Assembly (NCBI GenBank): GCA_947087275.1
Contig: CAMUBZ010000006.1
Location: 1-55,822, forward strand
DNA from: an uncultured Candidatus Saccharibacteria bacterium
Lineage (GTDB): Bacteria > Patescibacteriota > Saccharimonadia > Saccharimonadales > Saccharimonadaceae
DNA length: 55,822 nt
Direction: 5' to 3'
Shown: positions 1-55,822 of the stretch, in pieces
How positions within the stretch are numbered: the first letter of the stretch is position 1
How the letters are laid out: every line of letters starts with the position of its first letter
The notes under the pieces: model-generated
What the model was told of the DNA's origin: nothing
What the model saw: the letters and a program-made list of their open reading frames with translations, nothing else
Database searches by the model: none
Program-made: the position numbers and the translations under genes

Positions 1-38
1 AAAATTTAGGCCCACAGAGTATTATCTCGTGGGCCTAA
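1..38 (-). terminator. Rho-independent terminator after pyrE
   Basis: A 10-bp perfect stem (TTAGGCCCAC / GTGGGCCTAA, positions 6-15 and 29-38) is followed on the minus strand by AAATTTT. It lies just beyond the pyrE stop and would end the pyrF-pyrE transcript. Confidence 0.8.
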
Positions 39-58
39 CAAGTATATACTTGTTACTT

Positions 59-715
59 TTATTTAGTCGGATAGTCCGGATGGTCTTTTATCCATTCATA
101 CCCGTGACCGGGGTGTAACCACATCGGTTTCTTTTCTGCGCAGAGAGGGCATTTCTCTGCGTTATAAGCCGGGATACCGATATCCTGTAACGATTCCAGC
201 CAAGGGATGCCAAGAACTCCTGCACTGATTTCTACATTACGCCGGATAATAACAACTGCGCCTTCTACCTCGCCACCGCTACTCCTGATGAGATTGATGG
301 TCTGCAACAATGATTGGGCGGTAGTCAGTACGTCGTCAAGGATAATGCAACGGCGTCCCTTGATGACTTCTTCAAAGTCTAATTTCTGACTCCACTGCAT
401 AGCAGTTTTGTCGGAATTGGGTTCACACCAGACATAATCGTTGCCATTGATATGCGCAACTTCCTGAGCGAGGTTGCGTCCCATAGTTTCCGGCCCCACC
501 AAGAGGATATCTTTGCTTCCTGCGTTGGTGTGCTTGTGAATATTCTGGGAGATTATTTCTCCGACGTCTGTCATCGCATCGCGTCTACCGGCTAATTTGC
601 GTAAATTGATATAACCGGCAGAATGTTTGCCGCTGGTTAGTACTACGTGGCCATCAGTGATAATTGCTCCTTGTGCTTCCAAGATGTCCAAAATTCCGGG
701 AATAGTTTTACTCAT
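59..715 (-). CDS. pyrE: Orotate phosphoribosyltransferase-like protein
   Basis: 218 aa. It transfers ribose 5-phosphate from PRPP to orotate to give OMP in pyrimidine synthesis. The PRPP-binding signature is seen as ILDDVLTTAQ (residues 115-124), preceded by a conserved LLVGPETMGR stretch (71-80). A CPLC pair near residue 180 and the C-terminal tail are less usual. The start at 715 is chosen because AGGAGGGG precedes it at good spacing; an in-frame extension to 835 would run deep into pyrF. The first codons overlap the pyrF stop by 8 bp, so the two are probably translationally coupled. OPRT is the likely substrate class given the pyrF neighbour, but another PRPP transferase cannot be excluded. 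Confidence 0.85.
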   Translation of the reverse strand: MSKTIPGILDILEAQGAIITDGHVVLTSGKHSAGYINLRKLAGRRDAMTDVGEIISQNIHKHTNAGSKDILLVGPETMGRNLAQEVAHINGNDYVWCEPNSDKTAMQWSQKLDFEEVIKGRRCIILDDVLTTAQSLLQTINLIRSSGGEVEGAVVIIRRNVEISAGVLGIPWLESLQDIGIPAYNAEKCPLCAEKKPMWLHPGHGYEWIKDHPDYPTK

Positions 716-1481
716 GCTGACCCCTCCTTTCAATGCAGTTGAGTATTTTCTGGATGTTCGGTAAGATGACGTCGTATGATTCACCTTTGCGGTAGATGTT
801 GCGCCCCACAACAAGGCGGTTGACTCCGGCTGCAAAGGCTTCCTGTGGAGTCATGACGCGATTCTGGTCGTCCGTGTTGCTGCCAAACATGCGGATGCCC
901 GGTGTGTTGATGATGAGCCAGTCACTGACTTTCCTGATTGCCTGTGCTTCCATAGCAGAGCAAACTATATCTGTCATATTGCAATTTTCCATCAACGTAG
1001 CGTAATCCACTACGGCCTGCGCGGGGTCTTTGTTGAACTCCCATTTGGCAGTGTCGGCAGTCTTACTGGTCAACACCGTGACGGCGCACGGTTGTGTTTC
1101 GGCGGCGAAACAGAGTTTGCTAAAGCGATAGAGCAAATCGTAGCTATTATCGCTTATTTCCGGATGTGTTTTAAGCGTGTACCTTGTGTCGCAAGCGTTA
1201 GCCATCACGTTGAGCATCCAAGGGTGATTCTCCAAATGCAATTTTGCAATTTCGAGAACTTTGCTGGGAACTTCAACGATTTTAGCATCGTCAAAGACTG
1301 CAACATTACACTGGGATTGCACTTCACCGATAGCGGACAGACCGTTTTGTTCGACAAAGAAGCGGTCCAGTTTGACGGCTACCGTCTCGCGCGGGAATTT
1401 GTCATCCCCCAAAATACGCAGCAAATCACTTTTGGGAATGTGGTCGGCGCTCCAAATAACTTTGATGTTTGTAGTATCCAT
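708..1481 (-). CDS. pyrF: Orotidine 5'-phosphate decarboxylase-like
   Basis: 257 aa. It would decarboxylate OMP to UMP, the step after PyrE. A Lys in VAVKLDRFF (K37) and the DAKIVE segment (D65, K67, E70) match the catalytic Lys and the D-x-K-x-x-D motif, except that the last Asp is Glu. The C-terminal TPGIR and VVGRNI segments match the phosphate-binding end of the family, including DDQNRVMTP. It forms an operon with pyrE (8-bp overlap). A promoter is visible upstream at 1542-1570. The divergent neighbour pyrG acts later in the same pathway. Confidence 0.85.
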   Translation of the reverse strand: MDTTNIKVIWSADHIPKSDLLRILGDDKFPRETVAVKLDRFFVEQNGLSAIGEVQSQCNVAVFDDAKIVEVPSKVLEIAKLHLENHPWMLNVMANACDTRYTLKTHPEISDNSYDLLYRFSKLCFAAETQPCAVTVLTSKTADTAKWEFNKDPAQAVVDYATLMENCNMTDIVCSAMEAQAIRKVSDWLIINTPGIRMFGSNTDDQNRVMTPQEAFAAGVNRLVVGRNIYRKGESYDVILPNIQKILNCIERRGQHE

Positions 1482-1541
1482 TTACTACACCTCGATTCTA
1501 TAAGTACTCAAACCAACCATGAAGGCTGGCCTGGCTCTTTT

Positions 1542-1570
1542 ATTATACATTATGTTGTTCTATTTGTCCA
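1542..1570 (-). promoter_or_regulatory. Promoter of pyrF-pyrE
   Basis: On the minus strand TGGACA (1570-1565), a 17-bp spacer and TATAAT (1547-1542) make a near-consensus sigma-70 promoter about 60 nt upstream of the pyrF start. Confidence 0.7.
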
Positions 1571-1656
1571 GCAACTTTTGGGTAGCCATAATGTTATGCT
1601 TGTGATATGATAAAAATAAGAAGTGTGGGCAAAGAGTTAATTAAGGGAGGTGCCCA

Positions 1657-3252
1657 ATGTTTAGAAATAAAAAAACGCGAAAACCATGTAAATATATTTT
1701 TGTCACTGGTGGTGTGTTGTCGGGTGTTGGCAAGGGAATCACGGCGGCTTCGATTGGTGCAATTTTGAAAGCCAAGGGCTACAAAGTTTCGATGCAAAAA
1801 TGTGACCCTTATCTGAACGTGGACGCGGGGTTGTTGAACCCAGTGGAACACGGTGAGTGTTTTGTAACGCACGACGGGGTAGAAACTGACTTGGATTTAG
1901 GGCACTATGAGCGGTTTTTGGATTTTGAGACCAATCGCTATTCTATTACGCTTTCGGGGGCGATTTATCGGGAGCTAATTGAAAAAGAGCGAAGCGGTGG
2001 GTTTCATGGCAAGACCGTGCAGATGATTCCGCATTTTACAGATTTGGTGCAAGAGAAAATTGCCAAAGCCAGTGAGGGCTCACAGATTCATATTGTGGAA
2101 ATTGGCGGTACGGTGGGGGATTATGAGGGCTTGAGTTTTATTGAGGCAATTCGCTTGTTTGCCAATCGGGTGGGGCGCGAGAACTGTCTCTATGTGCACG
2201 TAGTGTATATTCCGTGGCTCAATACTTCAAAGGAGTTGAAAACCAAGCCAGCACAAAATGCACTCAAGGATATGCAAGGGTTTGGGATTATTCCGGATGT
2301 GGTGGTGTGTCGGTCGGAGCGTCCAGCACCACGTGAGATGTGTGAGAAAATTGCCAAATTTGCTGGGATTCCGGGTGAGGCGGTGTTGAACTTGCCGGAT
2401 ATCGAATCGGTGTATGATGTGCCGTTTAACGTGCTCAAGTCTGGTGTGTTAGAGATTTTGAATAACTTTACCGGTAATAAAAAGGCTCCAGACATGAAGC
2501 GCTGGCAGGAATTTTCGCGCCTCAGAGGCAAGAAGTGGGCCAAGACAGTGCGTGTGGGGCTAGTGGCAAAGTATGTGGGCAACGAGGATACTTATATTTG
2601 TGTGACAGAGGCTTTGAAGTCAGCGGCGGCATGGAACAAAGTGAACTTGGAGATTGAATGGATTAATGCTGAGACAGCGACCAAGCGAGATTTTGCCAAG
2701 GTAGATGGTTTGGTGGTGCCAGGTGGATTTGGTGCGCGCGGAGCCGAAGGTAAGGTCAAGGCAGCAACTTATGCTCTGGAGAAAGATGTGCCTTATCTGG
2801 GTCTGTGTTTAGGCATGCAGATGGCCTGTGTGGCGGCAGCGCGTAAGGGCAAGGTAAAGAACGCCAATTCAGAGGAATTTGGTGCGGGTGCTGGTGAAAA
2901 TGTGATTTATATTATGGAAGACCAAAAAGGTAAGGAATCAACAGGTGGTACGATGCGTTTGGGAGATTATCCAGCGGTGCTCAAGAAGGGTAGCAAGACA
3001 GCCAAAATTTATGGTACCACTGAGGTGACTGAGCGTCATCGTCATCGCTATGAAGTAAATCAAGAATTTTTGAGTGCGATTGAGAAGGGGGGCTTGGTGG
3101 TGTCGGGCACTTCTCCTGATGGGGCGTTGGTGGAATTTGTGGAAAGTCCAAAGAATAAGTTCTTTGTGGCGACGCAAGCGCATCCAGAGTTTCGCTCGCG
3201 CCCGTTGGATGTACATCCGCTGTTTATGGAGTTCATACGGAGTTTGAAGTAG
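1657..3252 (+). CDS. pyrG: CTP synthase
   Basis: 531 aa, normal length for the family. It makes CTP from UTP with glutamine as ammonia donor. The N-terminal synthetase P-loop is seen as GGVLSGVGKG (about 18-27), with the CDPYLNVDAG segment following. The C-terminal class I glutamine amidotransferase carries Cys384 in GLCLGMQ and AHPEF near the end. The start follows GGGAGG at 8 nt. The next gene begins with GTG directly after the stop, so the two are probably cotranscribed. Confidence 0.97.
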   Translation: MFRNKKTRKPCKYIFVTGGVLSGVGKGITAASIGAILKAKGYKVSMQKCDPYLNVDAGLLNPVEHGECFVTHDGVETDLDLGHYERFLDFETNRYSITLSGAIYRELIEKERSGGFHGKTVQMIPHFTDLVQEKIAKASEGSQIHIVEIGGTVGDYEGLSFIEAIRLFANRVGRENCLYVHVVYIPWLNTSKELKTKPAQNALKDMQGFGIIPDVVVCRSERPAPREMCEKIAKFAGIPGEAVLNLPDIESVYDVPFNVLKSGVLEILNNFTGNKKAPDMKRWQEFSRLRGKKWAKTVRVGLVAKYVGNEDTYICVTEALKSAAAWNKVNLEIEWINAETATKRDFAKVDGLVVPGGFGARGAEGKVKAATYALEKDVPYLGLCLGMQMACVAAARKGKVKNANSEEFGAGAGENVIYIMEDQKGKESTGGTMRLGDYPAVLKKGSKTAKIYGTTEVTERHRHRYEVNQEFLSAIEKGGLVVSGTSPDGALVEFVESPKNKFFVATQAHPEFRSRPLDVHPLFMEFIRSLK

Positions 3253-3942
3253 GTGGGACAGGACGAGCACATAGCGAAGTGGGTCAAAGAGCATAAGAAA
3301 GAATTTGCGCGTAGATTGATTCGCGAATCTGGCGCCGAAAAGTCAGGTCAGCCGGCGGCGATTTTTATGGCGGGGCTACCAGGGGCGGGGAAGACGGAAG
3401 TTTCTCGTGGTTTGATTCGCCAGTCTAATTTGAAAGTTATTCGGTTAGACATGGATGAGATCGCAGCTCAAATTGACACATATCAACCACAAAAAGCAGA
3501 TCGTTTTCGACGGAGTGCGTCGGTTTTGTTGACGGAAGTTTTTGACCGCGTAATTAGAGGGGGTTATAACTTTATGATGGACGGTACGTTTGGCGGCGGT
3601 TTGGCATTGCAAAATATCGAGCGCGTCTTGAAGCGGAAATATGATTTGAAGATAATATACGTACAACAAGATCCAAGGCGGGCTTGGGAGTATACCGTAG
3701 CAAGAGAAAAAGTAGAGCATCGGGCAATTGATTTGGATGGATTTGTAGAATCATATTTTCGGACAATTCAGAATCTATTAAAATTGAAAGATTTTGAGGA
3801 TGTAAAATTAGATATAATTGTTAAAGACCATAGTAATGGGGTAAAAGAGTGGATACGTAATATTTCGACGAAAGATATTGACCAATATGTCAAGGTTGAG
3901 TATAATGATGAAAAGGCCCTCAAAGAGTATTTAGATGTATAG
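3253..3942 (+). CDS. Zeta-toxin-family P-loop kinase
   Basis: 229 aa. The Walker A motif GLPGAGKTE (about 41-49), the following LDMDEI acidic segment and DGTF match zeta toxin / UDP-N-acetylglucosamine kinase-type domains, which phosphorylate UDP-sugars or other small substrates. The GTG start abuts the pyrG stop. An ATG for a 54-codon gene lies inside its last codons (3935), so the two are coupled. Whether this is a true toxin or a housekeeping kinase cannot be told from sequence; no epsilon-type antitoxin precedes it. Confidence 0.8.
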   Translation: MGQDEHIAKWVKEHKKEFARRLIRESGAEKSGQPAAIFMAGLPGAGKTEVSRGLIRQSNLKVIRLDMDEIAAQIDTYQPQKADRFRRSASVLLTEVFDRVIRGGYNFMMDGTFGGGLALQNIERVLKRKYDLKIIYVQQDPRRAWEYTVAREKVEHRAIDLDGFVESYFRTIQNLLKLKDFEDVKLDIIVKDHSNGVKEWIRNISTKDIDQYVKVEYNDEKALKEYLDV

Positions 3943-4099
3943 ACTTAGATTGCTATTAACCAAAAAACGACCAACTTTGCATGATTTAGTGCAGGGTAAT
4001 TTATCGAAGTCGTCTGAAGCGGTGTTTAAAGCGGCGTTTGAAGATGCACGCAAGGAGCAGGCCAAAATCTTGAAGCAGGCAAAAAGTTTATCAAAATAG
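3935..4099 (+). CDS. Small basic protein coupled to the zeta-like kinase
   Basis: 54 aa, starting at an ATG that overlaps the last codons of the zeta-like gene and ending with TAG at 4097-4099. It is rich in Lys, Ala and Gln with a helical C-terminal half (DARKEQAKILKQAKSLSK). I do not recognise a family. Its coupling to the kinase suggests a partner, possibly an antitoxin or adaptor, but that is inference from position only. Confidence 0.55.
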   Translation: MYRLRLLLTKKRPTLHDLVQGNLSKSSEAVFKAAFEDARKEQAKILKQAKSLSK

Positions 4100-4164
4100 C
4101 CTTGCGGGGGGGGGCGCTTTATGTGCTACAATAGAAACAAGAATAATTTTTGATTGGAGTTTCT

Positions 4165-4851
4165 ATGAAGAAAACAACGAGCATTTTGTGGGGATGCGTT
4201 TTGGTAGCGCTGGGCGTGATTTTGGGGATTAACGCTCTGGGTATTGCACAGATTAATATCTTTTTCCCGGGCTGGTGGACGCTGTTTATTATTGTGCCCT
4301 GTGCGATTAGCCTATTTGGTAATGACACGGACAAAACTGGAGATTTGATTGGGATTTTGATTGGGGTGTGTTTGCTGTTGGCTTGCCAGGGCGCAATTGC
4401 CTTTAGCGTGCTTTGGAAACTGCTAGTGCCGGCAATTTTGATTATCATTGGTTTGTCAATTATCTTCAAAGATGCGATTAGTGGCAAGGTGAAAAAGGAA
4501 GTGAAGAAGTTGCGCGGGAAGACCAGTGATAAGGAGTACTGGGCGACGTTCAGTGGGCAGAATATCGATTTTGCCAAGGAGAAGTTTGAGGGTTGTCGAT
4601 TAGAAGCGGTATTTGGTGGGATCAAATGTGACTTACGTGAGGCAAAGATTGAAGACGATGTGCTCATTAGGGCGAGCGCGATTTTTGGCGGGGTAACGAT
4701 TTATGTGTCAGAGGATGTGAATGTGCAAGTGATTTCCTCGGCGATGTTTGGCGGTACAACTAATAAGCACAGCAAAAGAGTACAAGATGAGGCCAAGAAA
4801 ACGGTGTTTGTGGAGGCAACTTCGATCTTTGGTGGGGTGGAGGTTAAATAA
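4165..4851 (+). CDS. LiaF-like membrane protein
   Basis: 228 aa. Four hydrophobic segments fill the first ~115 residues. The rest is a soluble C-terminal domain with repeated FGG-type turns (VFGGIKC, IFGGVTI, MFGGTT, IFGGVEV), the pattern of the LiaF/cell-wall-active antibiotic response C-terminal beta-helix. The ATG at 4165 is chosen because GGAG lies 5 nt upstream; an in-frame TTG at 4150 would overlap that site. It overlaps the next gene by TAATG and probably works with it in envelope sensing. Confidence 0.7.
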   Translation: MKKTTSILWGCVLVALGVILGINALGIAQINIFFPGWWTLFIIVPCAISLFGNDTDKTGDLIGILIGVCLLLACQGAIAFSVLWKLLVPAILIIIGLSIIFKDAISGKVKKEVKKLRGKTSDKEYWATFSGQNIDFAKEKFEGCRLEAVFGGIKCDLREAKIEDDVLIRASAIFGGVTIYVSEDVNVQVISSAMFGGTTNKHSKRVQDEAKKTVFVEATSIFGGVEVK

Positions 4852-5684
4852 TGTATACAGCACAGCGGGTGATTAAATATTGTGCAGTAGCGTTTGCGGT
4901 ACTCTTGATTTGCGGAATTATTTCGGCAATTGTAACGGCAGGGATGATGCTGAGTTATGTTTTGGGTGGTTGGGATAATACACCAATTAGTGAGACAGTA
5001 GAGGTGATTGATGTGAGCGATATCGCGGTGCAAGAGGTAAAGAGTCTGCATCTTGATCTGAAGGCCACAAGTGTAGTGATTGAGCGAGGCGAGGACTTTA
5101 GTGTAGAAGCGGATGAAGAAGTGATTACGGTAAGTCAGGGCGAGAAAGCGCTTTATGTACAGGAAAAAGAATTTCATTTCTTGACGGATTGGGGAACTAG
5201 AGGGAAGGAAATGAAAATTACAATCCCACGTGATTGGACGGAATTGGAAACTTTGTGCCTGAATGCTGGCGCTGGCAGGGTGGAAATTCGAGATTTGACG
5301 GTAAAGAATCTGGAATTGGACCTCGGCGCGGGAAAAACGGAGATAAGTAGTCTGGTGGTAACAGAACGTACCAAAGTTAAAGGTGGTGCGGGATATCTGG
5401 CAGTGCGTGAGAGCGGAATTAAGGATTTGGATCTAGACATGGGTGTGGGTAAGGTGGAATTAAGTGTAAAATTGACGGGGAATAACCAGATTGACGCCGG
5501 AGTGGGGAAGTTAGATTTGAATTTGCGTGGTACGTCTGAGGATTATCGGGTAAAAGTTGAGAAGGGCCTGGGTTCGATTACTTTGAATGGCAAGAAAATG
5601 GCAGATGACGAGACTTGGGGTAACGGTAAGACTCTGATTGATGTTGATGGTGGGGTGGGCGCGATTGAGATTGTGACGGAATAA
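4851..5684 (+). CDS. Membrane-anchored DUF4097-like beta-repeat protein
   Basis: 277 aa. One N-terminal transmembrane segment (about 10-35) is followed by an extracellular domain built of repeated short beta strands (GAGRVEI, GAGKTEI, GVGKVEL, GVGKLDL, GVGAIEI). This matches the DUF4097 adhesin-like beta-strand repeat. The start codon shares one base with the stop of the LiaF-like gene. LiaF-type and DUF4097 proteins are often paired in envelope-stress loci; a kinase/regulator pair is not present here. Confidence 0.7.
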   Translation: MYTAQRVIKYCAVAFAVLLICGIISAIVTAGMMLSYVLGGWDNTPISETVEVIDVSDIAVQEVKSLHLDLKATSVVIERGEDFSVEADEEVITVSQGEKALYVQEKEFHFLTDWGTRGKEMKITIPRDWTELETLCLNAGAGRVEIRDLTVKNLELDLGAGKTEISSLVVTERTKVKGGAGYLAVRESGIKDLDLDMGVGKVELSVKLTGNNQIDAGVGKLDLNLRGTSEDYRVKVEKGLGSITLNGKKMADDETWGNGKTLIDVDGGVGAIEIVTE

Positions 5685-5689
5685 GGTTA

Positions 5690-5797
5690 GACTCCACTTC
5701 TACATATCCCCCTCCTACATAGCCACATCACTACGTTCTATGGTATGGGTGTCGATTCAGAAGGAGCCGAGTAAACTCGCTTTCTCCTCTCCTACTC
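5690..5797 (-). repeat. Post-cassette element: hairpin plus conserved bulged stem
   Basis: Downstream of cassette 1, on its strand, are TATGTAGGAG, a degenerate hairpin with a CGAGTTTACTCG tip, then the conserved block CCCATACCA...GTAGTGATGTGGCTATGTAGGAG. The last block can fold as CATACCA/TGTGGcTATG with a bulged C. The same module follows cassettes 3, 6, 7 and 8. Confidence 0.7.
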
Positions 5798-6007
5798 CTA
5801 CATACCTAATACAGTACTAAGGCAGCGGAGGGAGCGACCGATATAACGATTGCCATCATCGGAGGACGGGTTAACACTTGTATGTAAGGCCAAATCATAG
5901 GCATTTGTAGTTGTTTGGGCTCCACGTGAGGACCAATAACGCCCATTTTGCCCGGCATGCCATAATACTCCCACACTATAGACTAAATTAACAACTCCGC
6001 TGCGCAC
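5798..6007 (-). pseudogene. Silent FISUMP 3'-end cassette 1
   Basis: Encodes VRSG...SLRCLSTVLGM-stop (69 codons) without start site, RBS or promoter. The interior has WSSRG and NAYDLAL, the pattern of the C-terminal part of a FISUMP C-lectin-like domain. It starts at GTGCGCAGCGG and ends in the common 3' block. Its 5' end faces cassette 2, giving a 13-bp perfect inverted repeat with a 10-bp spacer (5998-6033). I call it a silent donor segment; the alternative is a degraded gene end. Confidence 0.75.
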
Positions 6008-6021
6008 GAATTTAGGCTATC

Positions 6022-6228
6022 GTGCGCAGCGGGTATCTTAATGTTGAGCATACAGTGGGTTCTTTAAGGCATGCTGGTAGTAATAGTGGCAACTGGTCGT
6101 CGTGGGGTGTTGGCGAGATTAATGCTTATTACCTTGCTTTTTACGCTGATGGTGTAGGACCGTCGCATGGTCCGAATGCACGTTACCATGCTTTCCCCCT
6201 CCGCTGCCTTAGTACTGTATTAGGTATG
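6022..6228 (+). pseudogene. Silent FISUMP 3'-end cassette 2
   Basis: Encodes VRSGYLNV...FPLRCLSTVLGM. It differs from the others in that the terminal TAG is TGG, so the frame runs on to a TAA at 6250-6252, inside the argS promoter. The interior (NWSSWG, NAYYLAFY, GPSHGP) is unlike cassette 1 apart from family positions. The argS -10 box begins 20 bp after the cassette. Confidence 0.75.
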
Positions 6229-6260
6229 TGGGAGAGGTGGAATGTGATATAATATATGAT

Positions 6261-8093
6261 ATGGAAGAAATTCAGCAGCAACTTGAACAGACTATCGAGC
6301 GGCTTTTTGGTACGGATATAGCGGTGGAATTGACGGTGGCTCCAGAAGAAACGGGTGCGGATTACGCGAGCAATGTAGCGATGCGTTTGGCCAAGGTAGC
6401 ACATAAGGCGCCAATGGTGATTGCTGAGGCAATTAAGGCTGAATTAGAAGAGTCTGGTTGCGCGTTTGGTATAGAGGTGGCGGCGCCTGGATTTTTGAAT
6501 TTTACTTTGGACAAAAGCTATTTTGAGCAGATTATTGAGACTTACGCGCAGAGAGTGGATATATCACTAGATGAATATTCTGGTAAGACCGTAGTGACGG
6601 AATTTTCGGATCCTAATCCGTTTAAGGTGCTTCATGTGGGGCATCTTTATACTTCGATTGTGGGAGATTCGATTTCTCGCCTCTTAGAATTGGCGGGTGC
6701 AAAGGTGGTGCGGGCGAATTTTGGCGGTGACGTGGGGTTGCACGTTGGGAAGACTATCTGGGCATTATTGCAAAAACATTATTCACCTGATGATATAACG
6801 ATTGAGAAGATTGGTCAGTGCTATGTGGAGGGGACGCAGGCGTATGAGGATGACGAAACAGCCAAAGACGAGATTGTGCGCCTCAATAAAGCGGTTTATG
6901 CGCTGGCGGATTTGGGTCAGGAACGGTCGTTTGAGCGATTGGAGTTAGAGGGTTTGGCCGAAGATTATGGTTTTTCGACGGCAGAAATGGCGCAAATCGC
7001 TGAATTATATTGGCGAGGACGAGAGTTGAGTTATCAATATTTTGCGGATTTTTATGCGCAGATTGGCTTGAAATTTGATAAATATTATCCAGAATCGACG
7101 GTGGCCGGGCGAGGCCTTACAGAGGTGAGGGCACATATCGGTACGACGTATGAGGAGAGTGACGGCGCGGTGGTCTACCGAGGGGAGAAGGTAGGTTTGC
7201 ATACGCGGGTATTTATCAACCGTGAGGGGGTGCCGACTTATGAGGCTAAGGATGTAGGCTTGATTTTTACAAAATGGGATGACTGGCATTTCGATGAATC
7301 CGTAGTAATTACTGGGAACGAACAGAGCGATTATATGAAGGTGGTGCTGGCGAGCGTGCATGAGTATGCCCCTGAGTTGGTGGACCGGACGCAACATTTG
7401 ACGCACGGTATGGTGAAACTGCCGGGAAACGTCAAAATGTCTTCACGCAAAGGGAATTTCCTGAAGGCTGTGGATGTGATGAGCCTGGTAGAACAGGAAC
7501 TGACTGAATCTCTTCGCGAGAGGATCCGGAGTTACGACGAGGAAGAGCGGCGTAACCCTGCAACGGCAGGCGTCGCGAACGCGCCTCAAGAGAAGACGGT
7601 TCAGCCAGTTCCTGATAATACAAAATTAATTGCATTAGCCGCTATCAAGTACGCCTTTTTGAAATATCGTATGGGTGGAGATATTGTGTTTGACCCCCAG
7701 GAATCAGTATCAACTACTGGGAACTCTGGTGTGTATCTGTTATATTCGGCGGTGCGGGCACGTAAAATCTTGCAAAAAGCCGAATCTGGGGAAGTGAACA
7801 AAAAATTTGTTCAGAATGAGGAGCCACAAGTCGTGGAGGCAAGTGTGCGTAAGTTGAATAAAAAAATTGTTCAATATGTGGAAGTTATCAGGGGTGCAGT
7901 GCGGGAAAAAGCGCCGTATAAGGTTTGTAATTATTTGTACGAGTTGGCGCAAGAGTTTTCGCGGTTTTATGAGCATGTGCCAGTGGCGGGTAGCGCAGAA
8001 GAAGTTGAACGTAAGACCTTAGTGCGGGCTTACTTGAACGTCATGACGCATGGGTTAGACTTATTAGGGATCGAAGTGCCAGAGGAGATGTGA
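6261..8093 (+). CDS. argS: Arginyl-tRNA synthetase
   Basis: 610 aa. It charges tRNA-Arg. The class I HIGH motif is HVGH after FSDPNPFKVL, and the KMSKS loop is KMSSRKGN. The C-terminal helical anticodon-binding domain ends in the family manner (THGLDLLGI). TATAAT at 6248-6253 lies 7 nt before the ATG, so the mRNA is probably leaderless. An in-frame GTG at 6228 lies upstream of that -10 box and is not used. The stop overlaps the orn start (TGATG). Confidence 0.96.
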   Translation: MEEIQQQLEQTIERLFGTDIAVELTVAPEETGADYASNVAMRLAKVAHKAPMVIAEAIKAELEESGCAFGIEVAAPGFLNFTLDKSYFEQIIETYAQRVDISLDEYSGKTVVTEFSDPNPFKVLHVGHLYTSIVGDSISRLLELAGAKVVRANFGGDVGLHVGKTIWALLQKHYSPDDITIEKIGQCYVEGTQAYEDDETAKDEIVRLNKAVYALADLGQERSFERLELEGLAEDYGFSTAEMAQIAELYWRGRELSYQYFADFYAQIGLKFDKYYPESTVAGRGLTEVRAHIGTTYEESDGAVVYRGEKVGLHTRVFINREGVPTYEAKDVGLIFTKWDDWHFDESVVITGNEQSDYMKVVLASVHEYAPELVDRTQHLTHGMVKLPGNVKMSSRKGNFLKAVDVMSLVEQELTESLRERIRSYDEEERRNPATAGVANAPQEKTVQPVPDNTKLIALAAIKYAFLKYRMGGDIVFDPQESVSTTGNSGVYLLYSAVRARKILQKAESGEVNKKFVQNEEPQVVEASVRKLNKKIVQYVEVIRGAVREKAPYKVCNYLYELAQEFSRFYEHVPVAGSAEEVERKTLVRAYLNVMTHGLDLLGIEVPEEM

Positions 8094-8629
8094 TGAAAAA
8101 GGCAAAATTACTGTGGATTGACTTAGAAATGACAGGGCTAGACCCAGAAAAAGATCGGATTTTGGAACTCGCCGCGATTGCTACAGGTTGGGATTTGGAA
8201 TCGATTGCAGAGATGACGGCCGTAGTAAAAGTGCCTGAATCTTTGATGAAAGAGCGTATGGTGGGGGAATTTTGGGAAAATAACGCAGAGAGCCGAGATG
8301 GTTTGATGGCGCAGAATGCGACCGGTAAGAGCGTAACAGAGGTGGAACAGCAATTATTGGCGTTTATGGATCAATATTTTGGTTTAGAAATTATCTTGGC
8401 GGGTAATTCAATCCATCAGGATCGTAAGTTTATTGACAGAGAGTGGCCAGAGGTGGCAAAGCGGCTGCATTATCGTATGTTGGACGTGAGCGCCTGGAAG
8501 GTGTATTTCGAGGGGGCAAAGGGTAAGAAATTCACCAAGCGCGAAGCGCATCGAGCCTTGGATGACATACGGGGGTCAATAGAAGAGTTAAAATGGTATC
8601 TAAGTTTTATGAAAGGGGTGAACCAGTGA
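8093..8629 (+). CDS. orn: Oligoribonuclease
   Basis: 178 aa, typical length. It is a DEDDh 3'-5' exonuclease that degrades 2-5 nt RNA fragments to mononucleotides. Exo I is WIDLEMTGLD, Exo II is NSIHQDRKFI, and Exo III is HRALDDI, with YRMLDVS between. The ATG at 8093 overlaps the argS stop; a GTG one codon upstream is possible. It overlaps the next gene by one base (TGATG). Confidence 0.95.
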   Translation: MKKAKLLWIDLEMTGLDPEKDRILELAAIATGWDLESIAEMTAVVKVPESLMKERMVGEFWENNAESRDGLMAQNATGKSVTEVEQQLLAFMDQYFGLEIILAGNSIHQDRKFIDREWPEVAKRLHYRMLDVSAWKVYFEGAKGKKFTKREAHRALDDIRGSIEELKWYLSFMKGVNQ

Positions 8630-8940
8630 TGAACTTGGCAGAGATTAGCGGCATTGGGGAATACTCTGAGCAGAAGCGTAAAGTGAGCGATACTGAGGAG
8701 GATACGCTGTATTTGGCGCCAAATGACAAGGCGTTTTTGGTAGTGCGCCCCAAGACTATCGAAGTACGCTGTGATGGCAAATTGAGTAAGGTTTTGCGAG
8801 AGAAGTACGAAAGCGTGATGGAAAGTCGTTATTTTGGCCGTGGGGGGATAGAAATTGTGCCGAGTGGGCAGTTAGACGAGCCAGAATTGCAGGATTTGGT
8901 GCGTTTGAGTTATAATTTGACTAAAGATTTAGCGGAATAA
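8629..8940 (+). CDS. MmcQ/YjbR-like double-wing protein
   Basis: 103 aa. The order of short beta strands, the central KAFLVV and the C-terminal LVRLSYNLTKDL resemble the MmcQ/YjbR family, a small fold often proposed to bind DNA. Translation is coupled to orn through TGATG. Family assignment is by pattern and moderate in strength; the role is unknown. Confidence 0.55.
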   Translation: MNLAEISGIGEYSEQKRKVSDTEEDTLYLAPNDKAFLVVRPKTIEVRCDGKLSKVLREKYESVMESRYFGRGGIEIVPSGQLDEPELQDLVRLSYNLTKDLAE

Positions 8941-8946
8941 GCAAAA

Positions 8947-9591
8947 ATGATTACAAAAAATCAGAAAAAGCTAATGTTGATGGCGATTGGAATTTTTTTG
9001 TTCACATCTCTGGCGGCTATAGCTCTGAACAGTGTAAGGTATGGATGGCACTGGGGCTATTCGATTAGTCGTTATGTGGGCTTGGAAACTTGGAGCGCGG
9101 TGTTGTTTGCACTGGGGAATATTGTGGTGGCAGGGCTGTTTGGGAAGTATCTATATGCCGTTAGCGAGACGTGGCGGATGCCAAAATGGTTTTATGGGGT
9201 GGTTGTGGCGACGGCTGTGGCATTATTGGGGCTGTCAGCTTGCCCGATTGGCTATTTTGATGCGCCAGGGGCAGGGTATGGCACAAGTGCCCCGAGTCAG
9301 ATGCATCAAATTTGTTCACGGGTGATGTTTGCCTGTATGCTCATAATGGCTTTTGTTTGGCAGTTTTGTGGCCGTTTACAGAATCGCCTGCGTTATTGGT
9401 GTGCTGGTTTTGTGATTTATGGAATATTTTGTGCAGTAGCCTATTTATTTGAATTGGATTGGTTTTTCCGAACGATGTTGGTGTTTGAGAGTGCATATAT
9501 TTTTAGTTTTATGGTCTTGTGCTGGCGTTTGCAAGGTAAGACGGTAGAAAAGAAAGGAGTAGGACATGGCAGAGCAGAAACCAGAAATTAA
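8947..9591 (+). CDS. Six-helix membrane protein, DUF998-like
   Basis: 214 aa with about six hydrophobic segments and short loops. The spacing and the aromatic-rich helices resemble DUF998-type integral membrane proteins. No catalytic motif is visible. It starts 6 nt after the YjbR-like gene and overlaps mscL by 26 bp, so it is in the same operon. No function is assigned. Confidence 0.6.
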   Translation: MITKNQKKLMLMAIGIFLFTSLAAIALNSVRYGWHWGYSISRYVGLETWSAVLFALGNIVVAGLFGKYLYAVSETWRMPKWFYGVVVATAVALLGLSACPIGYFDAPGAGYGTSAPSQMHQICSRVMFACMLIMAFVWQFCGRLQNRLRYWCAGFVIYGIFCAVAYLFELDWFFRTMLVFESAYIFSFMVLCWRLQGKTVEKKGVGHGRAETRN

Positions 9592-10033
9592 AGAACAGGT
9601 GACGCAACCACCGCTAAGCAAGTTGGCGAAGTCGGTCACAAATAGCGCTTTTATCAAAGAGTTCAAGGAATTCATTAACCGAGGAAGCGTAGTGGATTTG
9701 GCGATTGGTGTGGCAGTTGGTGGGGCGTTCACGGCGATTGTGAAATCGCTGGTGGATGACATCATTATGCCGATTACAAGTTTGCTGGCTGGTGGGGCGG
9801 ATTTTTCTTCGCTTGCGATTGATATTCCGAATATTTTTGGTGCTGACACGGTGGCGCATATTGCTTATGGGAACTTTATCCAGAACGTGGTAAACTTCTT
9901 GATTATTGCGTTTGTGGTGTTTGTGATTGTAAAATTCCTCAATCGCATGAATGCGGATACGGAACGAGCCGAAAAAATTAAGGCCGAAGCGGATGCGAAG
10001 GCTGACGAAAAAGAAAAGGCTAAGAAGGATTAG
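9566..10033 (+). CDS. mscL: Large-conductance mechanosensitive channel
   Basis: 155 aa. MscL forms a homopentameric pore that opens under membrane tension to release solutes. The first helix carries FIKEFKEFINRGSVVDLAIGVAVG, shown by FINRGSVVDLAIG (about 29-41) and the Gly-rich TM1; TM2 is FIQNVVNFLIIAFVVFVIVK near residue 102. A charged cytoplasmic helix (EKAKKD) ends the protein. An N-terminal extension of about 20 residues precedes the usual start. AAAGGAG lies 7-8 nt before the ATG. Confidence 0.94.
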   Translation: MAEQKPEIKEQVTQPPLSKLAKSVTNSAFIKEFKEFINRGSVVDLAIGVAVGGAFTAIVKSLVDDIIMPITSLLAGGADFSSLAIDIPNIFGADTVAHIAYGNFIQNVVNFLIIAFVVFVIVKFLNRMNADTERAEKIKAEADAKADEKEKAKKD

Positions 10034-10650
10034 TTGCTTGAGTAGGCTTCGATACTTTGGTGGATAGTTTCGAGGCTGGTGTGGAAGTTGGTGAGGATGC
10101 TAATAAGGTTGGCATCCTTGGTGCGGGCCAAGAGTTGTGAAGTCTGAGAAAGTAACAGGGAAACTTGGAGCCCGATGAGATTGTCATAATAACGGTCGAG
10201 GACGCCGTTGAGTTGAGCATTAGTGAGTGAAGTGTTGAGCTCTTCAATCAGAGCAGTTTCGGAGGCGGACGTCTTTTCGTCGAGAGCCAGAACATCTTTG
10301 TCCTTGCTATTAGCGCTAAGATAGCCAGAAAGTTGGTTGGAAGCATTAGTGAGGATAGCAGAGAGGGAAACGCCAATGGCGCGGAGTTGTGAGGACTTGA
10401 GGCTGCGGTTGTAAGTATTGAGAGTGGTGTTGAGGTTGGCGGTGCGAGTGTAAAGTTGTTTGGTGAGGTCGTTGGACTTGCCACCGAGATTGCCAAGCAT
10501 TGAACCGAGCGCCATCAGCAGAAAGAATAGAACAATGCCAGCGGCGCAGAGTTTAACGATAAGGCTGGTTTTGGGGCCAGACTGCTTAAAACTATGCTTG
10601 ACTGGGCGATTAGACTGCGAAATTTGATTGAGATACTCGAAGTTATCCAT
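10030..10650 (-). CDS. Single-pass membrane protein of unknown function
   Basis: 206 aa. One transmembrane segment (about 34-56) is followed by a long Ser/Thr/Asn/Leu-rich helical domain, probably extracytoplasmic and coiled-coil-like. I recognise no family. The ATG at 10650 is supported by a TATAAT 6 nt upstream on the same strand (10662-10657), implying leaderless expression. It is divergent from dnaG with nearly touching -10 boxes, and its end overlaps the mscL end by 4 bp. Confidence 0.65.
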   Translation of the reverse strand: MDNFEYLNQISQSNRPVKHSFKQSGPKTSLIVKLCAAGIVLFFLLMALGSMLGNLGGKSNDLTKQLYTRTANLNTTLNTYNRSLKSSQLRAIGVSLSAILTNASNQLSGYLSANSKDKDVLALDEKTSASETALIEELNTSLTNAQLNGVLDRYYDNLIGLQVSLLLSQTSQLLARTKDANLISILTNFHTSLETIHQSIEAYSSN

Positions 10651-10689
10651 AAGGACATTATAGCATATAAACTGTGTTATACTAAGAAT

Positions 10690-12306
10690 ATGGATGACGC
10701 GAAAGAAGAAATTCGAGCGCGGCTGCCAGTAGAGGACGTGGTGGGGCAATATATTGAGCTGAAGCGGGCAGGACGCAACCTCAAGGGGCGTTCGCCTTGG
10801 GGTGTAGATAAAACCCCGTCATTTATGGTGTCGCCAGAGAAGGGGATTTGGCATGATTTCTCGGCCAATAAGGGTGGCGATATCTTTAGTTTTATTATGG
10901 AAGTAGAGGGGATTTCTTTTCGGGAGGCGTTAGAGAAGTTGGCGGCACAGGCGGGGGTAGAATTGCAACGTTATGGTGGGGGTGATCGAGCGGTAGCAGA
11001 GCGCAAGCGTCGGATGAAGGAAATCTTGGAATTATCTTGTCGGTATTATCAGTTTTGTCTGACCAAAAACGAGAAAGTTTGTGATTATGTGTTCAACAAG
11101 CGCAATTTGACTAAGCCGACGGTGAAGGAATTCCGGATTGGTTACTCGCCCAATCAGGGGAAGGCCTTGGTGCAATTTTTGACTAAAAAAGGCTATAAAA
11201 TGGCTGAAATGGAGGCCGCAGGGGTGTTAAACCAGTATAAGGGTGATTTGTTCCGCGGGCGCATGATGGTGCCGTTTATCGATTCGCTAGGGGTGATTGG
11301 TTATACGGCACGGATTTTGGGTAAGGGGGAGCCAAAATATTTGAACACCCCAGAAACTTTATTGTTCAACAAGAGTCGGTTTGTGTTTGGTTTGGTGCAG
11401 GCAAAGGAATCGATTCGTCAAAATGGCTTTGTGGTGATCGTAGAGGGAAACATGGATGTAATTTCTTCGCATCAGGCGGGGGTGAAGGAGGCGGTGGCTA
11501 CCAGTGGCACAGCAATGACAGAAGGTCACCTTAAGATGCTATCACGGTTGACGGATGATGTGCGGTTGGCGTACGACGGGGATGCAGCGGGGGTGAACGC
11601 CACGGAGCGGGCAATCATGCTGGCGGGGGATTTGGGGATAAATTTGAGTGTAATCTCGGATTATCATGGGGCAAAAGACCCTGATGAGTTGATCCAAAAA
11701 GACCCGAAGTTATGGCAGGATGCAGTCAAAAATTATCGCCCGGCGGTGGATTGGCTATTGGACAAGTATGAGGAGAACTTAGACTTGAACTCTGGCCCTG
11801 GGAAGCGTGAATATGCCGATTTGGCGATGAAATTGCTTAAAAATGTCACACACTCGGTCGAAAAGAAGCATTACATGCAGCTGGTGGCACGAAAATTGGA
11901 CTGCAGTGTAGAAGACCTACAGATAAAAAACATCGCTGAAACGCCCTCTAAACGGCTCAAAAAGGCTAATTTGGAGGCCTCTTCGGACGTTTTGGCGGGC
12001 ATCAAGGACAATTTGCAAGCGATTGTGATTTATGGGGGTGTGTCGGGGATAAAAGGGGTGGAATTACCAGAGGATGAGATGCGTTTGCAGGAACTTGAGA
12101 TGGTGTTTGAGGCGCGATATAAGGATTGGGATAAGCTGACCTTAGAGAAGGAAGCCAAAGCACTTTTGACGCGCTACAAGGCAGAAATGGGCAAGCAGGA
12201 GGTGGAAATGCTGAACGTGGAGTTGGCGAAGGCGGAAGAGGCTGGGGATGAGAATTTGCAGGCAGAGATTTTGCGAAAGATTATGACGCTTAGACGGGTG
12301 AAATAA
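10690..12306 (+). CDS. dnaG: DNA primase lacking zinc ligands
   Basis: 538 aa. It synthesises RNA primers for replication. The N-terminal region keeps the framework KTPSF...WHDFSANKGGD, but all four usual zinc ligands of the CHC2 finger are replaced (Cys to Ser, His to Gly, Cys to Asp, Cys to Ala). The TOPRIM core is intact: VIVEGNMDVI (about 252-261) and LAYDGDAAG. The C-terminal helicase-interaction region is divergent. TATACT lies 6 nt before the ATG, so the mRNA is probably leaderless. rpoD follows 38 nt after the stop, as in the classical macromolecular synthesis operon. Confidence 0.93.
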   Translation: MDDAKEEIRARLPVEDVVGQYIELKRAGRNLKGRSPWGVDKTPSFMVSPEKGIWHDFSANKGGDIFSFIMEVEGISFREALEKLAAQAGVELQRYGGGDRAVAERKRRMKEILELSCRYYQFCLTKNEKVCDYVFNKRNLTKPTVKEFRIGYSPNQGKALVQFLTKKGYKMAEMEAAGVLNQYKGDLFRGRMMVPFIDSLGVIGYTARILGKGEPKYLNTPETLLFNKSRFVFGLVQAKESIRQNGFVVIVEGNMDVISSHQAGVKEAVATSGTAMTEGHLKMLSRLTDDVRLAYDGDAAGVNATERAIMLAGDLGINLSVISDYHGAKDPDELIQKDPKLWQDAVKNYRPAVDWLLDKYEENLDLNSGPGKREYADLAMKLLKNVTHSVEKKHYMQLVARKLDCSVEDLQIKNIAETPSKRLKKANLEASSDVLAGIKDNLQAIVIYGGVSGIKGVELPEDEMRLQELEMVFEARYKDWDKLTLEKEAKALLTRYKAEMGKQEVEMLNVELAKAEEAGDENLQAEILRKIMTLRRVK

Positions 12307-12344
12307 TCTTGAGTTTTGGACGAAGTTTAGTATAATGTGATGTA

Positions 12345-13328
12345 ATGGATGATAATGAAGAAATCTTAAACGAGAAAAATGTGGCGCTAGACTTGGGTGA
12401 GCCATTGCAAGATCCGGGGGCGGATGATTTGGCAGCTGAGGATGATTTCTCGGATGAAGAGCTAGCGATTACGGCGGATAACGTGGATGCGTTTGCTGAT
12501 GACTCAGTGCGGATGTATTTGCGCGAAATTGGCAAAATCCCGTTGTTGAGCCAAGAAGAGGAATTAGATTTGGCGCATCGGGCTATGGATGGTGACAAGA
12601 AAGCCAAGGATAAACTAGCTGAAGCCAACATGCGCTTGGTGGTGAGCATTGCTAAGCGATATGGCGGTCGTGGGCTGGACTTTTTGGATTTGATTCAAGA
12701 GGGGAATACCGGACTTTTGCGTGCAGTAGAAAAGTTTGACCCAGACAAAGGTTTTAAGTTTTCGACTTATGCGACATGGTGGATTCGGCAGGCAATTACG
12801 CGGGCGATCGCAGATCAGGCGCGTACGATTCGCATTCCGGTGCACATGGTAGAGACGATTAATAAGGTACTCAGGACGACGCGACGTTTGACGCAAGAGT
12901 TAAACCGCGAACCGACCAACGAAGAGATTGCTGAAGCCATGGGGATGGATGTCGATAAGATTGAATACGTGATGCGGATTAAGCAAGATATTGCATCATT
13001 GGACGCAAGTGTGGGCCGCGATGGCGATGATGAAGAGTCGGTGTTGGGTGATTTTGTGGAAGATTCAGAGCGGGACTCACCAGAGGATGCCACGGCTAAT
13101 CAGATTCTCAAGGAGCAGATTGCGGAGATTCTAACGACGCTGTCGGAACGGGAACAGAAGATTATTCGGTTGCGTTTTGGAATTGGTGGCGGCCGGCCAC
13201 ACACTCTGGAAGAAGTGGGGAATGAGTTTTCAGTGACGCGTGAGCGGATTCGTCAGATTGAGGCGAAGGCTTTGTCGAAATTGCGCAAACATAAGCAAAC
13301 CAAGAAATTGCATGGTTATCTGAAATAG
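12345..13328 (+). CDS. rpoD: Primary sigma-70 factor
   Basis: 327 aa. It directs RNA polymerase to promoters. Region 1.2 ([15 protein letters not shown]), region 2 ([20 protein letters not shown]), region 3 and region 4 with the [14 protein letters not shown] helix-turn-helix are all present. A short acidic N-terminus replaces a full region 1.1, and the non-conserved insert is absent. It has its own TATAAT 8 nt before the ATG, allowing leaderless expression apart from dnaG read-through. Confidence 0.96.
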
Positions 13329-13336
13329 GAGAGAAT

Positions 13337-13834
13337 ATGCGAGAGCGAGCCAAGAAATTTGTGATAAGTGTGATGGTGACCTTGGGGATGTTGGTGCCAG
13401 TGATGCCAGTGGTAGCGAGTGTGCCGGTGATGGCAGACTGTGTGGATACAACAGACTGTGTGGATACAACAGACTGTGTGGATACAACAGACTGTGTGGA
13501 TACAAATCTTTTTGGTAATTGCTCTGACGGCGGAGGTATAAATACGGATAGCCAAGGTGGTGGAATTATGAAATTGTTGAGCTTAGTGGTGACAGTATTG
13601 CTCTATGGGATCGGTGCAGCTGCCGTGATTGGTGTGGTAATAGCCGGGATTTTGTATTTGACGGCACGCGACAATGAGGCACAGATGGCCAAGGCCAAGA
13701 CGCGCCTAGTCGAGGTGGCGATTGGTTTGATTGCGTGGGCGCTTCTGTTTACGCTGTTGCAATGGTTGATACCGAACTTTACTGGAGACGAGTTGGAATC
13801 AAGTCGCATCGTGACGGATAGTATTTTGGCCTGA
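13337..13834 (+). CDS. VirB2/TrbC-like pilin with DCVDTT repeats
   Basis: 165 aa. A signal peptide (about 1-33, ending near VMA) is followed by a Cys/Asp-rich segment, then two hydrophobic helices separated by a short charged loop (TARDNEAQMAKAKTR). This is the layout of VirB2/TrbC-type conjugative pilins. Residues 34-57 are tandem DCVDTT units encoded by 18-bp repeats (13437-13508). AGGAG precedes the ATG. It overlaps the next gene by TGATG. The window also holds a T4SS-type ATPase at 45 kb. The pilin call rests on topology and loop pattern only. Confidence 0.6.
   Translation: MRERAKKFVISVMVTLGMLVPVMPVVASVPVMADCVDTTDCVDTTDCVDTTDCVDTNLFGNCSDGGGINTDSQGGGIMKLLSLVVTVLLYGIGAAAVIGVVIAGILYLTARDNEAQMAKAKTRLVEVAIGLIAWALLFTLLQWLIPNFTGDELESSRIVTDSILA
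13437..13502 (+). repeat. Tandem 18-bp repeat inside the pilin-like gene
   Basis: GACTGTGTGGATACAACA is repeated three times in full, with a fourth partial copy (GACTGTGTGGATACAA). The repeat unit is a multiple of three, so copy-number changes keep the frame and vary the number of DCVDTT units. Confidence 0.85.
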
Positions 13835-14811
13835 TGCTACATAAGCTGATTATTGTTTGCAACCCACGTTCTTCGCACTATTTGCATGTGCAACGAGAGG
13901 TGCTGGCGCCAGCGCGTCAGCTTAAGGGTTGGCTGGTGGGGAAGTATGAACTCAAGCCGACAGACGTAGACGACAACGCCGAGCAGTTGGCAAAGTTGCT
14001 GAGTGACGGAGATCTGGTAGTGGCGGCAGGGGGTGATGGTACGGCGGCAGTGGCAGTGAATGGTATTATACAATCAGGCAAAGACGTGACGTTTAGCGCG
14101 TTGGGATATGGGAATTTTAATGATGTAGCGCGAATGTTGGGCACAAAGCGTCCAGTAGAATACGGTGGTGAGTATGTAGGGGGGATCACAGAGATTGCCG
14201 GGCGGTTTGAAGCAGAGAAAACAGCGGAAATTTATCCGTTGGAGGCTAAGGTGGATGGCAAGGTGTGGCGCTACGCTCCGTGTTATGTAACTTTGGGGAT
14301 GTTTGCTGAGTCAGCGGCGGTGTTAAACAGTGAATCGGTGCGGAAGAAATTGCGCACTGGCAAAAAACATTTGTTTTTCTCGCTGTGGCAACTCGCCAAG
14401 TGGTATTTTGGTAATTGTAAGCGGGAATTTTTGCCGAAGACGCGTACAGAGGTTGTGGTGGATGTTTCAAGCAAGAGCCAAGAAGTACACTTTGCGGAGG
14501 GGGCAACGGATTATTTGGCAGTGAACAGTCCACGTGTAGCAAAGCTGATGCGAGGGGCAAAATGTGCTGCCAAAAAGCAGGAATTCCGGAGCACGACGGC
14601 GCGTTTGGGGAGTTTTGGGCGGTTGGCATGGTTTATGATGCGTAGTGTGTTGATGTATATACCAGGTAAGAAAACTACAGGGGATGTGATTAAGTTTGAA
14701 CAACCGAGTATGGTGGTGATTCATGCGGAGGGGGAATATCAGGAGTTGCACGACGTCAAAAAGATTGAAATCAAAAAGTCGAAAAAAGCGTTGAAAGTAA
14801 TACGATTCTAA
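13834..14811 (+). CDS. Diacylglycerol/lipid kinase family protein
   Basis: 325 aa. The N-terminal DAGK catalytic domain has IIVCNPRSS, then the nucleotide-binding GGDGTAAVAV (about 67-76) and GYGNFND. The family phosphorylates diacylglycerol or related lipids at the membrane (YegS/BmrU group). The long basic C-terminus (KKIEIKKSKKALK) may bind membrane. It overlaps the pilin-like gene by TGATG and converges with the next gene with 2 bp between them. Confidence 0.8.
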   Translation: MLHKLIIVCNPRSSHYLHVQREVLAPARQLKGWLVGKYELKPTDVDDNAEQLAKLLSDGDLVVAAGGDGTAAVAVNGIIQSGKDVTFSALGYGNFNDVARMLGTKRPVEYGGEYVGGITEIAGRFEAEKTAEIYPLEAKVDGKVWRYAPCYVTLGMFAESAAVLNSESVRKKLRTGKKHLFFSLWQLAKWYFGNCKREFLPKTRTEVVVDVSSKSQEVHFAEGATDYLAVNSPRVAKLMRGAKCAAKKQEFRSTTARLGSFGRLAWFMMRSVLMYIPGKKTTGDVIKFEQPSMVVIHAEGEYQELHDVKKIEIKKSKKALKVIRF

Positions 14812-14813
14812 GG

Positions 14814-15383
14814 TTAGAACTGCATCTCTTTCAGGATATTTTTGAGGTTGGTTTCTAGGTCTTCTACGTTGCCGTCGTTGATGATATAGTAGTCGGCGAT
14901 GGCGATGGGGCCACCTTTTTCCATGTTTTCGATTTCGCCGTAGTCGCGCTCGCGGATGGCTTGAGCATCAAAGGGGCGATCAGGGCGTTTGGCGATGCGC
15001 TCGTAGCGCAAGGCTTTGGGAGCAACAATTGCAATTAAGGTGAGAGCGCCAGGGAATTCATGCTGAAAAGCGCGATATTCGGTCCAAGAATAGAGTCCGT
15101 CGAGCACAATGCGTTTTTGCCCGGCTTCGATCAGGTCTTTGGCTTCGGCGATGGCTTGGCGTGCCACCCAATCGTGGCCTTCGGCTTCACGGATCATTTC
15201 GCGGAAGGCCTTTTCGCTTTTGCCGTCAATGGTGCGCTCGATGCCACGTTTGGCCATTTCTTGATAAATCATATTGCCAAAGTGAATCTTGGGGAGGCCT
15301 AGATTGGTGAGATAGTCTACGGCAACCGATTTGCCACTACCGGCCATACCGACAATGGCGAGAAGTTTGATATCTTTGTTCAT
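14814..15383 (-). CDS. P-loop nucleotide kinase, dephospho-CoA-kinase-like
   Basis: 189 aa. The Walker A motif is GMAGSGKS (about 12-19). The remaining pattern (IHFGNMIYQEM, IVLDGLYSWTEY, RIAKRPDRPFD, ADYYIINDGN) resembles small nucleotide or dephospho-CoA-type kinases, including the archaeal-type UPF0200 group. The ATG at 15383 has TATAAT 7 nt upstream (15396-15391, minus), implying a leaderless mRNA; the frame extends further upstream but past this box. Substrate unknown. Confidence 0.7.
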   Translation of the reverse strand: MNKDIKLLAIVGMAGSGKSVAVDYLTNLGLPKIHFGNMIYQEMAKRGIERTIDGKSEKAFREMIREAEGHDWVARQAIAEAKDLIEAGQKRIVLDGLYSWTEYRAFQHEFPGALTLIAIVAPKALRYERIAKRPDRPFDAQAIRERDYGEIENMEKGGPIAIADYYIINDGNVEDLETNLKNILKEMQF

Positions 15384-15491
15384 GAGAGTAATTATAGCAT
15401 GATTTTGGCCAATTTCTAGAGTTGTCAGTTTGGTGATGAAGTACGGCACATAGGGCATAGTATTTTATGATTATGGAGGTACCTTAGTAAT

Positions 15492-15950
15492 ATGAAAAGA
15501 GTAAAAAGATTTTTTGCAACAGCGTTGGCTGTTGCGATGGTAGCATCAGTTTCTGTTCCGGTTTGTGCGGCAGAGTTGCCGGTAGATGAGGAGCAGGTTG
15601 TTGCGGTTTCCGAGAACAGTGAGCAGGGTTCGGAAGATGGTGTAATGCCCATGATGGAGAGCTACAGGTATTCTGTAGGCCCTAATTGGACGAGAATTGC
15701 CTATAACCCGAACGGGATCAATGGTGACTTATACATTGATATTGAGAACTTTAATGGCGTTCTGCATCAGGTCAATATCATTATGTCGGATAGTGCCGGG
15801 AGAGTTGTTTGGACTGAAGATAACTGTACCCAGACGAGTGGTACGCGTAGATTTGAATGTGGGGCCAACGTTTGCTCTGTGTCTATACAGATTAAGCCGA
15901 GATGGGCATTTGTCGAGGACCACTGGTATCAGGTACATGTAAGTTATTAA
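15492..15950 (+). CDS. Small secreted protein of unknown function
   Basis: 152 aa. A clear Sec signal peptide (basic KRVKR, hydrophobic core, PVCAAE cleavage region near 27). The mature part is acidic at first, then a compact beta-rich domain with two Cys (NC, EC, VC) suited to a disulfide. GGAGGT lies 11 nt before the ATG, rather far. No family recognised. A strong terminator follows at 16029-16050. Confidence 0.65.
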   Translation: MKRVKRFFATALAVAMVASVSVPVCAAELPVDEEQVVAVSENSEQGSEDGVMPMMESYRYSVGPNWTRIAYNPNGINGDLYIDIENFNGVLHQVNIIMSDSAGRVVWTEDNCTQTSGTRRFECGANVCSVSIQIKPRWAFVEDHWYQVHVSY

Positions 15951-16028
15951 GTATCAAGTTGATTCGTTAGGATCGCCTGACAAAAGTTTTAGTCGCGTGC
16001 CATATGTGCTCATTTATTAACCAAACAC

Positions 16029-16050
16029 AAGGCCCCACTTAGGGGCCTTT
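16029..16050 (+). terminator. Terminator after the secreted protein
   Basis: AAGGCCCC / GGGGCCTT stem (16029-16036, 16042-16049) with a 5-nt loop and a short T run. It separates the secreted-protein gene from the ABC exporter operon. Confidence 0.75.
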
Positions 16051-16072
16051 GCTATGTTACAATATGAAGTAT

Positions 16073-17437
16073 ATGAATAGATTTAAGATTTTTGATTGCT
16101 TGAGGCTAGGTTGGAAGAATATTGCAGGACACAAGGGTCGTAGTGCGATTATCGTGGTGACGATTTCGGTATTGTTTGCTGCTGTTTTAGGATTCAATAC
16201 TTTGTTAAATGGGGTGGAACGTACTTTTGCGAACGCTACCTCCCTTAGTAATGATGGAAAATTTTATGTAGCAACTGGTTTTGAGCCGGAAACGTTTTCT
16301 TGTCTTGAGGATATAAATGAACGATGTGTTTTGACGCCAGCTCCCGACAATAGTGAGGAAATTATACAAAAACGCTTAGAGCGTTATCATGGCAAAAAGA
16401 TTGGTACTGTATATGAAAAGGCGTTTTATTGGTGGGAAGAACGTCCTAGTATGCATGGTGATGAAATTGAGCACATACAACACTTAGAGACTTTTTATGT
16501 GATTTCTGAATCAGTAGTGCAAAGTTTGGGAATCGAGTATGCTAATGTGGTGGATGATAGGTTGCCGGTGATTCTGCCTGTTGGTAAGTCATTGTCTGAG
16601 GCGCAACAGCAGAAATTTTATCAAGTAGGGAGCTACCCGGCAACCAAGTCAGGTCAACCCATAATGTCTGGTGGAGGGTTTATGAACCTGATTTTGGGTA
16701 CTATAAGGGGGAGCCTTGGGGAAATGTTTTTGATTGATGATGGCTCAGGCAAAATTGAACGATTTTTTGATGGGAAGAACGATAGTTTAGTTTCAGAGAA
16801 TACAAATAATTATGAAAATAGAAGTGAAGCTGTCAAATATGACGTAGCGATTTTTACAGATGTTAAGGATGTGTTTGGCTATTATGATAATGCGTGGCAA
16901 GAAGGTCGAGAATTTGGGTATGACTTTTTTGGTCGATATACTTACCATATCAAAGATGTTTTTGGGAATACAGTGAATGTTGCGAGCGCTTTTATGTCAC
17001 TGAGAATGATTACATTGCTAATTGTTGTCGTGATTTTGGTGATAGCCGTATGCGTTGCAACTTTGACTTTTGTACATGTAATCAGTGACGATGCTCCAAC
17101 GGTTGCTCTGTATCGCTCTATGGGCGCCAGTAGACTGAATATCTTGGGAATTTATTTGGTATATATTGTCTTGTTATGTTTGTTGGCGATTATTGTTTGC
17201 ATAGCAGTGACTTTCTTGCTGGTTGCAGTAGCAGCGTTGGTGTATGGATCTAGTCTAGCGGAGACTATTAAGAGTTATTATATGTTGTCTGATTTTGCTA
17301 GGGTGACTTTTTGGGGATATGATTGGATTTCTGGAATGATAATAGGGGTTATTATCTTGGTGGCACCACTGACGCTACTGTTGTCGTTGAGGATTTTTTC
17401 GAGTAAGCATATCGCTAAACAACTTAAGGAGGACTAA
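16073..17437 (+). CDS. ABC exporter permease, FtsX/MacB type
   Basis: 454 aa. An N-terminal transmembrane helix (about 22-42), a large extracytoplasmic domain, then three C-terminal helices in the FtsX order. The cytoplasmic loop VALYRSMGASRLNIL matches the conserved FtsX segment. It pairs with the ATPase 2 nt downstream and a second permease. TACAAT at 16058-16063 lies 9 nt before this ATG; an ATG at 16064 lies next to the box and is less likely. Substrate unknown; the adjacent secreted protein could be related cargo but nothing proves it. Confidence 0.82.
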   Translation: MNRFKIFDCLRLGWKNIAGHKGRSAIIVVTISVLFAAVLGFNTLLNGVERTFANATSLSNDGKFYVATGFEPETFSCLEDINERCVLTPAPDNSEEIIQKRLERYHGKKIGTVYEKAFYWWEERPSMHGDEIEHIQHLETFYVISESVVQSLGIEYANVVDDRLPVILPVGKSLSEAQQQKFYQVGSYPATKSGQPIMSGGGFMNLILGTIRGSLGEMFLIDDGSGKIERFFDGKNDSLVSENTNNYENRSEAVKYDVAIFTDVKDVFGYYDNAWQEGREFGYDFFGRYTYHIKDVFGNTVNVASAFMSLRMITLLIVVVILVIAVCVATLTFVHVISDDAPTVALYRSMGASRLNILGIYLVYIVLLCLLAIIVCIAVTFLLVAVAALVYGSSLAETIKSYYMLSDFARVTFWGYDWISGMIIGVIILVAPLTLLLSLRIFSSKHIAKQLKED

Positions 17438-17439
17438 AA

Positions 17440-18117
17440 ATGACAATCGAACTCAAAAATCTTAACAAGTCTTATGGTAAGAAGTCGGTTTTGACCGATG
17501 TGAACTTAGAGATTAAAACCAATACTTTTGTGATGTTGCGTGGGGTGAGCGGCTCGGGCAAGTCAACTTTGCTTAGTATTATTGGCGGGATTGAGCCGGC
17601 AACATCGGGTGAAGTGATTATTGATGGACGGAATGTAAGTAGCCTCAAGGGTAAGGAACGGGTGGATTTTTATCGGCACAAGGTGGGATTTATCTTTCAG
17701 GGGTTTTACCTTCAGCCACAGCTAACAATTGCGGAGAATATTGCTTTGATGGGATGCTTTGCGGGGGTTCCTCGTGCAGAACGTCACGAACGGGCCAAAA
17801 AGTTGGCTGAGGATTTGGGGATTGCGGATGTGCTCGATAGATTGCCGGCAGAGATTTCTGGCGGGCAGGCTGAGCGGACTTGTGCGGCACGAGCACTATT
17901 TATGAATCCAGAGATTATTCTGGCAGATGAGCCAACGAACAATCTTGACCCAGAGAATGCGAAGAATGTTATAGAAATGTTGCAGAAGATTTGGCGCGAT
18001 ACGAACACGACAATGATTGTGGCTAGTCATGACCCGATGGTAGAGAAATATGCGTCACAGGTGGTTAGCGTGCAAGAAGGTCACGTCAGTAGTGATATGA
18101 AGGCGCAAGAGGATTAG
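17440..18117 (+). CDS. ABC transporter ATPase, LolD/MacB family
   Basis: 225 aa. Walker A GVSGSGKST (about 35-43), Q-loop FIFQGFYLQPQLT, signature ISGGQAERTCAARAL, Walker B IILADEPTNNLD and the switch His in VASHDP are all visible. The signature differs slightly from LSGGQ-x-QR. AAGGAGG precedes the ATG. The next permease starts right after the TAG. It energises the two FtsX-type permeases. Confidence 0.92.
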   Translation: MTIELKNLNKSYGKKSVLTDVNLEIKTNTFVMLRGVSGSGKSTLLSIIGGIEPATSGEVIIDGRNVSSLKGKERVDFYRHKVGFIFQGFYLQPQLTIAENIALMGCFAGVPRAERHERAKKLAEDLGIADVLDRLPAEISGGQAERTCAARALFMNPEIILADEPTNNLDPENAKNVIEMLQKIWRDTNTTMIVASHDPMVEKYASQVVSVQEGHVSSDMKAQED

Positions 18118-19431
18118 ATGCATCTGCTAGACTATCTACGTTTGGGGTGGGCAAATATTGTTGCACACAAAAAACGGGCAGCAATTGTGGTGGTGATTGT
18201 GGGGGTGTTGTTTGGTGTATTGACGGCAGGATGTTTGTTGATTCAAGGGTTAGAAGACGCGACGCTAGATGTGATGTTGGAGCCAACGAGTGAAAAGGTG
18301 TTGGTGCGTACAGTGGCGCAGCAGAGTTTTTGCGAAGACATTTGTGATATTGCGACTGACCGTGAGGAGATTAGAGAAGTTATTGCCAAATGGAATGGGG
18401 AAGAGGTCGCCGTAATGGCTGCAGGCTTGACGGGATCAGTTTATGCGGTGGCTCCAGAGTTGGTGCAGAATGCAGTCGAAGCGGATTTTACTAGTATACC
18501 AGATGATGCAATTCCGGTGTTAGCATCAACTTCTACGTTGGCCGGATGGTTGCAGATTTCTACTGCCGATACGCACGCGGAGCCTGAGGTCAAACTCAGA
18601 GTGGTGCAGAGTGTTCGTGAGCAATCTTTGGGTAAAATCATTGAGTTTGCTGGGCAAAAGTATTTTGTGGCAGGGATTTTGCCGGGCGGGTTTGGTGTCC
18701 ATAATTTGTCGTTAACTGCGATCAAAGATAGAAAGAATCCACTAAACATATTGCTAGATGGAATATCTACGGGTAGTAGTCAGACTTTGGTACTAGATAA
18801 TGGTGAGGCTGAGTTGAGCCCGACAGAAGAAATTTGGGCGACGTTTGCCAGTGTGGCTGAAGCGCAGGGTTATATTAACGATATCGCTACTCATAATTGC
18901 AATAGTTTGGAAGTGGAAGTAGGAATTTGCTCGCGTGTGAAACAACTTGTGGCGGCGACTGTGGTTGGTGACCCAGTACGGATTTATGAGAATTTTGTAG
19001 GAATTTGGACGGTGCTTAAGATTTTGATAGTAGTGCTTGCGGTGATTGCTTGTATCGTAACGATGTCGACCTATGTGCGTTTGGTAGGGCGTGATACTAA
19101 GGTGATTGCGCTCTATCATGCTATGGGCTCAACCAAAAAGCAGATTGTTGGAGTATATTGTGTTTATTTGTTGGGACTGAGTTTGCTAGCAAGTGCCTTT
19201 AGTTTGGTTTTGGGTGCGGGATTAGTGTTGATAGTCAACTTAATCAATATGACAAAATTGACTCAGATTTTTACTATTGGCTTTGGTGTGGAAGAGGCAC
19301 CGGTGTGGTTGTTTGGTTGGAACAATTGGATTGCGCTGTTTGTAGGGTTGCTGCTGGTGATGGCACCGCTTTGTACGATTTTGAGTTGGCGACAGTTTGC
19401 GAGTAAAAAACTTGCTCAAAAAATGAAATAA
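18118..19431 (+). CDS. Second FtsX/MacB-type permease
   Basis: 437 aa with the same topology as the first permease: one N-terminal helix after a RLGWANIVAHKKRAAIVV start, an extracytoplasmic domain, and three C-terminal helices. The N-terminus is clearly homologous to that of the first permease (RLGWKNIAGHKGRSAIIV), so they are paralogues forming a heterodimer. The ATG follows the ATPase stop with no gap. Confidence 0.82.
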   Translation: MHLLDYLRLGWANIVAHKKRAAIVVVIVGVLFGVLTAGCLLIQGLEDATLDVMLEPTSEKVLVRTVAQQSFCEDICDIATDREEIREVIAKWNGEEVAVMAAGLTGSVYAVAPELVQNAVEADFTSIPDDAIPVLASTSTLAGWLQISTADTHAEPEVKLRVVQSVREQSLGKIIEFAGQKYFVAGILPGGFGVHNLSLTAIKDRKNPLNILLDGISTGSSQTLVLDNGEAELSPTEEIWATFASVAEAQGYINDIATHNCNSLEVEVGICSRVKQLVAATVVGDPVRIYENFVGIWTVLKILIVVLAVIACIVTMSTYVRLVGRDTKVIALYHAMGSTKKQIVGVYCVYLLGLSLLASAFSLVLGAGLVLIVNLINMTKLTQIFTIGFGVEEAPVWLFGWNNWIALFVGLLLVMAPLCTILSWRQFASKKLAQKMK

Positions 19432-19462
19432 ATATCTCTGACGGCGTGCTATACTGTTATAT

Positions 19463-21895
19463 ATGAAGCGCTTAGTGATTATAGACGGAAAATCAGTTTT
19501 TTATCGGGGTTATTATGCGATGGGGGCGCTTTCGACGTCTGATGGTACGCCAACGGGCGGAATTTATGGTTTTGCCGCGATTGCAATGGAGATTGTGCGT
19601 CAGCTTGATCCTACCAAGGTGGTGGTGGCGTGGGATTCCAAGAGTTCTACGGCCAAGCGTAAGGAGATTTTTCCGGAATATAAGGCAGGGCGGGTTAAGC
19701 CGGGGCCGGATTTTTATGCGCAAATTCCATATCTCAGGGAATTGATTTTGGCTTTGGGGTGGAGTTTTGTGGAGTGCGATAACTACGAGGCAGATGATAT
19801 TATCGGCACGCTGGCTTTGCAAGCGGATGAGGCGGGGGATTGGGACACGATTATTGTGTCCTCTGATTTGGATATGTTGCAGATTGTGGATGAGAATACC
19901 AGGATGTATCGGATTCTCAAAGGTTTTACTAATTTGGAGGAATTGGATGTGCCGGGGGTAGAAGAAAAATACGGCATCAAAAAGGCGCAGTTTTTGGATC
20001 TCAAAGCCCTCAAGGGGGATACATCAGATAATATTCCGGGAGTGCCAGGGGTAGGCGAGAAGACGGCAGTAAGGCTCTTGCGTGATTTTGGTACGCTGGA
20101 GGGGGTGTACGAGCATTTGGATGAGGTACAGGGGGCCACACAGAATAAGTTGGCGGCCGGCAAAGAAAGTGCCTTTATGTCATATCAACTGGCCAAAATT
20201 ATGACTGATGCTCCAGTGAAATTGGAAGATTTGCCAGATTTAGAGATTGACCGAGTACGGATTTTGGATGCGCTCAATAAGTTGGAATTTCGGTCGATTG
20301 CACGCAAATTCTTTAGCCAGTCCAAAAAGCCAAAGCAGAAGCCCGAGCAGGGTGGATTGGATATGGGGGAAGTAGAAGTTCTGGAAAAAGAGGAACGGGC
20401 GTCCGCAAAAAAGTTACCAACGGCGGTAAATTATAGCCGACAGACGCTAGAAATTGTGCAAGAGTTGCCAGATGGGATGCTGGTGAGTTGGAACGTAAAG
20501 GATTTGATGCACAAAAATGCCGAAGTGGCAGAAAAAGTGCTGGCGGGGACGCCGTATTGGGATTTGGGGCAAGCAGCGTTCTTGCTCAACCCGTTGGAGC
20601 GCAAGATTGACCAAACTGACGAAAAAGAAGCGTACGCGCGACAAAACGATGAGTTTGGCCGGCGTCCAGAATTATACAAGATTTATACTGATTTTGATTT
20701 GCCGCTGATTCCGATTCTCTATAAGATGGAGGATTACGGAATGTTGATTGATATGCCGTATTTTGCCAAATTGAAGGAGGAATTTGAGCTGGAGGTGAGT
20801 TACTTGGAGCAAGTGGTGTGGGATTTTGCCGGGAAACAGTTTAACGTGAATTCGCCAGCACAGCTTGCTGAGGTGCTATTTGTGCAGTTGGGGTTGCCGA
20901 CCAAGGGCATTAAGAAAACCGCTCGTGGTTATTCGACGGGGGTAAAGGAGTTGGACAAATTGCAAGGTTATCATCCGATTATCCGAGCAATCAAGGATTA
21001 TCGTGAGGCGGCTAAGCTGTTGTCAACTTACATTGCGCCGTTGCCCGAGTTGGCAGATAAGAGCCACCGGATTCATACGACGTTCAATCAAAACGTGACG
21101 GCTACGGGGCGACTCTCGTCCACTAATCCAAATTTGCAGAATATCCCAGTGCGTACAGAGGTGGGGAAGCGAATTCGTGAAGGGTTTATTGCTTCAGAAG
21201 GCAAGGTGCTGGTGAGTGCGGACTATTCGCAGTTTGAACTCAGGTTGGCCGCGGCGCTGGCGAACGATGAGGCGCTGATCAAAGATTTTAACGACAACGT
21301 GGACATTCACACAAAAACAGCGGCGGAGGCGTTTGGGGTGCCGATGGAAGAGGTCACTAAGAGCCAGCGCCGCGCGGCCAAGGTGATTAACTTTGGCATC
21401 CTGTACGGTATGAGCATTCGGGGCTTGGCGGAGGCCGCCGACATGAAGTTTTATGAGGCGAAAGAGTTTATCGAGAATTACTTCAATTTGCGTAAACCGA
21501 TTAAGGAATATTTGGATAACTTGCTAAAGAGCGCTCGGGAACAGGGTTATGTGGAGACGATGTTTGGGCGCAGGCGGCCGACGCCAGATGTACTTTCGAG
21601 CAACTTTATTGTACGCACAGGTGCTGAGCGGGCGGCACAAAATATGCCGATCCAGGGCACAGAGGCAGATTTGATGAAACGAGCGATGATTCGGGTAGAT
21701 AAGGTTTTGGCCGAAAAGGTGCCATCAGCACGTATGGTGATGCAAGTGCACGATTCCTTGATTATTGAGTGCGATGTAGCGGACAAAGATGTGGTAGCGG
21801 AGATTTTGCAGCAAGAGATGGAAAATGTGGCGCCAGAACTCTCAGTCAAACTGGCGGTAGAAGTGACGACGGGTCAGAATTGGGGTGAGTTGTAA
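19463..21895 (+). CDS. polA: DNA polymerase I
   Basis: 810 aa. The 5' nuclease domain is complete (YEADDIIGTLA, SSDLDMLQI, DTSDNIPGVPGVGEKTA). The middle region is shortened and lacks the acidic motifs of an active 3'-5' proofreading exonuclease. Polymerase motif A is DYSQFELRLAA, motif B RRAAKVINFGILYG, motif C MQVHDSL. It fills gaps in lagging-strand synthesis and repair. TATACT at 19450-19455 lies 7 nt before the ATG, so expression is probably leaderless. Confidence 0.97.
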   Translation: MKRLVIIDGKSVFYRGYYAMGALSTSDGTPTGGIYGFAAIAMEIVRQLDPTKVVVAWDSKSSTAKRKEIFPEYKAGRVKPGPDFYAQIPYLRELILALGWSFVECDNYEADDIIGTLALQADEAGDWDTIIVSSDLDMLQIVDENTRMYRILKGFTNLEELDVPGVEEKYGIKKAQFLDLKALKGDTSDNIPGVPGVGEKTAVRLLRDFGTLEGVYEHLDEVQGATQNKLAAGKESAFMSYQLAKIMTDAPVKLEDLPDLEIDRVRILDALNKLEFRSIARKFFSQSKKPKQKPEQGGLDMGEVEVLEKEERASAKKLPTAVNYSRQTLEIVQELPDGMLVSWNVKDLMHKNAEVAEKVLAGTPYWDLGQAAFLLNPLERKIDQTDEKEAYARQNDEFGRRPELYKIYTDFDLPLIPILYKMEDYGMLIDMPYFAKLKEEFELEVSYLEQVVWDFAGKQFNVNSPAQLAEVLFVQLGLPTKGIKKTARGYSTGVKELDKLQGYHPIIRAIKDYREAAKLLSTYIAPLPELADKSHRIHTTFNQNVTATGRLSSTNPNLQNIPVRTEVGKRIREGFIASEGKVLVSADYSQFELRLAAALANDEALIKDFNDNVDIHTKTAAEAFGVPMEEVTKSQRRAAKVINFGILYGMSIRGLAEAADMKFYEAKEFIENYFNLRKPIKEYLDNLLKSAREQGYVETMFGRRRPTPDVLSSNFIVRTGAERAAQNMPIQGTEADLMKRAMIRVDKVLAEKVPSARMVMQVHDSLIIECDVADKDVVAEILQQEMENVAPELSVKLAVEVTTGQNWGEL

Positions 21896-21898
21896 GCC

Positions 21899-22730
21899 TT
21901 ATTCTTGAGTTTCAGTGTAGCGATAAGTATAGGGTAAGAGATTGTCGGTATAGAAGAGCTTAACATCATATTCGGTGCGAAGTTCTTGGATTTTGTCGAG
22001 AGTGTCAATGGTATAGGAGGCAATCGTTAACCCGGCATCGCGCCAAACCTTGGCGGTTGGCTCATCTAGCCAACTATAATGGATAGTGATAACTTTGCCA
22101 AGGATATAACGCCATCACCCAATCTAACATCTCTGGCAGGTAAATCTGAACTACAAAACGATCGAGAACGGAGGGATCGCTGGAGTCTAAAGCATAAGCG
22201 ATAATTTGGGAGAATTCTTGCTCAACTCTGGCTTGGTCGGTGTATTTTGAGTCGGTGATAACATAGACATCTGGATATTCAATCATGAGGTCGATAAGTT
22301 TGCGGTAGTCTAGAGTATGGAATTTGCCATCATAGAGGAAAGAGAGGAAATTTTGGGTGGTAAAAGCGAATTTGTCAGAAGGGCGAATGTTTGTCTCCCA
22401 CTGGTGTGCGCCATGCATCAGGACGACATCGCCGTCGTCGGTGAGGGAAAAATCGGTCTCAAAGAGGCGTTGCCCGGCTTCGTAGTTGAATCGAAAGGCC
22501 TCGTAGGAGTTAGAATAATACGAGTCTTGGATTTCGCCAAGGGCATGAGCGATGTAAGGGCCCTTTTCTAGCCAAGAATAGTCAAAATTGTAGGGTTTGG
22601 TGTCGCCTGGGATGCTCGGCTCGAGGTCGGTTGTTGGAGCGTCTTTATGGTGTAGACAAAAGACAAGCCCAACAGAGAGGGCAATAACGCAAAAGCTAGT
22701 AATTATGGCGATAAGAGTGGGTTTCTTCAT
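21899..22730 (-). pseudogene. Glycerophosphodiester phosphodiesterase, frameshifted
   Basis: An N-terminal signal/anchor helix, then a GDPD-like domain (YIAHALGEIQ, the ETDFSLTDDGDVVLMHG segment, ITDSKY). The first frame stops at 22074 after VMALYPWQSYHYPL. The next frame continues the domain (YILGKVITIHYSWLD... to LPYTYRYTETQE) and ends at 21899-21901. One extra base near 22100-22112 would account for this. It is either a recent pseudogene or a sequence error. TATAAT is 7 nt upstream of the ATG. GDPDs hydrolyse glycerophosphodiesters from lipids. Confidence 0.75.
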
Positions 22731-22769
22731 ATTTTGTATTATAGCACATAGTGTTATAATGGAGGTATT

Positions 22770-23795
22770 ATGCCAGAGTTACCAGAGGTAGAGACCGTAC
22801 GTCGGGGGTTGAAACCGTTTATTTTGAACAAAAAAATTATACAGGTGGTGCCGGAGCCCGGTAAAGGGTTTTATGGTAGTGTTACAGAGGTGGATGGTGC
22901 TACGGTGGTGGATATTCGGCGTAAAGGGAAGGCACTTTTGATCGATCTTGATAATGGGAATACGCTGATGATTCACTTGCGTATGACCGGCCAGTTGATT
23001 TGGCGCGGCAATCATGCCAAAGTGGGGCAGGTGGACGATGCTGAACAATTTGCGGCTGGGCATCCGAGCAAAAATTTTACGAGTGAGCTGCCAAATAAAC
23101 AAACCCGAGTAACTTTTGTATTTGCCGAGGGGAAGTTGTTCTTTAATGATCAACGTAAATTCGGTTTTGTGAAGGTTTTGCCGACATCAGAGGTGGAATT
23201 GGATAAATTTATTGCCGAGTTAGGGAAAGAGCCGTGGGAAATGTCTGCGGAAGAACTGTACACAAAATGTCAGCGGCATGGCCGGTCGCCAATTAAGACG
23301 GTGTTGCTTAACCAAAAGTTGATCGCGGGGTTGGGTAATATTTATGCGGATGAATCACTTTTTTATGCAAGCGTGCACCCAGCGACGCCGGCGGGGAATT
23401 TAACAATAGGACAAGTGTCCAAAATTTTGGAGGGGGCGTGTAAGACGATGGATGCAGCAATTGACTCAGGTGGCTCGACCATGGCAACTTATGTGCGCCC
23501 AGATGGCACAACAGGGGATTATCTCGAGAAATTTGCCCAGGTGTTTCGGCGAGAAGGTCAGAAATGCAACCGTTGTGGGGCTGTGATTGAGAAAACGCGG
23601 TGTGCGGGACGAGGGACACACTATTGCCCTAAGTGTCAGGGCTCGTTATCTGGGCGAATTGCGTCGTCTGAGACTGCAGGTGCTCCTTCGCTGGGCTCTG
23701 AGCCCCGCTCAGTCCGCTCCTCGTCTCATCCTTGCACTTCATCCCAGCTAACTTCGCCCGCTAAAATGCCGTCTGAGGCTACGGAGAGCGCGTAA
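22770..23795 (+). CDS. mutM: Formamidopyrimidine-DNA glycosylase
   Basis: 341 aa, about 60 longer than usual. It excises 8-oxoguanine and related lesions. The N-terminal PELPEVETV with catalytic Pro/Glu, the central NQKLIAGLGNIYADE, and the C-terminal zinc finger (CNRCG...CAGRGTHYCPKCQ) are intact. After the finger comes a Ser/Pro-rich tail of about 48 residues not normal for the family. TATAAT is 9 nt before the ATG with GGAGG inside the gap. Confidence 0.95.
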   Translation: MPELPEVETVRRGLKPFILNKKIIQVVPEPGKGFYGSVTEVDGATVVDIRRKGKALLIDLDNGNTLMIHLRMTGQLIWRGNHAKVGQVDDAEQFAAGHPSKNFTSELPNKQTRVTFVFAEGKLFFNDQRKFGFVKVLPTSEVELDKFIAELGKEPWEMSAEELYTKCQRHGRSPIKTVLLNQKLIAGLGNIYADESLFYASVHPATPAGNLTIGQVSKILEGACKTMDAAIDSGGSTMATYVRPDGTTGDYLEKFAQVFRREGQKCNRCGAVIEKTRCAGRGTHYCPKCQGSLSGRIASSETAGAPSLGSEPRSVRSSSHPCTSSQLTSPAKMPSEATESA

Positions 23796-23801
23796 AAGCC
23801 T

Positions 23802-24425
23802 ATGCTAAGTGTATTCTGGGGTGAGAACCGCCTTGAAACAGAAAAGGCTGTAAAACGCGCGCTAGGCACCGATTATGAGGTGTTTGAAGGCGAGAATTTG
23901 ACGGTAGCGGACTTACCAAGCATTTTTCAGGGGACGTCGCTATTTGGCACGGAAAAACGTCAGATTTTGCTGAAGGAATTAGGGGAAAACAAGGAAGTTT
24001 GGGAGAAGATTCCAGATTATCTGCAAACTGATCACGATATGGTGATTTGGGAGAGTAAAATTGATAAACGCTCGGTGGTGTATAAGGCGATGGTTGCGGC
24101 TGGGGTGGAAATGCGGGAATTTCCGGCGCGCGCTAATCCGGATGCCAAAATGGTGTTTAACATCTTGGATATGGCGCTCAGGAATGGCCCACAAGCAGTG
24201 AAGATGGTGGAGAAGATTGAGCTGGAGCAAGACCCGTATATGTTTTTTGGGCTTTTGGTGACGCAGGGAATCAAGAAATTGGAGTACCGGGCTGGCACTC
24301 GCGAGAAGCGATTGCTAAAAGAATTATCACGGCTAGATATGCAAATGAAAACGACTTCGGTGGAGCCGTGGCTCCCGTGGCTCCTTCTGAAGTCGTTTTT
24401 GCTTAGAATCTCACAACTAGATTAA
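23802..24425 (+). CDS. holA: DNA polymerase III delta subunit, short form
   Basis: 207 aa, against about 340 in model bacteria. The pattern FQGTSLFGTEKRQILLKEL, then DAKMVFNILDMAL and the end DPWL-like VEPWLPWLLLKSFLLRI follow the delta clamp-loader subunit. Delta opens the beta clamp in the clamp-loader complex. A hairpin stem, ACGACTTC / GAAGTCGT followed by TTTTT, lies inside the last codons (24350-24400). It converges with rpsT, overlapping by 4 bp. Confidence 0.75.
   Translation: MLSVFWGENRLETEKAVKRALGTDYEVFEGENLTVADLPSIFQGTSLFGTEKRQILLKELGENKEVWEKIPDYLQTDHDMVIWESKIDKRSVVYKAMVAAGVEMREFPARANPDAKMVFNILDMALRNGPQAVKMVEKIELEQDPYMFFGLLVTQGIKKLEYRAGTREKRLLKELSRLDMQMKTTSVEPWLPWLLLKSFLLRISQLD
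24345..24402 (+). terminator. Terminator-like hairpin inside the holA 3' end
   Basis: AAAACGACTTC (24347-24358) can pair with GAAGTCGTTTTT (24389-24400), with an inner GGAGCC/GGCTCC helix, followed by T residues. It sits before the holA stop, so it could shape the 3' end of the mRNA or be fortuitous. Confidence 0.4.
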
Positions 24426-24688
24426 GCGGCTTTTGCGGTGACTTTGACACCTGCAGCCTTGGCAATTTTGGCAAGGGATGCTTTGCGACGAGAAGCGGTG
24501 TTCTTCTTGAGAAGACCTTTCTTGACGGCCTTGTCGTATTCGGATTGGGCTTTGGCCATGGATGCAGCAGTTGGTTCGGCTTTGAACGCCTTGAGGGCGG
24601 TTTTGATGTCTTTTTTGATTTGCTGGTTGTTAGCAGTGCGCTTTTCGGCCTGGCGGGCTGCTTTTTTCGCAGATTTGATAATCGGCAT
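24422..24688 (-). CDS. rpsT: Ribosomal protein S20
   Basis: 88 aa, normal length. It binds 16S rRNA early in 30S assembly. The start MPIIKSAKKAARQAEKR and the Lys/Ala-rich helical body with the NTASRRKASLAKIAKA end are typical. AAGGAA lies before the ATG. Its end overlaps the convergent holA gene. Confidence 0.95.
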   Translation of the reverse strand: MPIIKSAKKAARQAEKRTANNQQIKKDIKTALKAFKAEPTAASMAKAQSEYDKAVKKGLLKKNTASRRKASLAKIAKAAGVKVTAKAA

Positions 24689-24792
24689 TGAATATTCCTT
24701 AGGATTAATTTAATAAATTGACTTACTTTAGACGATTATACCTGATTACATGAAAATTGTAAAGAGTTTATTACTCTGTTTGTTCACCTTAT

Positions 24793-24921
24793 TCCTACAT
24801 AGCCACATCACTACGTTCTGTGGTATGGGCGTTGATTCGGGAGAAAAAGATAAACATATGTTTATCTTTTTCTCCACTCATCTCCTACATACCTAATACA
24901 GTACTAAGGCAGCGGAGGGGG
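24793..24921 (-). repeat. 129-bp repeat, copy A (cassette 3 tail)
   Basis: By eye identical to 48781-48909. It holds the conserved bulged hairpin block, a 36-bp perfect palindrome (GGAGAAAAAGATAAACAT and its complement) and the common 3' end of the cassette. On the cassette strand the palindrome ends in TTTTTCTCC and could act as a terminator. Confidence 0.9.
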
Positions 24922-25091
24922 TAACCAATGAAGCGTCGATAATAGTTATTTAGCAATAGCCAAACAGCCGTCTCGTTAAAATATAGACGATATGCGCTAG
25001 TTACATCTCCAGTATATGATGTCCAATCACCACCCCATGCTCCTGGACTGCCAATCACGCCATTCGCAACATATAGCCACCCGCTGTGCAC
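24885..25091 (-). pseudogene. Silent FISUMP 3'-end cassette 3
   Basis: Encodes VHSGWLYV...YPLRCLSTVLGM-stop. One base in the 5' boundary differs (GTGCACAGCGG rather than GTGCGCAGCGG, giving VHSG). The interior has DWTSY and SAYRLYFN. No promoter or start site is apparent. It is followed by 129-bp repeat copy A. Confidence 0.75.
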
Positions 25092-25177
25092 GAAAATACC
25101 CTCTCGGAGCAAGAGGGGCATTTAGACCTAGACATTGACGTCAAAGCGTGGTAGAATGGAGTTACGTTGTTTTGGAA

Positions 25178-25249
25178 TTACCGTCGCTTCTTAGTGATGG
25201 TAATTTCTAGTTTAAGACGTAAACGTCCGAGGCCGAAGGTAAACGACAT
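25178..25249 (-). CDS. Tiny 23-codon ORF with strong RBS
   Basis: Begins MSFTFGLGRLRL and ends TKKRR-stop: basic and beta-prone. AAAGGAGG lies 5 nt before the ATG, the best Shine-Dalgarno in this region. The 3' end overlaps a hairpin (AATTACC / GGTAATT). The promoter candidate TTGCTA-18-TAGTCT (25309-25338) matches that of the tiny ORF at 43203-43298. It could be a leader peptide or a small secreted/toxic peptide, or the unit may be a non-coding RNA with a chance ORF. Confidence 0.45.
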   Translation of the reverse strand: MSFTFGLGRLRLKLEITITKKRR

Positions 25250-25308
25250 AATCCTCCTTTCTCCATTTTGTTAAAATTATCTAGGTGTCCCTCTGCTCCT
25301 ATATCCAG

Positions 25309-25338
25309 ACTAGCATAAAACGAAAATTTTTAGCAAGC
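25309..25338 (-). promoter_or_regulatory. Promoter of the 23-codon ORF unit
   Basis: Minus strand TTGCTA, 18-bp A/T-rich spacer ending TTTTATGC, then TAGTCT. The extended TGC before the -10 and the whole layout recur at 43366-43393. Confidence 0.5.
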
Positions 25339-25389
25339 ATATCCATGATAGAACTACAAAATTGTACCGCATAACAGAGATAACAGTAC

Positions 25390-25420
25390 TTTGAACTAGT
25401 AATAGCGTTACTAGTTCAAA
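25390..25420. terminator. Hairpin before cassette 4
   Basis: Perfect 13-bp stem TTTGAACTAGTAA / TTACTAGTTCAAA with loop TAGCG. Its core is the same as the stem after gyrA (55571-55599). It lies 10 bp before the cassette 4 start, isolating the cassette from upstream transcription. Confidence 0.6.
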
Positions 25421-25429
25421 CTTTACTTC

Positions 25430-25639
25430 GTGCGCAGCGGACACCTTGCGCCGACTAATACTGCTGGTACTTTTGGATACGCTGGCCAAGCAGGTGGCTG
25501 GTGGTCATCTTATGCTCTAACTAGTAATAATGAATATACGCTTTGGATGAACAATACCGTTATAATGCCCAATAATGCTGGTGTGTACCGCTACGGTGGT
25601 TTCCCCCTCCGCTGCCTTAGTACTGTATTAGGTATGTAA
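25430..25639 (+). pseudogene. Silent FISUMP 3'-end cassette 4
   Basis: Encodes VRSGHLAPTNTAGTF...FPLRCLSTVLGM, with TAA instead of TAG. Interior GGWWSSYALTSNNEYTLWM fits the family pattern (WSS, then AY-L). It lacks a start site, RBS and promoter. Preceded by a perfect hairpin; followed by the hairpin at the 3' end of the convergent gene 25651-26364. Confidence 0.75.
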
Positions 25640-25650
25640 AAAGACTGCCG

Positions 25651-26364
25651 TTAGCGGGCAGCCCTTTTCCCAATTTCTATCCAAGTGAAATTCTCCGGTG
25701 CTACGATTTTGTGCACGAATTGCTTATTCTCATAGGTACTGATTTCGAAACCCATGAGCACAGGCTGTCCATCAATACGATCAATGAAGCAATATTCGAA
25801 CCAGACTACCAGCCCATACTCTCCATAATTGGGATCGATGCCGATGTAATGACCTTTGTAATTCTGGAAAATATAGTCTTCATCGACAACATCACGATAG
25901 CAAGTCTGAGCCTGCAGAAATTCCAGCCAATATTTGGCGTCGTGAGCACGCTCGCGGTCGGCAATTTCCTGAGCGTGCGCCTTGTTTCTGACTTCTACTT
26001 TTTTGGTGGGCCACTTTCCGGTAGACTCAAATATTTTCCATGCGCAGTAACTGGTGGCATACTTGATGACAAAATTTGCCGGATCTACAACTAGTGCGTC
26101 GAGACTTTCCTTCCAGTTAGCGATGGCACGGAATACCCTTGGGTAGGTATTGCCGTATTTGGTGCGGTCGGCATATCTGGATACCTTGAGCGGACTGCTC
26201 GGCGCACATAAGTAATAATCGGCCATAGCTAGCCCCCAGAACAGGTAACGACACGTCCGACGCAAAATGCCGTGAATAACCCGAGAAATCTTGTTGCCGT
26301 TGTCGTGATTCCACTTGGGGCACGAATATCGTGCCAAAAAATTGATGAATTTTATAGGTACCAT
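25651..26364 (-). CDS. Hypothetical protein, Trp/Tyr-rich
   Basis: 237 aa, rich in Trp, Tyr and charged residues, mostly soluble. GGGAGGG lies 8 nt before the ATG. The N-terminus is basic, the middle has a helical AHAQEIADRERAHDAKYW stretch and the C-terminus is beta-rich. I recognise no family. It converges with cassette 4. Confidence 0.6.
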   Translation of the reverse strand: MVPIKFINFLARYSCPKWNHDNGNKISRVIHGILRRTCRYLFWGLAMADYYLCAPSSPLKVSRYADRTKYGNTYPRVFRAIANWKESLDALVVDPANFVIKYATSYCAWKIFESTGKWPTKKVEVRNKAHAQEIADRERAHDAKYWLEFLQAQTCYRDVVDEDYIFQNYKGHYIGIDPNYGEYGLVVWFEYCFIDRIDGQPVLMGFEISTYENKQFVHKIVAPENFTWIEIGKRAAR

Positions 26365-26507
26365 ATAAAACCCTCCCGTGATATATTTGATACTACCATT
26401 GTATCACAGAATTTATATTTTGTCAATCTAGACGAGGCCATAAAGTGGGTTTTTGGCAAGATTGACAGGAGTTGCTAGGAGTAGCAGTTATTGGTATAAT
26501 GTATGTA

Positions 26508-28055
26508 ATGTTTTGGGAATATGCGACTCAGCTTTGGTTGTTTGGATGGCATTTGCAGAGTGCTGCATGGTCAGATTTATGGAGTTGTATAGTGGAGGGA
26601 ATAGATTGGTTGGCGGAGCAGATTTCGGAATCAGCGTTGATTGCGGTGCCTGCAATTACTGTGGCTATTCTGTTGCCGCTAGCGATCTTTTTGGCGGATA
26701 AAAGTGAGACTCGATATTCTTTTGATAAGAATGTAATTTTCCGTAAGGTGCTCTTGTTCAAAATCTTTATTCCAACGATTTTGGTAGTTTCTGGGCTATT
26801 GTTGTTTAATTGTAAAATATTATCTCTGTTAGGAGTGGTGGTTTTGTTGATTGAATCGGCTGCAATTTTGACGAGAACTTATCGCTGGTTTTGCGCATAT
26901 GATGAGCCAAGGAATGGTAAAAATTATAGACAAAACTTGCGGCTGGGCTTTTTGGATGGTATAAAATCAAAGGATGAACTGTTGACGACTTGGGAGCTGA
27001 TTTTGTCGGATGAGAATTTATCTCAGAAAAATCAGACTGGTCTGGTGGAGGCTTTTATTAGGGCTGTACAGCGGATTGAAGATGATGACTGTAAAAGTGC
27101 AACGTCGACATTGCTACGTCAAATGAATGCAAATCTTGAAAAAATTAATTTTTATAATATAGAAGTATTTTGTAATTTGGTAAGATTTGCGGGTGATTAT
27201 TATCAGCAAGAGTGTGCGTTTAGAGAGAATAATGACAGGCCAGTGCCACCGTATGGATTGCGAGAGCTGTTGATACAACTGCTACATATGTCACTTGAAG
27301 AAAAGGGGCAGGCGCATGTTTTGCAATATTTCTTCTTTAATGAACTAGATAAAGTGCTAGGAGATGTGGCGTCAGGGCTTGATGAATTTATGGGGGATTT
27401 GTTGGGAGGTCTTGAGAGAAGTACAGTGAGTATTTTTAACTTATGGCAATATGGTGGTAAGTTCTTCAAAAAATTGGTGGTAACTGAGGAAAAATTGCAG
27501 CGCGAGGAAAGTAATGCCAAAACGGTGTTTCGTGTATATAAGCGCTATATGACTGAAAAGTTTATGAGGATAGAGGATCTCAATGATCGTCAAGTGCGAG
27601 TATTGGAAAAGGTGACGGAGCAGATTTTGCAAGAGGTTGATCCGCGGTTGTGGTTGAGTTTGATGAGCTTTTCCTGGATGGGGTCTTGGGAGACGTTGGA
27701 AGGTAAGGACGCTTTGTATTCAATGATTGTGTCGTGGTGCAAGATCAAAAAGGTGCTTGGTTTTTGTGGGAGAACGCATATAGTTTCTGTGACTGGTAAT
27801 GAGGCGGAAATGGGCAGGAAAATGGCTGATATTGATAGGGCAGAGTGGAAAGAGACAACGTTGCTGGCGATGCGGATATTGCCTTGGCTAGCGAAAGATC
27901 AAGAGCGGAGAAAGATCTTGATGGCGATTGGGCAAATTCGAGAGGATAAGTTTCTCGGTGAGAATAGGAATTCATATGAGTACGCGCGATTGGACGAACT
28001 AGAGTGGTGTATGCGTAAGGTTAAAGAGGCCTTGGATAATGGTGGGGAAGAATAG
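26508..28055 (+). CDS. Membrane-anchored protein, function unknown
   Basis: 515 aa from this ATG. Three hydrophobic segments lie in the first ~130 residues, the last pair separated by a short turn (LLLFNCKILSLLG). A long soluble domain of about 380 residues, helical and acidic, follows. TATAAT at 26495-26500 lies 7 nt before the ATG; ATG 26499 and TTG 26472 are in frame but overlap or precede the box. No family recognised. Followed by a bidirectional terminator at 28092-28126. Confidence 0.6.
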   Translation: MFWEYATQLWLFGWHLQSAAWSDLWSCIVEGIDWLAEQISESALIAVPAITVAILLPLAIFLADKSETRYSFDKNVIFRKVLLFKIFIPTILVVSGLLLFNCKILSLLGVVVLLIESAAILTRTYRWFCAYDEPRNGKNYRQNLRLGFLDGIKSKDELLTTWELILSDENLSQKNQTGLVEAFIRAVQRIEDDDCKSATSTLLRQMNANLEKINFYNIEVFCNLVRFAGDYYQQECAFRENNDRPVPPYGLRELLIQLLHMSLEEKGQAHVLQYFFFNELDKVLGDVASGLDEFMGDLLGGLERSTVSIFNLWQYGGKFFKKLVVTEEKLQREESNAKTVFRVYKRYMTEKFMRIEDLNDRQVRVLEKVTEQILQEVDPRLWLSLMSFSWMGSWETLEGKDALYSMIVSWCKIKKVLGFCGRTHIVSVTGNEAEMGRKMADIDRAEWKETTLLAMRILPWLAKDQERRKILMAIGQIREDKFLGENRNSYEYARLDELEWCMRKVKEALDNGGEE

Positions 28056-28091
28056 CCGACTTTGGTTCTCGAACCTCGAAATTGACAACCA

Positions 28092-28126
28092 AAAATGCGT
28101 CTTTTATCTCTGTAAAGACGCATTTT
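28092..28126. terminator. Bidirectional terminator
   Basis: Perfect 13-bp stem AAAATGCGTCTTT / AAAGACGCATTTT with A and T tracts on both sides. It serves gene 26508-28055 on the plus strand and tRNA-Val on the minus strand. Confidence 0.85.
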
Positions 28127-28157
28127 CTGGGCTATTATCAACCGATGATTTCATTCT

Positions 28158-28234
28158 TGGTGAGTCGCGAGGGGCTCGAACCCCCGACCTTCTCGGTGTA
28201 AACGAGACGCTCTAGCCAACTGAGCTAGCGACTC
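28158..28234 (-). tRNA. tRNA-Val(TAC)
   Basis: Cloverleaf on the minus strand: acceptor GAGTCGC/GCGACTC, D-arm with AGCTCAGTTGGC, anticodon loop TTTACAC (anticodon TAC, valine), T-arm GGTTCGAGCCC, discriminator A and an encoded CCA. Confidence 0.95.
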
Positions 28235-28296
28235 ATGTGGTTATTATAGCATAGAATGTTGATTGGTGTAAGATTCTCATTTTACATATCCACATC

Positions 28297-28506
28297 CTAC
28301 ATACCTAATACAGTACTAAGGCAGCGGAGGGGGAAACCAACCCAACGTAAATTGTTGTTTGATGGCGCTATATTGCTATCGGTAAGTGCAAAATAATCAG
28401 CATAATTAGATGTAGAAAACGCTCGTGATGCCCACCAGCCACTACTAGTGCCTGCGTGCCTAAAAATACCAGTAGCCATAGTTATGTTGAAGAGCCCGCT
28501 GCGCAC
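28297..28506 (-). pseudogene. Silent FISUMP 3'-end cassette 5
   Basis: Encodes VRSGLFNITMATGIF...FPLRCLSTVLGM-stop, with SGWWASR in the centre. Head-to-head with cassette 6: their GTGCGCAGCGG starts form a 12-bp inverted repeat with a 14-bp spacer (28497-28534). Downstream, only TATGTAGGAT and a short TATGTA echo remain of the usual tail. Confidence 0.75.
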
Positions 28507-28522
28507 GCAAGGGCTTTACTTC

Positions 28523-28729
28523 GTGCGCAGCGGGTATATTTTTCTGCCTAGTACTAATGGGACTTTGAATGGTAGCGGTTTAGGTAGTGCGTGGTGGTCA
28601 ACGCGTTCGTATGTGTCAGCAAGTTCCGCGTATGACTTAGTCCTCAATACAAGTGTTGCTGTTTCGCACAATAGTAGTCGTTGTGATGCTCGCCCCCTCC
28701 GCTGCCTTAGTACTGTATTAGGTATGTAG
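28523..28729 (+). pseudogene. Silent FISUMP 3'-end cassette 6
   Basis: Encodes VRSGYIFLPSTNGTL...RPLRCLSTVLGM-stop, with SAWWSTRS and SAYDLVL. The tail has a terminator hairpin GGAACCGAGT/ACTCGGTTCC, then the conserved block cut short at GTAGTGAT. There it merges with the -10 box of the YgjV-like gene. Confidence 0.75.
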
Positions 28730-28806
28730 GAGTATGAGAGAAGGAACCGAGTAAACTCGGTTCCTTCCGAATCGACACCCATACCACAGAACGTAGTGAT
28801 ATAATA
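28730..28806 (+). repeat. Cassette 6 tail fused to the next promoter
   Basis: Holds TATGTAGGAG, the perfect hairpin GGAACCGAGTAAACTCGGTTCC-type stem (28744-28768) and CCCATACCACAGAACGTAGTGAT. The expected GTGGCTATG half is missing and replaced by ATAATA, which completes a TATAAT (28800-28805). Confidence 0.7.
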
Positions 28807-28812
28807 ATGTTT

Positions 28813-29391
28813 ATGAATATTACTTGGACATATATTTGGTCACAGATTTTTACGCTGGTTGAATATGGCTTGCTTGGGGCAACATATTTTGCAAAACATC
28901 GTAAATTGGTCGTGATTTTGGATACGATTTCGATGGCGGCGGGGATTGTGGCTTATATCCTCTTGGGCGCGGATTTGGGCCTAGCGATGTCGGTGGTGAT
29001 TTTGCTAGCCAATTTTTATTATCTTTATGATGAGGGGCGGCGAGGGAAGAACCACAAATTAAAATTGCGTGATTATGTCTTTTTAGCGTTGGTGCTTGCT
29101 ATCATTGCAGGGCTTGCGGTGTGGACCTATGACGGTCCGCTTAGTTTATTGTCGGTGGCGGCTACGGTGCTCTATGAAATTTCGATTTGGCAGAACAATA
29201 CCAAGGTGTATAAATTTTTGGGTATTCCGGTGGCGCTGTGTTGGATGCTGTATAATATTTTTATTTTCTCGGTGGCGGGGATTCTATCCGAAGGCATTAT
29301 CTTTTTGGCGGCAGTAATTGGCTATTTGCGCGAATATCAGGCAGAAAAATTGCGCAGACTGAAGCGTCTTAGGCGCAAGAAACGCAAATAA
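28813..29391 (+). CDS. YgjV-like inner-membrane protein
   Basis: 192 aa with about six or seven hydrophobic segments and a very basic C-terminus (LRRLKRLRRKKRK). The arrangement resembles the YgjV family of small inner-membrane proteins, whose function is unknown. TATAAT ends 7 nt before this ATG, implying leaderless translation; an ATG at 28807 is too close to the box. Confidence 0.6.
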   Translation: MNITWTYIWSQIFTLVEYGLLGATYFAKHRKLVVILDTISMAAGIVAYILLGADLGLAMSVVILLANFYYLYDEGRRGKNHKLKLRDYVFLALVLAIIAGLAVWTYDGPLSLLSVAATVLYEISIWQNNTKVYKFLGIPVALCWMLYNIFIFSVAGILSEGIIFLAAVIGYLREYQAEKLRRLKRLRRKKRK

Positions 29392-29452
29392 GCCGTGGTA
29401 TAATTGAGGTATTATAGGGGAGGTGTAGGTTCTTTGGAAGGGAGGAGGATTT

Positions 29453-30199
29453 ATGCTACCAAATTCAATGAATGAAGGCTATTATGGAAGATTGTTCCCG
29501 GCGGATAAGATGTATGTCTATGTGAGTGGGGTGGTGACTGGCGCAAAGATGAAAGAAAGTATGCGGGCTTTGCCTTATATGCGTGAGATGCACGCCAACA
29601 GCGCACCGCGTAAAGATGGGCAGAGATACGAGGTGCATCCATTGAGCATGGCGTGCTATGCTGTGTCATTGATGACGACTTTTGGAGAGCAATCTTGCAT
29701 CAATGACACTACTATTGCAACGATTTTATTGCATGACGTACCAGAGGAAACGAATACTGCAGTGGAAAGTTTACCGTTTAGTGATGCGGTAAGACATGGT
29801 GTAAAATATATGACGGTTTCTGAGCGATTCCCGGGTGAAACGAAATTCGAGCAAAAGCGGCGTTATGCTAATGAGTTGCTGGAAGACCCACATTCGGTAA
29901 TTTGTAAAGGTGTGGATATGTATTATAATCTCTCGACGATGCTTCCGAGTTTTGCGGAGGAGCGAATTCGGAAGAATGTCGTCGAAGCGGATATGTTGAG
30001 GATGCCGGTGCTGAAACAGGCCAAAAATAGATACCCTGAGTTGCGACCGGTTTTGTGGGTTTTGAGGGAAAATATTACGATGCTATTGCATGTTTACGCG
30101 ATGCAATACAAGGTAAAATTGACAGACCCTAACTTCGTTAATCCACCAGATGCGAGAGATTACTCATATTTGATTACGGGCGCAGAACCCGTTGGCTAG
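29453..30199 (+). CDS. HD-domain hydrolase, RelA/SpoT-like
   Basis: 248 aa. The metal-binding pattern H...HD...D is visible: VHPLSMACYAV, TILLHDVPEETNT and CKGVDMYYNLS. The EET after HD and the ADRLHNL-like VDMYYNL match (p)ppGpp hydrolase HD domains (SpoT, MESH1). No synthetase or TGS domain follows, so it would be a hydrolase-only protein. GGGAGGAGG lies 6 nt before the ATG. Substrate is inferred from the motif set only. Confidence 0.6.
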   Translation: MLPNSMNEGYYGRLFPADKMYVYVSGVVTGAKMKESMRALPYMREMHANSAPRKDGQRYEVHPLSMACYAVSLMTTFGEQSCINDTTIATILLHDVPEETNTAVESLPFSDAVRHGVKYMTVSERFPGETKFEQKRRYANELLEDPHSVICKGVDMYYNLSTMLPSFAEERIRKNVVEADMLRMPVLKQAKNRYPELRPVLWVLRENITMLLHVYAMQYKVKLTDPNFVNPPDARDYSYLITGAEPVG

Positions 30200-30316
30200 A
30201 GAGTTGTGCATAAAGATTTAGCCTCCCCTATGTGAAAGGCTGCCAGGGAATGGTGGCTTTTTGCAGATGTTAAATGTGCTACAATGTATTTATATTATCC
30301 AAACGGAGGGAACAAA

Positions 30317-30796
30317 ATGGCAGAGATTAAGGAATTTCATGGCACAGGCGAGTCGGCGGTGCGCCCAGACAAGCCGATGACGGACCGTCAGGTTGTGGTG
30401 GTTGTGATGAAGCACCCGACGGAGGAGAAATATTTATGTATGCAGAACAAGAAGTTTGGCTGGATTGACTTTGTAATGGGCGGCATTGAAGGCGAGGAAA
30501 CTCCTCTGGAGGCCGCAGCAAGGGAATTGGACGAAGAAACTGGTTATACGGATTATGAGTTTGCAGGGGAATTGTCGGAAGTTTATTATGATAATTTCTA
30601 CGCCGCACACAAGGATGTGAATCGCCATATTGAAGTGCATACGGTTTATGGTAAGTTAAATAGCCTTGAACAAAAAGAGCGCACCCAGGAAGAACAGGAT
30701 ATCGCTGATATTTTGTGGATTGATGTGGCGGAGTTGCCAGAAAAATTACATACTGATGCGCATCGGTGGGATTTGGAACGCGTTTTGGCAGCCTAA
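30317..30796 (+). CDS. NUDIX hydrolase
   Basis: 159 aa. The Nudix box is complete: GGIEGEETPLEAAARELDEETGY-type, with G, the first Glu, then RELDEE and G in register (about 56-78). It hydrolyses a nucleoside diphosphate linked to another moiety; the substrate cannot be told. GGAGG lies 7 nt before the ATG at 30317; an in-frame start at 30284 lies upstream of this site. A terminator follows at 30811-30838. Confidence 0.85.
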   Translation: MAEIKEFHGTGESAVRPDKPMTDRQVVVVVMKHPTEEKYLCMQNKKFGWIDFVMGGIEGEETPLEAAARELDEETGYTDYEFAGELSEVYYDNFYAAHKDVNRHIEVHTVYGKLNSLEQKERTQEEQDIADILWIDVAELPEKLHTDAHRWDLERVLAA

Positions 30797-30810
30797 TTAT
30801 GGTGAATATA

Positions 30811-30838
30811 AAAGTGAGGTGCAGGGGCCTCACTTTTT
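30811..30838 (+). terminator. Terminator between NUDIX gene and thrS
   Basis: AAAGTGAGG / CCTCACTTT stem with an 8-nt loop and a T5 run. TATAAT for thrS begins 4-5 nt after it. Confidence 0.8.
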
Positions 30839-30882
30839 GTGGTATAATATATAGATAAATTAATCTCAAGAAAGGATAAAGT

Positions 30883-32658
30883 ATGGATGTCTCGAACGAA
30901 CAGACCGAAAAAATGCGCCATACGCTCAGCCATGTAATGGCCGCGGCGGTGCGGGAGCTTTATCCAACAACAACTTTTGGGATTGGTCCAGCCATCGAGA
31001 ATGGCTTCTATTACGATATTGATTTTGGTGACACCAAGATTTCGGATGCAGATTTAGCCAAAATTGAGAAGAAGATGCGAGGGATTATTGCGCGGGGGTG
31101 CGAAATGCGTCGGCGTGAGGTTCCACGGGATGAGGCCTTGGCTTGGGCTAAGGAGAATGGTCAGAAGTACAAGGAAGAGCTGATTACCGAGTTGCCTGAG
31201 GGTGAGGCGATTACATTTTATGATTTGGTTGACCCGAAGAGTGGTGAGGTCTTGTTTGCGGATCTCTGCAAGGGACCGCACGTAGAGAACTTGCAGGAAA
31301 TTGGCGCGTGGAAGTTGGATCGGATTGCGGGTGCATACTGGCGAGGTGACGAGAAGCGCGCAATGCTCACTCGTCTTTATGGTTTGGCGTTTGCTACTGA
31401 GGAAGAGTTGGATGAATATTTGGCACAGCAGGAAGAAGCCAAGAAACGTGATCACCGCAAATTGGGCAAGGAACTGGATCTGTTTGCCTTTTCGGATTTG
31501 GTAGGTTCTGGTTTACCGTTATTTACTCCACGTGGCACAATTTTGCGTGATATGTTGAATGATTTGGCGCAGGGTTATCGGGTGCGTTGTGGCTATCGCA
31601 AGGTATGTATTCCACACATTGCGAATGTGGATTTATATAAGACTTCTGGTCACTATCAGAAGTTCCCAGAACTTCTGCAATTTGTGAGCCAAGAGTCAGG
31701 TGATAATTTGGCGGTCAAACCGGTGAGTTGTCCGCACCACACGCAGATTTTTGCGAGTGCGCCACGTAGTTATAAGGAATTGCCGGTTAAATATCTTGAG
31801 ACTACGATGGTGTATCGTGATGAGCGCAAAGGGGAACTAGGCGGTTTGAGCCGGGTGCGAGCGATTACGCAGGATGATTCACATGTCTTTTGTACGGAAG
31901 ATCAAGTCGAGCAAGTTTTTGGTGAGTTGATTGAAAGCGCTAAGGATTTGTATAAAAAAGTTGGTATGAAGTTGAGTTTACGCCTCAGTTTTCGTGATGA
32001 CGGCGACGGCTATATCGGTGATGAACAGATGTGGGAAAAAGCACAAGTGGCGATTGAGCGTATGGCGAAGAAGTTTGAGATGGAATATACGATTGGTTTG
32101 GGTGAGGCGGCAATGTATGGGCCTAAGATGGACTTTATGGCCGAAGATGCGATGGGGCGTAAGTGGCAACTTGCTACAGTGCAGCTAGATTATGCGATGC
32201 CAGACCGGTTTGGCCTAGAATATACTGATACTGATGGTGCAAAGAAAACGCCGATTATGGTGCACTGTGCGCTGCTCGGGGCGATTGAACGCTTTATGAG
32301 CATCTTTATTGAACATACAGCAGGTTGGTTCCCATTATGGTGCGCACCAGAGCAAGTGCGTGTGTTGACCGTGAATGATAAAGCCGAAGATTATGTGTGT
32401 GAGGTGTCTGAGGTGTTAAGGGGCGTGGTCTTGCAAGAGCCGGTAAAGAATAATGAGCTACGCTTTGAAATCGATCGAAGTGATGATAGTTTAGGCAAGA
32501 AGATTAAGCGTGCCACCGAGATGAAGATTCCAGTAGTCTTGATTGTGGGCGAGAAGGATGCAGCCGATAAGGTTGTGAGCGTACGGACGCGCGACGGGGA
32601 AGAAAAGGTGAAACTAGGCGATTTGGTAGGGTGGCTAAAGGATTTTGGTGAAGTTTGA
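30883..32658 (+). CDS. thrS: Threonyl-tRNA synthetase without TGS domain
   Basis: 591 aa. It charges tRNA-Thr. The N-terminal TGS domain is absent; the protein begins at the editing domain (HTLSHVMAAAV, then CKGPHV, the zinc-like HxxxH and C..H motif). Class II motif 1 to 3 follow, with VSCPHH where MNCPGH is usual, YRDERKGELGGLSRVR, and the C-terminal anticodon-binding domain. AAAGGA lies upstream of the ATG and TATAAT at 30842. It overlaps miaA by 11 bp. Confidence 0.96.
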   Translation: MDVSNEQTEKMRHTLSHVMAAAVRELYPTTTFGIGPAIENGFYYDIDFGDTKISDADLAKIEKKMRGIIARGCEMRRREVPRDEALAWAKENGQKYKEELITELPEGEAITFYDLVDPKSGEVLFADLCKGPHVENLQEIGAWKLDRIAGAYWRGDEKRAMLTRLYGLAFATEEELDEYLAQQEEAKKRDHRKLGKELDLFAFSDLVGSGLPLFTPRGTILRDMLNDLAQGYRVRCGYRKVCIPHIANVDLYKTSGHYQKFPELLQFVSQESGDNLAVKPVSCPHHTQIFASAPRSYKELPVKYLETTMVYRDERKGELGGLSRVRAITQDDSHVFCTEDQVEQVFGELIESAKDLYKKVGMKLSLRLSFRDDGDGYIGDEQMWEKAQVAIERMAKKFEMEYTIGLGEAAMYGPKMDFMAEDAMGRKWQLATVQLDYAMPDRFGLEYTDTDGAKKTPIMVHCALLGAIERFMSIFIEHTAGWFPLWCAPEQVRVLTVNDKAEDYVCEVSEVLRGVVLQEPVKNNELRFEIDRSDDSLGKKIKRATEMKIPVVLIVGEKDAADKVVSVRTRDGEEKVKLGDLVGWLKDFGEV

Positions 32659-33391
32659 TAAAACCATCGTTATCTTGGGGCCGACGGCAAGCGGCAAGAC
32701 TGGGGTGAGCATCGAAATTGCCAAGAAAATCGGCGGAGAGATAATCTCTGCCGATTCGCGTGCGATTTATCAGGGGATGGAGATTGGCACCGCGGCTCCG
32801 TCAATAGAGGAGCAGGCAGGAGTGCCACATTATGGCATTGGGATAGTACATCCAGATCAGCGGTTCACGGTGGCGGATTGGAAACAGTTTGCCGAAACCA
32901 AGATTGCTGAGATTCGGGCACGTGGCAAAATCCCGATGGTGGTGGGCGGTACGGGCCTTTATATCGACGCTTTGATTTATGATTATCACTTTACGGATGA
33001 AAAAAAACTTGATCAAAGTGATCGCACGGAGATGTGTGCAAATTATTTAACCATAGGGATTAAATGGTCACCCGAACAACTACGTGAGCGTATTACTCAG
33101 CGGGCGGACAAATTATTTGTACAGGATTTGTATACAGAAACTGAAAAATTGGTCGAGCAGTACAACTGGAATACTCAAGCAATGAAGAGCAATATTTACC
33201 AGTTTGCTTGGGGTTATTTGCAGGGTGAGTACAATTTGGAAGAGGCGAAAAAATTATTTGTTCTAGACGATTGGCATTTGGCCAAACGGCAGTTAACTTG
33301 GTTCAAACGGAACAAAAATATTAAGTGGCTGCCACTTGCCGAAGTTGAGTCATATGTGCTAAAATGTATACAGGATGAGCAAGGAAGATAG
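32648..33391 (+). CDS. miaA: tRNA dimethylallyltransferase, short form
   Basis: 247 aa, shorter than the usual ~300. It adds an isopentenyl group to A37 of tRNAs reading UNN codons. The P-loop is GPTASGKT (about 11-18), followed by EIISADSRAIYQGMEIGTA and VVGGTGLYIDAL, the diagnostic order. The C-terminal part is reduced but keeps LAKRQLTWFKR. GTG at 32648 is chosen; TTG at 32645 is equally possible. It overlaps both neighbours. Confidence 0.92.
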   Translation: MKFDKTIVILGPTASGKTGVSIEIAKKIGGEIISADSRAIYQGMEIGTAAPSIEEQAGVPHYGIGIVHPDQRFTVADWKQFAETKIAEIRARGKIPMVVGGTGLYIDALIYDYHFTDEKKLDQSDRTEMCANYLTIGIKWSPEQLRERITQRADKLFVQDLYTETEKLVEQYNWNTQAMKSNIYQFAWGYLQGEYNLEEAKKLFVLDDWHLAKRQLTWFKRNKNIKWLPLAEVESYVLKCIQDEQGR

Positions 33392-34013
33392 CACACCAAT
33401 CGAAAAATTATTCGGCTCGAAGACTCGGGCAAAGTTGCTGGAACTTTTCTTCTCAAATACTTCCAAGTCGTACTATGTGCGTGAAATTACGCGTGTGATT
33501 GAGGAGCAGATCAACTCTGTGCGGCGTGAGTTGCTGAACCTAGAAGGGATCGGCATCGTTAAGTCAGACACTTATGATAATAAAGTGTATTATTCAGCCA
33601 ACATGAAGAGCCCGTATGCGCATGCGTTTCAAGAGATTTTCTCTCCGCATCGTGCGGTAGTGACGCCAGGCAGCAATAATACGATTGAGGTGCATCGGGT
33701 GCTGCGTCGCACCAATAACTGGGAAGAGGTTATTCGTCCAGTGGAGAAGTACCTCAAGGCTTTGATTGTGATTAATCGGTTTCCGGGCCAAGATGGCTTG
33801 GATATGCTGATTGTGGGGGATGATAGCACCAAGAAGTTGTCGCGTTGGGCTGAGGTGGTCGAGAAGCGCCAGGGTCGGCCGATGAATTACGTCATAATGA
33901 GCCGTGATGATTATCTGTATCGTCGCAGCGTGCGTGATAAGTTTATTGCGGAAGTTTTGGAAATGGAAATTGCCGAATTATATGATCCAGAAAAATTGGT
34001 ACACCCAGAATAA
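33375..34013 (+). CDS. Winged-helix regulator with nucleotidyltransferase-like C-terminus
   Basis: 212 aa. The first ~75 residues form a winged helix (FGSKTRAKLLELFFSNTSKSYYVREITRVIEEQINSVRREL region, with the recognition helix near 45-60). The C-terminal half has ALIVINRF and LDMLIVGDD, similar to a nucleotidyltransferase-like sensor fold but without the full catalytic GS...D-x-D set. TAAAAT lies 9 nt before the ATG inside miaA. Targets unknown. Confidence 0.65.
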   Translation: MSKEDSTPIEKLFGSKTRAKLLELFFSNTSKSYYVREITRVIEEQINSVRRELLNLEGIGIVKSDTYDNKVYYSANMKSPYAHAFQEIFSPHRAVVTPGSNNTIEVHRVLRRTNNWEEVIRPVEKYLKALIVINRFPGQDGLDMLIVGDDSTKKLSRWAEVVEKRQGRPMNYVIMSRDDYLYRRSVRDKFIAEVLEMEIAELYDPEKLVHPE

Positions 34014-34028
34014 TAGATAAGGAGGAAT

Positions 34029-34484
34029 ATGTTTGAAATCGAGAGTAAAGACCAAGATATTATCGTGATCAATACAAAAACCACATCAATCAAGTTTGAT
34101 CTAGCGAACGAGACGATTGATGCGAACCTTGAAGTCGGCAAGATTGTTGGTCCAGGTGAATTTGAGATTGGTGAAGTGGCGATTCGGGGGATTGCGGTCG
34201 GGGGTGACAAGACGATTTATGATGCCGTGATGAATAATGTGCACGTGGGGATTATTGGTGGCGTAGAAGATGCTACGGCGTTGGATGAGTTGGGCGTGTC
34301 AGATATTCTCTGTACATCTTCGGTGCGGGCGGTACGTGAGATTGAGCCCAAGTTGGTGATTGCAATGGGGAACATTGACGGTATGGTGATGGACCTCAAG
34401 GTTTCAGCACGAACGGAGAAGAAGCTGAGGGTAAAGAGCCTAGAATCGTTGCCGGCGACTTTGGAAGTGGTTGCACTAGCATAA
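34029..34484 (+). CDS. Degenerate metallo-beta-lactamase-fold protein
   Basis: 151 aa. GPGEFEIGEVAIRGI, a TIYDAVMNNVHVGIIG strand pair and SDILCTSSVRAVREIEPKLVIAM follow the pattern of the UPF0173-like metallo-beta-lactamase group of CPR genomes. The HxHxDH motif and other metal His residues are missing, so it is unlikely to be a hydrolase. AAGGAGG lies 5-6 nt before the ATG. Call is by pattern and could be wrong. Confidence 0.5.
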   Translation: MFEIESKDQDIIVINTKTTSIKFDLANETIDANLEVGKIVGPGEFEIGEVAIRGIAVGGDKTIYDAVMNNVHVGIIGGVEDATALDELGVSDILCTSSVRAVREIEPKLVIAMGNIDGMVMDLKVSARTEKKLRVKSLESLPATLEVVALA

Positions 34485-34499
34485 GGACGTGTTCTCAAA

Positions 34500-35138
34500 G
34501 TGGCATATTTTACGACATTAGTGATTGCCTTCATAGTTATATTACTTTCTATGATGTTGCACGAGCTGGCGCATGGGTGGGTGGCGTACAAACTGGGGGA
34601 TGACACGGCCAAAACTGAAGGGCGGTTGACGCTGAATCCGTTTAAGCATTTAGACCCAGTGTTGTCCGTGGCGATGCCGCTCTTGTTGTTTCTCTCGGGC
34701 GGGCCGATATTTGGCGGAGCCAAGCCGGTGCCGATTGACACGCGCAAGTTAAAGCACGGAGTGTGGGGGATGGCGTTGGTAGCGATTGCGGGTCCGCTGA
34801 CTAATTTTATCCTGGCATTTTTGGCTTTCTTGCTAGGGCATTTCACGGGCTGGCTGTATGATCCAGGAGTGCTGGGCGCGATTTTGACGGATTTTGTGTT
34901 TATTAATCTTGGTTTTGGGATATTTAATTTGATTCCAATTCCACCACTTGACGGCTCGCGCGTACTGTATGCAGTAGCGCCAGATGGTGTGCGTAATATT
35001 ATGGAAGGTATGGAACGGTGGGGAATTATCTTGGTGATGATATTGGTGATTCTGGTACCGGGGTGGCTTTCGATGATTATGGGTGGAGCAATGAACGGCA
35101 TTTTAGATTTCTTCTACTGGATTGTGGGGGTACGGTAG
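34500..35138 (+). CDS. Site-2 protease family (M50) membrane protease
   Basis: 212 aa. It cleaves membrane-embedded substrates. The zinc motif is HELAHGW in the first transmembrane helix (about 21-27) and the second metal site is NLIPIPPLDGSRV near 145. FGGAKPVPID and the AIAGPLTNF segment are typical of the compact M50 group. The GTG start has AAGGA 10 nt upstream. Substrate unknown. Confidence 0.9.
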   Translation: MAYFTTLVIAFIVILLSMMLHELAHGWVAYKLGDDTAKTEGRLTLNPFKHLDPVLSVAMPLLLFLSGGPIFGGAKPVPIDTRKLKHGVWGMALVAIAGPLTNFILAFLAFLLGHFTGWLYDPGVLGAILTDFVFINLGFGIFNLIPIPPLDGSRVLYAVAPDGVRNIMEGMERWGIILVMILVILVPGWLSMIMGGAMNGILDFFYWIVGVR

Positions 35139-35175
35139 TTTTTTACAAAATAGGCTTGTTTTTGGCGAGACTGTG

Positions 35176-35332
35176 CTATAATAGTAATGTCTAAACCTTT
35201 ACGAGCCTAATTTTGGTTAGTAAATTCAATAAGAACACAGCGATAAGAGTGAAGAAAGCGGCACCGCTTTTAGAATCATTCTTGTTGCTTGGTTCGAAAA
35301 AGGTTTAGACACCCCAGCGGTGTCGCTTTTTG
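35176..35332 (+). ncRNA. Rod-like structured RNA with terminator
   Basis: A TATAAT at about 35176-35181 precedes a 12-bp perfect closing stem, GTCTAAACCTTT / AAAGGTTTAGAC. Inside it CGAGCC/GGTTCG, CAATAAGAA/TTCTTGTTG and AAAGCG/CGCTTT pair in nested order, making one long rod. A second hairpin, GACACC/GGTGTC followed by GCTTTTT (about 35308-35333), ends it. The form is like 6S or SRP-type rods, but I recognise neither consensus. It lies directly upstream of the FISUMP surface gene and could also be its attenuated leader. Confidence 0.6.
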
Positions 35333-35442
35333 TATCGGCAGTAGTTCTTTCTACGACCAAACATGACCTTAAAGTTTGGCAAGCAGACTGCGCATACAAT
35401 ATAGGCGACATCCGGGGTGTCATAAACATAACCGGAGGTAAA

Positions 35443-36807
35443 ATGGGGAAGAAGATTAAGAAACAGAGGAGAATTTTGGGCTGGTCAAGTTTGGAGCTGG
35501 CGGGGCTACTAGGCTGCATGGTGGCTTGTCCAAGCATGAGCCAAGCGGAAGCGATTGATACTTCGGCGTTTAGCGCTGAGGTAGCCACCAAGACTTCGGT
35601 CAAGGCTTACGCTACGATCTCGGTGGCGCTAGATAGTGCAGTGGGGATTGATTTGGTGCCAAAATCTGGCGGGACATTTAATTCAAGTAGTGCTCGTTTG
35701 CAGGTGGGGACAAACAACACCTCTGGTTACTCGATTTTCTTACATACTGCGGATGGTTCGCAGGATTTGAGCGCGGTAAATGATAAAAATAATGGCAGAA
35801 TCACGGCCATTAACGGTACCATGAGTGCAAATAATTTTAAGGATAATTTGAATACTTGGGGGTTTGCGCTGACGAGTGGTAAAGTGGCGGACACTTCAAC
35901 GGTCTATCGGGCGATCCCGAAGGCGGGAGATGCGGCGATTAAAACTACGGATACTACTAGTGGGCAGGATACGTATTATTTGAATATTGGGGCGGCGATT
36001 GACCCCAGTTTGCCGGCGGGAGAATATCGCAATTCGGTGGTGGTATCGGTGGTTGCGAACCCGATTGTGATTTCTGGATTCCGTCAGATATATTATATGC
36101 AGGAAATGACGCCCCAGATTTGCGCCAGTGCGGATTTGTATGAGGAAGGGCAGTTGGTAGATCGGCGTGATAATAAAATTTATACCGTAGCGAAATTGAC
36201 GAATGATACCTGTTGGATGACGCAAAACTTGGCCTTGGATTTGTCAACGGAGGTGGTTTTGACACCAGAAGATAGTGACGTGAGTGCGGAGTGGAGGCCA
36301 ACAGTGGATACACAAACGGCATTAAGTCAGAGTGATGACCCAAATGGGACAGAATCATGGCATTTGGAAAATGCTGCTGGCTCACAATGGTATTATCAGT
36401 GGAATGCGGCGACAGCCGGGACTGGTAGTAACGCTATTGTTGACGGTGCTACAGCAAGTGATAGTATTTGCCCCAAGGGTTGGACTTTGCCTTTGGATGG
36501 TGGTACGGATGCAACGATTAAGGGTAGCTTTCGAGGATTGATGGGCGCCTATAATTTATCAAATGAGACTGGCGGTACAACTCTGACGCAACCACCTATT
36601 AATTTTGTGCGGGCGGGTAATGTGATTGCTAATCAAGGCATACAGACACATATTGGTAATGGAGCATTTTTATGGTCTAAGAGCGCGTCGTCTAAGTCTA
36701 CAGCTTATGCTATGTTTGTAAACGGGCAGTCAATTGTGCAGCCTGGTTCACATAGCCGACTTAATGGGTTTTCGGTACGTTGTATAACGACTGTGCTGGC
36801 TGAATAG
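35443..36807 (+). CDS. Secreted FISUMP-domain surface protein
   Basis: 454 aa. Signal peptide about 1-37, a beta-rich domain to about 210, then a FISUMP domain with MQEMTPQICASA, RRDNKIYTVAKL, CWMTQNLAL and ICPKGWTLP. The last ~68 residues, FVRAG...GFSVRCITTVLAE (388-454), correspond to what the silent cassettes encode (FVRSG...PLRCLSTVLGM). GGAGG lies 4 nt before ATG 35443; a longer frame upstream runs through the leader RNA and is not used. FISUMP domains have a C-type-lectin-like fold. It converges with cassette 7. Likely a variable adhesin; function is inferred. Confidence 0.82.
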   Translation: MGKKIKKQRRILGWSSLELAGLLGCMVACPSMSQAEAIDTSAFSAEVATKTSVKAYATISVALDSAVGIDLVPKSGGTFNSSSARLQVGTNNTSGYSIFLHTADGSQDLSAVNDKNNGRITAINGTMSANNFKDNLNTWGFALTSGKVADTSTVYRAIPKAGDAAIKTTDTTSGQDTYYLNIGAAIDPSLPAGEYRNSVVVSVVANPIVISGFRQIYYMQEMTPQICASADLYEEGQLVDRRDNKIYTVAKLTNDTCWMTQNLALDLSTEVVLTPEDSDVSAEWRPTVDTQTALSQSDDPNGTESWHLENAAGSQWYYQWNAATAGTGSNAIVDGATASDSICPKGWTLPLDGGTDATIKGSFRGLMGAYNLSNETGGTTLTQPPINFVRAGNVIANQGIQTHIGNGAFLWSKSASSKSTAYAMFVNGQSIVQPGSHSRLNGFSVRCITTVLAE

Positions 36808-36906
36808 GCACTCACTCCTACATAGCCACATCACTACGTTCTGTGGTATGAGCGTCGATTTGGAAAAAGAATGAAAGTAAACTTTCATTCTTTTTCACGC
36901 ATACTC
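36808..36906 (-). repeat. Post-cassette element between FISUMP gene and cassette 7
   Basis: On the minus strand TATGTAGGAG, a palindrome with GAATGAAAGT/ACTTTCATTC and flanking A/T tracts (36865-36896), then the conserved CATACCACA...TGTGGcTATG hairpin ending 12 bp after the FISUMP gene stop. The palindrome can act as a terminator in both directions. Confidence 0.75.
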
Positions 36907-37113
36907 CTACATACCTAATACAGTACTAAGGCAGCGGAGGGGGAAAGCGAGATAGCGACTTGTATAGTACCATGGACTGATGCCAGAGTCGTAGAAATAT
37001 AAATAATATGCTGTGGTTATAGTAATCGCATAGGAAGACCAATAGTTAGCATAGTTACTGGCATTTCCAAAAGTGCCATTAGTATTCGACAAGTACAACC
37101 ACCCGCTGCGCAC
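36907..37113 (-). pseudogene. Silent FISUMP 3'-end cassette 7
   Basis: Encodes VRSGWLYLSNTNGTF...FPLRCLSTVLGM-stop, with NYWSSYA and TAYYLYFY. It lies tail-to-tail with the only full-length FISUMP gene in the window and lacks promoter, RBS and start. The DNA differs from that gene throughout the interior. Confidence 0.75.
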
Positions 37114-37164
37114 GAAGGGAGATAAGACGGGGATTTGCTAAAGTAAGAAGTTGTATGTTACAAT

Positions 37165-37430
37165 AGAGATAAGCCTTGGTGGCGGCATGATTTTCCTGAA
37201 TAATCATGTTTACGGGATTTCGTGGTTCATTTCCGTGGAAATGCGCATAAGAATTTACCCACCTTGTATATAATACAGGGAAAACATCGTCCCAAGGCTC
37301 TAAAGGTATTCTTAATAACCATTATTGCGTCGAAAGTCTATGTTACTCCCTCTCCGTACTTGTAGTACGGTTCGGTCCGTTACTCGACTTCTCCTTGTAC
37401 TGGTCATTAATAATGCCTTTAGCCGTTATT
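37165..37430 (+). ncRNA. Structured RNA candidate upstream of the Nudix-RNase H gene
   Basis: TTGCTA-18-TACAAT (about 37138-37167) precedes a region with closing stem GCCTTGG/CCAAGGC, inner hairpins CATGATT/AATCATG and CATTTCC/GGAAATG. After it, CTAAAGGTATTCTTAATAACC-like sequence (about 37301-37321) pairs nearly fully with 37404-37425, enclosing a CCGTAC/GTACGG hairpin. It may be one RNA or a small RNA plus a leader. No family recognised; 6S-like is possible. Confidence 0.55.
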
Positions 37431-37450
37431 AAAATGCAAAAGGTGGAAAG

Positions 37451-38296
37451 ATGAAACAGCGGATTCGGGTAGTCGGTATTATACAGAACGAACGAGAAGT
37501 CCTAATTATGAAGAAAAACCAAGGGCGCTCGGATGCAGCGCCGACTTGGGAGTTGCCAACTGGCAAGATTAAATTTGGTGAACAGCCTGAAGAAGCGATT
37601 GAGCGCACTTTGGAAGAATATTTAAGGGTAGAGGTAACCAAACAGACTAAATTGCACGATGTGGTGACGTTTATGGCACCTCAAGGGTCAAGCCAGTTGA
37701 GCAATCTTTATATAGTTTATTTTATTACGCTGAATACTGAGACTAAGTTAAATCCGCGTGAGCGCTATTCGGCGTATAAATATATTAAGCCGGAGGAGGT
37801 GGGGAATTATCGCTTGGATGAGGCAAGCGTAACGGTGCTCGAGATGGAAGGTCGGGGCCAGACGCGCGCCAATTATAAGGAAGTGGCCAACAGCGCGACG
37901 GTATATGTGGACGGTTGTAGCCGTGGCAATCCGGGTCCATCGGGCATTGGTTACAAAGTTGTGGGGGTGAATGGCGAGGTTTTGGCGCAAGGTGGGGAAT
38001 TTATCGGTTTTGCGACCTCGCGAGTGGCAGAATATTATGCGATGAAAGAGGGTTGCGAACAGGCGATTGAGTTAGGATTGAAGTCGGTGCGTTTTGTTAG
38101 TGATAATCTAATGCTGGTGAATCAGTTAAACGGAATTTACAAGGTCAAAAATCGAGATATTGCGCCGATTTATGATGATATACGGGAATTATTGGAGAGT
38201 TTTGAGGCATGCGCCTTTGTGCATGTGGCGCGAGAACAAAACGCAGAGGCGGACGCAGAGGCTAATGCGGCGGTAGACCGACATTTTGCGGAATAA
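37451..38296 (+). CDS. Nudix-like domain fused to RNase HI
   Basis: 281 aa. The N-terminal ~140 residues follow the Nudix fold, but the box is degenerate: after GKIKFGE...AIE the expected REUxEE-x-G reads RTLEEYLR, losing key acidic residues and the Gly. The C-terminal ~135 residues are an intact RNase HI (YVDGCSRGNPGPSGIG, Glu in VAEYYAMKEG, Asp in FVSDN, late Asp in QNAEADAEAN). It likely cleaves RNA in RNA:DNA hybrids. The Nudix part may bind a nucleotide or be structural. GGTGG lies upstream of the ATG. Confidence 0.8.
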   Translation: MKQRIRVVGIIQNEREVLIMKKNQGRSDAAPTWELPTGKIKFGEQPEEAIERTLEEYLRVEVTKQTKLHDVVTFMAPQGSSQLSNLYIVYFITLNTETKLNPRERYSAYKYIKPEEVGNYRLDEASVTVLEMEGRGQTRANYKEVANSATVYVDGCSRGNPGPSGIGYKVVGVNGEVLAQGGEFIGFATSRVAEYYAMKEGCEQAIELGLKSVRFVSDNLMLVNQLNGIYKVKNRDIAPIYDDIRELLESFEACAFVHVAREQNAEADAEANAAVDRHFAE

Positions 38297-38336
38297 ATTG
38301 CTAGACTAAAGATAGTGTTTATGTTACAATAGTGGT

Positions 38337-38768
38337 GAGTCTGAAAGGCAGCCGCTTGGTTTACCAAGAGGAAAGTCCGGGCAGCATAGGGTACGGTAGT
38401 CGTTAACAGCGACCGTCCGCAAGGATAGGGAAAGTACCACAGAAACAAAACCGCTGCGGGCTAGAACCACCAAACTTGACATTTTCTTCGTCTTCGCTCG
38501 CCAGGGAGGCGCGCTTCAGCCGAAGAAAATGCCGATTTTGGCGGTTCTATCTCCGTAGCAAGGGTGAAAAGAGTGGGGTAAGAGCCCACAGCAACTTATG
38601 GTGACATAGGTTGGAGGCAAACCCTACCGGCTGCAAGGAGTGCTATGAAACCTTAACCCGAGGATGCACGCTCACCGCTAGAACCGTCGAGCAATTGATG
38701 GTCTAGATAGATGGTTGCCAGTTCTCTCGCGAGAGGGGATTACAAAACCCGGCTTACTGATGACTCAC
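38337..38768 (+). ncRNA. rnpB: RNase P RNA
   Basis: Conserved elements are in order: GGCAGCCGCTTGG and GAGGAAAGTCCGGGC near the 5' end, an internal AACCCGAGGATGC-type segment, and ACAAAACCCGGCTTAC near the 3' end. GAGTC at the 5' end pairs with GACTC at 38762. TACAAT (38325-38330) is the -10 box. An extra GC-rich stem-loop arm at about 38480-38540 is long. It matures tRNA 5' ends with RnpA. Confidence 0.93.
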
Positions 38769-38769
38769 T

Positions 38770-38798
38770 AAAAATACCACCAATATGGTGGTATTTTT
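38770..38798 (+). terminator. Terminator of rnpB
   Basis: AAAAATACCACC / GGTGGTATTTTT with a small loop, directly after the RNase P RNA. Confidence 0.85.
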
Positions 38799-38817
38799 AG
38801 ATTCTAGATAGTAGAAA

Positions 38818-39009
38818 TTATTTGATCAAGCCCTTTTTCTTAAGGGTGCGGAGGGTAGAAGTGGCCACATTGACCTTGACTTTCTTGCCGTCCACGATTA
38901 AAGTTTTCTTTTGAATGTTGGGTTTAAATACTTTGCGGGTCTTGTGCTGAGAGAATGAGACATTATGTCCATACATCTTGCCTTTGCCACTAATTTCACA
39001 AACTGCCAT
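38818..39009 (-). CDS. rpmB: Ribosomal protein L28
   Basis: 63 aa. CEISGKGKMYGHNVSFSQHKTRKVFKPNIQ is the L28 pattern seen in pieces (GKGKMYGHNVS, HKTRKVFKPN), followed by KKVKVNVATSTLRTLKKKGL. It shares one base with the rplT stop. It belongs to the infC-rpmI-rplT-rpmB cluster on the minus strand. Confidence 0.92.
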   Translation of the reverse strand: MAVCEISGKGKMYGHNVSFSQHKTRKVFKPNIQKKTLIVDGKKVKVNVATSTLRTLKKKGLIK

Positions 39010-39359
39010 TATTTAGTCTCCTTTACGGTCTTAACGATGGCTTCGAAGGCCTTTGGTTGGTTAACAGCGAGTTCGGCCAACATTTTGCGGTCGATTGTAG
39101 TGCCGTTTTGTTTCAAACCGGCCATCAACTGCGAGTAGGAAAGACCTAGCTCACGTGAAGCATTGTTGATGCGAGTAATCCAGAGCGCACGCAAATCACG
39201 TTTGCGATTGCGGCGATCACGATAACTGTAGCGCAACGATTTAATGACACCTTGTTTGGCAAGGCGGTAACTGCGGGTGCGGTAATGTTGCATCCCCTTA
39301 GCAGCGTCTAAGATTTTCTTATGTTTTGCCCGTGCAGGCACACCACGTTTAACTCTCAT
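39009..39359 (-). CDS. rplT: Ribosomal protein L20
   Basis: 116 aa, normal length. [46 protein letters not shown] and [20 protein letters not shown] mark L20, needed for 50S assembly and, in many bacteria, autogenous control of this operon. It follows rpmI by 3 bp. Confidence 0.96.
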
Positions 39360-39362
39360 GCC

Positions 39363-39557
39363 TTAAACTCCCAATGCAGTCTTAACGTTTTTCTTGATTT
39401 TACCGTTGACGAAAGCAGCAGTTTTCATGTTGCGCTTGCGGGCCTTGGATTTTTTGGCCAAGATGTGGTTGCCATAGGCACGCTCACGGCTGATTTTACC
39501 AGAGCCGGTAATTTTGACGCGCTTAGCTGTGCCTTTGTGCGTTTTTAACTTTGGCAT
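39363..39557 (-). CDS. rpmI: Ribosomal protein L35
   Basis: 64 aa. MPKLKTHKGTAKRVKITGSGKI and AKKSKARKRNMK are diagnostic. AAAGGA lies upstream of the ATG. The 119-bp gap to infC is unusually long for this cluster and could carry an L20-type control structure, though I could not define one. Confidence 0.95.
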   Translation of the reverse strand: MPKLKTHKGTAKRVKITGSGKISRERAYGNHILAKKSKARKRNMKTAAFVNGKIKKNVKTALGV

Positions 39558-39676
39558 AGTTTTCCTTTATGATTGATTAAATATTATTTGAGGTGCGACC
39601 AGCGAGCCATGGAAGTAGGAAATACTTCTTCTGTACCGATGCTGGTAGGTTCTATTATCAAATCGCAGAAAATGAT

Positions 39677-40201
39677 TTATTTTCGACGAATACTAATAGA
39701 CAAATTACGTCCCGCAAATTGAGGTTTGCCCTCTACGACGATTTCAGTCTCCTCCGAGATACGGTTTACGATTTTATCGACCATTTCTTGGCCGAGTTCT
39801 TTGTGGGCCATTTCGCGGCCACGGAAGATAACCATAACTTTGACACGGTCACCGTCCTCGAGGAAACTACGGATTTTGCGGACTTTGATGTTAAGGTCGT
39901 TGTCAGAGATTTTGAGGCCAACCTTCATAGTTTTGAGCTCAGATTGCTTTTCGCGAGCCTTTTTGCGGTTTTTGGCTTCTTCTTTCATCTTCTGGTATTG
40001 ATATTTACCCCAGTCGATGACTTTAACAACGGGTGGGTCGGCTTGACCGGCAATTTCGACTAAGTCGACACCTTGTTCTCGAGCGATGGCTTGAGCGTCG
40101 CGGCTAGACATAATGCCGAGTTGCTCTCCATTAGCACCAATTACGCGGACAGAAGGGTAACGGATTTCACCGTTGAGTTTTGTGCGTGCTGTTTTACTAA
40201 T
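39677..40201 (-). CDS. infC: Translation initiation factor IF-3, AUU start
   Basis: 174 aa from an ATT codon at 40201-40199. The N-terminal domain reads LNGEIRYPSVRVIGANGEQLGIMSSRDA, seen as RYPSVRVIG and EQLGIMSS, which are lost if the first in-frame ATG (40111) is used. The C-terminal domain (DRVKVMVIFRGREMAH) is complete. AAAGGAAG precedes ATT at 7 nt. An AUU start on infC is known from E. coli, where IF-3 represses its own translation. Confidence 0.9.
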   Translation of the reverse strand: MSKTARTKLNGEIRYPSVRVIGANGEQLGIMSSRDAQAIAREQGVDLVEIAGQADPPVVKVIDWGKYQYQKMKEEAKNRKKAREKQSELKTMKVGLKISDNDLNIKVRKIRSFLEDGDRVKVMVIFRGREMAHKELGQEMVDKIVNRISEETEIVVEGKPQFAGRNLSISIRRK

Positions 40202-40374
40202 GGTTGACTTCCTTTCGCTTATTTTTGAACTGTTTTCATTATAACAAAACTTCCTTTAAATAGCAAGAGATTTCTCTAGTAAATACGATAAGGGAAAGGG
40301 AACGTAGAATTACTTTTCTAAGGTGTTTGAGTATTTTTCACAACAGTGACAAAAATGTATGCAAACTGATAAAA

Positions 40375-41937
40375 TTAGTGTTCAATTTGGCATTCTCGAA
40401 AGGAGACTGCTTCGGAAATGTGTTCAGTTTTGACCTCTGTTGCTCCCTCGAGATCGGCAATAGTTTGCGCGACTTTAAGAATTTTGAAATAACTGCGCAT
40501 CGAAAGGTTAAAGCGTTTGGTGGCTTGATGCAAGATATCCCTGGCTGAGGGTTGGAGATGAACAAGACGAGTAACTTCGGCGCTGGTGAGAGAACCGTTG
40601 TAAACCCCGGTGCTTTGATAACGCTGACTTTGCCTCTGTATGGCTTCTGTTATATTATTTTTGACAACGTTATGTTCGGGAAACCCTGTCCTATCTATTT
40701 TGGTATTTTTAACAACGTGCTGAGTGGAGCCAGCCAGAAGTTCTTCAACGGAGATACGGTTGACGGAGACTGTTAGGTCGATGCGGTCGCGGATGGGTCC
40801 AGAAAGACGCTTGTGGTAGTTTTGGAGCTGCGTTGGAGTGCAGGTGCAAGCATGAGAGGGATCGCCCAGATAGCCACAAGGGCAAGGATTCATTGTGGCG
40901 ATGAGAATAAAATTAGCAGGATAAGTGGTGTGCTGTATGGCACGGGAGATGGTAATTTCATGGTTTTCTAGGGGCTGTCGTAAGGATTCGAGCACGTCGC
41001 GGGAGTATTCTGGCAGTTCATCAAGAAAGAGGATCCCGTGGTGAGCGAGGGAGATCTCGCCTGGTCGGATGTGGGTTCCACCGCCGATTATGGCGATGCG
41101 ACTTGCCGTGTGATGTGGTGCGCGAAAGGGGCGGCGTTGATATTCTGTACTTACATGGTTAGAAAGGGAATGGATTTTGGCGATTTCGATTTGTTCACCA
41201 GGGGTAGGCGGAGGTAAGAGGTTGAGTGCCGCTTGAGCCAAAAGGGATTTTCCGGTTCCAGGTGGGCCAGTTAGGAGGAGATTATGGTGCCCAGCGATAG
41301 CAATAGCCAAGGCGCGTTTAGCAAAAGATTGCCCCTTGATATCGTCAAGATAGGGGTAGTTATTCTTCGTGGCATCTGTTTGTGTCTTTTTGACAACATA
41401 GTTGTTGGGATTGGAAGAGATGATGGCTTGTCCTTTGAGATGTAAAAATAACTCTAATAGATTAGCAACACCGAAGATTTTGACACCATGGATGAGCGTG
41501 GCTTCGGTGAGATTGCCTTTGGGCAGGTAGACTTCAGCATAGCCGGCTTGCTTGGCGGCTTCGACGATGTTTATAATGCCACGGACGGGTCGTAGAGCCC
41601 CGTCTAGCGCTAATTCACCGACAAAGAGCCTGTTGCTGACGTTTTGCGATAAAAGTTGCCCAGAAAGCACGAGAACGGCCAATGCGATGGGTAAATCGAG
41701 ATGAGAACCGTCTTTGAGCAATTCGGCTGGGGCAAGGCTAATCGTAACCTTGCGTTGAGGGAAGTCAAATCCAGAGTTGGCGAGCGCGGCGCGGACACGC
41801 TCTCGAGATTCGGAGATGGTCTTGTTGGCCATGCCCACAAGATTGAAAGCAGGTAATCCTCTATTAGAATCACCTTCAACTTCGACGATGCTGCCATCGT
41901 AGCCTTGAGGTATAGCAGAATAAACTTGTGCAATCAT
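40375..41937 (-). CDS. comM: ComM/YifB-like Mg-chelatase AAA+ ATPase
   Basis: 520 aa. An N-terminal Lon-like/subunit ChlI domain, then AAA+ with Walker A GPPGTGKSLLAQ (about 220-231), Walker B GILFLDELPEY, the CPCGYLGD zinc-like loop and the C-terminal Mg-chelatase helical domain (MRSYFKILKVAQTIADLEG). ComM helicases promote branch migration in natural transformation. An insert with two VVKN stretches (HVVKNTK, HNVVKNN) is unusual and its DNA matches a motif repeated nearby. Confidence 0.93.
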   Translation of the reverse strand: MIAQVYSAIPQGYDGSIVEVEGDSNRGLPAFNLVGMANKTISESRERVRAALANSGFDFPQRKVTISLAPAELLKDGSHLDLPIALAVLVLSGQLLSQNVSNRLFVGELALDGALRPVRGIINIVEAAKQAGYAEVYLPKGNLTEATLIHGVKIFGVANLLELFLHLKGQAIISSNPNNYVVKKTQTDATKNNYPYLDDIKGQSFAKRALAIAIAGHHNLLLTGPPGTGKSLLAQAALNLLPPPTPGEQIEIAKIHSLSNHVSTEYQRRPFRAPHHTASRIAIIGGGTHIRPGEISLAHHGILFLDELPEYSRDVLESLRQPLENHEITISRAIQHTTYPANFILIATMNPCPCGYLGDPSHACTCTPTQLQNYHKRLSGPIRDRIDLTVSVNRISVEELLAGSTQHVVKNTKIDRTGFPEHNVVKNNITEAIQRQSQRYQSTGVYNGSLTSAEVTRLVHLQPSARDILHQATKRFNLSMRSYFKILKVAQTIADLEGATEVKTEHISEAVSFRECQIEH

Positions 41938-42194
41938 GCGTTTAGGCTACCACAGTTTTAGTAATTTTTACAACTAAAATAGTTGCAAAAACGGGTTTTA
42001 ATAGTTACGCCTCTGTTAATTTATTTTTCACAACATGGCTTGAACACGAAAATTATTACTAAAACGCTACGGTTAAAAAATTTAATGTCAAAAATACCGT
42101 GATAGATTGGCATAACTGTAATAGTATTTTTAACATCACTTATACTGTAAACCTCTTGTGATTTATTGCGAGGTGTGCTATATTGGTGATAGTT

Positions 42195-42548
42195 GGGGCT
42201 GACAAAGTTTAGACGAATTATTAACAGATATCAGGCATGTCGAATAATACACGTAAGTATCCAAATAAGTCAGAAAAATACGACTAAGCATGTGCTTTAT
42301 GCACCTGCATTTGCTTAAGATTTTAATTTAAGCTGGTCCAAAGTCGAGTTTCCGTAGACTGCGGATTATTAGATTACGGTAATAAGGCGAGGGGAATAAT
42401 CGACCCAAGCCCGACAATATAGATTAGGGCACCTATAGTTTTGTTGTTTGCAGCTGTAGGATTTTGCTGACGAAACAAGCAACTAAGCATGTAGAATGGT
42501 ATCATGAAGATTTTTCGGACCCGGAGGCAGTATCCGGCAGCTCCACCA
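42195..42548 (+). ncRNA. ssrA: Transfer-messenger RNA
   Basis: The 5' GGGGCTGACAAAG pairs with the 3' AGCTCCACCA; the T-arm and GGACCCGGAGGCAG are just before it. The tag frame ends in LYAPAFA-stop (TAA 42316-42318), a hydrophobic end suited to proteolysis. The resume codon is not clear; the frame is open back to about 42236. A TATATT -10 box with TGTGC before it is at 42179-42184. It rescues stalled ribosomes. Confidence 0.92.
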
Positions 42549-42561
42549 AGTTGCAAAAGTT

Positions 42562-42583
42562 AGAGCCTGAAGGCTCTTTTTTG
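42562..42583 (+). terminator. Terminator of ssrA
   Basis: AGAGCC/GGCTCT with loop TGAA(A-type) and six T residues. Confidence 0.85.
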
Positions 42584-42854
42584 TGGTCAAAAGTACAACA
42601 AATAGCCTGTGGAAAACTCAACCAAAAATTATAAAAAAATTGTACAAAATCCTATTGACTTAAGCATTTATTGGCCATATAATAGAGACAGTTCTTGAAT
42701 AAAAATATTATACAAGAACCAAAAATAAAAACTTTCAGTCCTCCATGTAAGGACTTAAAAATAGCCAAAATAACTCCACACTCTACGAAAGACCGGTTTT
42801 CCTCGCAGTTGCCGGTCTTTCTCTTTTGTCATGAAATATGCTATAATGGGCAGT

Positions 42855-42942
42855 GGAAGCGTGGCCGAGTGGTTGAAGGCGCACGACTCGAAATCGTGTG
42901 GGCAGCAATGTCTCGGAGGTTCGAATCCTCTCGCTTCCGCCA
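42855..42942 (+). tRNA. tRNA-Ser(CGA)
   Basis: 88-nt class II tRNA: acceptor GGAAGCG/CGCTTCC, anticodon stem CACGA/TCGTG with loop CTCGAAA (anticodon CGA), long variable arm, T-arm GGTTCGAATCC, G discriminator and encoded CCA. TATAAT at 42842-42847. Confidence 0.95.
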
Positions 42943-42945
42943 GGA

Positions 42946-42986
42946 AGTAAAATCATCATGCCGTAGGTATGGTGATTTTACTTTTC
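42946..42986 (+). terminator. Terminator after tRNA-Ser
   Basis: AGTAAAATCA / TGATTTTACT stem (42946-42955, 42973-42982) with an inner CAT/ATG pair and TTTC tail. Confidence 0.75.
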
Positions 42987-43058
42987 TTGTAGAAAAGTTG
43001 AGGATTTGAACCTAGGTTCGTTATCGAGCGTAGCGAGATGCGGAGCGCAAGCGGAGCC

Positions 43059-43080
43059 ATCCTCTCGCTTCCGCCAGGAA
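43059..43080 (+). repeat. 22-bp copy of the tRNA-Ser 3' end
   Basis: ATCCTCTCGCTTCCGCCAGG and two further bases repeat 42925-42946, covering half of the T-arm, acceptor 3' strand and CCA. Followed by a 13-bp perfect hairpin ACCAAAGCCATAC / GTATGGCTTTGGT (43092-43122). Such duplications arise at integration sites; only ~112 bp lies between the copies. Confidence 0.75.
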
Positions 43081-43202
43081 ATGAATTCAGGACCAAAGCC
43101 ATACGATTAGTATGGCTTTGGTGGGTAAGGGGGTATGTAAAGATAGGCAAACAAAGTATAGACATTTTGTTAAAAACTTGCTAGGATAGAATTAGGTTTT
43201 AG

Positions 43203-43298
43203 TTATTGCCCCAGATGTTTGTCTGAGGCAATTTTTGTGCGGATATACATTGCTGCAATCGCGCACAAAAGACGAACTTGTAGGAACAGTCGAACCAT
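43203..43298 (-). CDS. Tiny 31-codon ORF with strong RBS
   Basis: Begins MVRLFLQVRLLCAIAAMYI: a basic start and a hydrophobic run like a short membrane peptide, ending ASDKHLGQ. AAAGGAGGAGG lies directly before the ATG. The last codons overlap a hairpin (TTGCC-CAGA / TCTG-GGCAA). Its promoter TTGCTA-18-TAGGCT (43366-43393) matches the tiny ORF at 25178-25249. Function unknown; could be leader peptide or toxin-like peptide. Confidence 0.5.
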   Translation of the reverse strand: MVRLFLQVRLLCAIAAMYIRTKIASDKHLGQ

Positions 43299-43363
43299 GC
43301 CTCCTCCTTTCCCACCACACTCCGTCAAGTATTTGCCTGGGGACTTTGTTTGCCCTGCCAACA

Positions 43364-43393
43364 GCCTAGCACAAAATTAATTTTTTTAGCAAA
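43364..43393 (-). promoter_or_regulatory. Promoter of the 31-codon ORF unit
   Basis: Minus strand TTGCTA, 18-bp spacer ending TTTTGTGC, then TAGGCT. The leader is about 60 nt, as in the 25.2-kb unit. Confidence 0.5.
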
Positions 43394-43543
43394 CACAAGC
43401 ATGATAAAAGTGTAAAAAACGCGGTGGGTAGGGAATATTATATGTAAAATGTTGTAAAACAAACAACATAATAAAATAAGTAAATAACAGAGATAAAATA
43501 GCATATGTTGTGATAAATACAACATTATTTTGGGCAAAAACTA

Positions 43544-43572
43544 TTGAAATGTTAGCATAAGCGTGCTATGAT
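43544..43572 (+). promoter_or_regulatory. Promoter of the large structured RNA
   Basis: TTGAAA (43544-43549), 17-bp spacer, TATGAT (43567-43572): a near-consensus promoter with TGC before the -10. Transcription would start near 43579. Confidence 0.75.
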
Positions 43573-43578
43573 GAAGAC

Positions 43579-44245
43579 AGTTCAAATCAGAACACAAACA
43601 TGAACTACAAAAAAGTAATTTAACATTCAGAAGCAAGCGAATTCCACAGGCGAAAAGGTAATTTCTAGCCATAAATTACACTCTTAGGAATTACCTACAG
43701 CTTGCGGAATCACCTTGTGTGAATTCTCGAAAGAGAATAGTAAGCAACCTTGGGAAGGAGATGGGTCAAATCCCGTTGACTTCACTGGGGTGATCGTTAC
43801 CATCCTACCGTACAAATCTACGGGAATGGTAGTCCGTTTCAGAGTCGTCCTTCGGGAACACTCCTGGTAGCGGGCTTGCCAGGGATTATCACTCACGATC
43901 GCCCCGATGGAACCGAAAGACTACCATTTTGGGTAGCCTTGAGGCTCCTAGGGGTTCAGATAATCTTTTACTGGCCGATTTTCGCTATTCTTTCTGTGAA
44001 TCACTGAGGCCGCCCGTGAGAAATGCCTCTAGGTATCTAAGGTAGGAGCATGTCATAGTAATGCAAAGACCGACAAAATACACAGGGAATTTCGAGGGAA
44101 CGCTTGCGCATTGGGGAATATTATCTGTTTGTACATTGACATTCGAAATTAACAGAGATATGAACCAGTTAGGACTATGCCCCACCAAGAGTGGAGCGGT
44201 CAAAATCGAGGATGGGGCGAGTTGTGGCCCAAAGTAACAATGTGT
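43579..44245 (+). ncRNA. Large ornate non-coding RNA candidate (about 650 nt)
   Basis: No convincing ORF, yet many local and nested helices: AGGTAATTTCT/AGGAATTACCT (43656-43666, 43686-43696), GCAAGC/GCTTGC (43633, 43700), ATTCTC-GAAA-GAGAAT GNRA hairpin (43723-43738), TACCAT/ATGGTA (43798, 43826), CCTGG/CCAGG (43863, 43879), GATTATC/GATAATC (43884, 43959) enclosing GAACC/GGTTC with CTACC/GGTAG and GCCT/AGGC arms, AATTTCGA/TCGAAATT (44088, 44143) and GCCCCA/TGGGGC (44179, 44213). Own promoter upstream and a tRNA next door, as seen with GOLLD and ROOL RNAs, but I cannot match a known family. Not self-evidently a group I or II intron. Confidence 0.6.
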
Positions 44246-44318
44246 TTTTCGCCAGATAACTCACCCATTCTCACCTAGTTTTCTTGCAATAGAGGTGTTG
44301 GGGGTATATAATAAGGTT

Positions 44319-44666
44319 ATGCCAAAGCATCTGATTCCAGTACTTAGCCTGCTCGCAGCAGTCATTTTGCTTGTTATGCTGAATTTCACAACTCCTACAG
44401 GAATTGGTCCACTCGGTGTTTTAGTATTTTTCACAACGTTTTATGTCTTGATGTTTGGCTTAGCCGTGGGGGTAGTAAGGATCTTTGCGAAGTTGGTGGG
44501 GAAACAGATGGGACGCAAAGAATACCTCTATGGGGTGGTAATTGCTTTTGGCCCGATTATGCTGATGTTAGCACAGTCACTCGGGTCAATTAGTGTTTTG
44601 ACAGTCGCCTTGACGGTACTATTCGTGCTGTTGGGGTGTTTTTTGGTAAGTAAACGTTTGGCTTAG
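44319..44666 (+). CDS. Small membrane protein with four helices
   Basis: 115 aa, mostly hydrophobic: four predicted transmembrane segments with one basic loop (KLVGKQMGRKEY). TATAAT at 44307-44312 lies 6 nt before the ATG, implying leaderless expression. It precedes the T4SS-type ATPase operon but has a separate start. No family recognised. Confidence 0.6.
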   Translation: MPKHLIPVLSLLAAVILLVMLNFTTPTGIGPLGVLVFFTTFYVLMFGLAVGVVRIFAKLVGKQMGRKEYLYGVVIAFGPIMLMLAQSLGSISVLTVALTVLFVLLGCFLVSKRLA

Positions 44667-44724
44667 ATAAGGTTTATGATTAAAATTTGTGAACAAAGCC
44701 AGTAAAATATGGTAAAATAAGCAT

Positions 44725-45279
44725 ATGAATAATGGTCGTGTGCAGAGGATTAGTGCCAAAGAATTGACAAGGCAGATAGATCAAGAGACAGATTTGGGCT
44801 TGGTGGCAGGAGCAGAAGGCCAGAGTTTTGGTGGGGTGATGCCTGTAGTTTCGGAGCAAGCGGCTAATGATGCACGCATGCAGGCAGAGCAACTGGGCTG
44901 GAAAGTATTAGATGGTGGTCGTGGTGAGTTGGTAGGTGATTCTGGTCAGGAAGCAGCACAAGAAGTGGTGCGTGACGAGGCAGAACTGACGCATCCGGAA
45001 CAGTTCGTTGGAGATGAAACGCCGTTGCAGGTGCAAGAGAATTTGGAGGCACAGGCGGAAAACTTGCGCAATGAAGAAAACCCTAAGCGGGATTTTGAGG
45101 CGCGGATTGTGGCGAAGTCCGAGGAGGAATTAGCACGGGTGGCAATGCGAGAAACAGAGAAATTTACCCACAAGGGAGTCTTCTCTCCGGCGGATGTGGT
45201 AAAGATGCACCGGATATTAGGTGATAAGGCTTTGAATAGCATGGAAAATCCGCATCCAATTGGCAGGGGGAATGGTTGA
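44725..45279 (+). CDS. Acidic protein upstream of T4SS-type ATPase
   Basis: 184 aa, soluble, Glu/Gln-rich and largely helical, with no signal peptide. No family recognised. TAAAAT at 44713-44718 is 6 nt from the ATG. Its TGA overlaps the start of the large ATPase gene (TGATG), so it may be a partner or adaptor of that ATPase. Confidence 0.6.
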   Translation: MNNGRVQRISAKELTRQIDQETDLGLVAGAEGQSFGGVMPVVSEQAANDARMQAEQLGWKVLDGGRGELVGDSGQEAAQEVVRDEAELTHPEQFVGDETPLQVQENLEAQAENLRNEENPKRDFEARIVAKSEEELARVAMRETEKFTHKGVFSPADVVKMHRILGDKALNSMENPHPIGRGNG

Positions 45280-47987
45280 TGCCAGATTGGGCAATATATA
45301 TTATTGTGGTAGTGCTGGTGGGGGTGTTGATTGGTGTGGGCTGGAGCCTGCGGTTGGCGCGGCAAAGACGAGCCAAGAATTACGAGCGTGGACTCAAAAT
45401 GATTCCGATGCTGATTCATTTGCCGCCATCGACGGATGATATTCAGGGGAATGGACGTGATGAGCGTGACGTGACGAATGAAGCCTTGAGCCAGGCGCAG
45501 GTGATGTATTCGATTATTGCTTCGACCGTGACAAAGGGAATGAAAAGCCGAATTTTTGGGCAACGGCATATGGCGTTTGAGATTGTGGCGACGGACGGCC
45601 TCATCAAATATTATGCGGTGGTGCCGGCGGTGATTGTGGAGACGGTGAAGCAGGCAGTGATTTCGGCATATCCTTCGGCACGGTTGGAAGAAATTGAACC
45701 CGACAGTATCTTTTCGGAGGATGTGACCACGGATCAAGTGGCGGGTGGTGAGATGACGCTGAAGAAAGATTTTGTGTTACCAATTAGCACCTATGAGGAT
45801 AGTCAGCGGGATGCGAGCCTTGGCATTTTGAATGCGATGTCGGTGACGAAGGCAGGCGAGGGAATTGCAGTGCAAATTTTGCTCAGGCCAACGGACGGTA
45901 GTTGGACCAAAAAGTCTGAGGAGTGGGTACAAAATTTAAAAAATGGCAAAAAAATGGCCGAAGCGGGCAAAAAGGCTGCGAACGAAATCGTGCTTTTGGT
46001 TAAAGATTTTATACAGGCATTTTGGCGACCGCCAGATGAACACGAAAAGTATGAAAAAGACCCGCTGACGAATTTACAACAAGAACAAATCTCGGCGATC
46101 GAAAACAAAACCAAATATCCGGGCTTTGAGACACTGATCCGGGTGGTAGCGAGTTCTAAGACCAAAGAGCGTTCGGAAGCGATGCTGGGCGGAGTAGTGG
46201 CGGCATTTGCGCAGTTTGATTCGCAGAACTTTAATGGGTTTCAGTATGACATGCTCAAGGATACCCGCAAGTTGACGGTGGATTATATTTTCCGACTTTT
46301 CCCGCAGAGCGCCAATAGTACGATATTAAATAGTGTGGAGTTGGCGTCGATTTTTCATTTGCCGGCGCAGAACGCAATTCCGACGTCACAGGTGGAGCGG
46401 CAGGCCACCAAGCAGGTAGATGGCCCAGCGAAATTGGTGACCGAAGGCGTACTCCTCGGAGTGAATGAGTTTCGTGGGGTGCAAAAGGAGATTCGATTGT
46501 CGGAGAATGACCGGCGACGCCATACTTATGTGATTGGTTCTACGGGTATGGGTAAGTCGGTTTTGCTTACGAACGTGGCGTATCAAGACATGCTAGAGGG
46601 GCGAGGCTTTGCCTTTATTGACCCGCACGGTGACGCCGTGGAACTTTTACTGGCAAAAGTTCCAGAGAGTCGCATTGACGATATTATATACTTTGATCCA
46701 GCGGATATTGAGCATCCGATTGGGATGAATATGTTTGAGTTTACTACGGCTGACCAGAAGGATTTTATCGTCCAAGAGGGGATTAATATGCTCCAGAGTC
46801 TGTTTGACCCGAATAATCAGGGATTTTTCGGTCCACGTGGGCAGCATATGTTTCGGAATGCGGCGTTGTTGCTGATGAGTGACCCGAATGGTGCAACTTT
46901 TATTGATATCCCGCAATGTTTTACGGATCCGGCGTTTGTGAAGGAGAAGTTGCAGTATGTGACGGATAAGGCGGTGTATGACTATTGGACGAAGGAGTTC
47001 CCGGCGTCACAGAAGAGTAATGATGCGGGTGAGGTGATTACGTGGTTCTCGTCTAAGTGGGGGCCGTTCCTAAGTAATACGATTATGCGGAATATTTTGG
47101 GTCAACGCAAAAGCGGCTTTAATATTCGCGAAATTATGGACAGCAAGAAAATATTCTTGGTGAACTTGTCAAAGGGGCGCTTGGGCGATATTAACTCGCA
47201 ACTGCTTGGTATGATTTTGGTGATGAAATTCCAGCAGGCGGCGATGAGCCGGGCAGATATTCCCGAGGATGAGCGTCAGGATTTTTGTTTGTTTGTGGAC
47301 GAGTTTCAGAATTTTGCTACGGAGAGTTTTGAGAGCATTCTCTCTGAGGCGCGGAAATATCGACTGAATTTGTTCTTGGCGAACCAGTTTATGACACAGT
47401 TGACAGATAAGATTCGGGAGGGAATCCTGGGGAACGTAGGTACAATTATGTCAGGGCGTCTGGGGGTGACGGACGCGGAGTTGATGGAGAAAGCCTTTAC
47501 GCCAGTGTTTAATGCGGAGGACTTGCATAAACAGGGGAACTATCAGGCGATTGCGACGGTGATGATGTATAATATCCCGAGTGCGCCTTTTACAATGAAA
47601 CTATTGCCGCCGATGGGAGAGGCAAATCCAGAGTTGATGGAGACGATGAAGATGTTCCTAGCGACCAAATATGGCCGTACGCGGGCCGAGGTGGAGCACG
47701 AAATCCAGAAGCGCTGGAAGACTGCGGATCAGGCGAAAAAGGCCACTACGGGTACGTCAGGGGCTTCTGGGGACAATTCTGGGGCTGAAAGTACTGGTAC
47801 TAAATCGACATCTGGGAGTTTTTTGGATAATTGGCGCAAAAAACGGGCGGAAATAGTAGCAGAGAAGGCGGAAGCTGTGCCCGAGATGGTAGACGAAGAG
47901 GAAACTGAGGTGTTGCAAGCGGTTGAGCCAGAGGTGACGGAGGAAAAGTCTACTGAAGATGAAGCGGTGTTTAAGGTCAAGAGATAG
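45279..47987 (+). CDS. VirD4/TraG-like type IV secretion ATPase
   Basis: 902 aa. One N-terminal transmembrane helix (about 5-25), a ~390-residue middle domain, then a P-loop ATPase with Walker A GSTGMGKSVLL (about 416-426), FAFIDPHGD, Walker B-type FCLFVDEFQNF and the ANQF segment after it. The order fits TraD/VirD4/HerA-type coupling or motor proteins. A long Glu/Ser-rich C-terminal tail probably is disordered. It overlaps the upstream acidic gene. In this lineage such ATPases go with pili or T4SS-like surface machinery, to which the VirB2-like gene at 13.3 kb could belong. Confidence 0.85.
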   Translation: MPDWAIYIIVVVLVGVLIGVGWSLRLARQRRAKNYERGLKMIPMLIHLPPSTDDIQGNGRDERDVTNEALSQAQVMYSIIASTVTKGMKSRIFGQRHMAFEIVATDGLIKYYAVVPAVIVETVKQAVISAYPSARLEEIEPDSIFSEDVTTDQVAGGEMTLKKDFVLPISTYEDSQRDASLGILNAMSVTKAGEGIAVQILLRPTDGSWTKKSEEWVQNLKNGKKMAEAGKKAANEIVLLVKDFIQAFWRPPDEHEKYEKDPLTNLQQEQISAIENKTKYPGFETLIRVVASSKTKERSEAMLGGVVAAFAQFDSQNFNGFQYDMLKDTRKLTVDYIFRLFPQSANSTILNSVELASIFHLPAQNAIPTSQVERQATKQVDGPAKLVTEGVLLGVNEFRGVQKEIRLSENDRRRHTYVIGSTGMGKSVLLTNVAYQDMLEGRGFAFIDPHGDAVELLLAKVPESRIDDIIYFDPADIEHPIGMNMFEFTTADQKDFIVQEGINMLQSLFDPNNQGFFGPRGQHMFRNAALLLMSDPNGATFIDIPQCFTDPAFVKEKLQYVTDKAVYDYWTKEFPASQKSNDAGEVITWFSSKWGPFLSNTIMRNILGQRKSGFNIREIMDSKKIFLVNLSKGRLGDINSQLLGMILVMKFQQAAMSRADIPEDERQDFCLFVDEFQNFATESFESILSEARKYRLNLFLANQFMTQLTDKIREGILGNVGTIMSGRLGVTDAELMEKAFTPVFNAEDLHKQGNYQAIATVMMYNIPSAPFTMKLLPPMGEANPELMETMKMFLATKYGRTRAEVEHEIQKRWKTADQAKKATTGTSGASGDNSGAESTGTKSTSGSFLDNWRKKRAEIVAEKAEAVPEMVDEEETEVLQAVEPEVTEEKSTEDEAVFKVKR

Positions 47988-47991
47988 AAAT

Positions 47992-48019
47992 AAAGCCTCC
48001 CTAAAAATAGGGAGGCTTT
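47992..48019. terminator. Bidirectional terminator
   Basis: AAAGCCTCCC / GGGAGGCTTT with a 7-nt A-rich loop, between convergent genes 45279-47987 and 48041-48652. Confidence 0.85.
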
Positions 48020-48040
48020 GGGCCTATTGTTACTAAAGAG

Positions 48041-48652
48041 CTAAATGACTTTGACTTTATTGTTGGTACGTTGTGTGATTTTGAGAAACTTTATGCGCAT
48101 GGCGCAGAAGCCAAAAGGGTTATTGTCCAAAAACTCTTGGGTAATCTCGAGATTACCGGATTCCGAAACCTGGAATCCGGTAGCAAGCCATAGTAGTATA
48201 GATTTTTTAAGTGTTCGCTTATGCTTGATATCTCGCATTAGCGCGTATAGCCCTAACTTGAGATGTTGTTTCACTGGATAGTATATATACTCGTATTTCA
48301 AAGGGTCGATATAGAAGTTTTGTTCTCCGGAGAAAATTGCCAGAGTATCTTGGTTGTGTTCCTTGACGAGACACAGACCTTTACTGCTTAGTTTGACTTC
48401 GTCGCTACCGACACGAGGTAGTGCCCAAAATACAAATGTCAGCAAACAAACAAATAGGCAATAAGGCAATGTTCTGGTGGCGACTTTGGCTGCATCAGCA
48501 TCATTAAAGGCTTTAAAAACAAGTAGCGCAATAACTACAAATATGCTTAATACGATTGTAGTAAACAGCGCCGTTGCAGATATTTGCTTAAACTTGTCAA
48601 TGCGTCGACTACTTTTTAAAATCTCAGAAGAGTTGTCATAGTAAATTTTCAT
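48041..48652 (-). CDS. Two-helix membrane protein, unknown
   Basis: 203 aa. Two transmembrane helices (about 25-48 and 62-82) then a soluble domain of about 120 residues with beta strands and aromatic residues (QNFYIDPLKYEYIYYP). GAGGTT lies 8 nt before the ATG at 48652; the frame extends upstream without an RBS. TATAAT upstream near 48734 (minus). No family recognised. Confidence 0.6.
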   Translation of the reverse strand: MKIYYDNSSEILKSSRRIDKFKQISATALFTTIVLSIFVVIALLVFKAFNDADAAKVATRTLPYCLFVCLLTFVFWALPRVGSDEVKLSSKGLCLVKEHNQDTLAIFSGEQNFYIDPLKYEYIYYPVKQHLKLGLYALMRDIKHKRTLKKSILLWLATGFQVSESGNLEITQEFLDNNPFGFCAMRIKFLKITQRTNNKVKVI

Positions 48653-48780
48653 AGAGATATAACCTCTTTTCTGATGGGGGTCTCGGGCAAAGCCCGGCAA
48701 TCATGTTAACGAACAATAGGCGGTGTAATTATAGCAGATTATTTATAAAAAATCCATATAGCGTTGTGTTTCACTCATAC

Positions 48781-48909
48781 TCCTACATAGCCACATCACT
48801 ACGTTCTGTGGTATGGGCGTTGATTCGGGAGAAAAAGATAAACATATGTTTATCTTTTTCTCCACTCATCTCCTACATACCTAATACAGTACTAAGGCAG
48901 CGGAGGGGG
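48781..48909 (-). repeat. 129-bp repeat, copy B (cassette 8 tail)
   Basis: By eye identical to 24793-24921, including the 36-bp palindrome and conserved hairpin block, although cassettes 3 and 8 differ in their interiors. Confidence 0.9.
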
Positions 48910-49079
48910 AGACTACTGTAGCGCCCACCACTATGTGATGGACGTAATTCGGTAGCATTAAGTTCAGCCCAGTAAGATGATGTTGATGAAGTAGAAGAAG
49001 TCCGTGACGACCAGTCATAACCAATATAGCCAGCATACCTCAAGATGCCAACGCTAATATTCATATACCCGCTGCGCAC
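48873..49079 (-). pseudogene. Silent FISUMP 3'-end cassette 8
   Basis: Encodes VRSGYMNISVGILRYAG...LPLRCLSTVLGM-stop with YDWSSRTSSTSSTSSY, a short Ser/Thr repeat. Promoterless, followed by 129-bp repeat copy B. Confidence 0.75.
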
Positions 49080-49144
49080 AATATTCAGCGAAATGCAATG
49101 TATAATGAAGGCAAGTTAACAACAATCGCAGAAACGCTAAGCAC

Positions 49145-49447
49145 TCATAATTTTGCAGGGATAGGTAAAGTTTTGTTGTATTTAAATAAGCGGAAAAATT
49201 GAATAATTGAGACGATTTCCAGAAAGACCCAAATAGGAGTAAGGTATAATAACGCCGCGGCTATGACTAATCCTACTCCCATTAGGACGCCTCCACTGAG
49301 GGCTATTAGCAATAAGGCGATAAATGGCAAGATGTACATAGCGAGTCCGAAGACAGTTGAAATGATCAGGGTGATTTTGATATGTTGTAGTTTTTTAACA
49401 ATTTCTGTTTGGGGTTTTATGGGCTGCTGTGCTTGGGATGTATCCAT
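49145..49447 (-). CDS. Small two-helix membrane protein
   Basis: 100 aa with two long hydrophobic segments (about 26-50 and 53-84, the second Gly/Ala-rich) and hydrophilic ends. TATACT at 49459-49454 (minus) is 6 nt from the ATG, implying leaderless expression. It lies between cassettes 8 and 9 and has no recognised family. Confidence 0.6.
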   Translation of the reverse strand: MDTSQAQQPIKPQTEIVKKLQHIKITLIISTVFGLAMYILPFIALLLIALSGGVLMGVGLVIAAALLYLTPIWVFLEIVSIIQFFRLFKYNKTLPIPAKL

Positions 49448-49476
49448 ATTTTAAGTATAACATATAGCCAATGTTC

Positions 49477-49707
49477 GTGCGCAGCGGGATTACGAATCTA
49501 GGGAATAATGCTGGAGCCTATGGCTTTGCAGGCATTGGCAGCTATATATGGTCGTCGCGGTCGTCTACGGTTCGCTTTGACAATACTGTTGCACTTACTG
49601 CGTATCACCTTCGATTTAATACTGATGAAGTTTTACCATCCGATGGCCCAAATTACCGTTATCTCGCTTTCCCCCTCCGCTGCCTTAGTACTGTATTAGG
49701 TATGTAG
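49477..49707 (+). pseudogene. FISUMP 3'-end cassette 9
   Basis: Encodes VRSGITNLGNNAGAYGFAG...FPLRCLSTVLGM-stop. It is the longest interior (77 codons) with a TVRFDNTVALTAYHL insert. An ATG-TTC precedes the GTG in frame, but no RBS is seen. It lies tail-to-tail with cassette 10. Confidence 0.75.
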
Positions 49708-49755
49708 GAGTGGGAATGATTTAGAAGAAAGATCGGCACCCAACGCGGGCAAGAA

Positions 49756-49961
49756 CAGCGGAGGGGGCGACCGTTCCAACGCTCCCACGGGCCGTTCGAC
49801 GGGTTGACCTCCGAGGGCCCGAAGTTGAGGTTGTAAGCGCTGGGACTGGCAGTACCATTAGCATTGGTAGATGAGCCGCGCGACGACCAATCGTAGCCCC
49901 ACTGGCCAGCGTACCTGAAAGTACCAGCAGAGACCGTCAAATTGATGTTCCCGCTGCGCAC
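49756..49961 (-). pseudogene. FISUMP 3'-end cassette 10, truncated at the 3' boundary
   Basis: Encodes VRSGNINLTVSAGTF...RPLRC, then diverges: the usual LSTVLGM-stop is replaced by unrelated sequence and the frame reads into cassette 9's 3' block on the other strand. Homology ends right after CCGCTG, where the inverted 7-mer lies. The 5' boundary GTGCGCAGCGG is intact. Confidence 0.75.
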
Positions 49962-49979
49962 GATATTGAGTCAATAGTA

Positions 49980-50175
49980 AGAAATCTTACAACTTCACAA
50001 CCGGTTGGGCTAGGTGAAGAAGTTTACTTGGGATATTGCAGTCGTGACTGCAAGCGTACAAGCCTCCTAATGTCTTTAACATGGCGGAGGGAAACTTCAC
50101 GATCTTTAGAAGAGAACCGTAAGCTAGCGGAGGAGTGAACTCAGGCCGCTTTTGGGTCCCGTGGACTTTAATCCA
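49980..50175. ncRNA. Possible structured RNA, strand uncertain
   Basis: Perfect hairpin TTGCAGTC-GT-GACTGCAA (50036-50053), CCTCC/GGAGG (50063-50090), an outer GTGAAG/CTTCAC pair (50014, 50095) and AGCGG/CCGCT (50126-50149). No ORF. Resembles a compact riboswitch or small RNA; no family recognised. Confidence 0.35.
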
Positions 50176-50183
50176 TAAGCCTA

Positions 50184-50310
50184 TTGTAACATCAAAAAGC
50201 CTGTGCTATGATAGAGACAAATAAACAGAGTTTGGAGAAAAAATAACGCGAGTAGCAAAATGCCATAGGTTTTTGTGCGATAAGAACATAAGCATTTTGG
50301 TGATTTTTGA
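50184..50310 (+). promoter_or_regulatory. Promoter and short hairpin RNA
   Basis: TTGTAA (50184-50189), 17-bp spacer, TATGAT (50207-50212). The transcript meets hairpin CAAAATGC/GCATTTTG (50256, 50292) followed by a T-rich stretch, perhaps a ~90-nt RNA. Beyond it, to 50460, lies AT-rich DNA with repeated TACATTGTATATA. Confidence 0.4.
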
Positions 50311-50467
50311 TGTAATACATTGTATGCATGATGTATTGATTTTGTGTATATGGTGTATGCTATTTGTATGTACATTGTATATACAAACGTTGTAGAAAAT
50401 ACTTGGGCATTTTAGGATACGTATATACATTGTATATATTTTGTACATACAGCATAAAGGTTTTGTA

Positions 50468-50496
50468 TTGCATTTGTCATGACAATGTATTACAAT
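50468..50496 (+). promoter_or_regulatory. Promoter and palindromic operator of the RelB-like gene
   Basis: TTGCAT (50468-50473), 17-bp spacer, TACAAT (50491-50496). The spacer begins with the perfect 12-bp palindrome TTGTCATGACAA (50474-50485), well placed for repression by an RHH protein. Confidence 0.65.
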
Positions 50497-50520
50497 GATA
50501 GTAAATGGAGGAAAATAGTC

Positions 50521-50871
50521 ATGGCAATGAAACCACGGGCCAAAACAGGGGCGAAGTCAACAACGAAGCCCGAGCCGACCCCTGTAGTAAAAGAAGTTGA
50601 AAAATCATTGGCGCTCACTAAAATGACGACGGTGAGTTTTCGGACGCGGCAAGTGCTGAAGAAAAAGGCTGAGGCCGTGTTTGAAGATATGGGCATTAGC
50701 ACTAGCGCAGCCATTAATATGTTTTTGGCGCAGGTAGTGCGCGAGAAGGGCATGCCGTTTCAGCCAAGTGCCAAAAAGGCGGAGACAAGTGCAACGAGTG
50801 CCGGGAAGTCAATTGACGATATGGACAGTGCAGGATATATTGCGCTGGAAGAGCTTTGGAACGAAATGTAA
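50521..50871 (+). CDS. RelB/DinJ-like antitoxin-type RHH protein, no toxin partner
   Basis: 116 aa. The core KMTTVSFRTRQVLKKKAEAVFEDMGISTSAAINMFLAQVV matches RelB/DinJ ribbon-helix-helix proteins in pieces (TTVSFRTRQVLKKKAE, MGISTSAAINMFL). An N-terminal basic extension of ~45 residues is unusual. GGAGG lies 9 nt before ATG 50521. No RelE/YafQ-like toxin follows; gyrB is next. It may be an orphan regulator. The palindrome in its promoter suggests autoregulation. Confidence 0.75.
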   Translation: MAMKPRAKTGAKSTTKPEPTPVVKEVEKSLALTKMTTVSFRTRQVLKKKAEAVFEDMGISTSAAINMFLAQVVREKGMPFQPSAKKAETSATSAGKSIDDMDSAGYIALEELWNEM

Positions 50872-50944
50872 TCGACCACCAAAGGTTGACTTTGTAAGAG
50901 ATGTGCGCTAAAATATAGAGGTAAATAAGTTGAGGTACATCTGA

Positions 50945-52942
<1,998 letters not shown>

Positions 52943-52956
52943 GGAAAGGATGAGCA

Positions 52957-55554
52957 ATGGCAAAAGATGATGAATTAGACCAAAAAAATCTCCAGGGCGT
53001 ACCAGAGCCACAAGGCGAGTCTGAGGGGGCGGAGGGGAATGAGAGCGCAGAAGTAGCCAAAAGTGCAATGTCGGACAATATGGAAGAAACAGGGGTGGTA
53101 GTGGACGGAATTGAACAAAAAGCCGTCGAAAGTACCATGGAAAGCTATTTCCTAAGGTATTCTATGTCGGTGATTATTGACCGTGCTTTGCCGGATGTGC
53201 GTGATGGTTTGAAACCAGTAAATCGCCGTATCTTGTATGCCATGAATAAAAATGGCTGGAAAGCCCCACATGCTACAGTGAAATCAGCACGTATTGTGGG
53301 CGAAGTGATGGGTAAGTACCATCCGCACGGCGACTCTTCGATTTATGATGCAATGGTGAACTTGGCACAGAACTGGAAGATGCGCTACACTTTGGTGGAA
53401 GGGCAAGGCAACTTTGGTTCAATGGACGGTGACGATGCGGCGGCATCAAGGTATACTGAGGCCAGAATGGATAAGGTGGGCGCGGAGTTGTTGACTGATA
53501 TCGAGAAGGAAACTGTGGACTTCCGCGATAACTTTGATGGGTCAGAGCAGGAACCGGTGGTACTGCCAGCGGCCGTGCCGAATATTTTGCTGAATGGTCA
53601 GATGGGTATTGCAGTGGGCATGGCCACAAATATCCCGCCACATAACTTATCAGAAGTGATCGATGCGACAGTGGCACAGATTGATGATCCGGAAATTAGT
53701 CTGGACGGTTTGATGCAGCATGTAAAGGGGCCTGATTTTCCAACGGGCGCCGAAGTCTATGGTGGTGCGCCAATGAAACAGGCATATGCTACCGGTAAGG
53801 GTGCGGTGACAATTCGTGCGGTGGCGAATATCGAGGAACGCAAGAATGGCCGTTATAGTATTGTGATTACTGAAGTGCCGTATGGCATGAGTAAGGAAGG
53901 TTTCATCGAAAAGGTACGCGAGCTGGTGCTAGCCAAAAAGTTGGACCACATTGCGGATGCGCGCGATGAATCGGCGCGTGGCAAGATTCGGGTGGTAGTA
54001 GAACTGAAGAAAGACGCCTTCCCGAAGAAGATTTTGAATCAACTATATCGCATGACGGGTCTGCAGACGACATTCCACTATAATATGTTGGCTTTGGTGG
54101 ATGGGGTGCAACCACGGATTTTGGGTCTCAAGGAGATTCTGGCGGAATTTATTAAACATCGTCAAAAGGTAGTGCGCAGAAGGACGGAATTTGACCTCCG
54201 CAAAGCGAAGGAACGTGCACATATTCTTGAAGGTTTGAAGATTGCGCTAGATAACATCGACGAAGTGATCAAAACCATCCGCGAAAGTTACGATGATGCC
54301 GATAAGCGGTTGATGGAGCGGTTTGGGTTGTCTGAGATTCAGGCGGCGGCGATTTTGGCAATGCAGTTGCGCAGATTGCAAGGTCTAGAGCGTGACAAGA
54401 TTGAAGATGAATTGAAACAGCTGCATGATTTGATTAAGCGTTACGAAGAGATTTTGGCGAGCGAGACTGAAATTTTGAATGTGGTGAAGACCGAACTTTT
54501 AGCAATGAAAGAGAAATATGGTGATGCGCGCCGGAGCAAGATCTTTAATCATGAAGTAGGAAAATTCTCAGAAGAAGAACTGATCCCAGATGAAGAAAGC
54601 GTGATTTTGCTAACCACCGAAAATTATATGAAGCGGGTGCCACAAGGTGACTTTAAGCGTCAGAATCGGGGTGGTAAGGGTCGCAAGGGAATGACCACCA
54701 AAGAGGAAGATGTGATTTCTCAGATTGTGACGGCGAGTTCGCATGACTTCTTGCTCTTCTTTACAAATCAAGGGCGGATTTTCCGGATGAAGGCTTATGA
54801 AGTGCCGCAGGCGTCGATGACAGCCAAGGGCACGGCAGCGGTGAACCTCTTGAATATGCATCCAGATGAGAAGGTGACAGCAATTATTAAACAGGGCGAG
54901 AATCCTGATGGATTCCTCTTTATGGCAACCAAGAAGGGGACAATCAAGAAGACGGCGGTGAAGGAATACCTAAATATTCGGGCGAATGGTTTGGTGACGA
55001 TCAAACTTGATCCGGGTGATGAACTGAAGTGGATTCAGGAGACTACAGGGGCGAATGATGTAGTGATCTCGACATCAGCGGGGCAGGCAATGCGCTTTAA
55101 CGAACAAGATGTGCGCAGTATGGGGCGTGCGGCCAGGGGTGTGCGTGGTATTAGGTTACGTCCGAAGGATGAGATTGTGGGTATGGATGTGATTCATGAC
55201 CGCGGACAGAAGTTATTGGTGATGTCGACAAATGGTTATGGGAAGGCAACTTTGGCAGAACAGTTCCCGGCGCATAAGCGGGGTGGCGTTGGTATCCGTG
55301 TGGCTGGGGTAACGGCGAAGACGGGCCCGATTGTGGCGGTGCATACTTTGGATCCGGCAGCCAAAGAAGTGATTATGATGTCGACCAAGGGAATTGCGAT
55401 CCGTGTAGCGGTGGCCGATATCCCAACGCTTGGCCGGGCGGCGCAAGGCGTGCGCATCATGAAGATGAATGATGGGGATACGGTGGCCTCGATTGGCTTG
55501 GTGTTGCCAGATGAGGAAGAGACCGAGAATAAAGCAGAAGAGAAACAAAAATAA
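52957..55554 (+). CDS. gyrA: DNA gyrase subunit A
   Basis: 865 aa. It cuts and rejoins DNA. Catalytic Tyr166 is in [22 protein letters not shown] forms the quinolone-contact region (Ser and Tyr-Asp usual). The N-terminal extension of about 55 acidic residues before [12 protein letters not shown] is unusual. The C-terminal beta-pinwheel with a GyrA-box-like [11 protein letters not shown] is present. AAGGAAAGGA precedes the ATG. Confidence 0.97.
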
Positions 55555-55570
55555 CAGGGGTGGATGTGAG

Positions 55571-55606
55571 TTGAACTAGTAAAGGCATTACTAGTTCAAC
55601 TTTTTT
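55571..55606 (+). terminator. Terminator after gyrA
   Basis: Perfect 12-bp stem TTGAACTAGTAA / TTACTAGTTCAA and a T6 run. The same stem appears before cassette 4 at 25390-25420. Confidence 0.85.
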
Positions 55607-55614
55607 GTGGTGGA

Positions 55615-55822
55615 TTGGCTTGTCAAAACCGGGGAATTATAATAGAATAGACCGTAATGATACGTGGACGGCTGACGCCGTTGCGCGTCTCTATTCCCCT
55701 TATGCTTAAAGTAGGTAATAATATATCATTATTACCATAATAATTATATTATCCCTATAAATTAACATACCAACCGCAGGTAGTCAGGCAGATGGGAAGA
55801 GTGGTAGTTTCCAGAACATGCT
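55615..55822 (+). other. Gene-free end of the window with promoter
   Basis: TTGGCT, 17-bp spacer and TATAAT (about 55616-55644) form a promoter. Downstream lies AT-rich sequence with a GGTAATAATATA/TATCATTATTACC-type hairpin. No ORF of useful length; may be the start of an RNA gene that runs out of the window. Confidence 0.4.

Follow-up and report, generated by a model that had tools for sequence, protein, structure and literature searches.

GOLLD, ROOL and OLE (PMC12286853) are large non-coding RNAs with many helices and promoters of their own, and the RNA reported here resembles them in all these respects in the form carried by one clade of Saccharibacteria. Unlike them, however, the form found across the order is small, with a core of 150–200 nt, and is chromosomal and, as far as searched, exclusive to Saccharibacteria. 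To our knowledge, single-copy RNAs conserved across a whole bacterial order are rare beyond rRNA, tRNA, RNase P, tmRNA, SRP RNA and 6S RNA. Saccharibacteria are tiny organisms that parasitise other bacteria, and their genomes are very small; that this RNA has been kept throughout such genomes makes it likely to be important.

The window, that is, the whole stretch of 55,822 nucleotides analysed from an uncultured Candidatus Saccharibacteria bacterium, also encodes RNAs recognised by Rfam 15: RNase P (38336–38771), tmRNA (42195–42548) and two tRNAs. An earlier note on this DNA had proposed a possible new class of giant structured RNA beside a tRNA-Ser. We found no paper describing an RNA of this kind from Saccharibacteria or CPR, and the text of a microbiome-wide screen for structured RNAs makes no mention of Saccharibacteria (PMC8040213).

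A conserved folded RNA gene at a fixed locus

The stretch is a conserved folded RNA gene without a protein-coding role. The RNA region (43574–44280) holds no sensible ORF: the longest within 43575–44260 has 72 codons, and no ORF there is conserved. Together with the near-consensus promoter (Table 1), this bears out what had been read from the letters. So does the fold: 43575–44260 reaches −220 kcal/mol, against −185 ± 7.4 for dinucleotide shuffles (z −4.73), and none of the 20 shuffles folds as well.

By blastn against 60 relatives, the RNA was found in the window's genus, with matches at chance level only in other genera, and its best-conserved part was a 54-nt core (43649–43702). The matches examined share their locus, with comM/YifB upstream and, downstream, first a small membrane protein and then, ~1 kb from the RNA, a TraG/VirD4-like ATPase; a match outside it, in genome G015, was a chance promoter match. 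Covariance model R1, built on P1, gave 109 matches among 393 genomes of the order, nearly all in the window's genus and in g32; model R2, built on the 3' module, gave 131 in 19 genera. The weak R2 matches that were fetched lie at the comM–ATPase locus wherever the contig reaches that far, and are therefore confirmed independently of score. Of 295 genomes of the class, 204 are positive with model R3, which was rebuilt with these weak, locus-confirmed matches; they cover 82 of 128 genera and about 25 families, nearly all have one copy per genome, and every match falls within one order. The same locus is seen in all distant families checked. In a sample of the phylum searched at E ≤ 0.001, 20 of the 32 genomes of the order match, and none of the 348 outside it. 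When 12 genomes without a match were re-examined, 10 had an orthologous ATPase, and in 9 of these a search without filters recovered the RNA on the upstream side of this gene, in some cases with weak scores but at the expected position and with a GAGCGGUCAG or GAGCGGAUU motif in most; in G208 and G252 the locus is missing, RNA and orthologous ATPase alike. An exact scan of GTDB genomes for TTTCTAGCCATAAATTACA returned 118 stretches; among the titles listed, one says only 'bacterium' and the rest are Saccharibacteria. Phage and plasmid collections held no relatives of the RNA. Two IMG/VR contigs were rejected as viral copies, as they hold the 19-nt P1 motif only, without 3' module or neighbours. 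The RNA is single-copy (nearly always), order-wide and at a fixed locus; the window fits the definition of the new family, its P4–P6 core being matched by R2 and R3 between comM and the TraG-like ATPase.

Homologues and covariation were the tests set in advance for the RNA claim, and both were obtained. Within the window's genus, P4 and P6 show double changes at 12 of 17 pairs. When distant genera are included, bringing the set to 40 sequences, 97.6% of cells are paired and 14 of 17 pairs show double changes; double-change cells number 166, compared with 41.6 for shuffles, and the covariation score is 0.689 against 0.217 shuffled and at most 0.149 in all slid registers; this alignment was fitted to the covariance model and is hence biased towards it, although in our judgement the shuffle and slide margins should far exceed that bias.

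Architecture and size range of the RNA

Table 1. Features of the RNA locus, in positions of the window
Feature	Position	Strand	Remarks
Palindrome GTTGTGATAAATACAAC	43507..43523	.	upstream of the RNA promoter; variants kept upstream of the RNA in relatives
Promoter TTGAAA-17-TATGAT, extended -10 TG	43544..43572	+	predicted start near 43579; counterparts in aligned relatives
P0, 5' hairpin GTTC/GAAC, then A-rich stretch	43580..43593	+	read by eye, no statistical score
Possible mini-ORF MNYKKVI-stop	43600..43623	+	window copy without Shine-Dalgarno
P1 module: outer helix and 12-bp helix 43656-43667/43685-43696, near-invariant loop GCCAUAAAUUACA	43638..43712	+	model R1, 78.5 bits; alignment, pair counts
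Lineage-specific insert, ~390 nt	43713..44095	+	holds GNRA hairpin and GATTATC/GATAATC; folds alone, z -3.6
P2 44110-44114/44165-44169; P3 44124-44129/44151-44156	44106..44169	+	arm-swap test
3' module	44169..44278	+	models R2, 83.7 bits, and R3, 78.8 bits
P4 hairpin UGCCCCAC/GUGGAGCG, then conserved GGUC	44178..44201	+	covariation
P5 44208-44216/44264-44272 around P6 44219-44223/44258-44262, 44225-44228/44251-44254	44208..44272	+	covariation
Downstream gene's separate promoter, TTGCAA-17-TATAAT	44284..44312	+	-10 adjoins its ATG

The helices supported by evolution are P1 (43642–43712), P2/P3 (44110–44169) and P4–P6 (44178–44272). Counterparts of P0, also read by eye, are GUC/GAC, GUGC/GCAC, GCUUUU/AAAAGC or GUAAG/CUUAC in relatives. 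In the inner helix of P1 every cell is paired and the 13-nt loop is near-invariant, variation being so small that covariation is modest; P5/P6 has a G/GAU internal loop and a conserved apical AAAGUAA. RNAalifold on a MAFFT alignment returned zero P2/P3 pairs because loop lengths shift the alignment, and an arm-swap test was used instead, in which each sequence's own arms are compared with arms exchanged between sequences. It gave −8.5 for own against −5.2 for swapped arms in P3 (sd 0.31), −5.6 against −3.3 in P2 (sd 0.27) and −18.6 against −11.3 in P5 (sd 0.42); the sequences are related, and these sd values are not independent-sample errors. A kissing contact between the P1 loop (AAAUUAC) and the P6 loop (GUAAUUU-like) suits some members, fails in others and was dropped, and a scan of the window for the complement of the P1 loop found no convincing target.

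Two motifs singled out in the earlier note, a GAAA (GNRA) hairpin (43723–43738) and GATTATC/GATAATC (43884–43890/43959–43965), are present, but in the lineage-specific insert, which among the genomes compared is recognisably common to the window and G024 only; both fall outside the evolution-supported helices, and the pairing of the second is not kept as such in G024.

In distant families the RNA takes a compact form of 150–200 nt, consisting of a promoter, a 5' hairpin GUAAG...AAAACAAAAA...CUUAC, P4 AUAUCGCUCUC..GAGAGCGGUCAGUC and P5/P6 GGACGGUAAGCGCU..AAUAGUAAUUU..AGCGGAUUUACCGUCC, with a clear intrinsic terminator after P5/P6 in about a third. Most relatives in the window's genus have an RNA of ~330 nt, the forms in family f1 measure ~330–450 nt, and in the window and a few relatives the P1 core and the 3' module are set apart by additional sequence. 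The epithet 'giant' suits the window's own form (~650–700 nt) but not the class, as most members measure 150–450 nt and the ~650-nt size is specific to the window's clade. Judging from this distribution rather than from a tree, the long forms probably arose from the compact one: a core made of a 5' hairpin whose loop or linker is A-rich, P4 (...GAGCGGUCAGUC) and P5/P6, joined by the G/GAU internal loop and capped by a AAUAGUAAUUU-like apical loop, would have gained P1–P3 in family f1 and a further ~390 nt in the window's clade. Running from ~150 to ~700 nt, these sizes form a natural series on how an RNA grows domains.

Just 5' of P1, the RNAs of the window's genus carry mini-ORFs with a start codon, an upstream purine-rich Shine-Dalgarno (SD) and an early stop (for example MKYK, MKDK and MKRTRAKPKIP, each followed by the stop). 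They occur in 24 of 33 linkers against 2.7–3.2 in shuffles, a count over sequences that share ancestry, in which the window, L002 and L003 are non-hits and a few peptides start at an ATG inside P0. As the window lacks the SD and some ATGs lie inside P0, the mini-ORF characterises the greater part of the genus and not the class. In this genus, a ribosome may be recruited by the SD and a mini-ORF that ends just before P1, and the RNA may be coupled to translation; since the mini-ORF is not order-wide, any role in translation would be lineage-specific.

Transcription unit and neighbourhood

Our preferred reading, to which we assign about an even chance, is that of an independent, promoter-driven, single-copy structured ncRNA gene, vertically inherited across one order of Saccharibacteria and producing a trans-acting housekeeping RNA of the RNP type. 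Such an RNA would work in trans as an RNP scaffold, its invariant unpaired elements serving as putative binding sites and the parts added in single lineages as peripheral domains. In favour of a standalone unit, terminator-like hairpins follow the RNA in 15 of 34 against 4.2 expected, and about 11 of these hairpins stand no more than ~45 nt beyond its end.

The main rival, possible but clearly less probable, is that the RNA acts in cis on the operon downstream (a 115-aa membrane protein, a 184-aa protein and the TraG/VirD4-like ATPase) as its leader or attenuator, RNA and terminator together controlling read-through. Several observations fit it: (i) every family checked has the RNA upstream of the ATPase; (ii) two genomes of the window's genus (99% completeness) that lack the RNA also lack the orthologous ATPase; and (iii) in about a third of the divergent loci a terminator separates the RNA from the gene. 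However, no terminator is seen after the RNA in the window's genus, which counts against either reading, and the operon's first gene has a promoter of its own in nearly all loci of this genus and the g32 group, with a −10 box adjoining the start codon in 32/32 (shuffled 14.9) and 17/18 (shuffled 6.8), respectively; this near-leaderless promoter argues for separate transcription. Moreover, comM, and often RNase P too, belong to the same conserved neighbourhood, so the linkage may reflect general synteny. In the distant families the downstream-promoter signal (10/20 against 8.4 shuffled) is not above chance, and for this reason the leader model keeps the weight given above.

Other features of the neighbourhood deserve mention. 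The tRNA-Ser at 42855, part of the original proposal, is genuine, yet it is missing beside the RNA in relatives, and its adjacency is incidental. A second conserved small RNA lies between tmRNA and the main RNA (42661–42845, + strand), with a strong promoter (TTGACT..TATAAT), a GTTCTTG..CAAGAAC hairpin, an A-rich linker, AACUCCACACUCUAC, a stem with the invariant loop UUUUCCUCGCAGUU and a T-rich tail; it occurs in nearly all loci of the window's genus and many of g32, and has no sensible Rfam match. Relative to the main RNA, tmRNA lies on the opposite strand in L031 and L040, and the small RNA in L041, L047 and L050, so the intergenic region has been locally rearranged in some relatives. The palindrome GTTGTAAnnnTTACAAC was discarded as the mark of a regulon: about 17 sites in genome G000 lie inside and between unrelated genes, so it defines no function, and its appearance is less that of a promoter box than of a site for chromosome organisation or recombination. 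L107, L111 and L113 carry, near palindromes and on both strands, several short ORFs with a VRSG start and a WSSR-like motif, which look like exchangeable surface-protein cassettes. In many assemblies of the window's genus, contigs often end ~10 kb downstream of the RNA, which suggests a repeat or variable region there.

Relation to known RNA classes

Searched against Rfam 15 in sensitive mode, the window, typical and divergent members match no family and give chance matches only at E ≤ 10 (for instance rli43, 18 bits against a cut-off of 100), and the GOLLD, ROOL and OLE models show no similarity to the RNA. This check too had been fixed beforehand, and its outcome supports a new structured RNA class. 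The family is uncatalogued and resembles none of the catalogued classes, although knowledge of its function may eventually place it in a known kind. It is not RNase P, which Rfam 15 places elsewhere in the window, and not tmRNA, since the RNA has no tRNA-like fold (ARAGORN, Rfam) and a separate true tmRNA stands nearby.

It is unlikely that the RNA is a very divergent 6S or SRP RNA, otherwise undetected here. Over the Rfam cut-off, the small SRP model matches 0/61 genomes of the order and the large one 0/41, and 6S RNA has no match in the window's genome; the same SRP searches match most control genomes and the 6S search fewer than half, so these absences are no proof. Such gaps, facing a new RNA that is order-wide and single-copy, would suit this identity. 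By inspection, however, the RNA has neither the GGAA/GNRA-capped domain IV with an AGCAG-type loop of SRP RNA nor the long rod with a central bubble of 6S RNA, its supported helices being the separate P0, P4 and P5/P6 hairpins, and Rfam similarity is absent. Within our preferred reading of a trans-acting RNP, the apparent lack in the order of recognisable SRP RNA and, in the window's genome, of 6S makes the RNA a good candidate for an unknown core RNA machine. A more specific version, which we hold only tentatively and think rather doubtful, is that of an uncatalogued core RNP of the order, doing the job of another RNA or protein elsewhere (6S-like control of transcription, SRP-like targeting or ribosome handling) and free to grow large lineage-specific domains. 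The covariance model, the fixed locus and the one-copy rule make the family directly testable.

Less probable again is that the RNA belongs with giant ornate RNAs such as GOLLD, ROOL and OLE: the ~650–700 nt of the window's form and its many predicted helices fit this, but the compact homologues, with a class core of 150–200 nt, disfavour it, as do the want of an Rfam match and of phage or plasmid relatives. Least probable of all is that the folding is incidental and the stretch is a DNA element (attachment or replication site) or a decayed gene: despite the palindromes upstream, compensatory changes run across many genera and families, and the absent GC-skew switch rules against a replication origin.

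Among known RNAs, the likeness to tmRNA (RF00023) lies in the A-rich stretches, the tiny ORF in the window's genus and the adjoining position of tmRNA in family f1; unlike tmRNA, the RNA is without tRNA-like ends and its mini-ORF has an SD. From 6S RNA (RF00013) and SRP RNA (RF00169, RF01854) it differs in that their defining motifs are all missing and no model matches, but it is like them in being single-copy, in its presence throughout a whole group and in its core of 150–200 nt.
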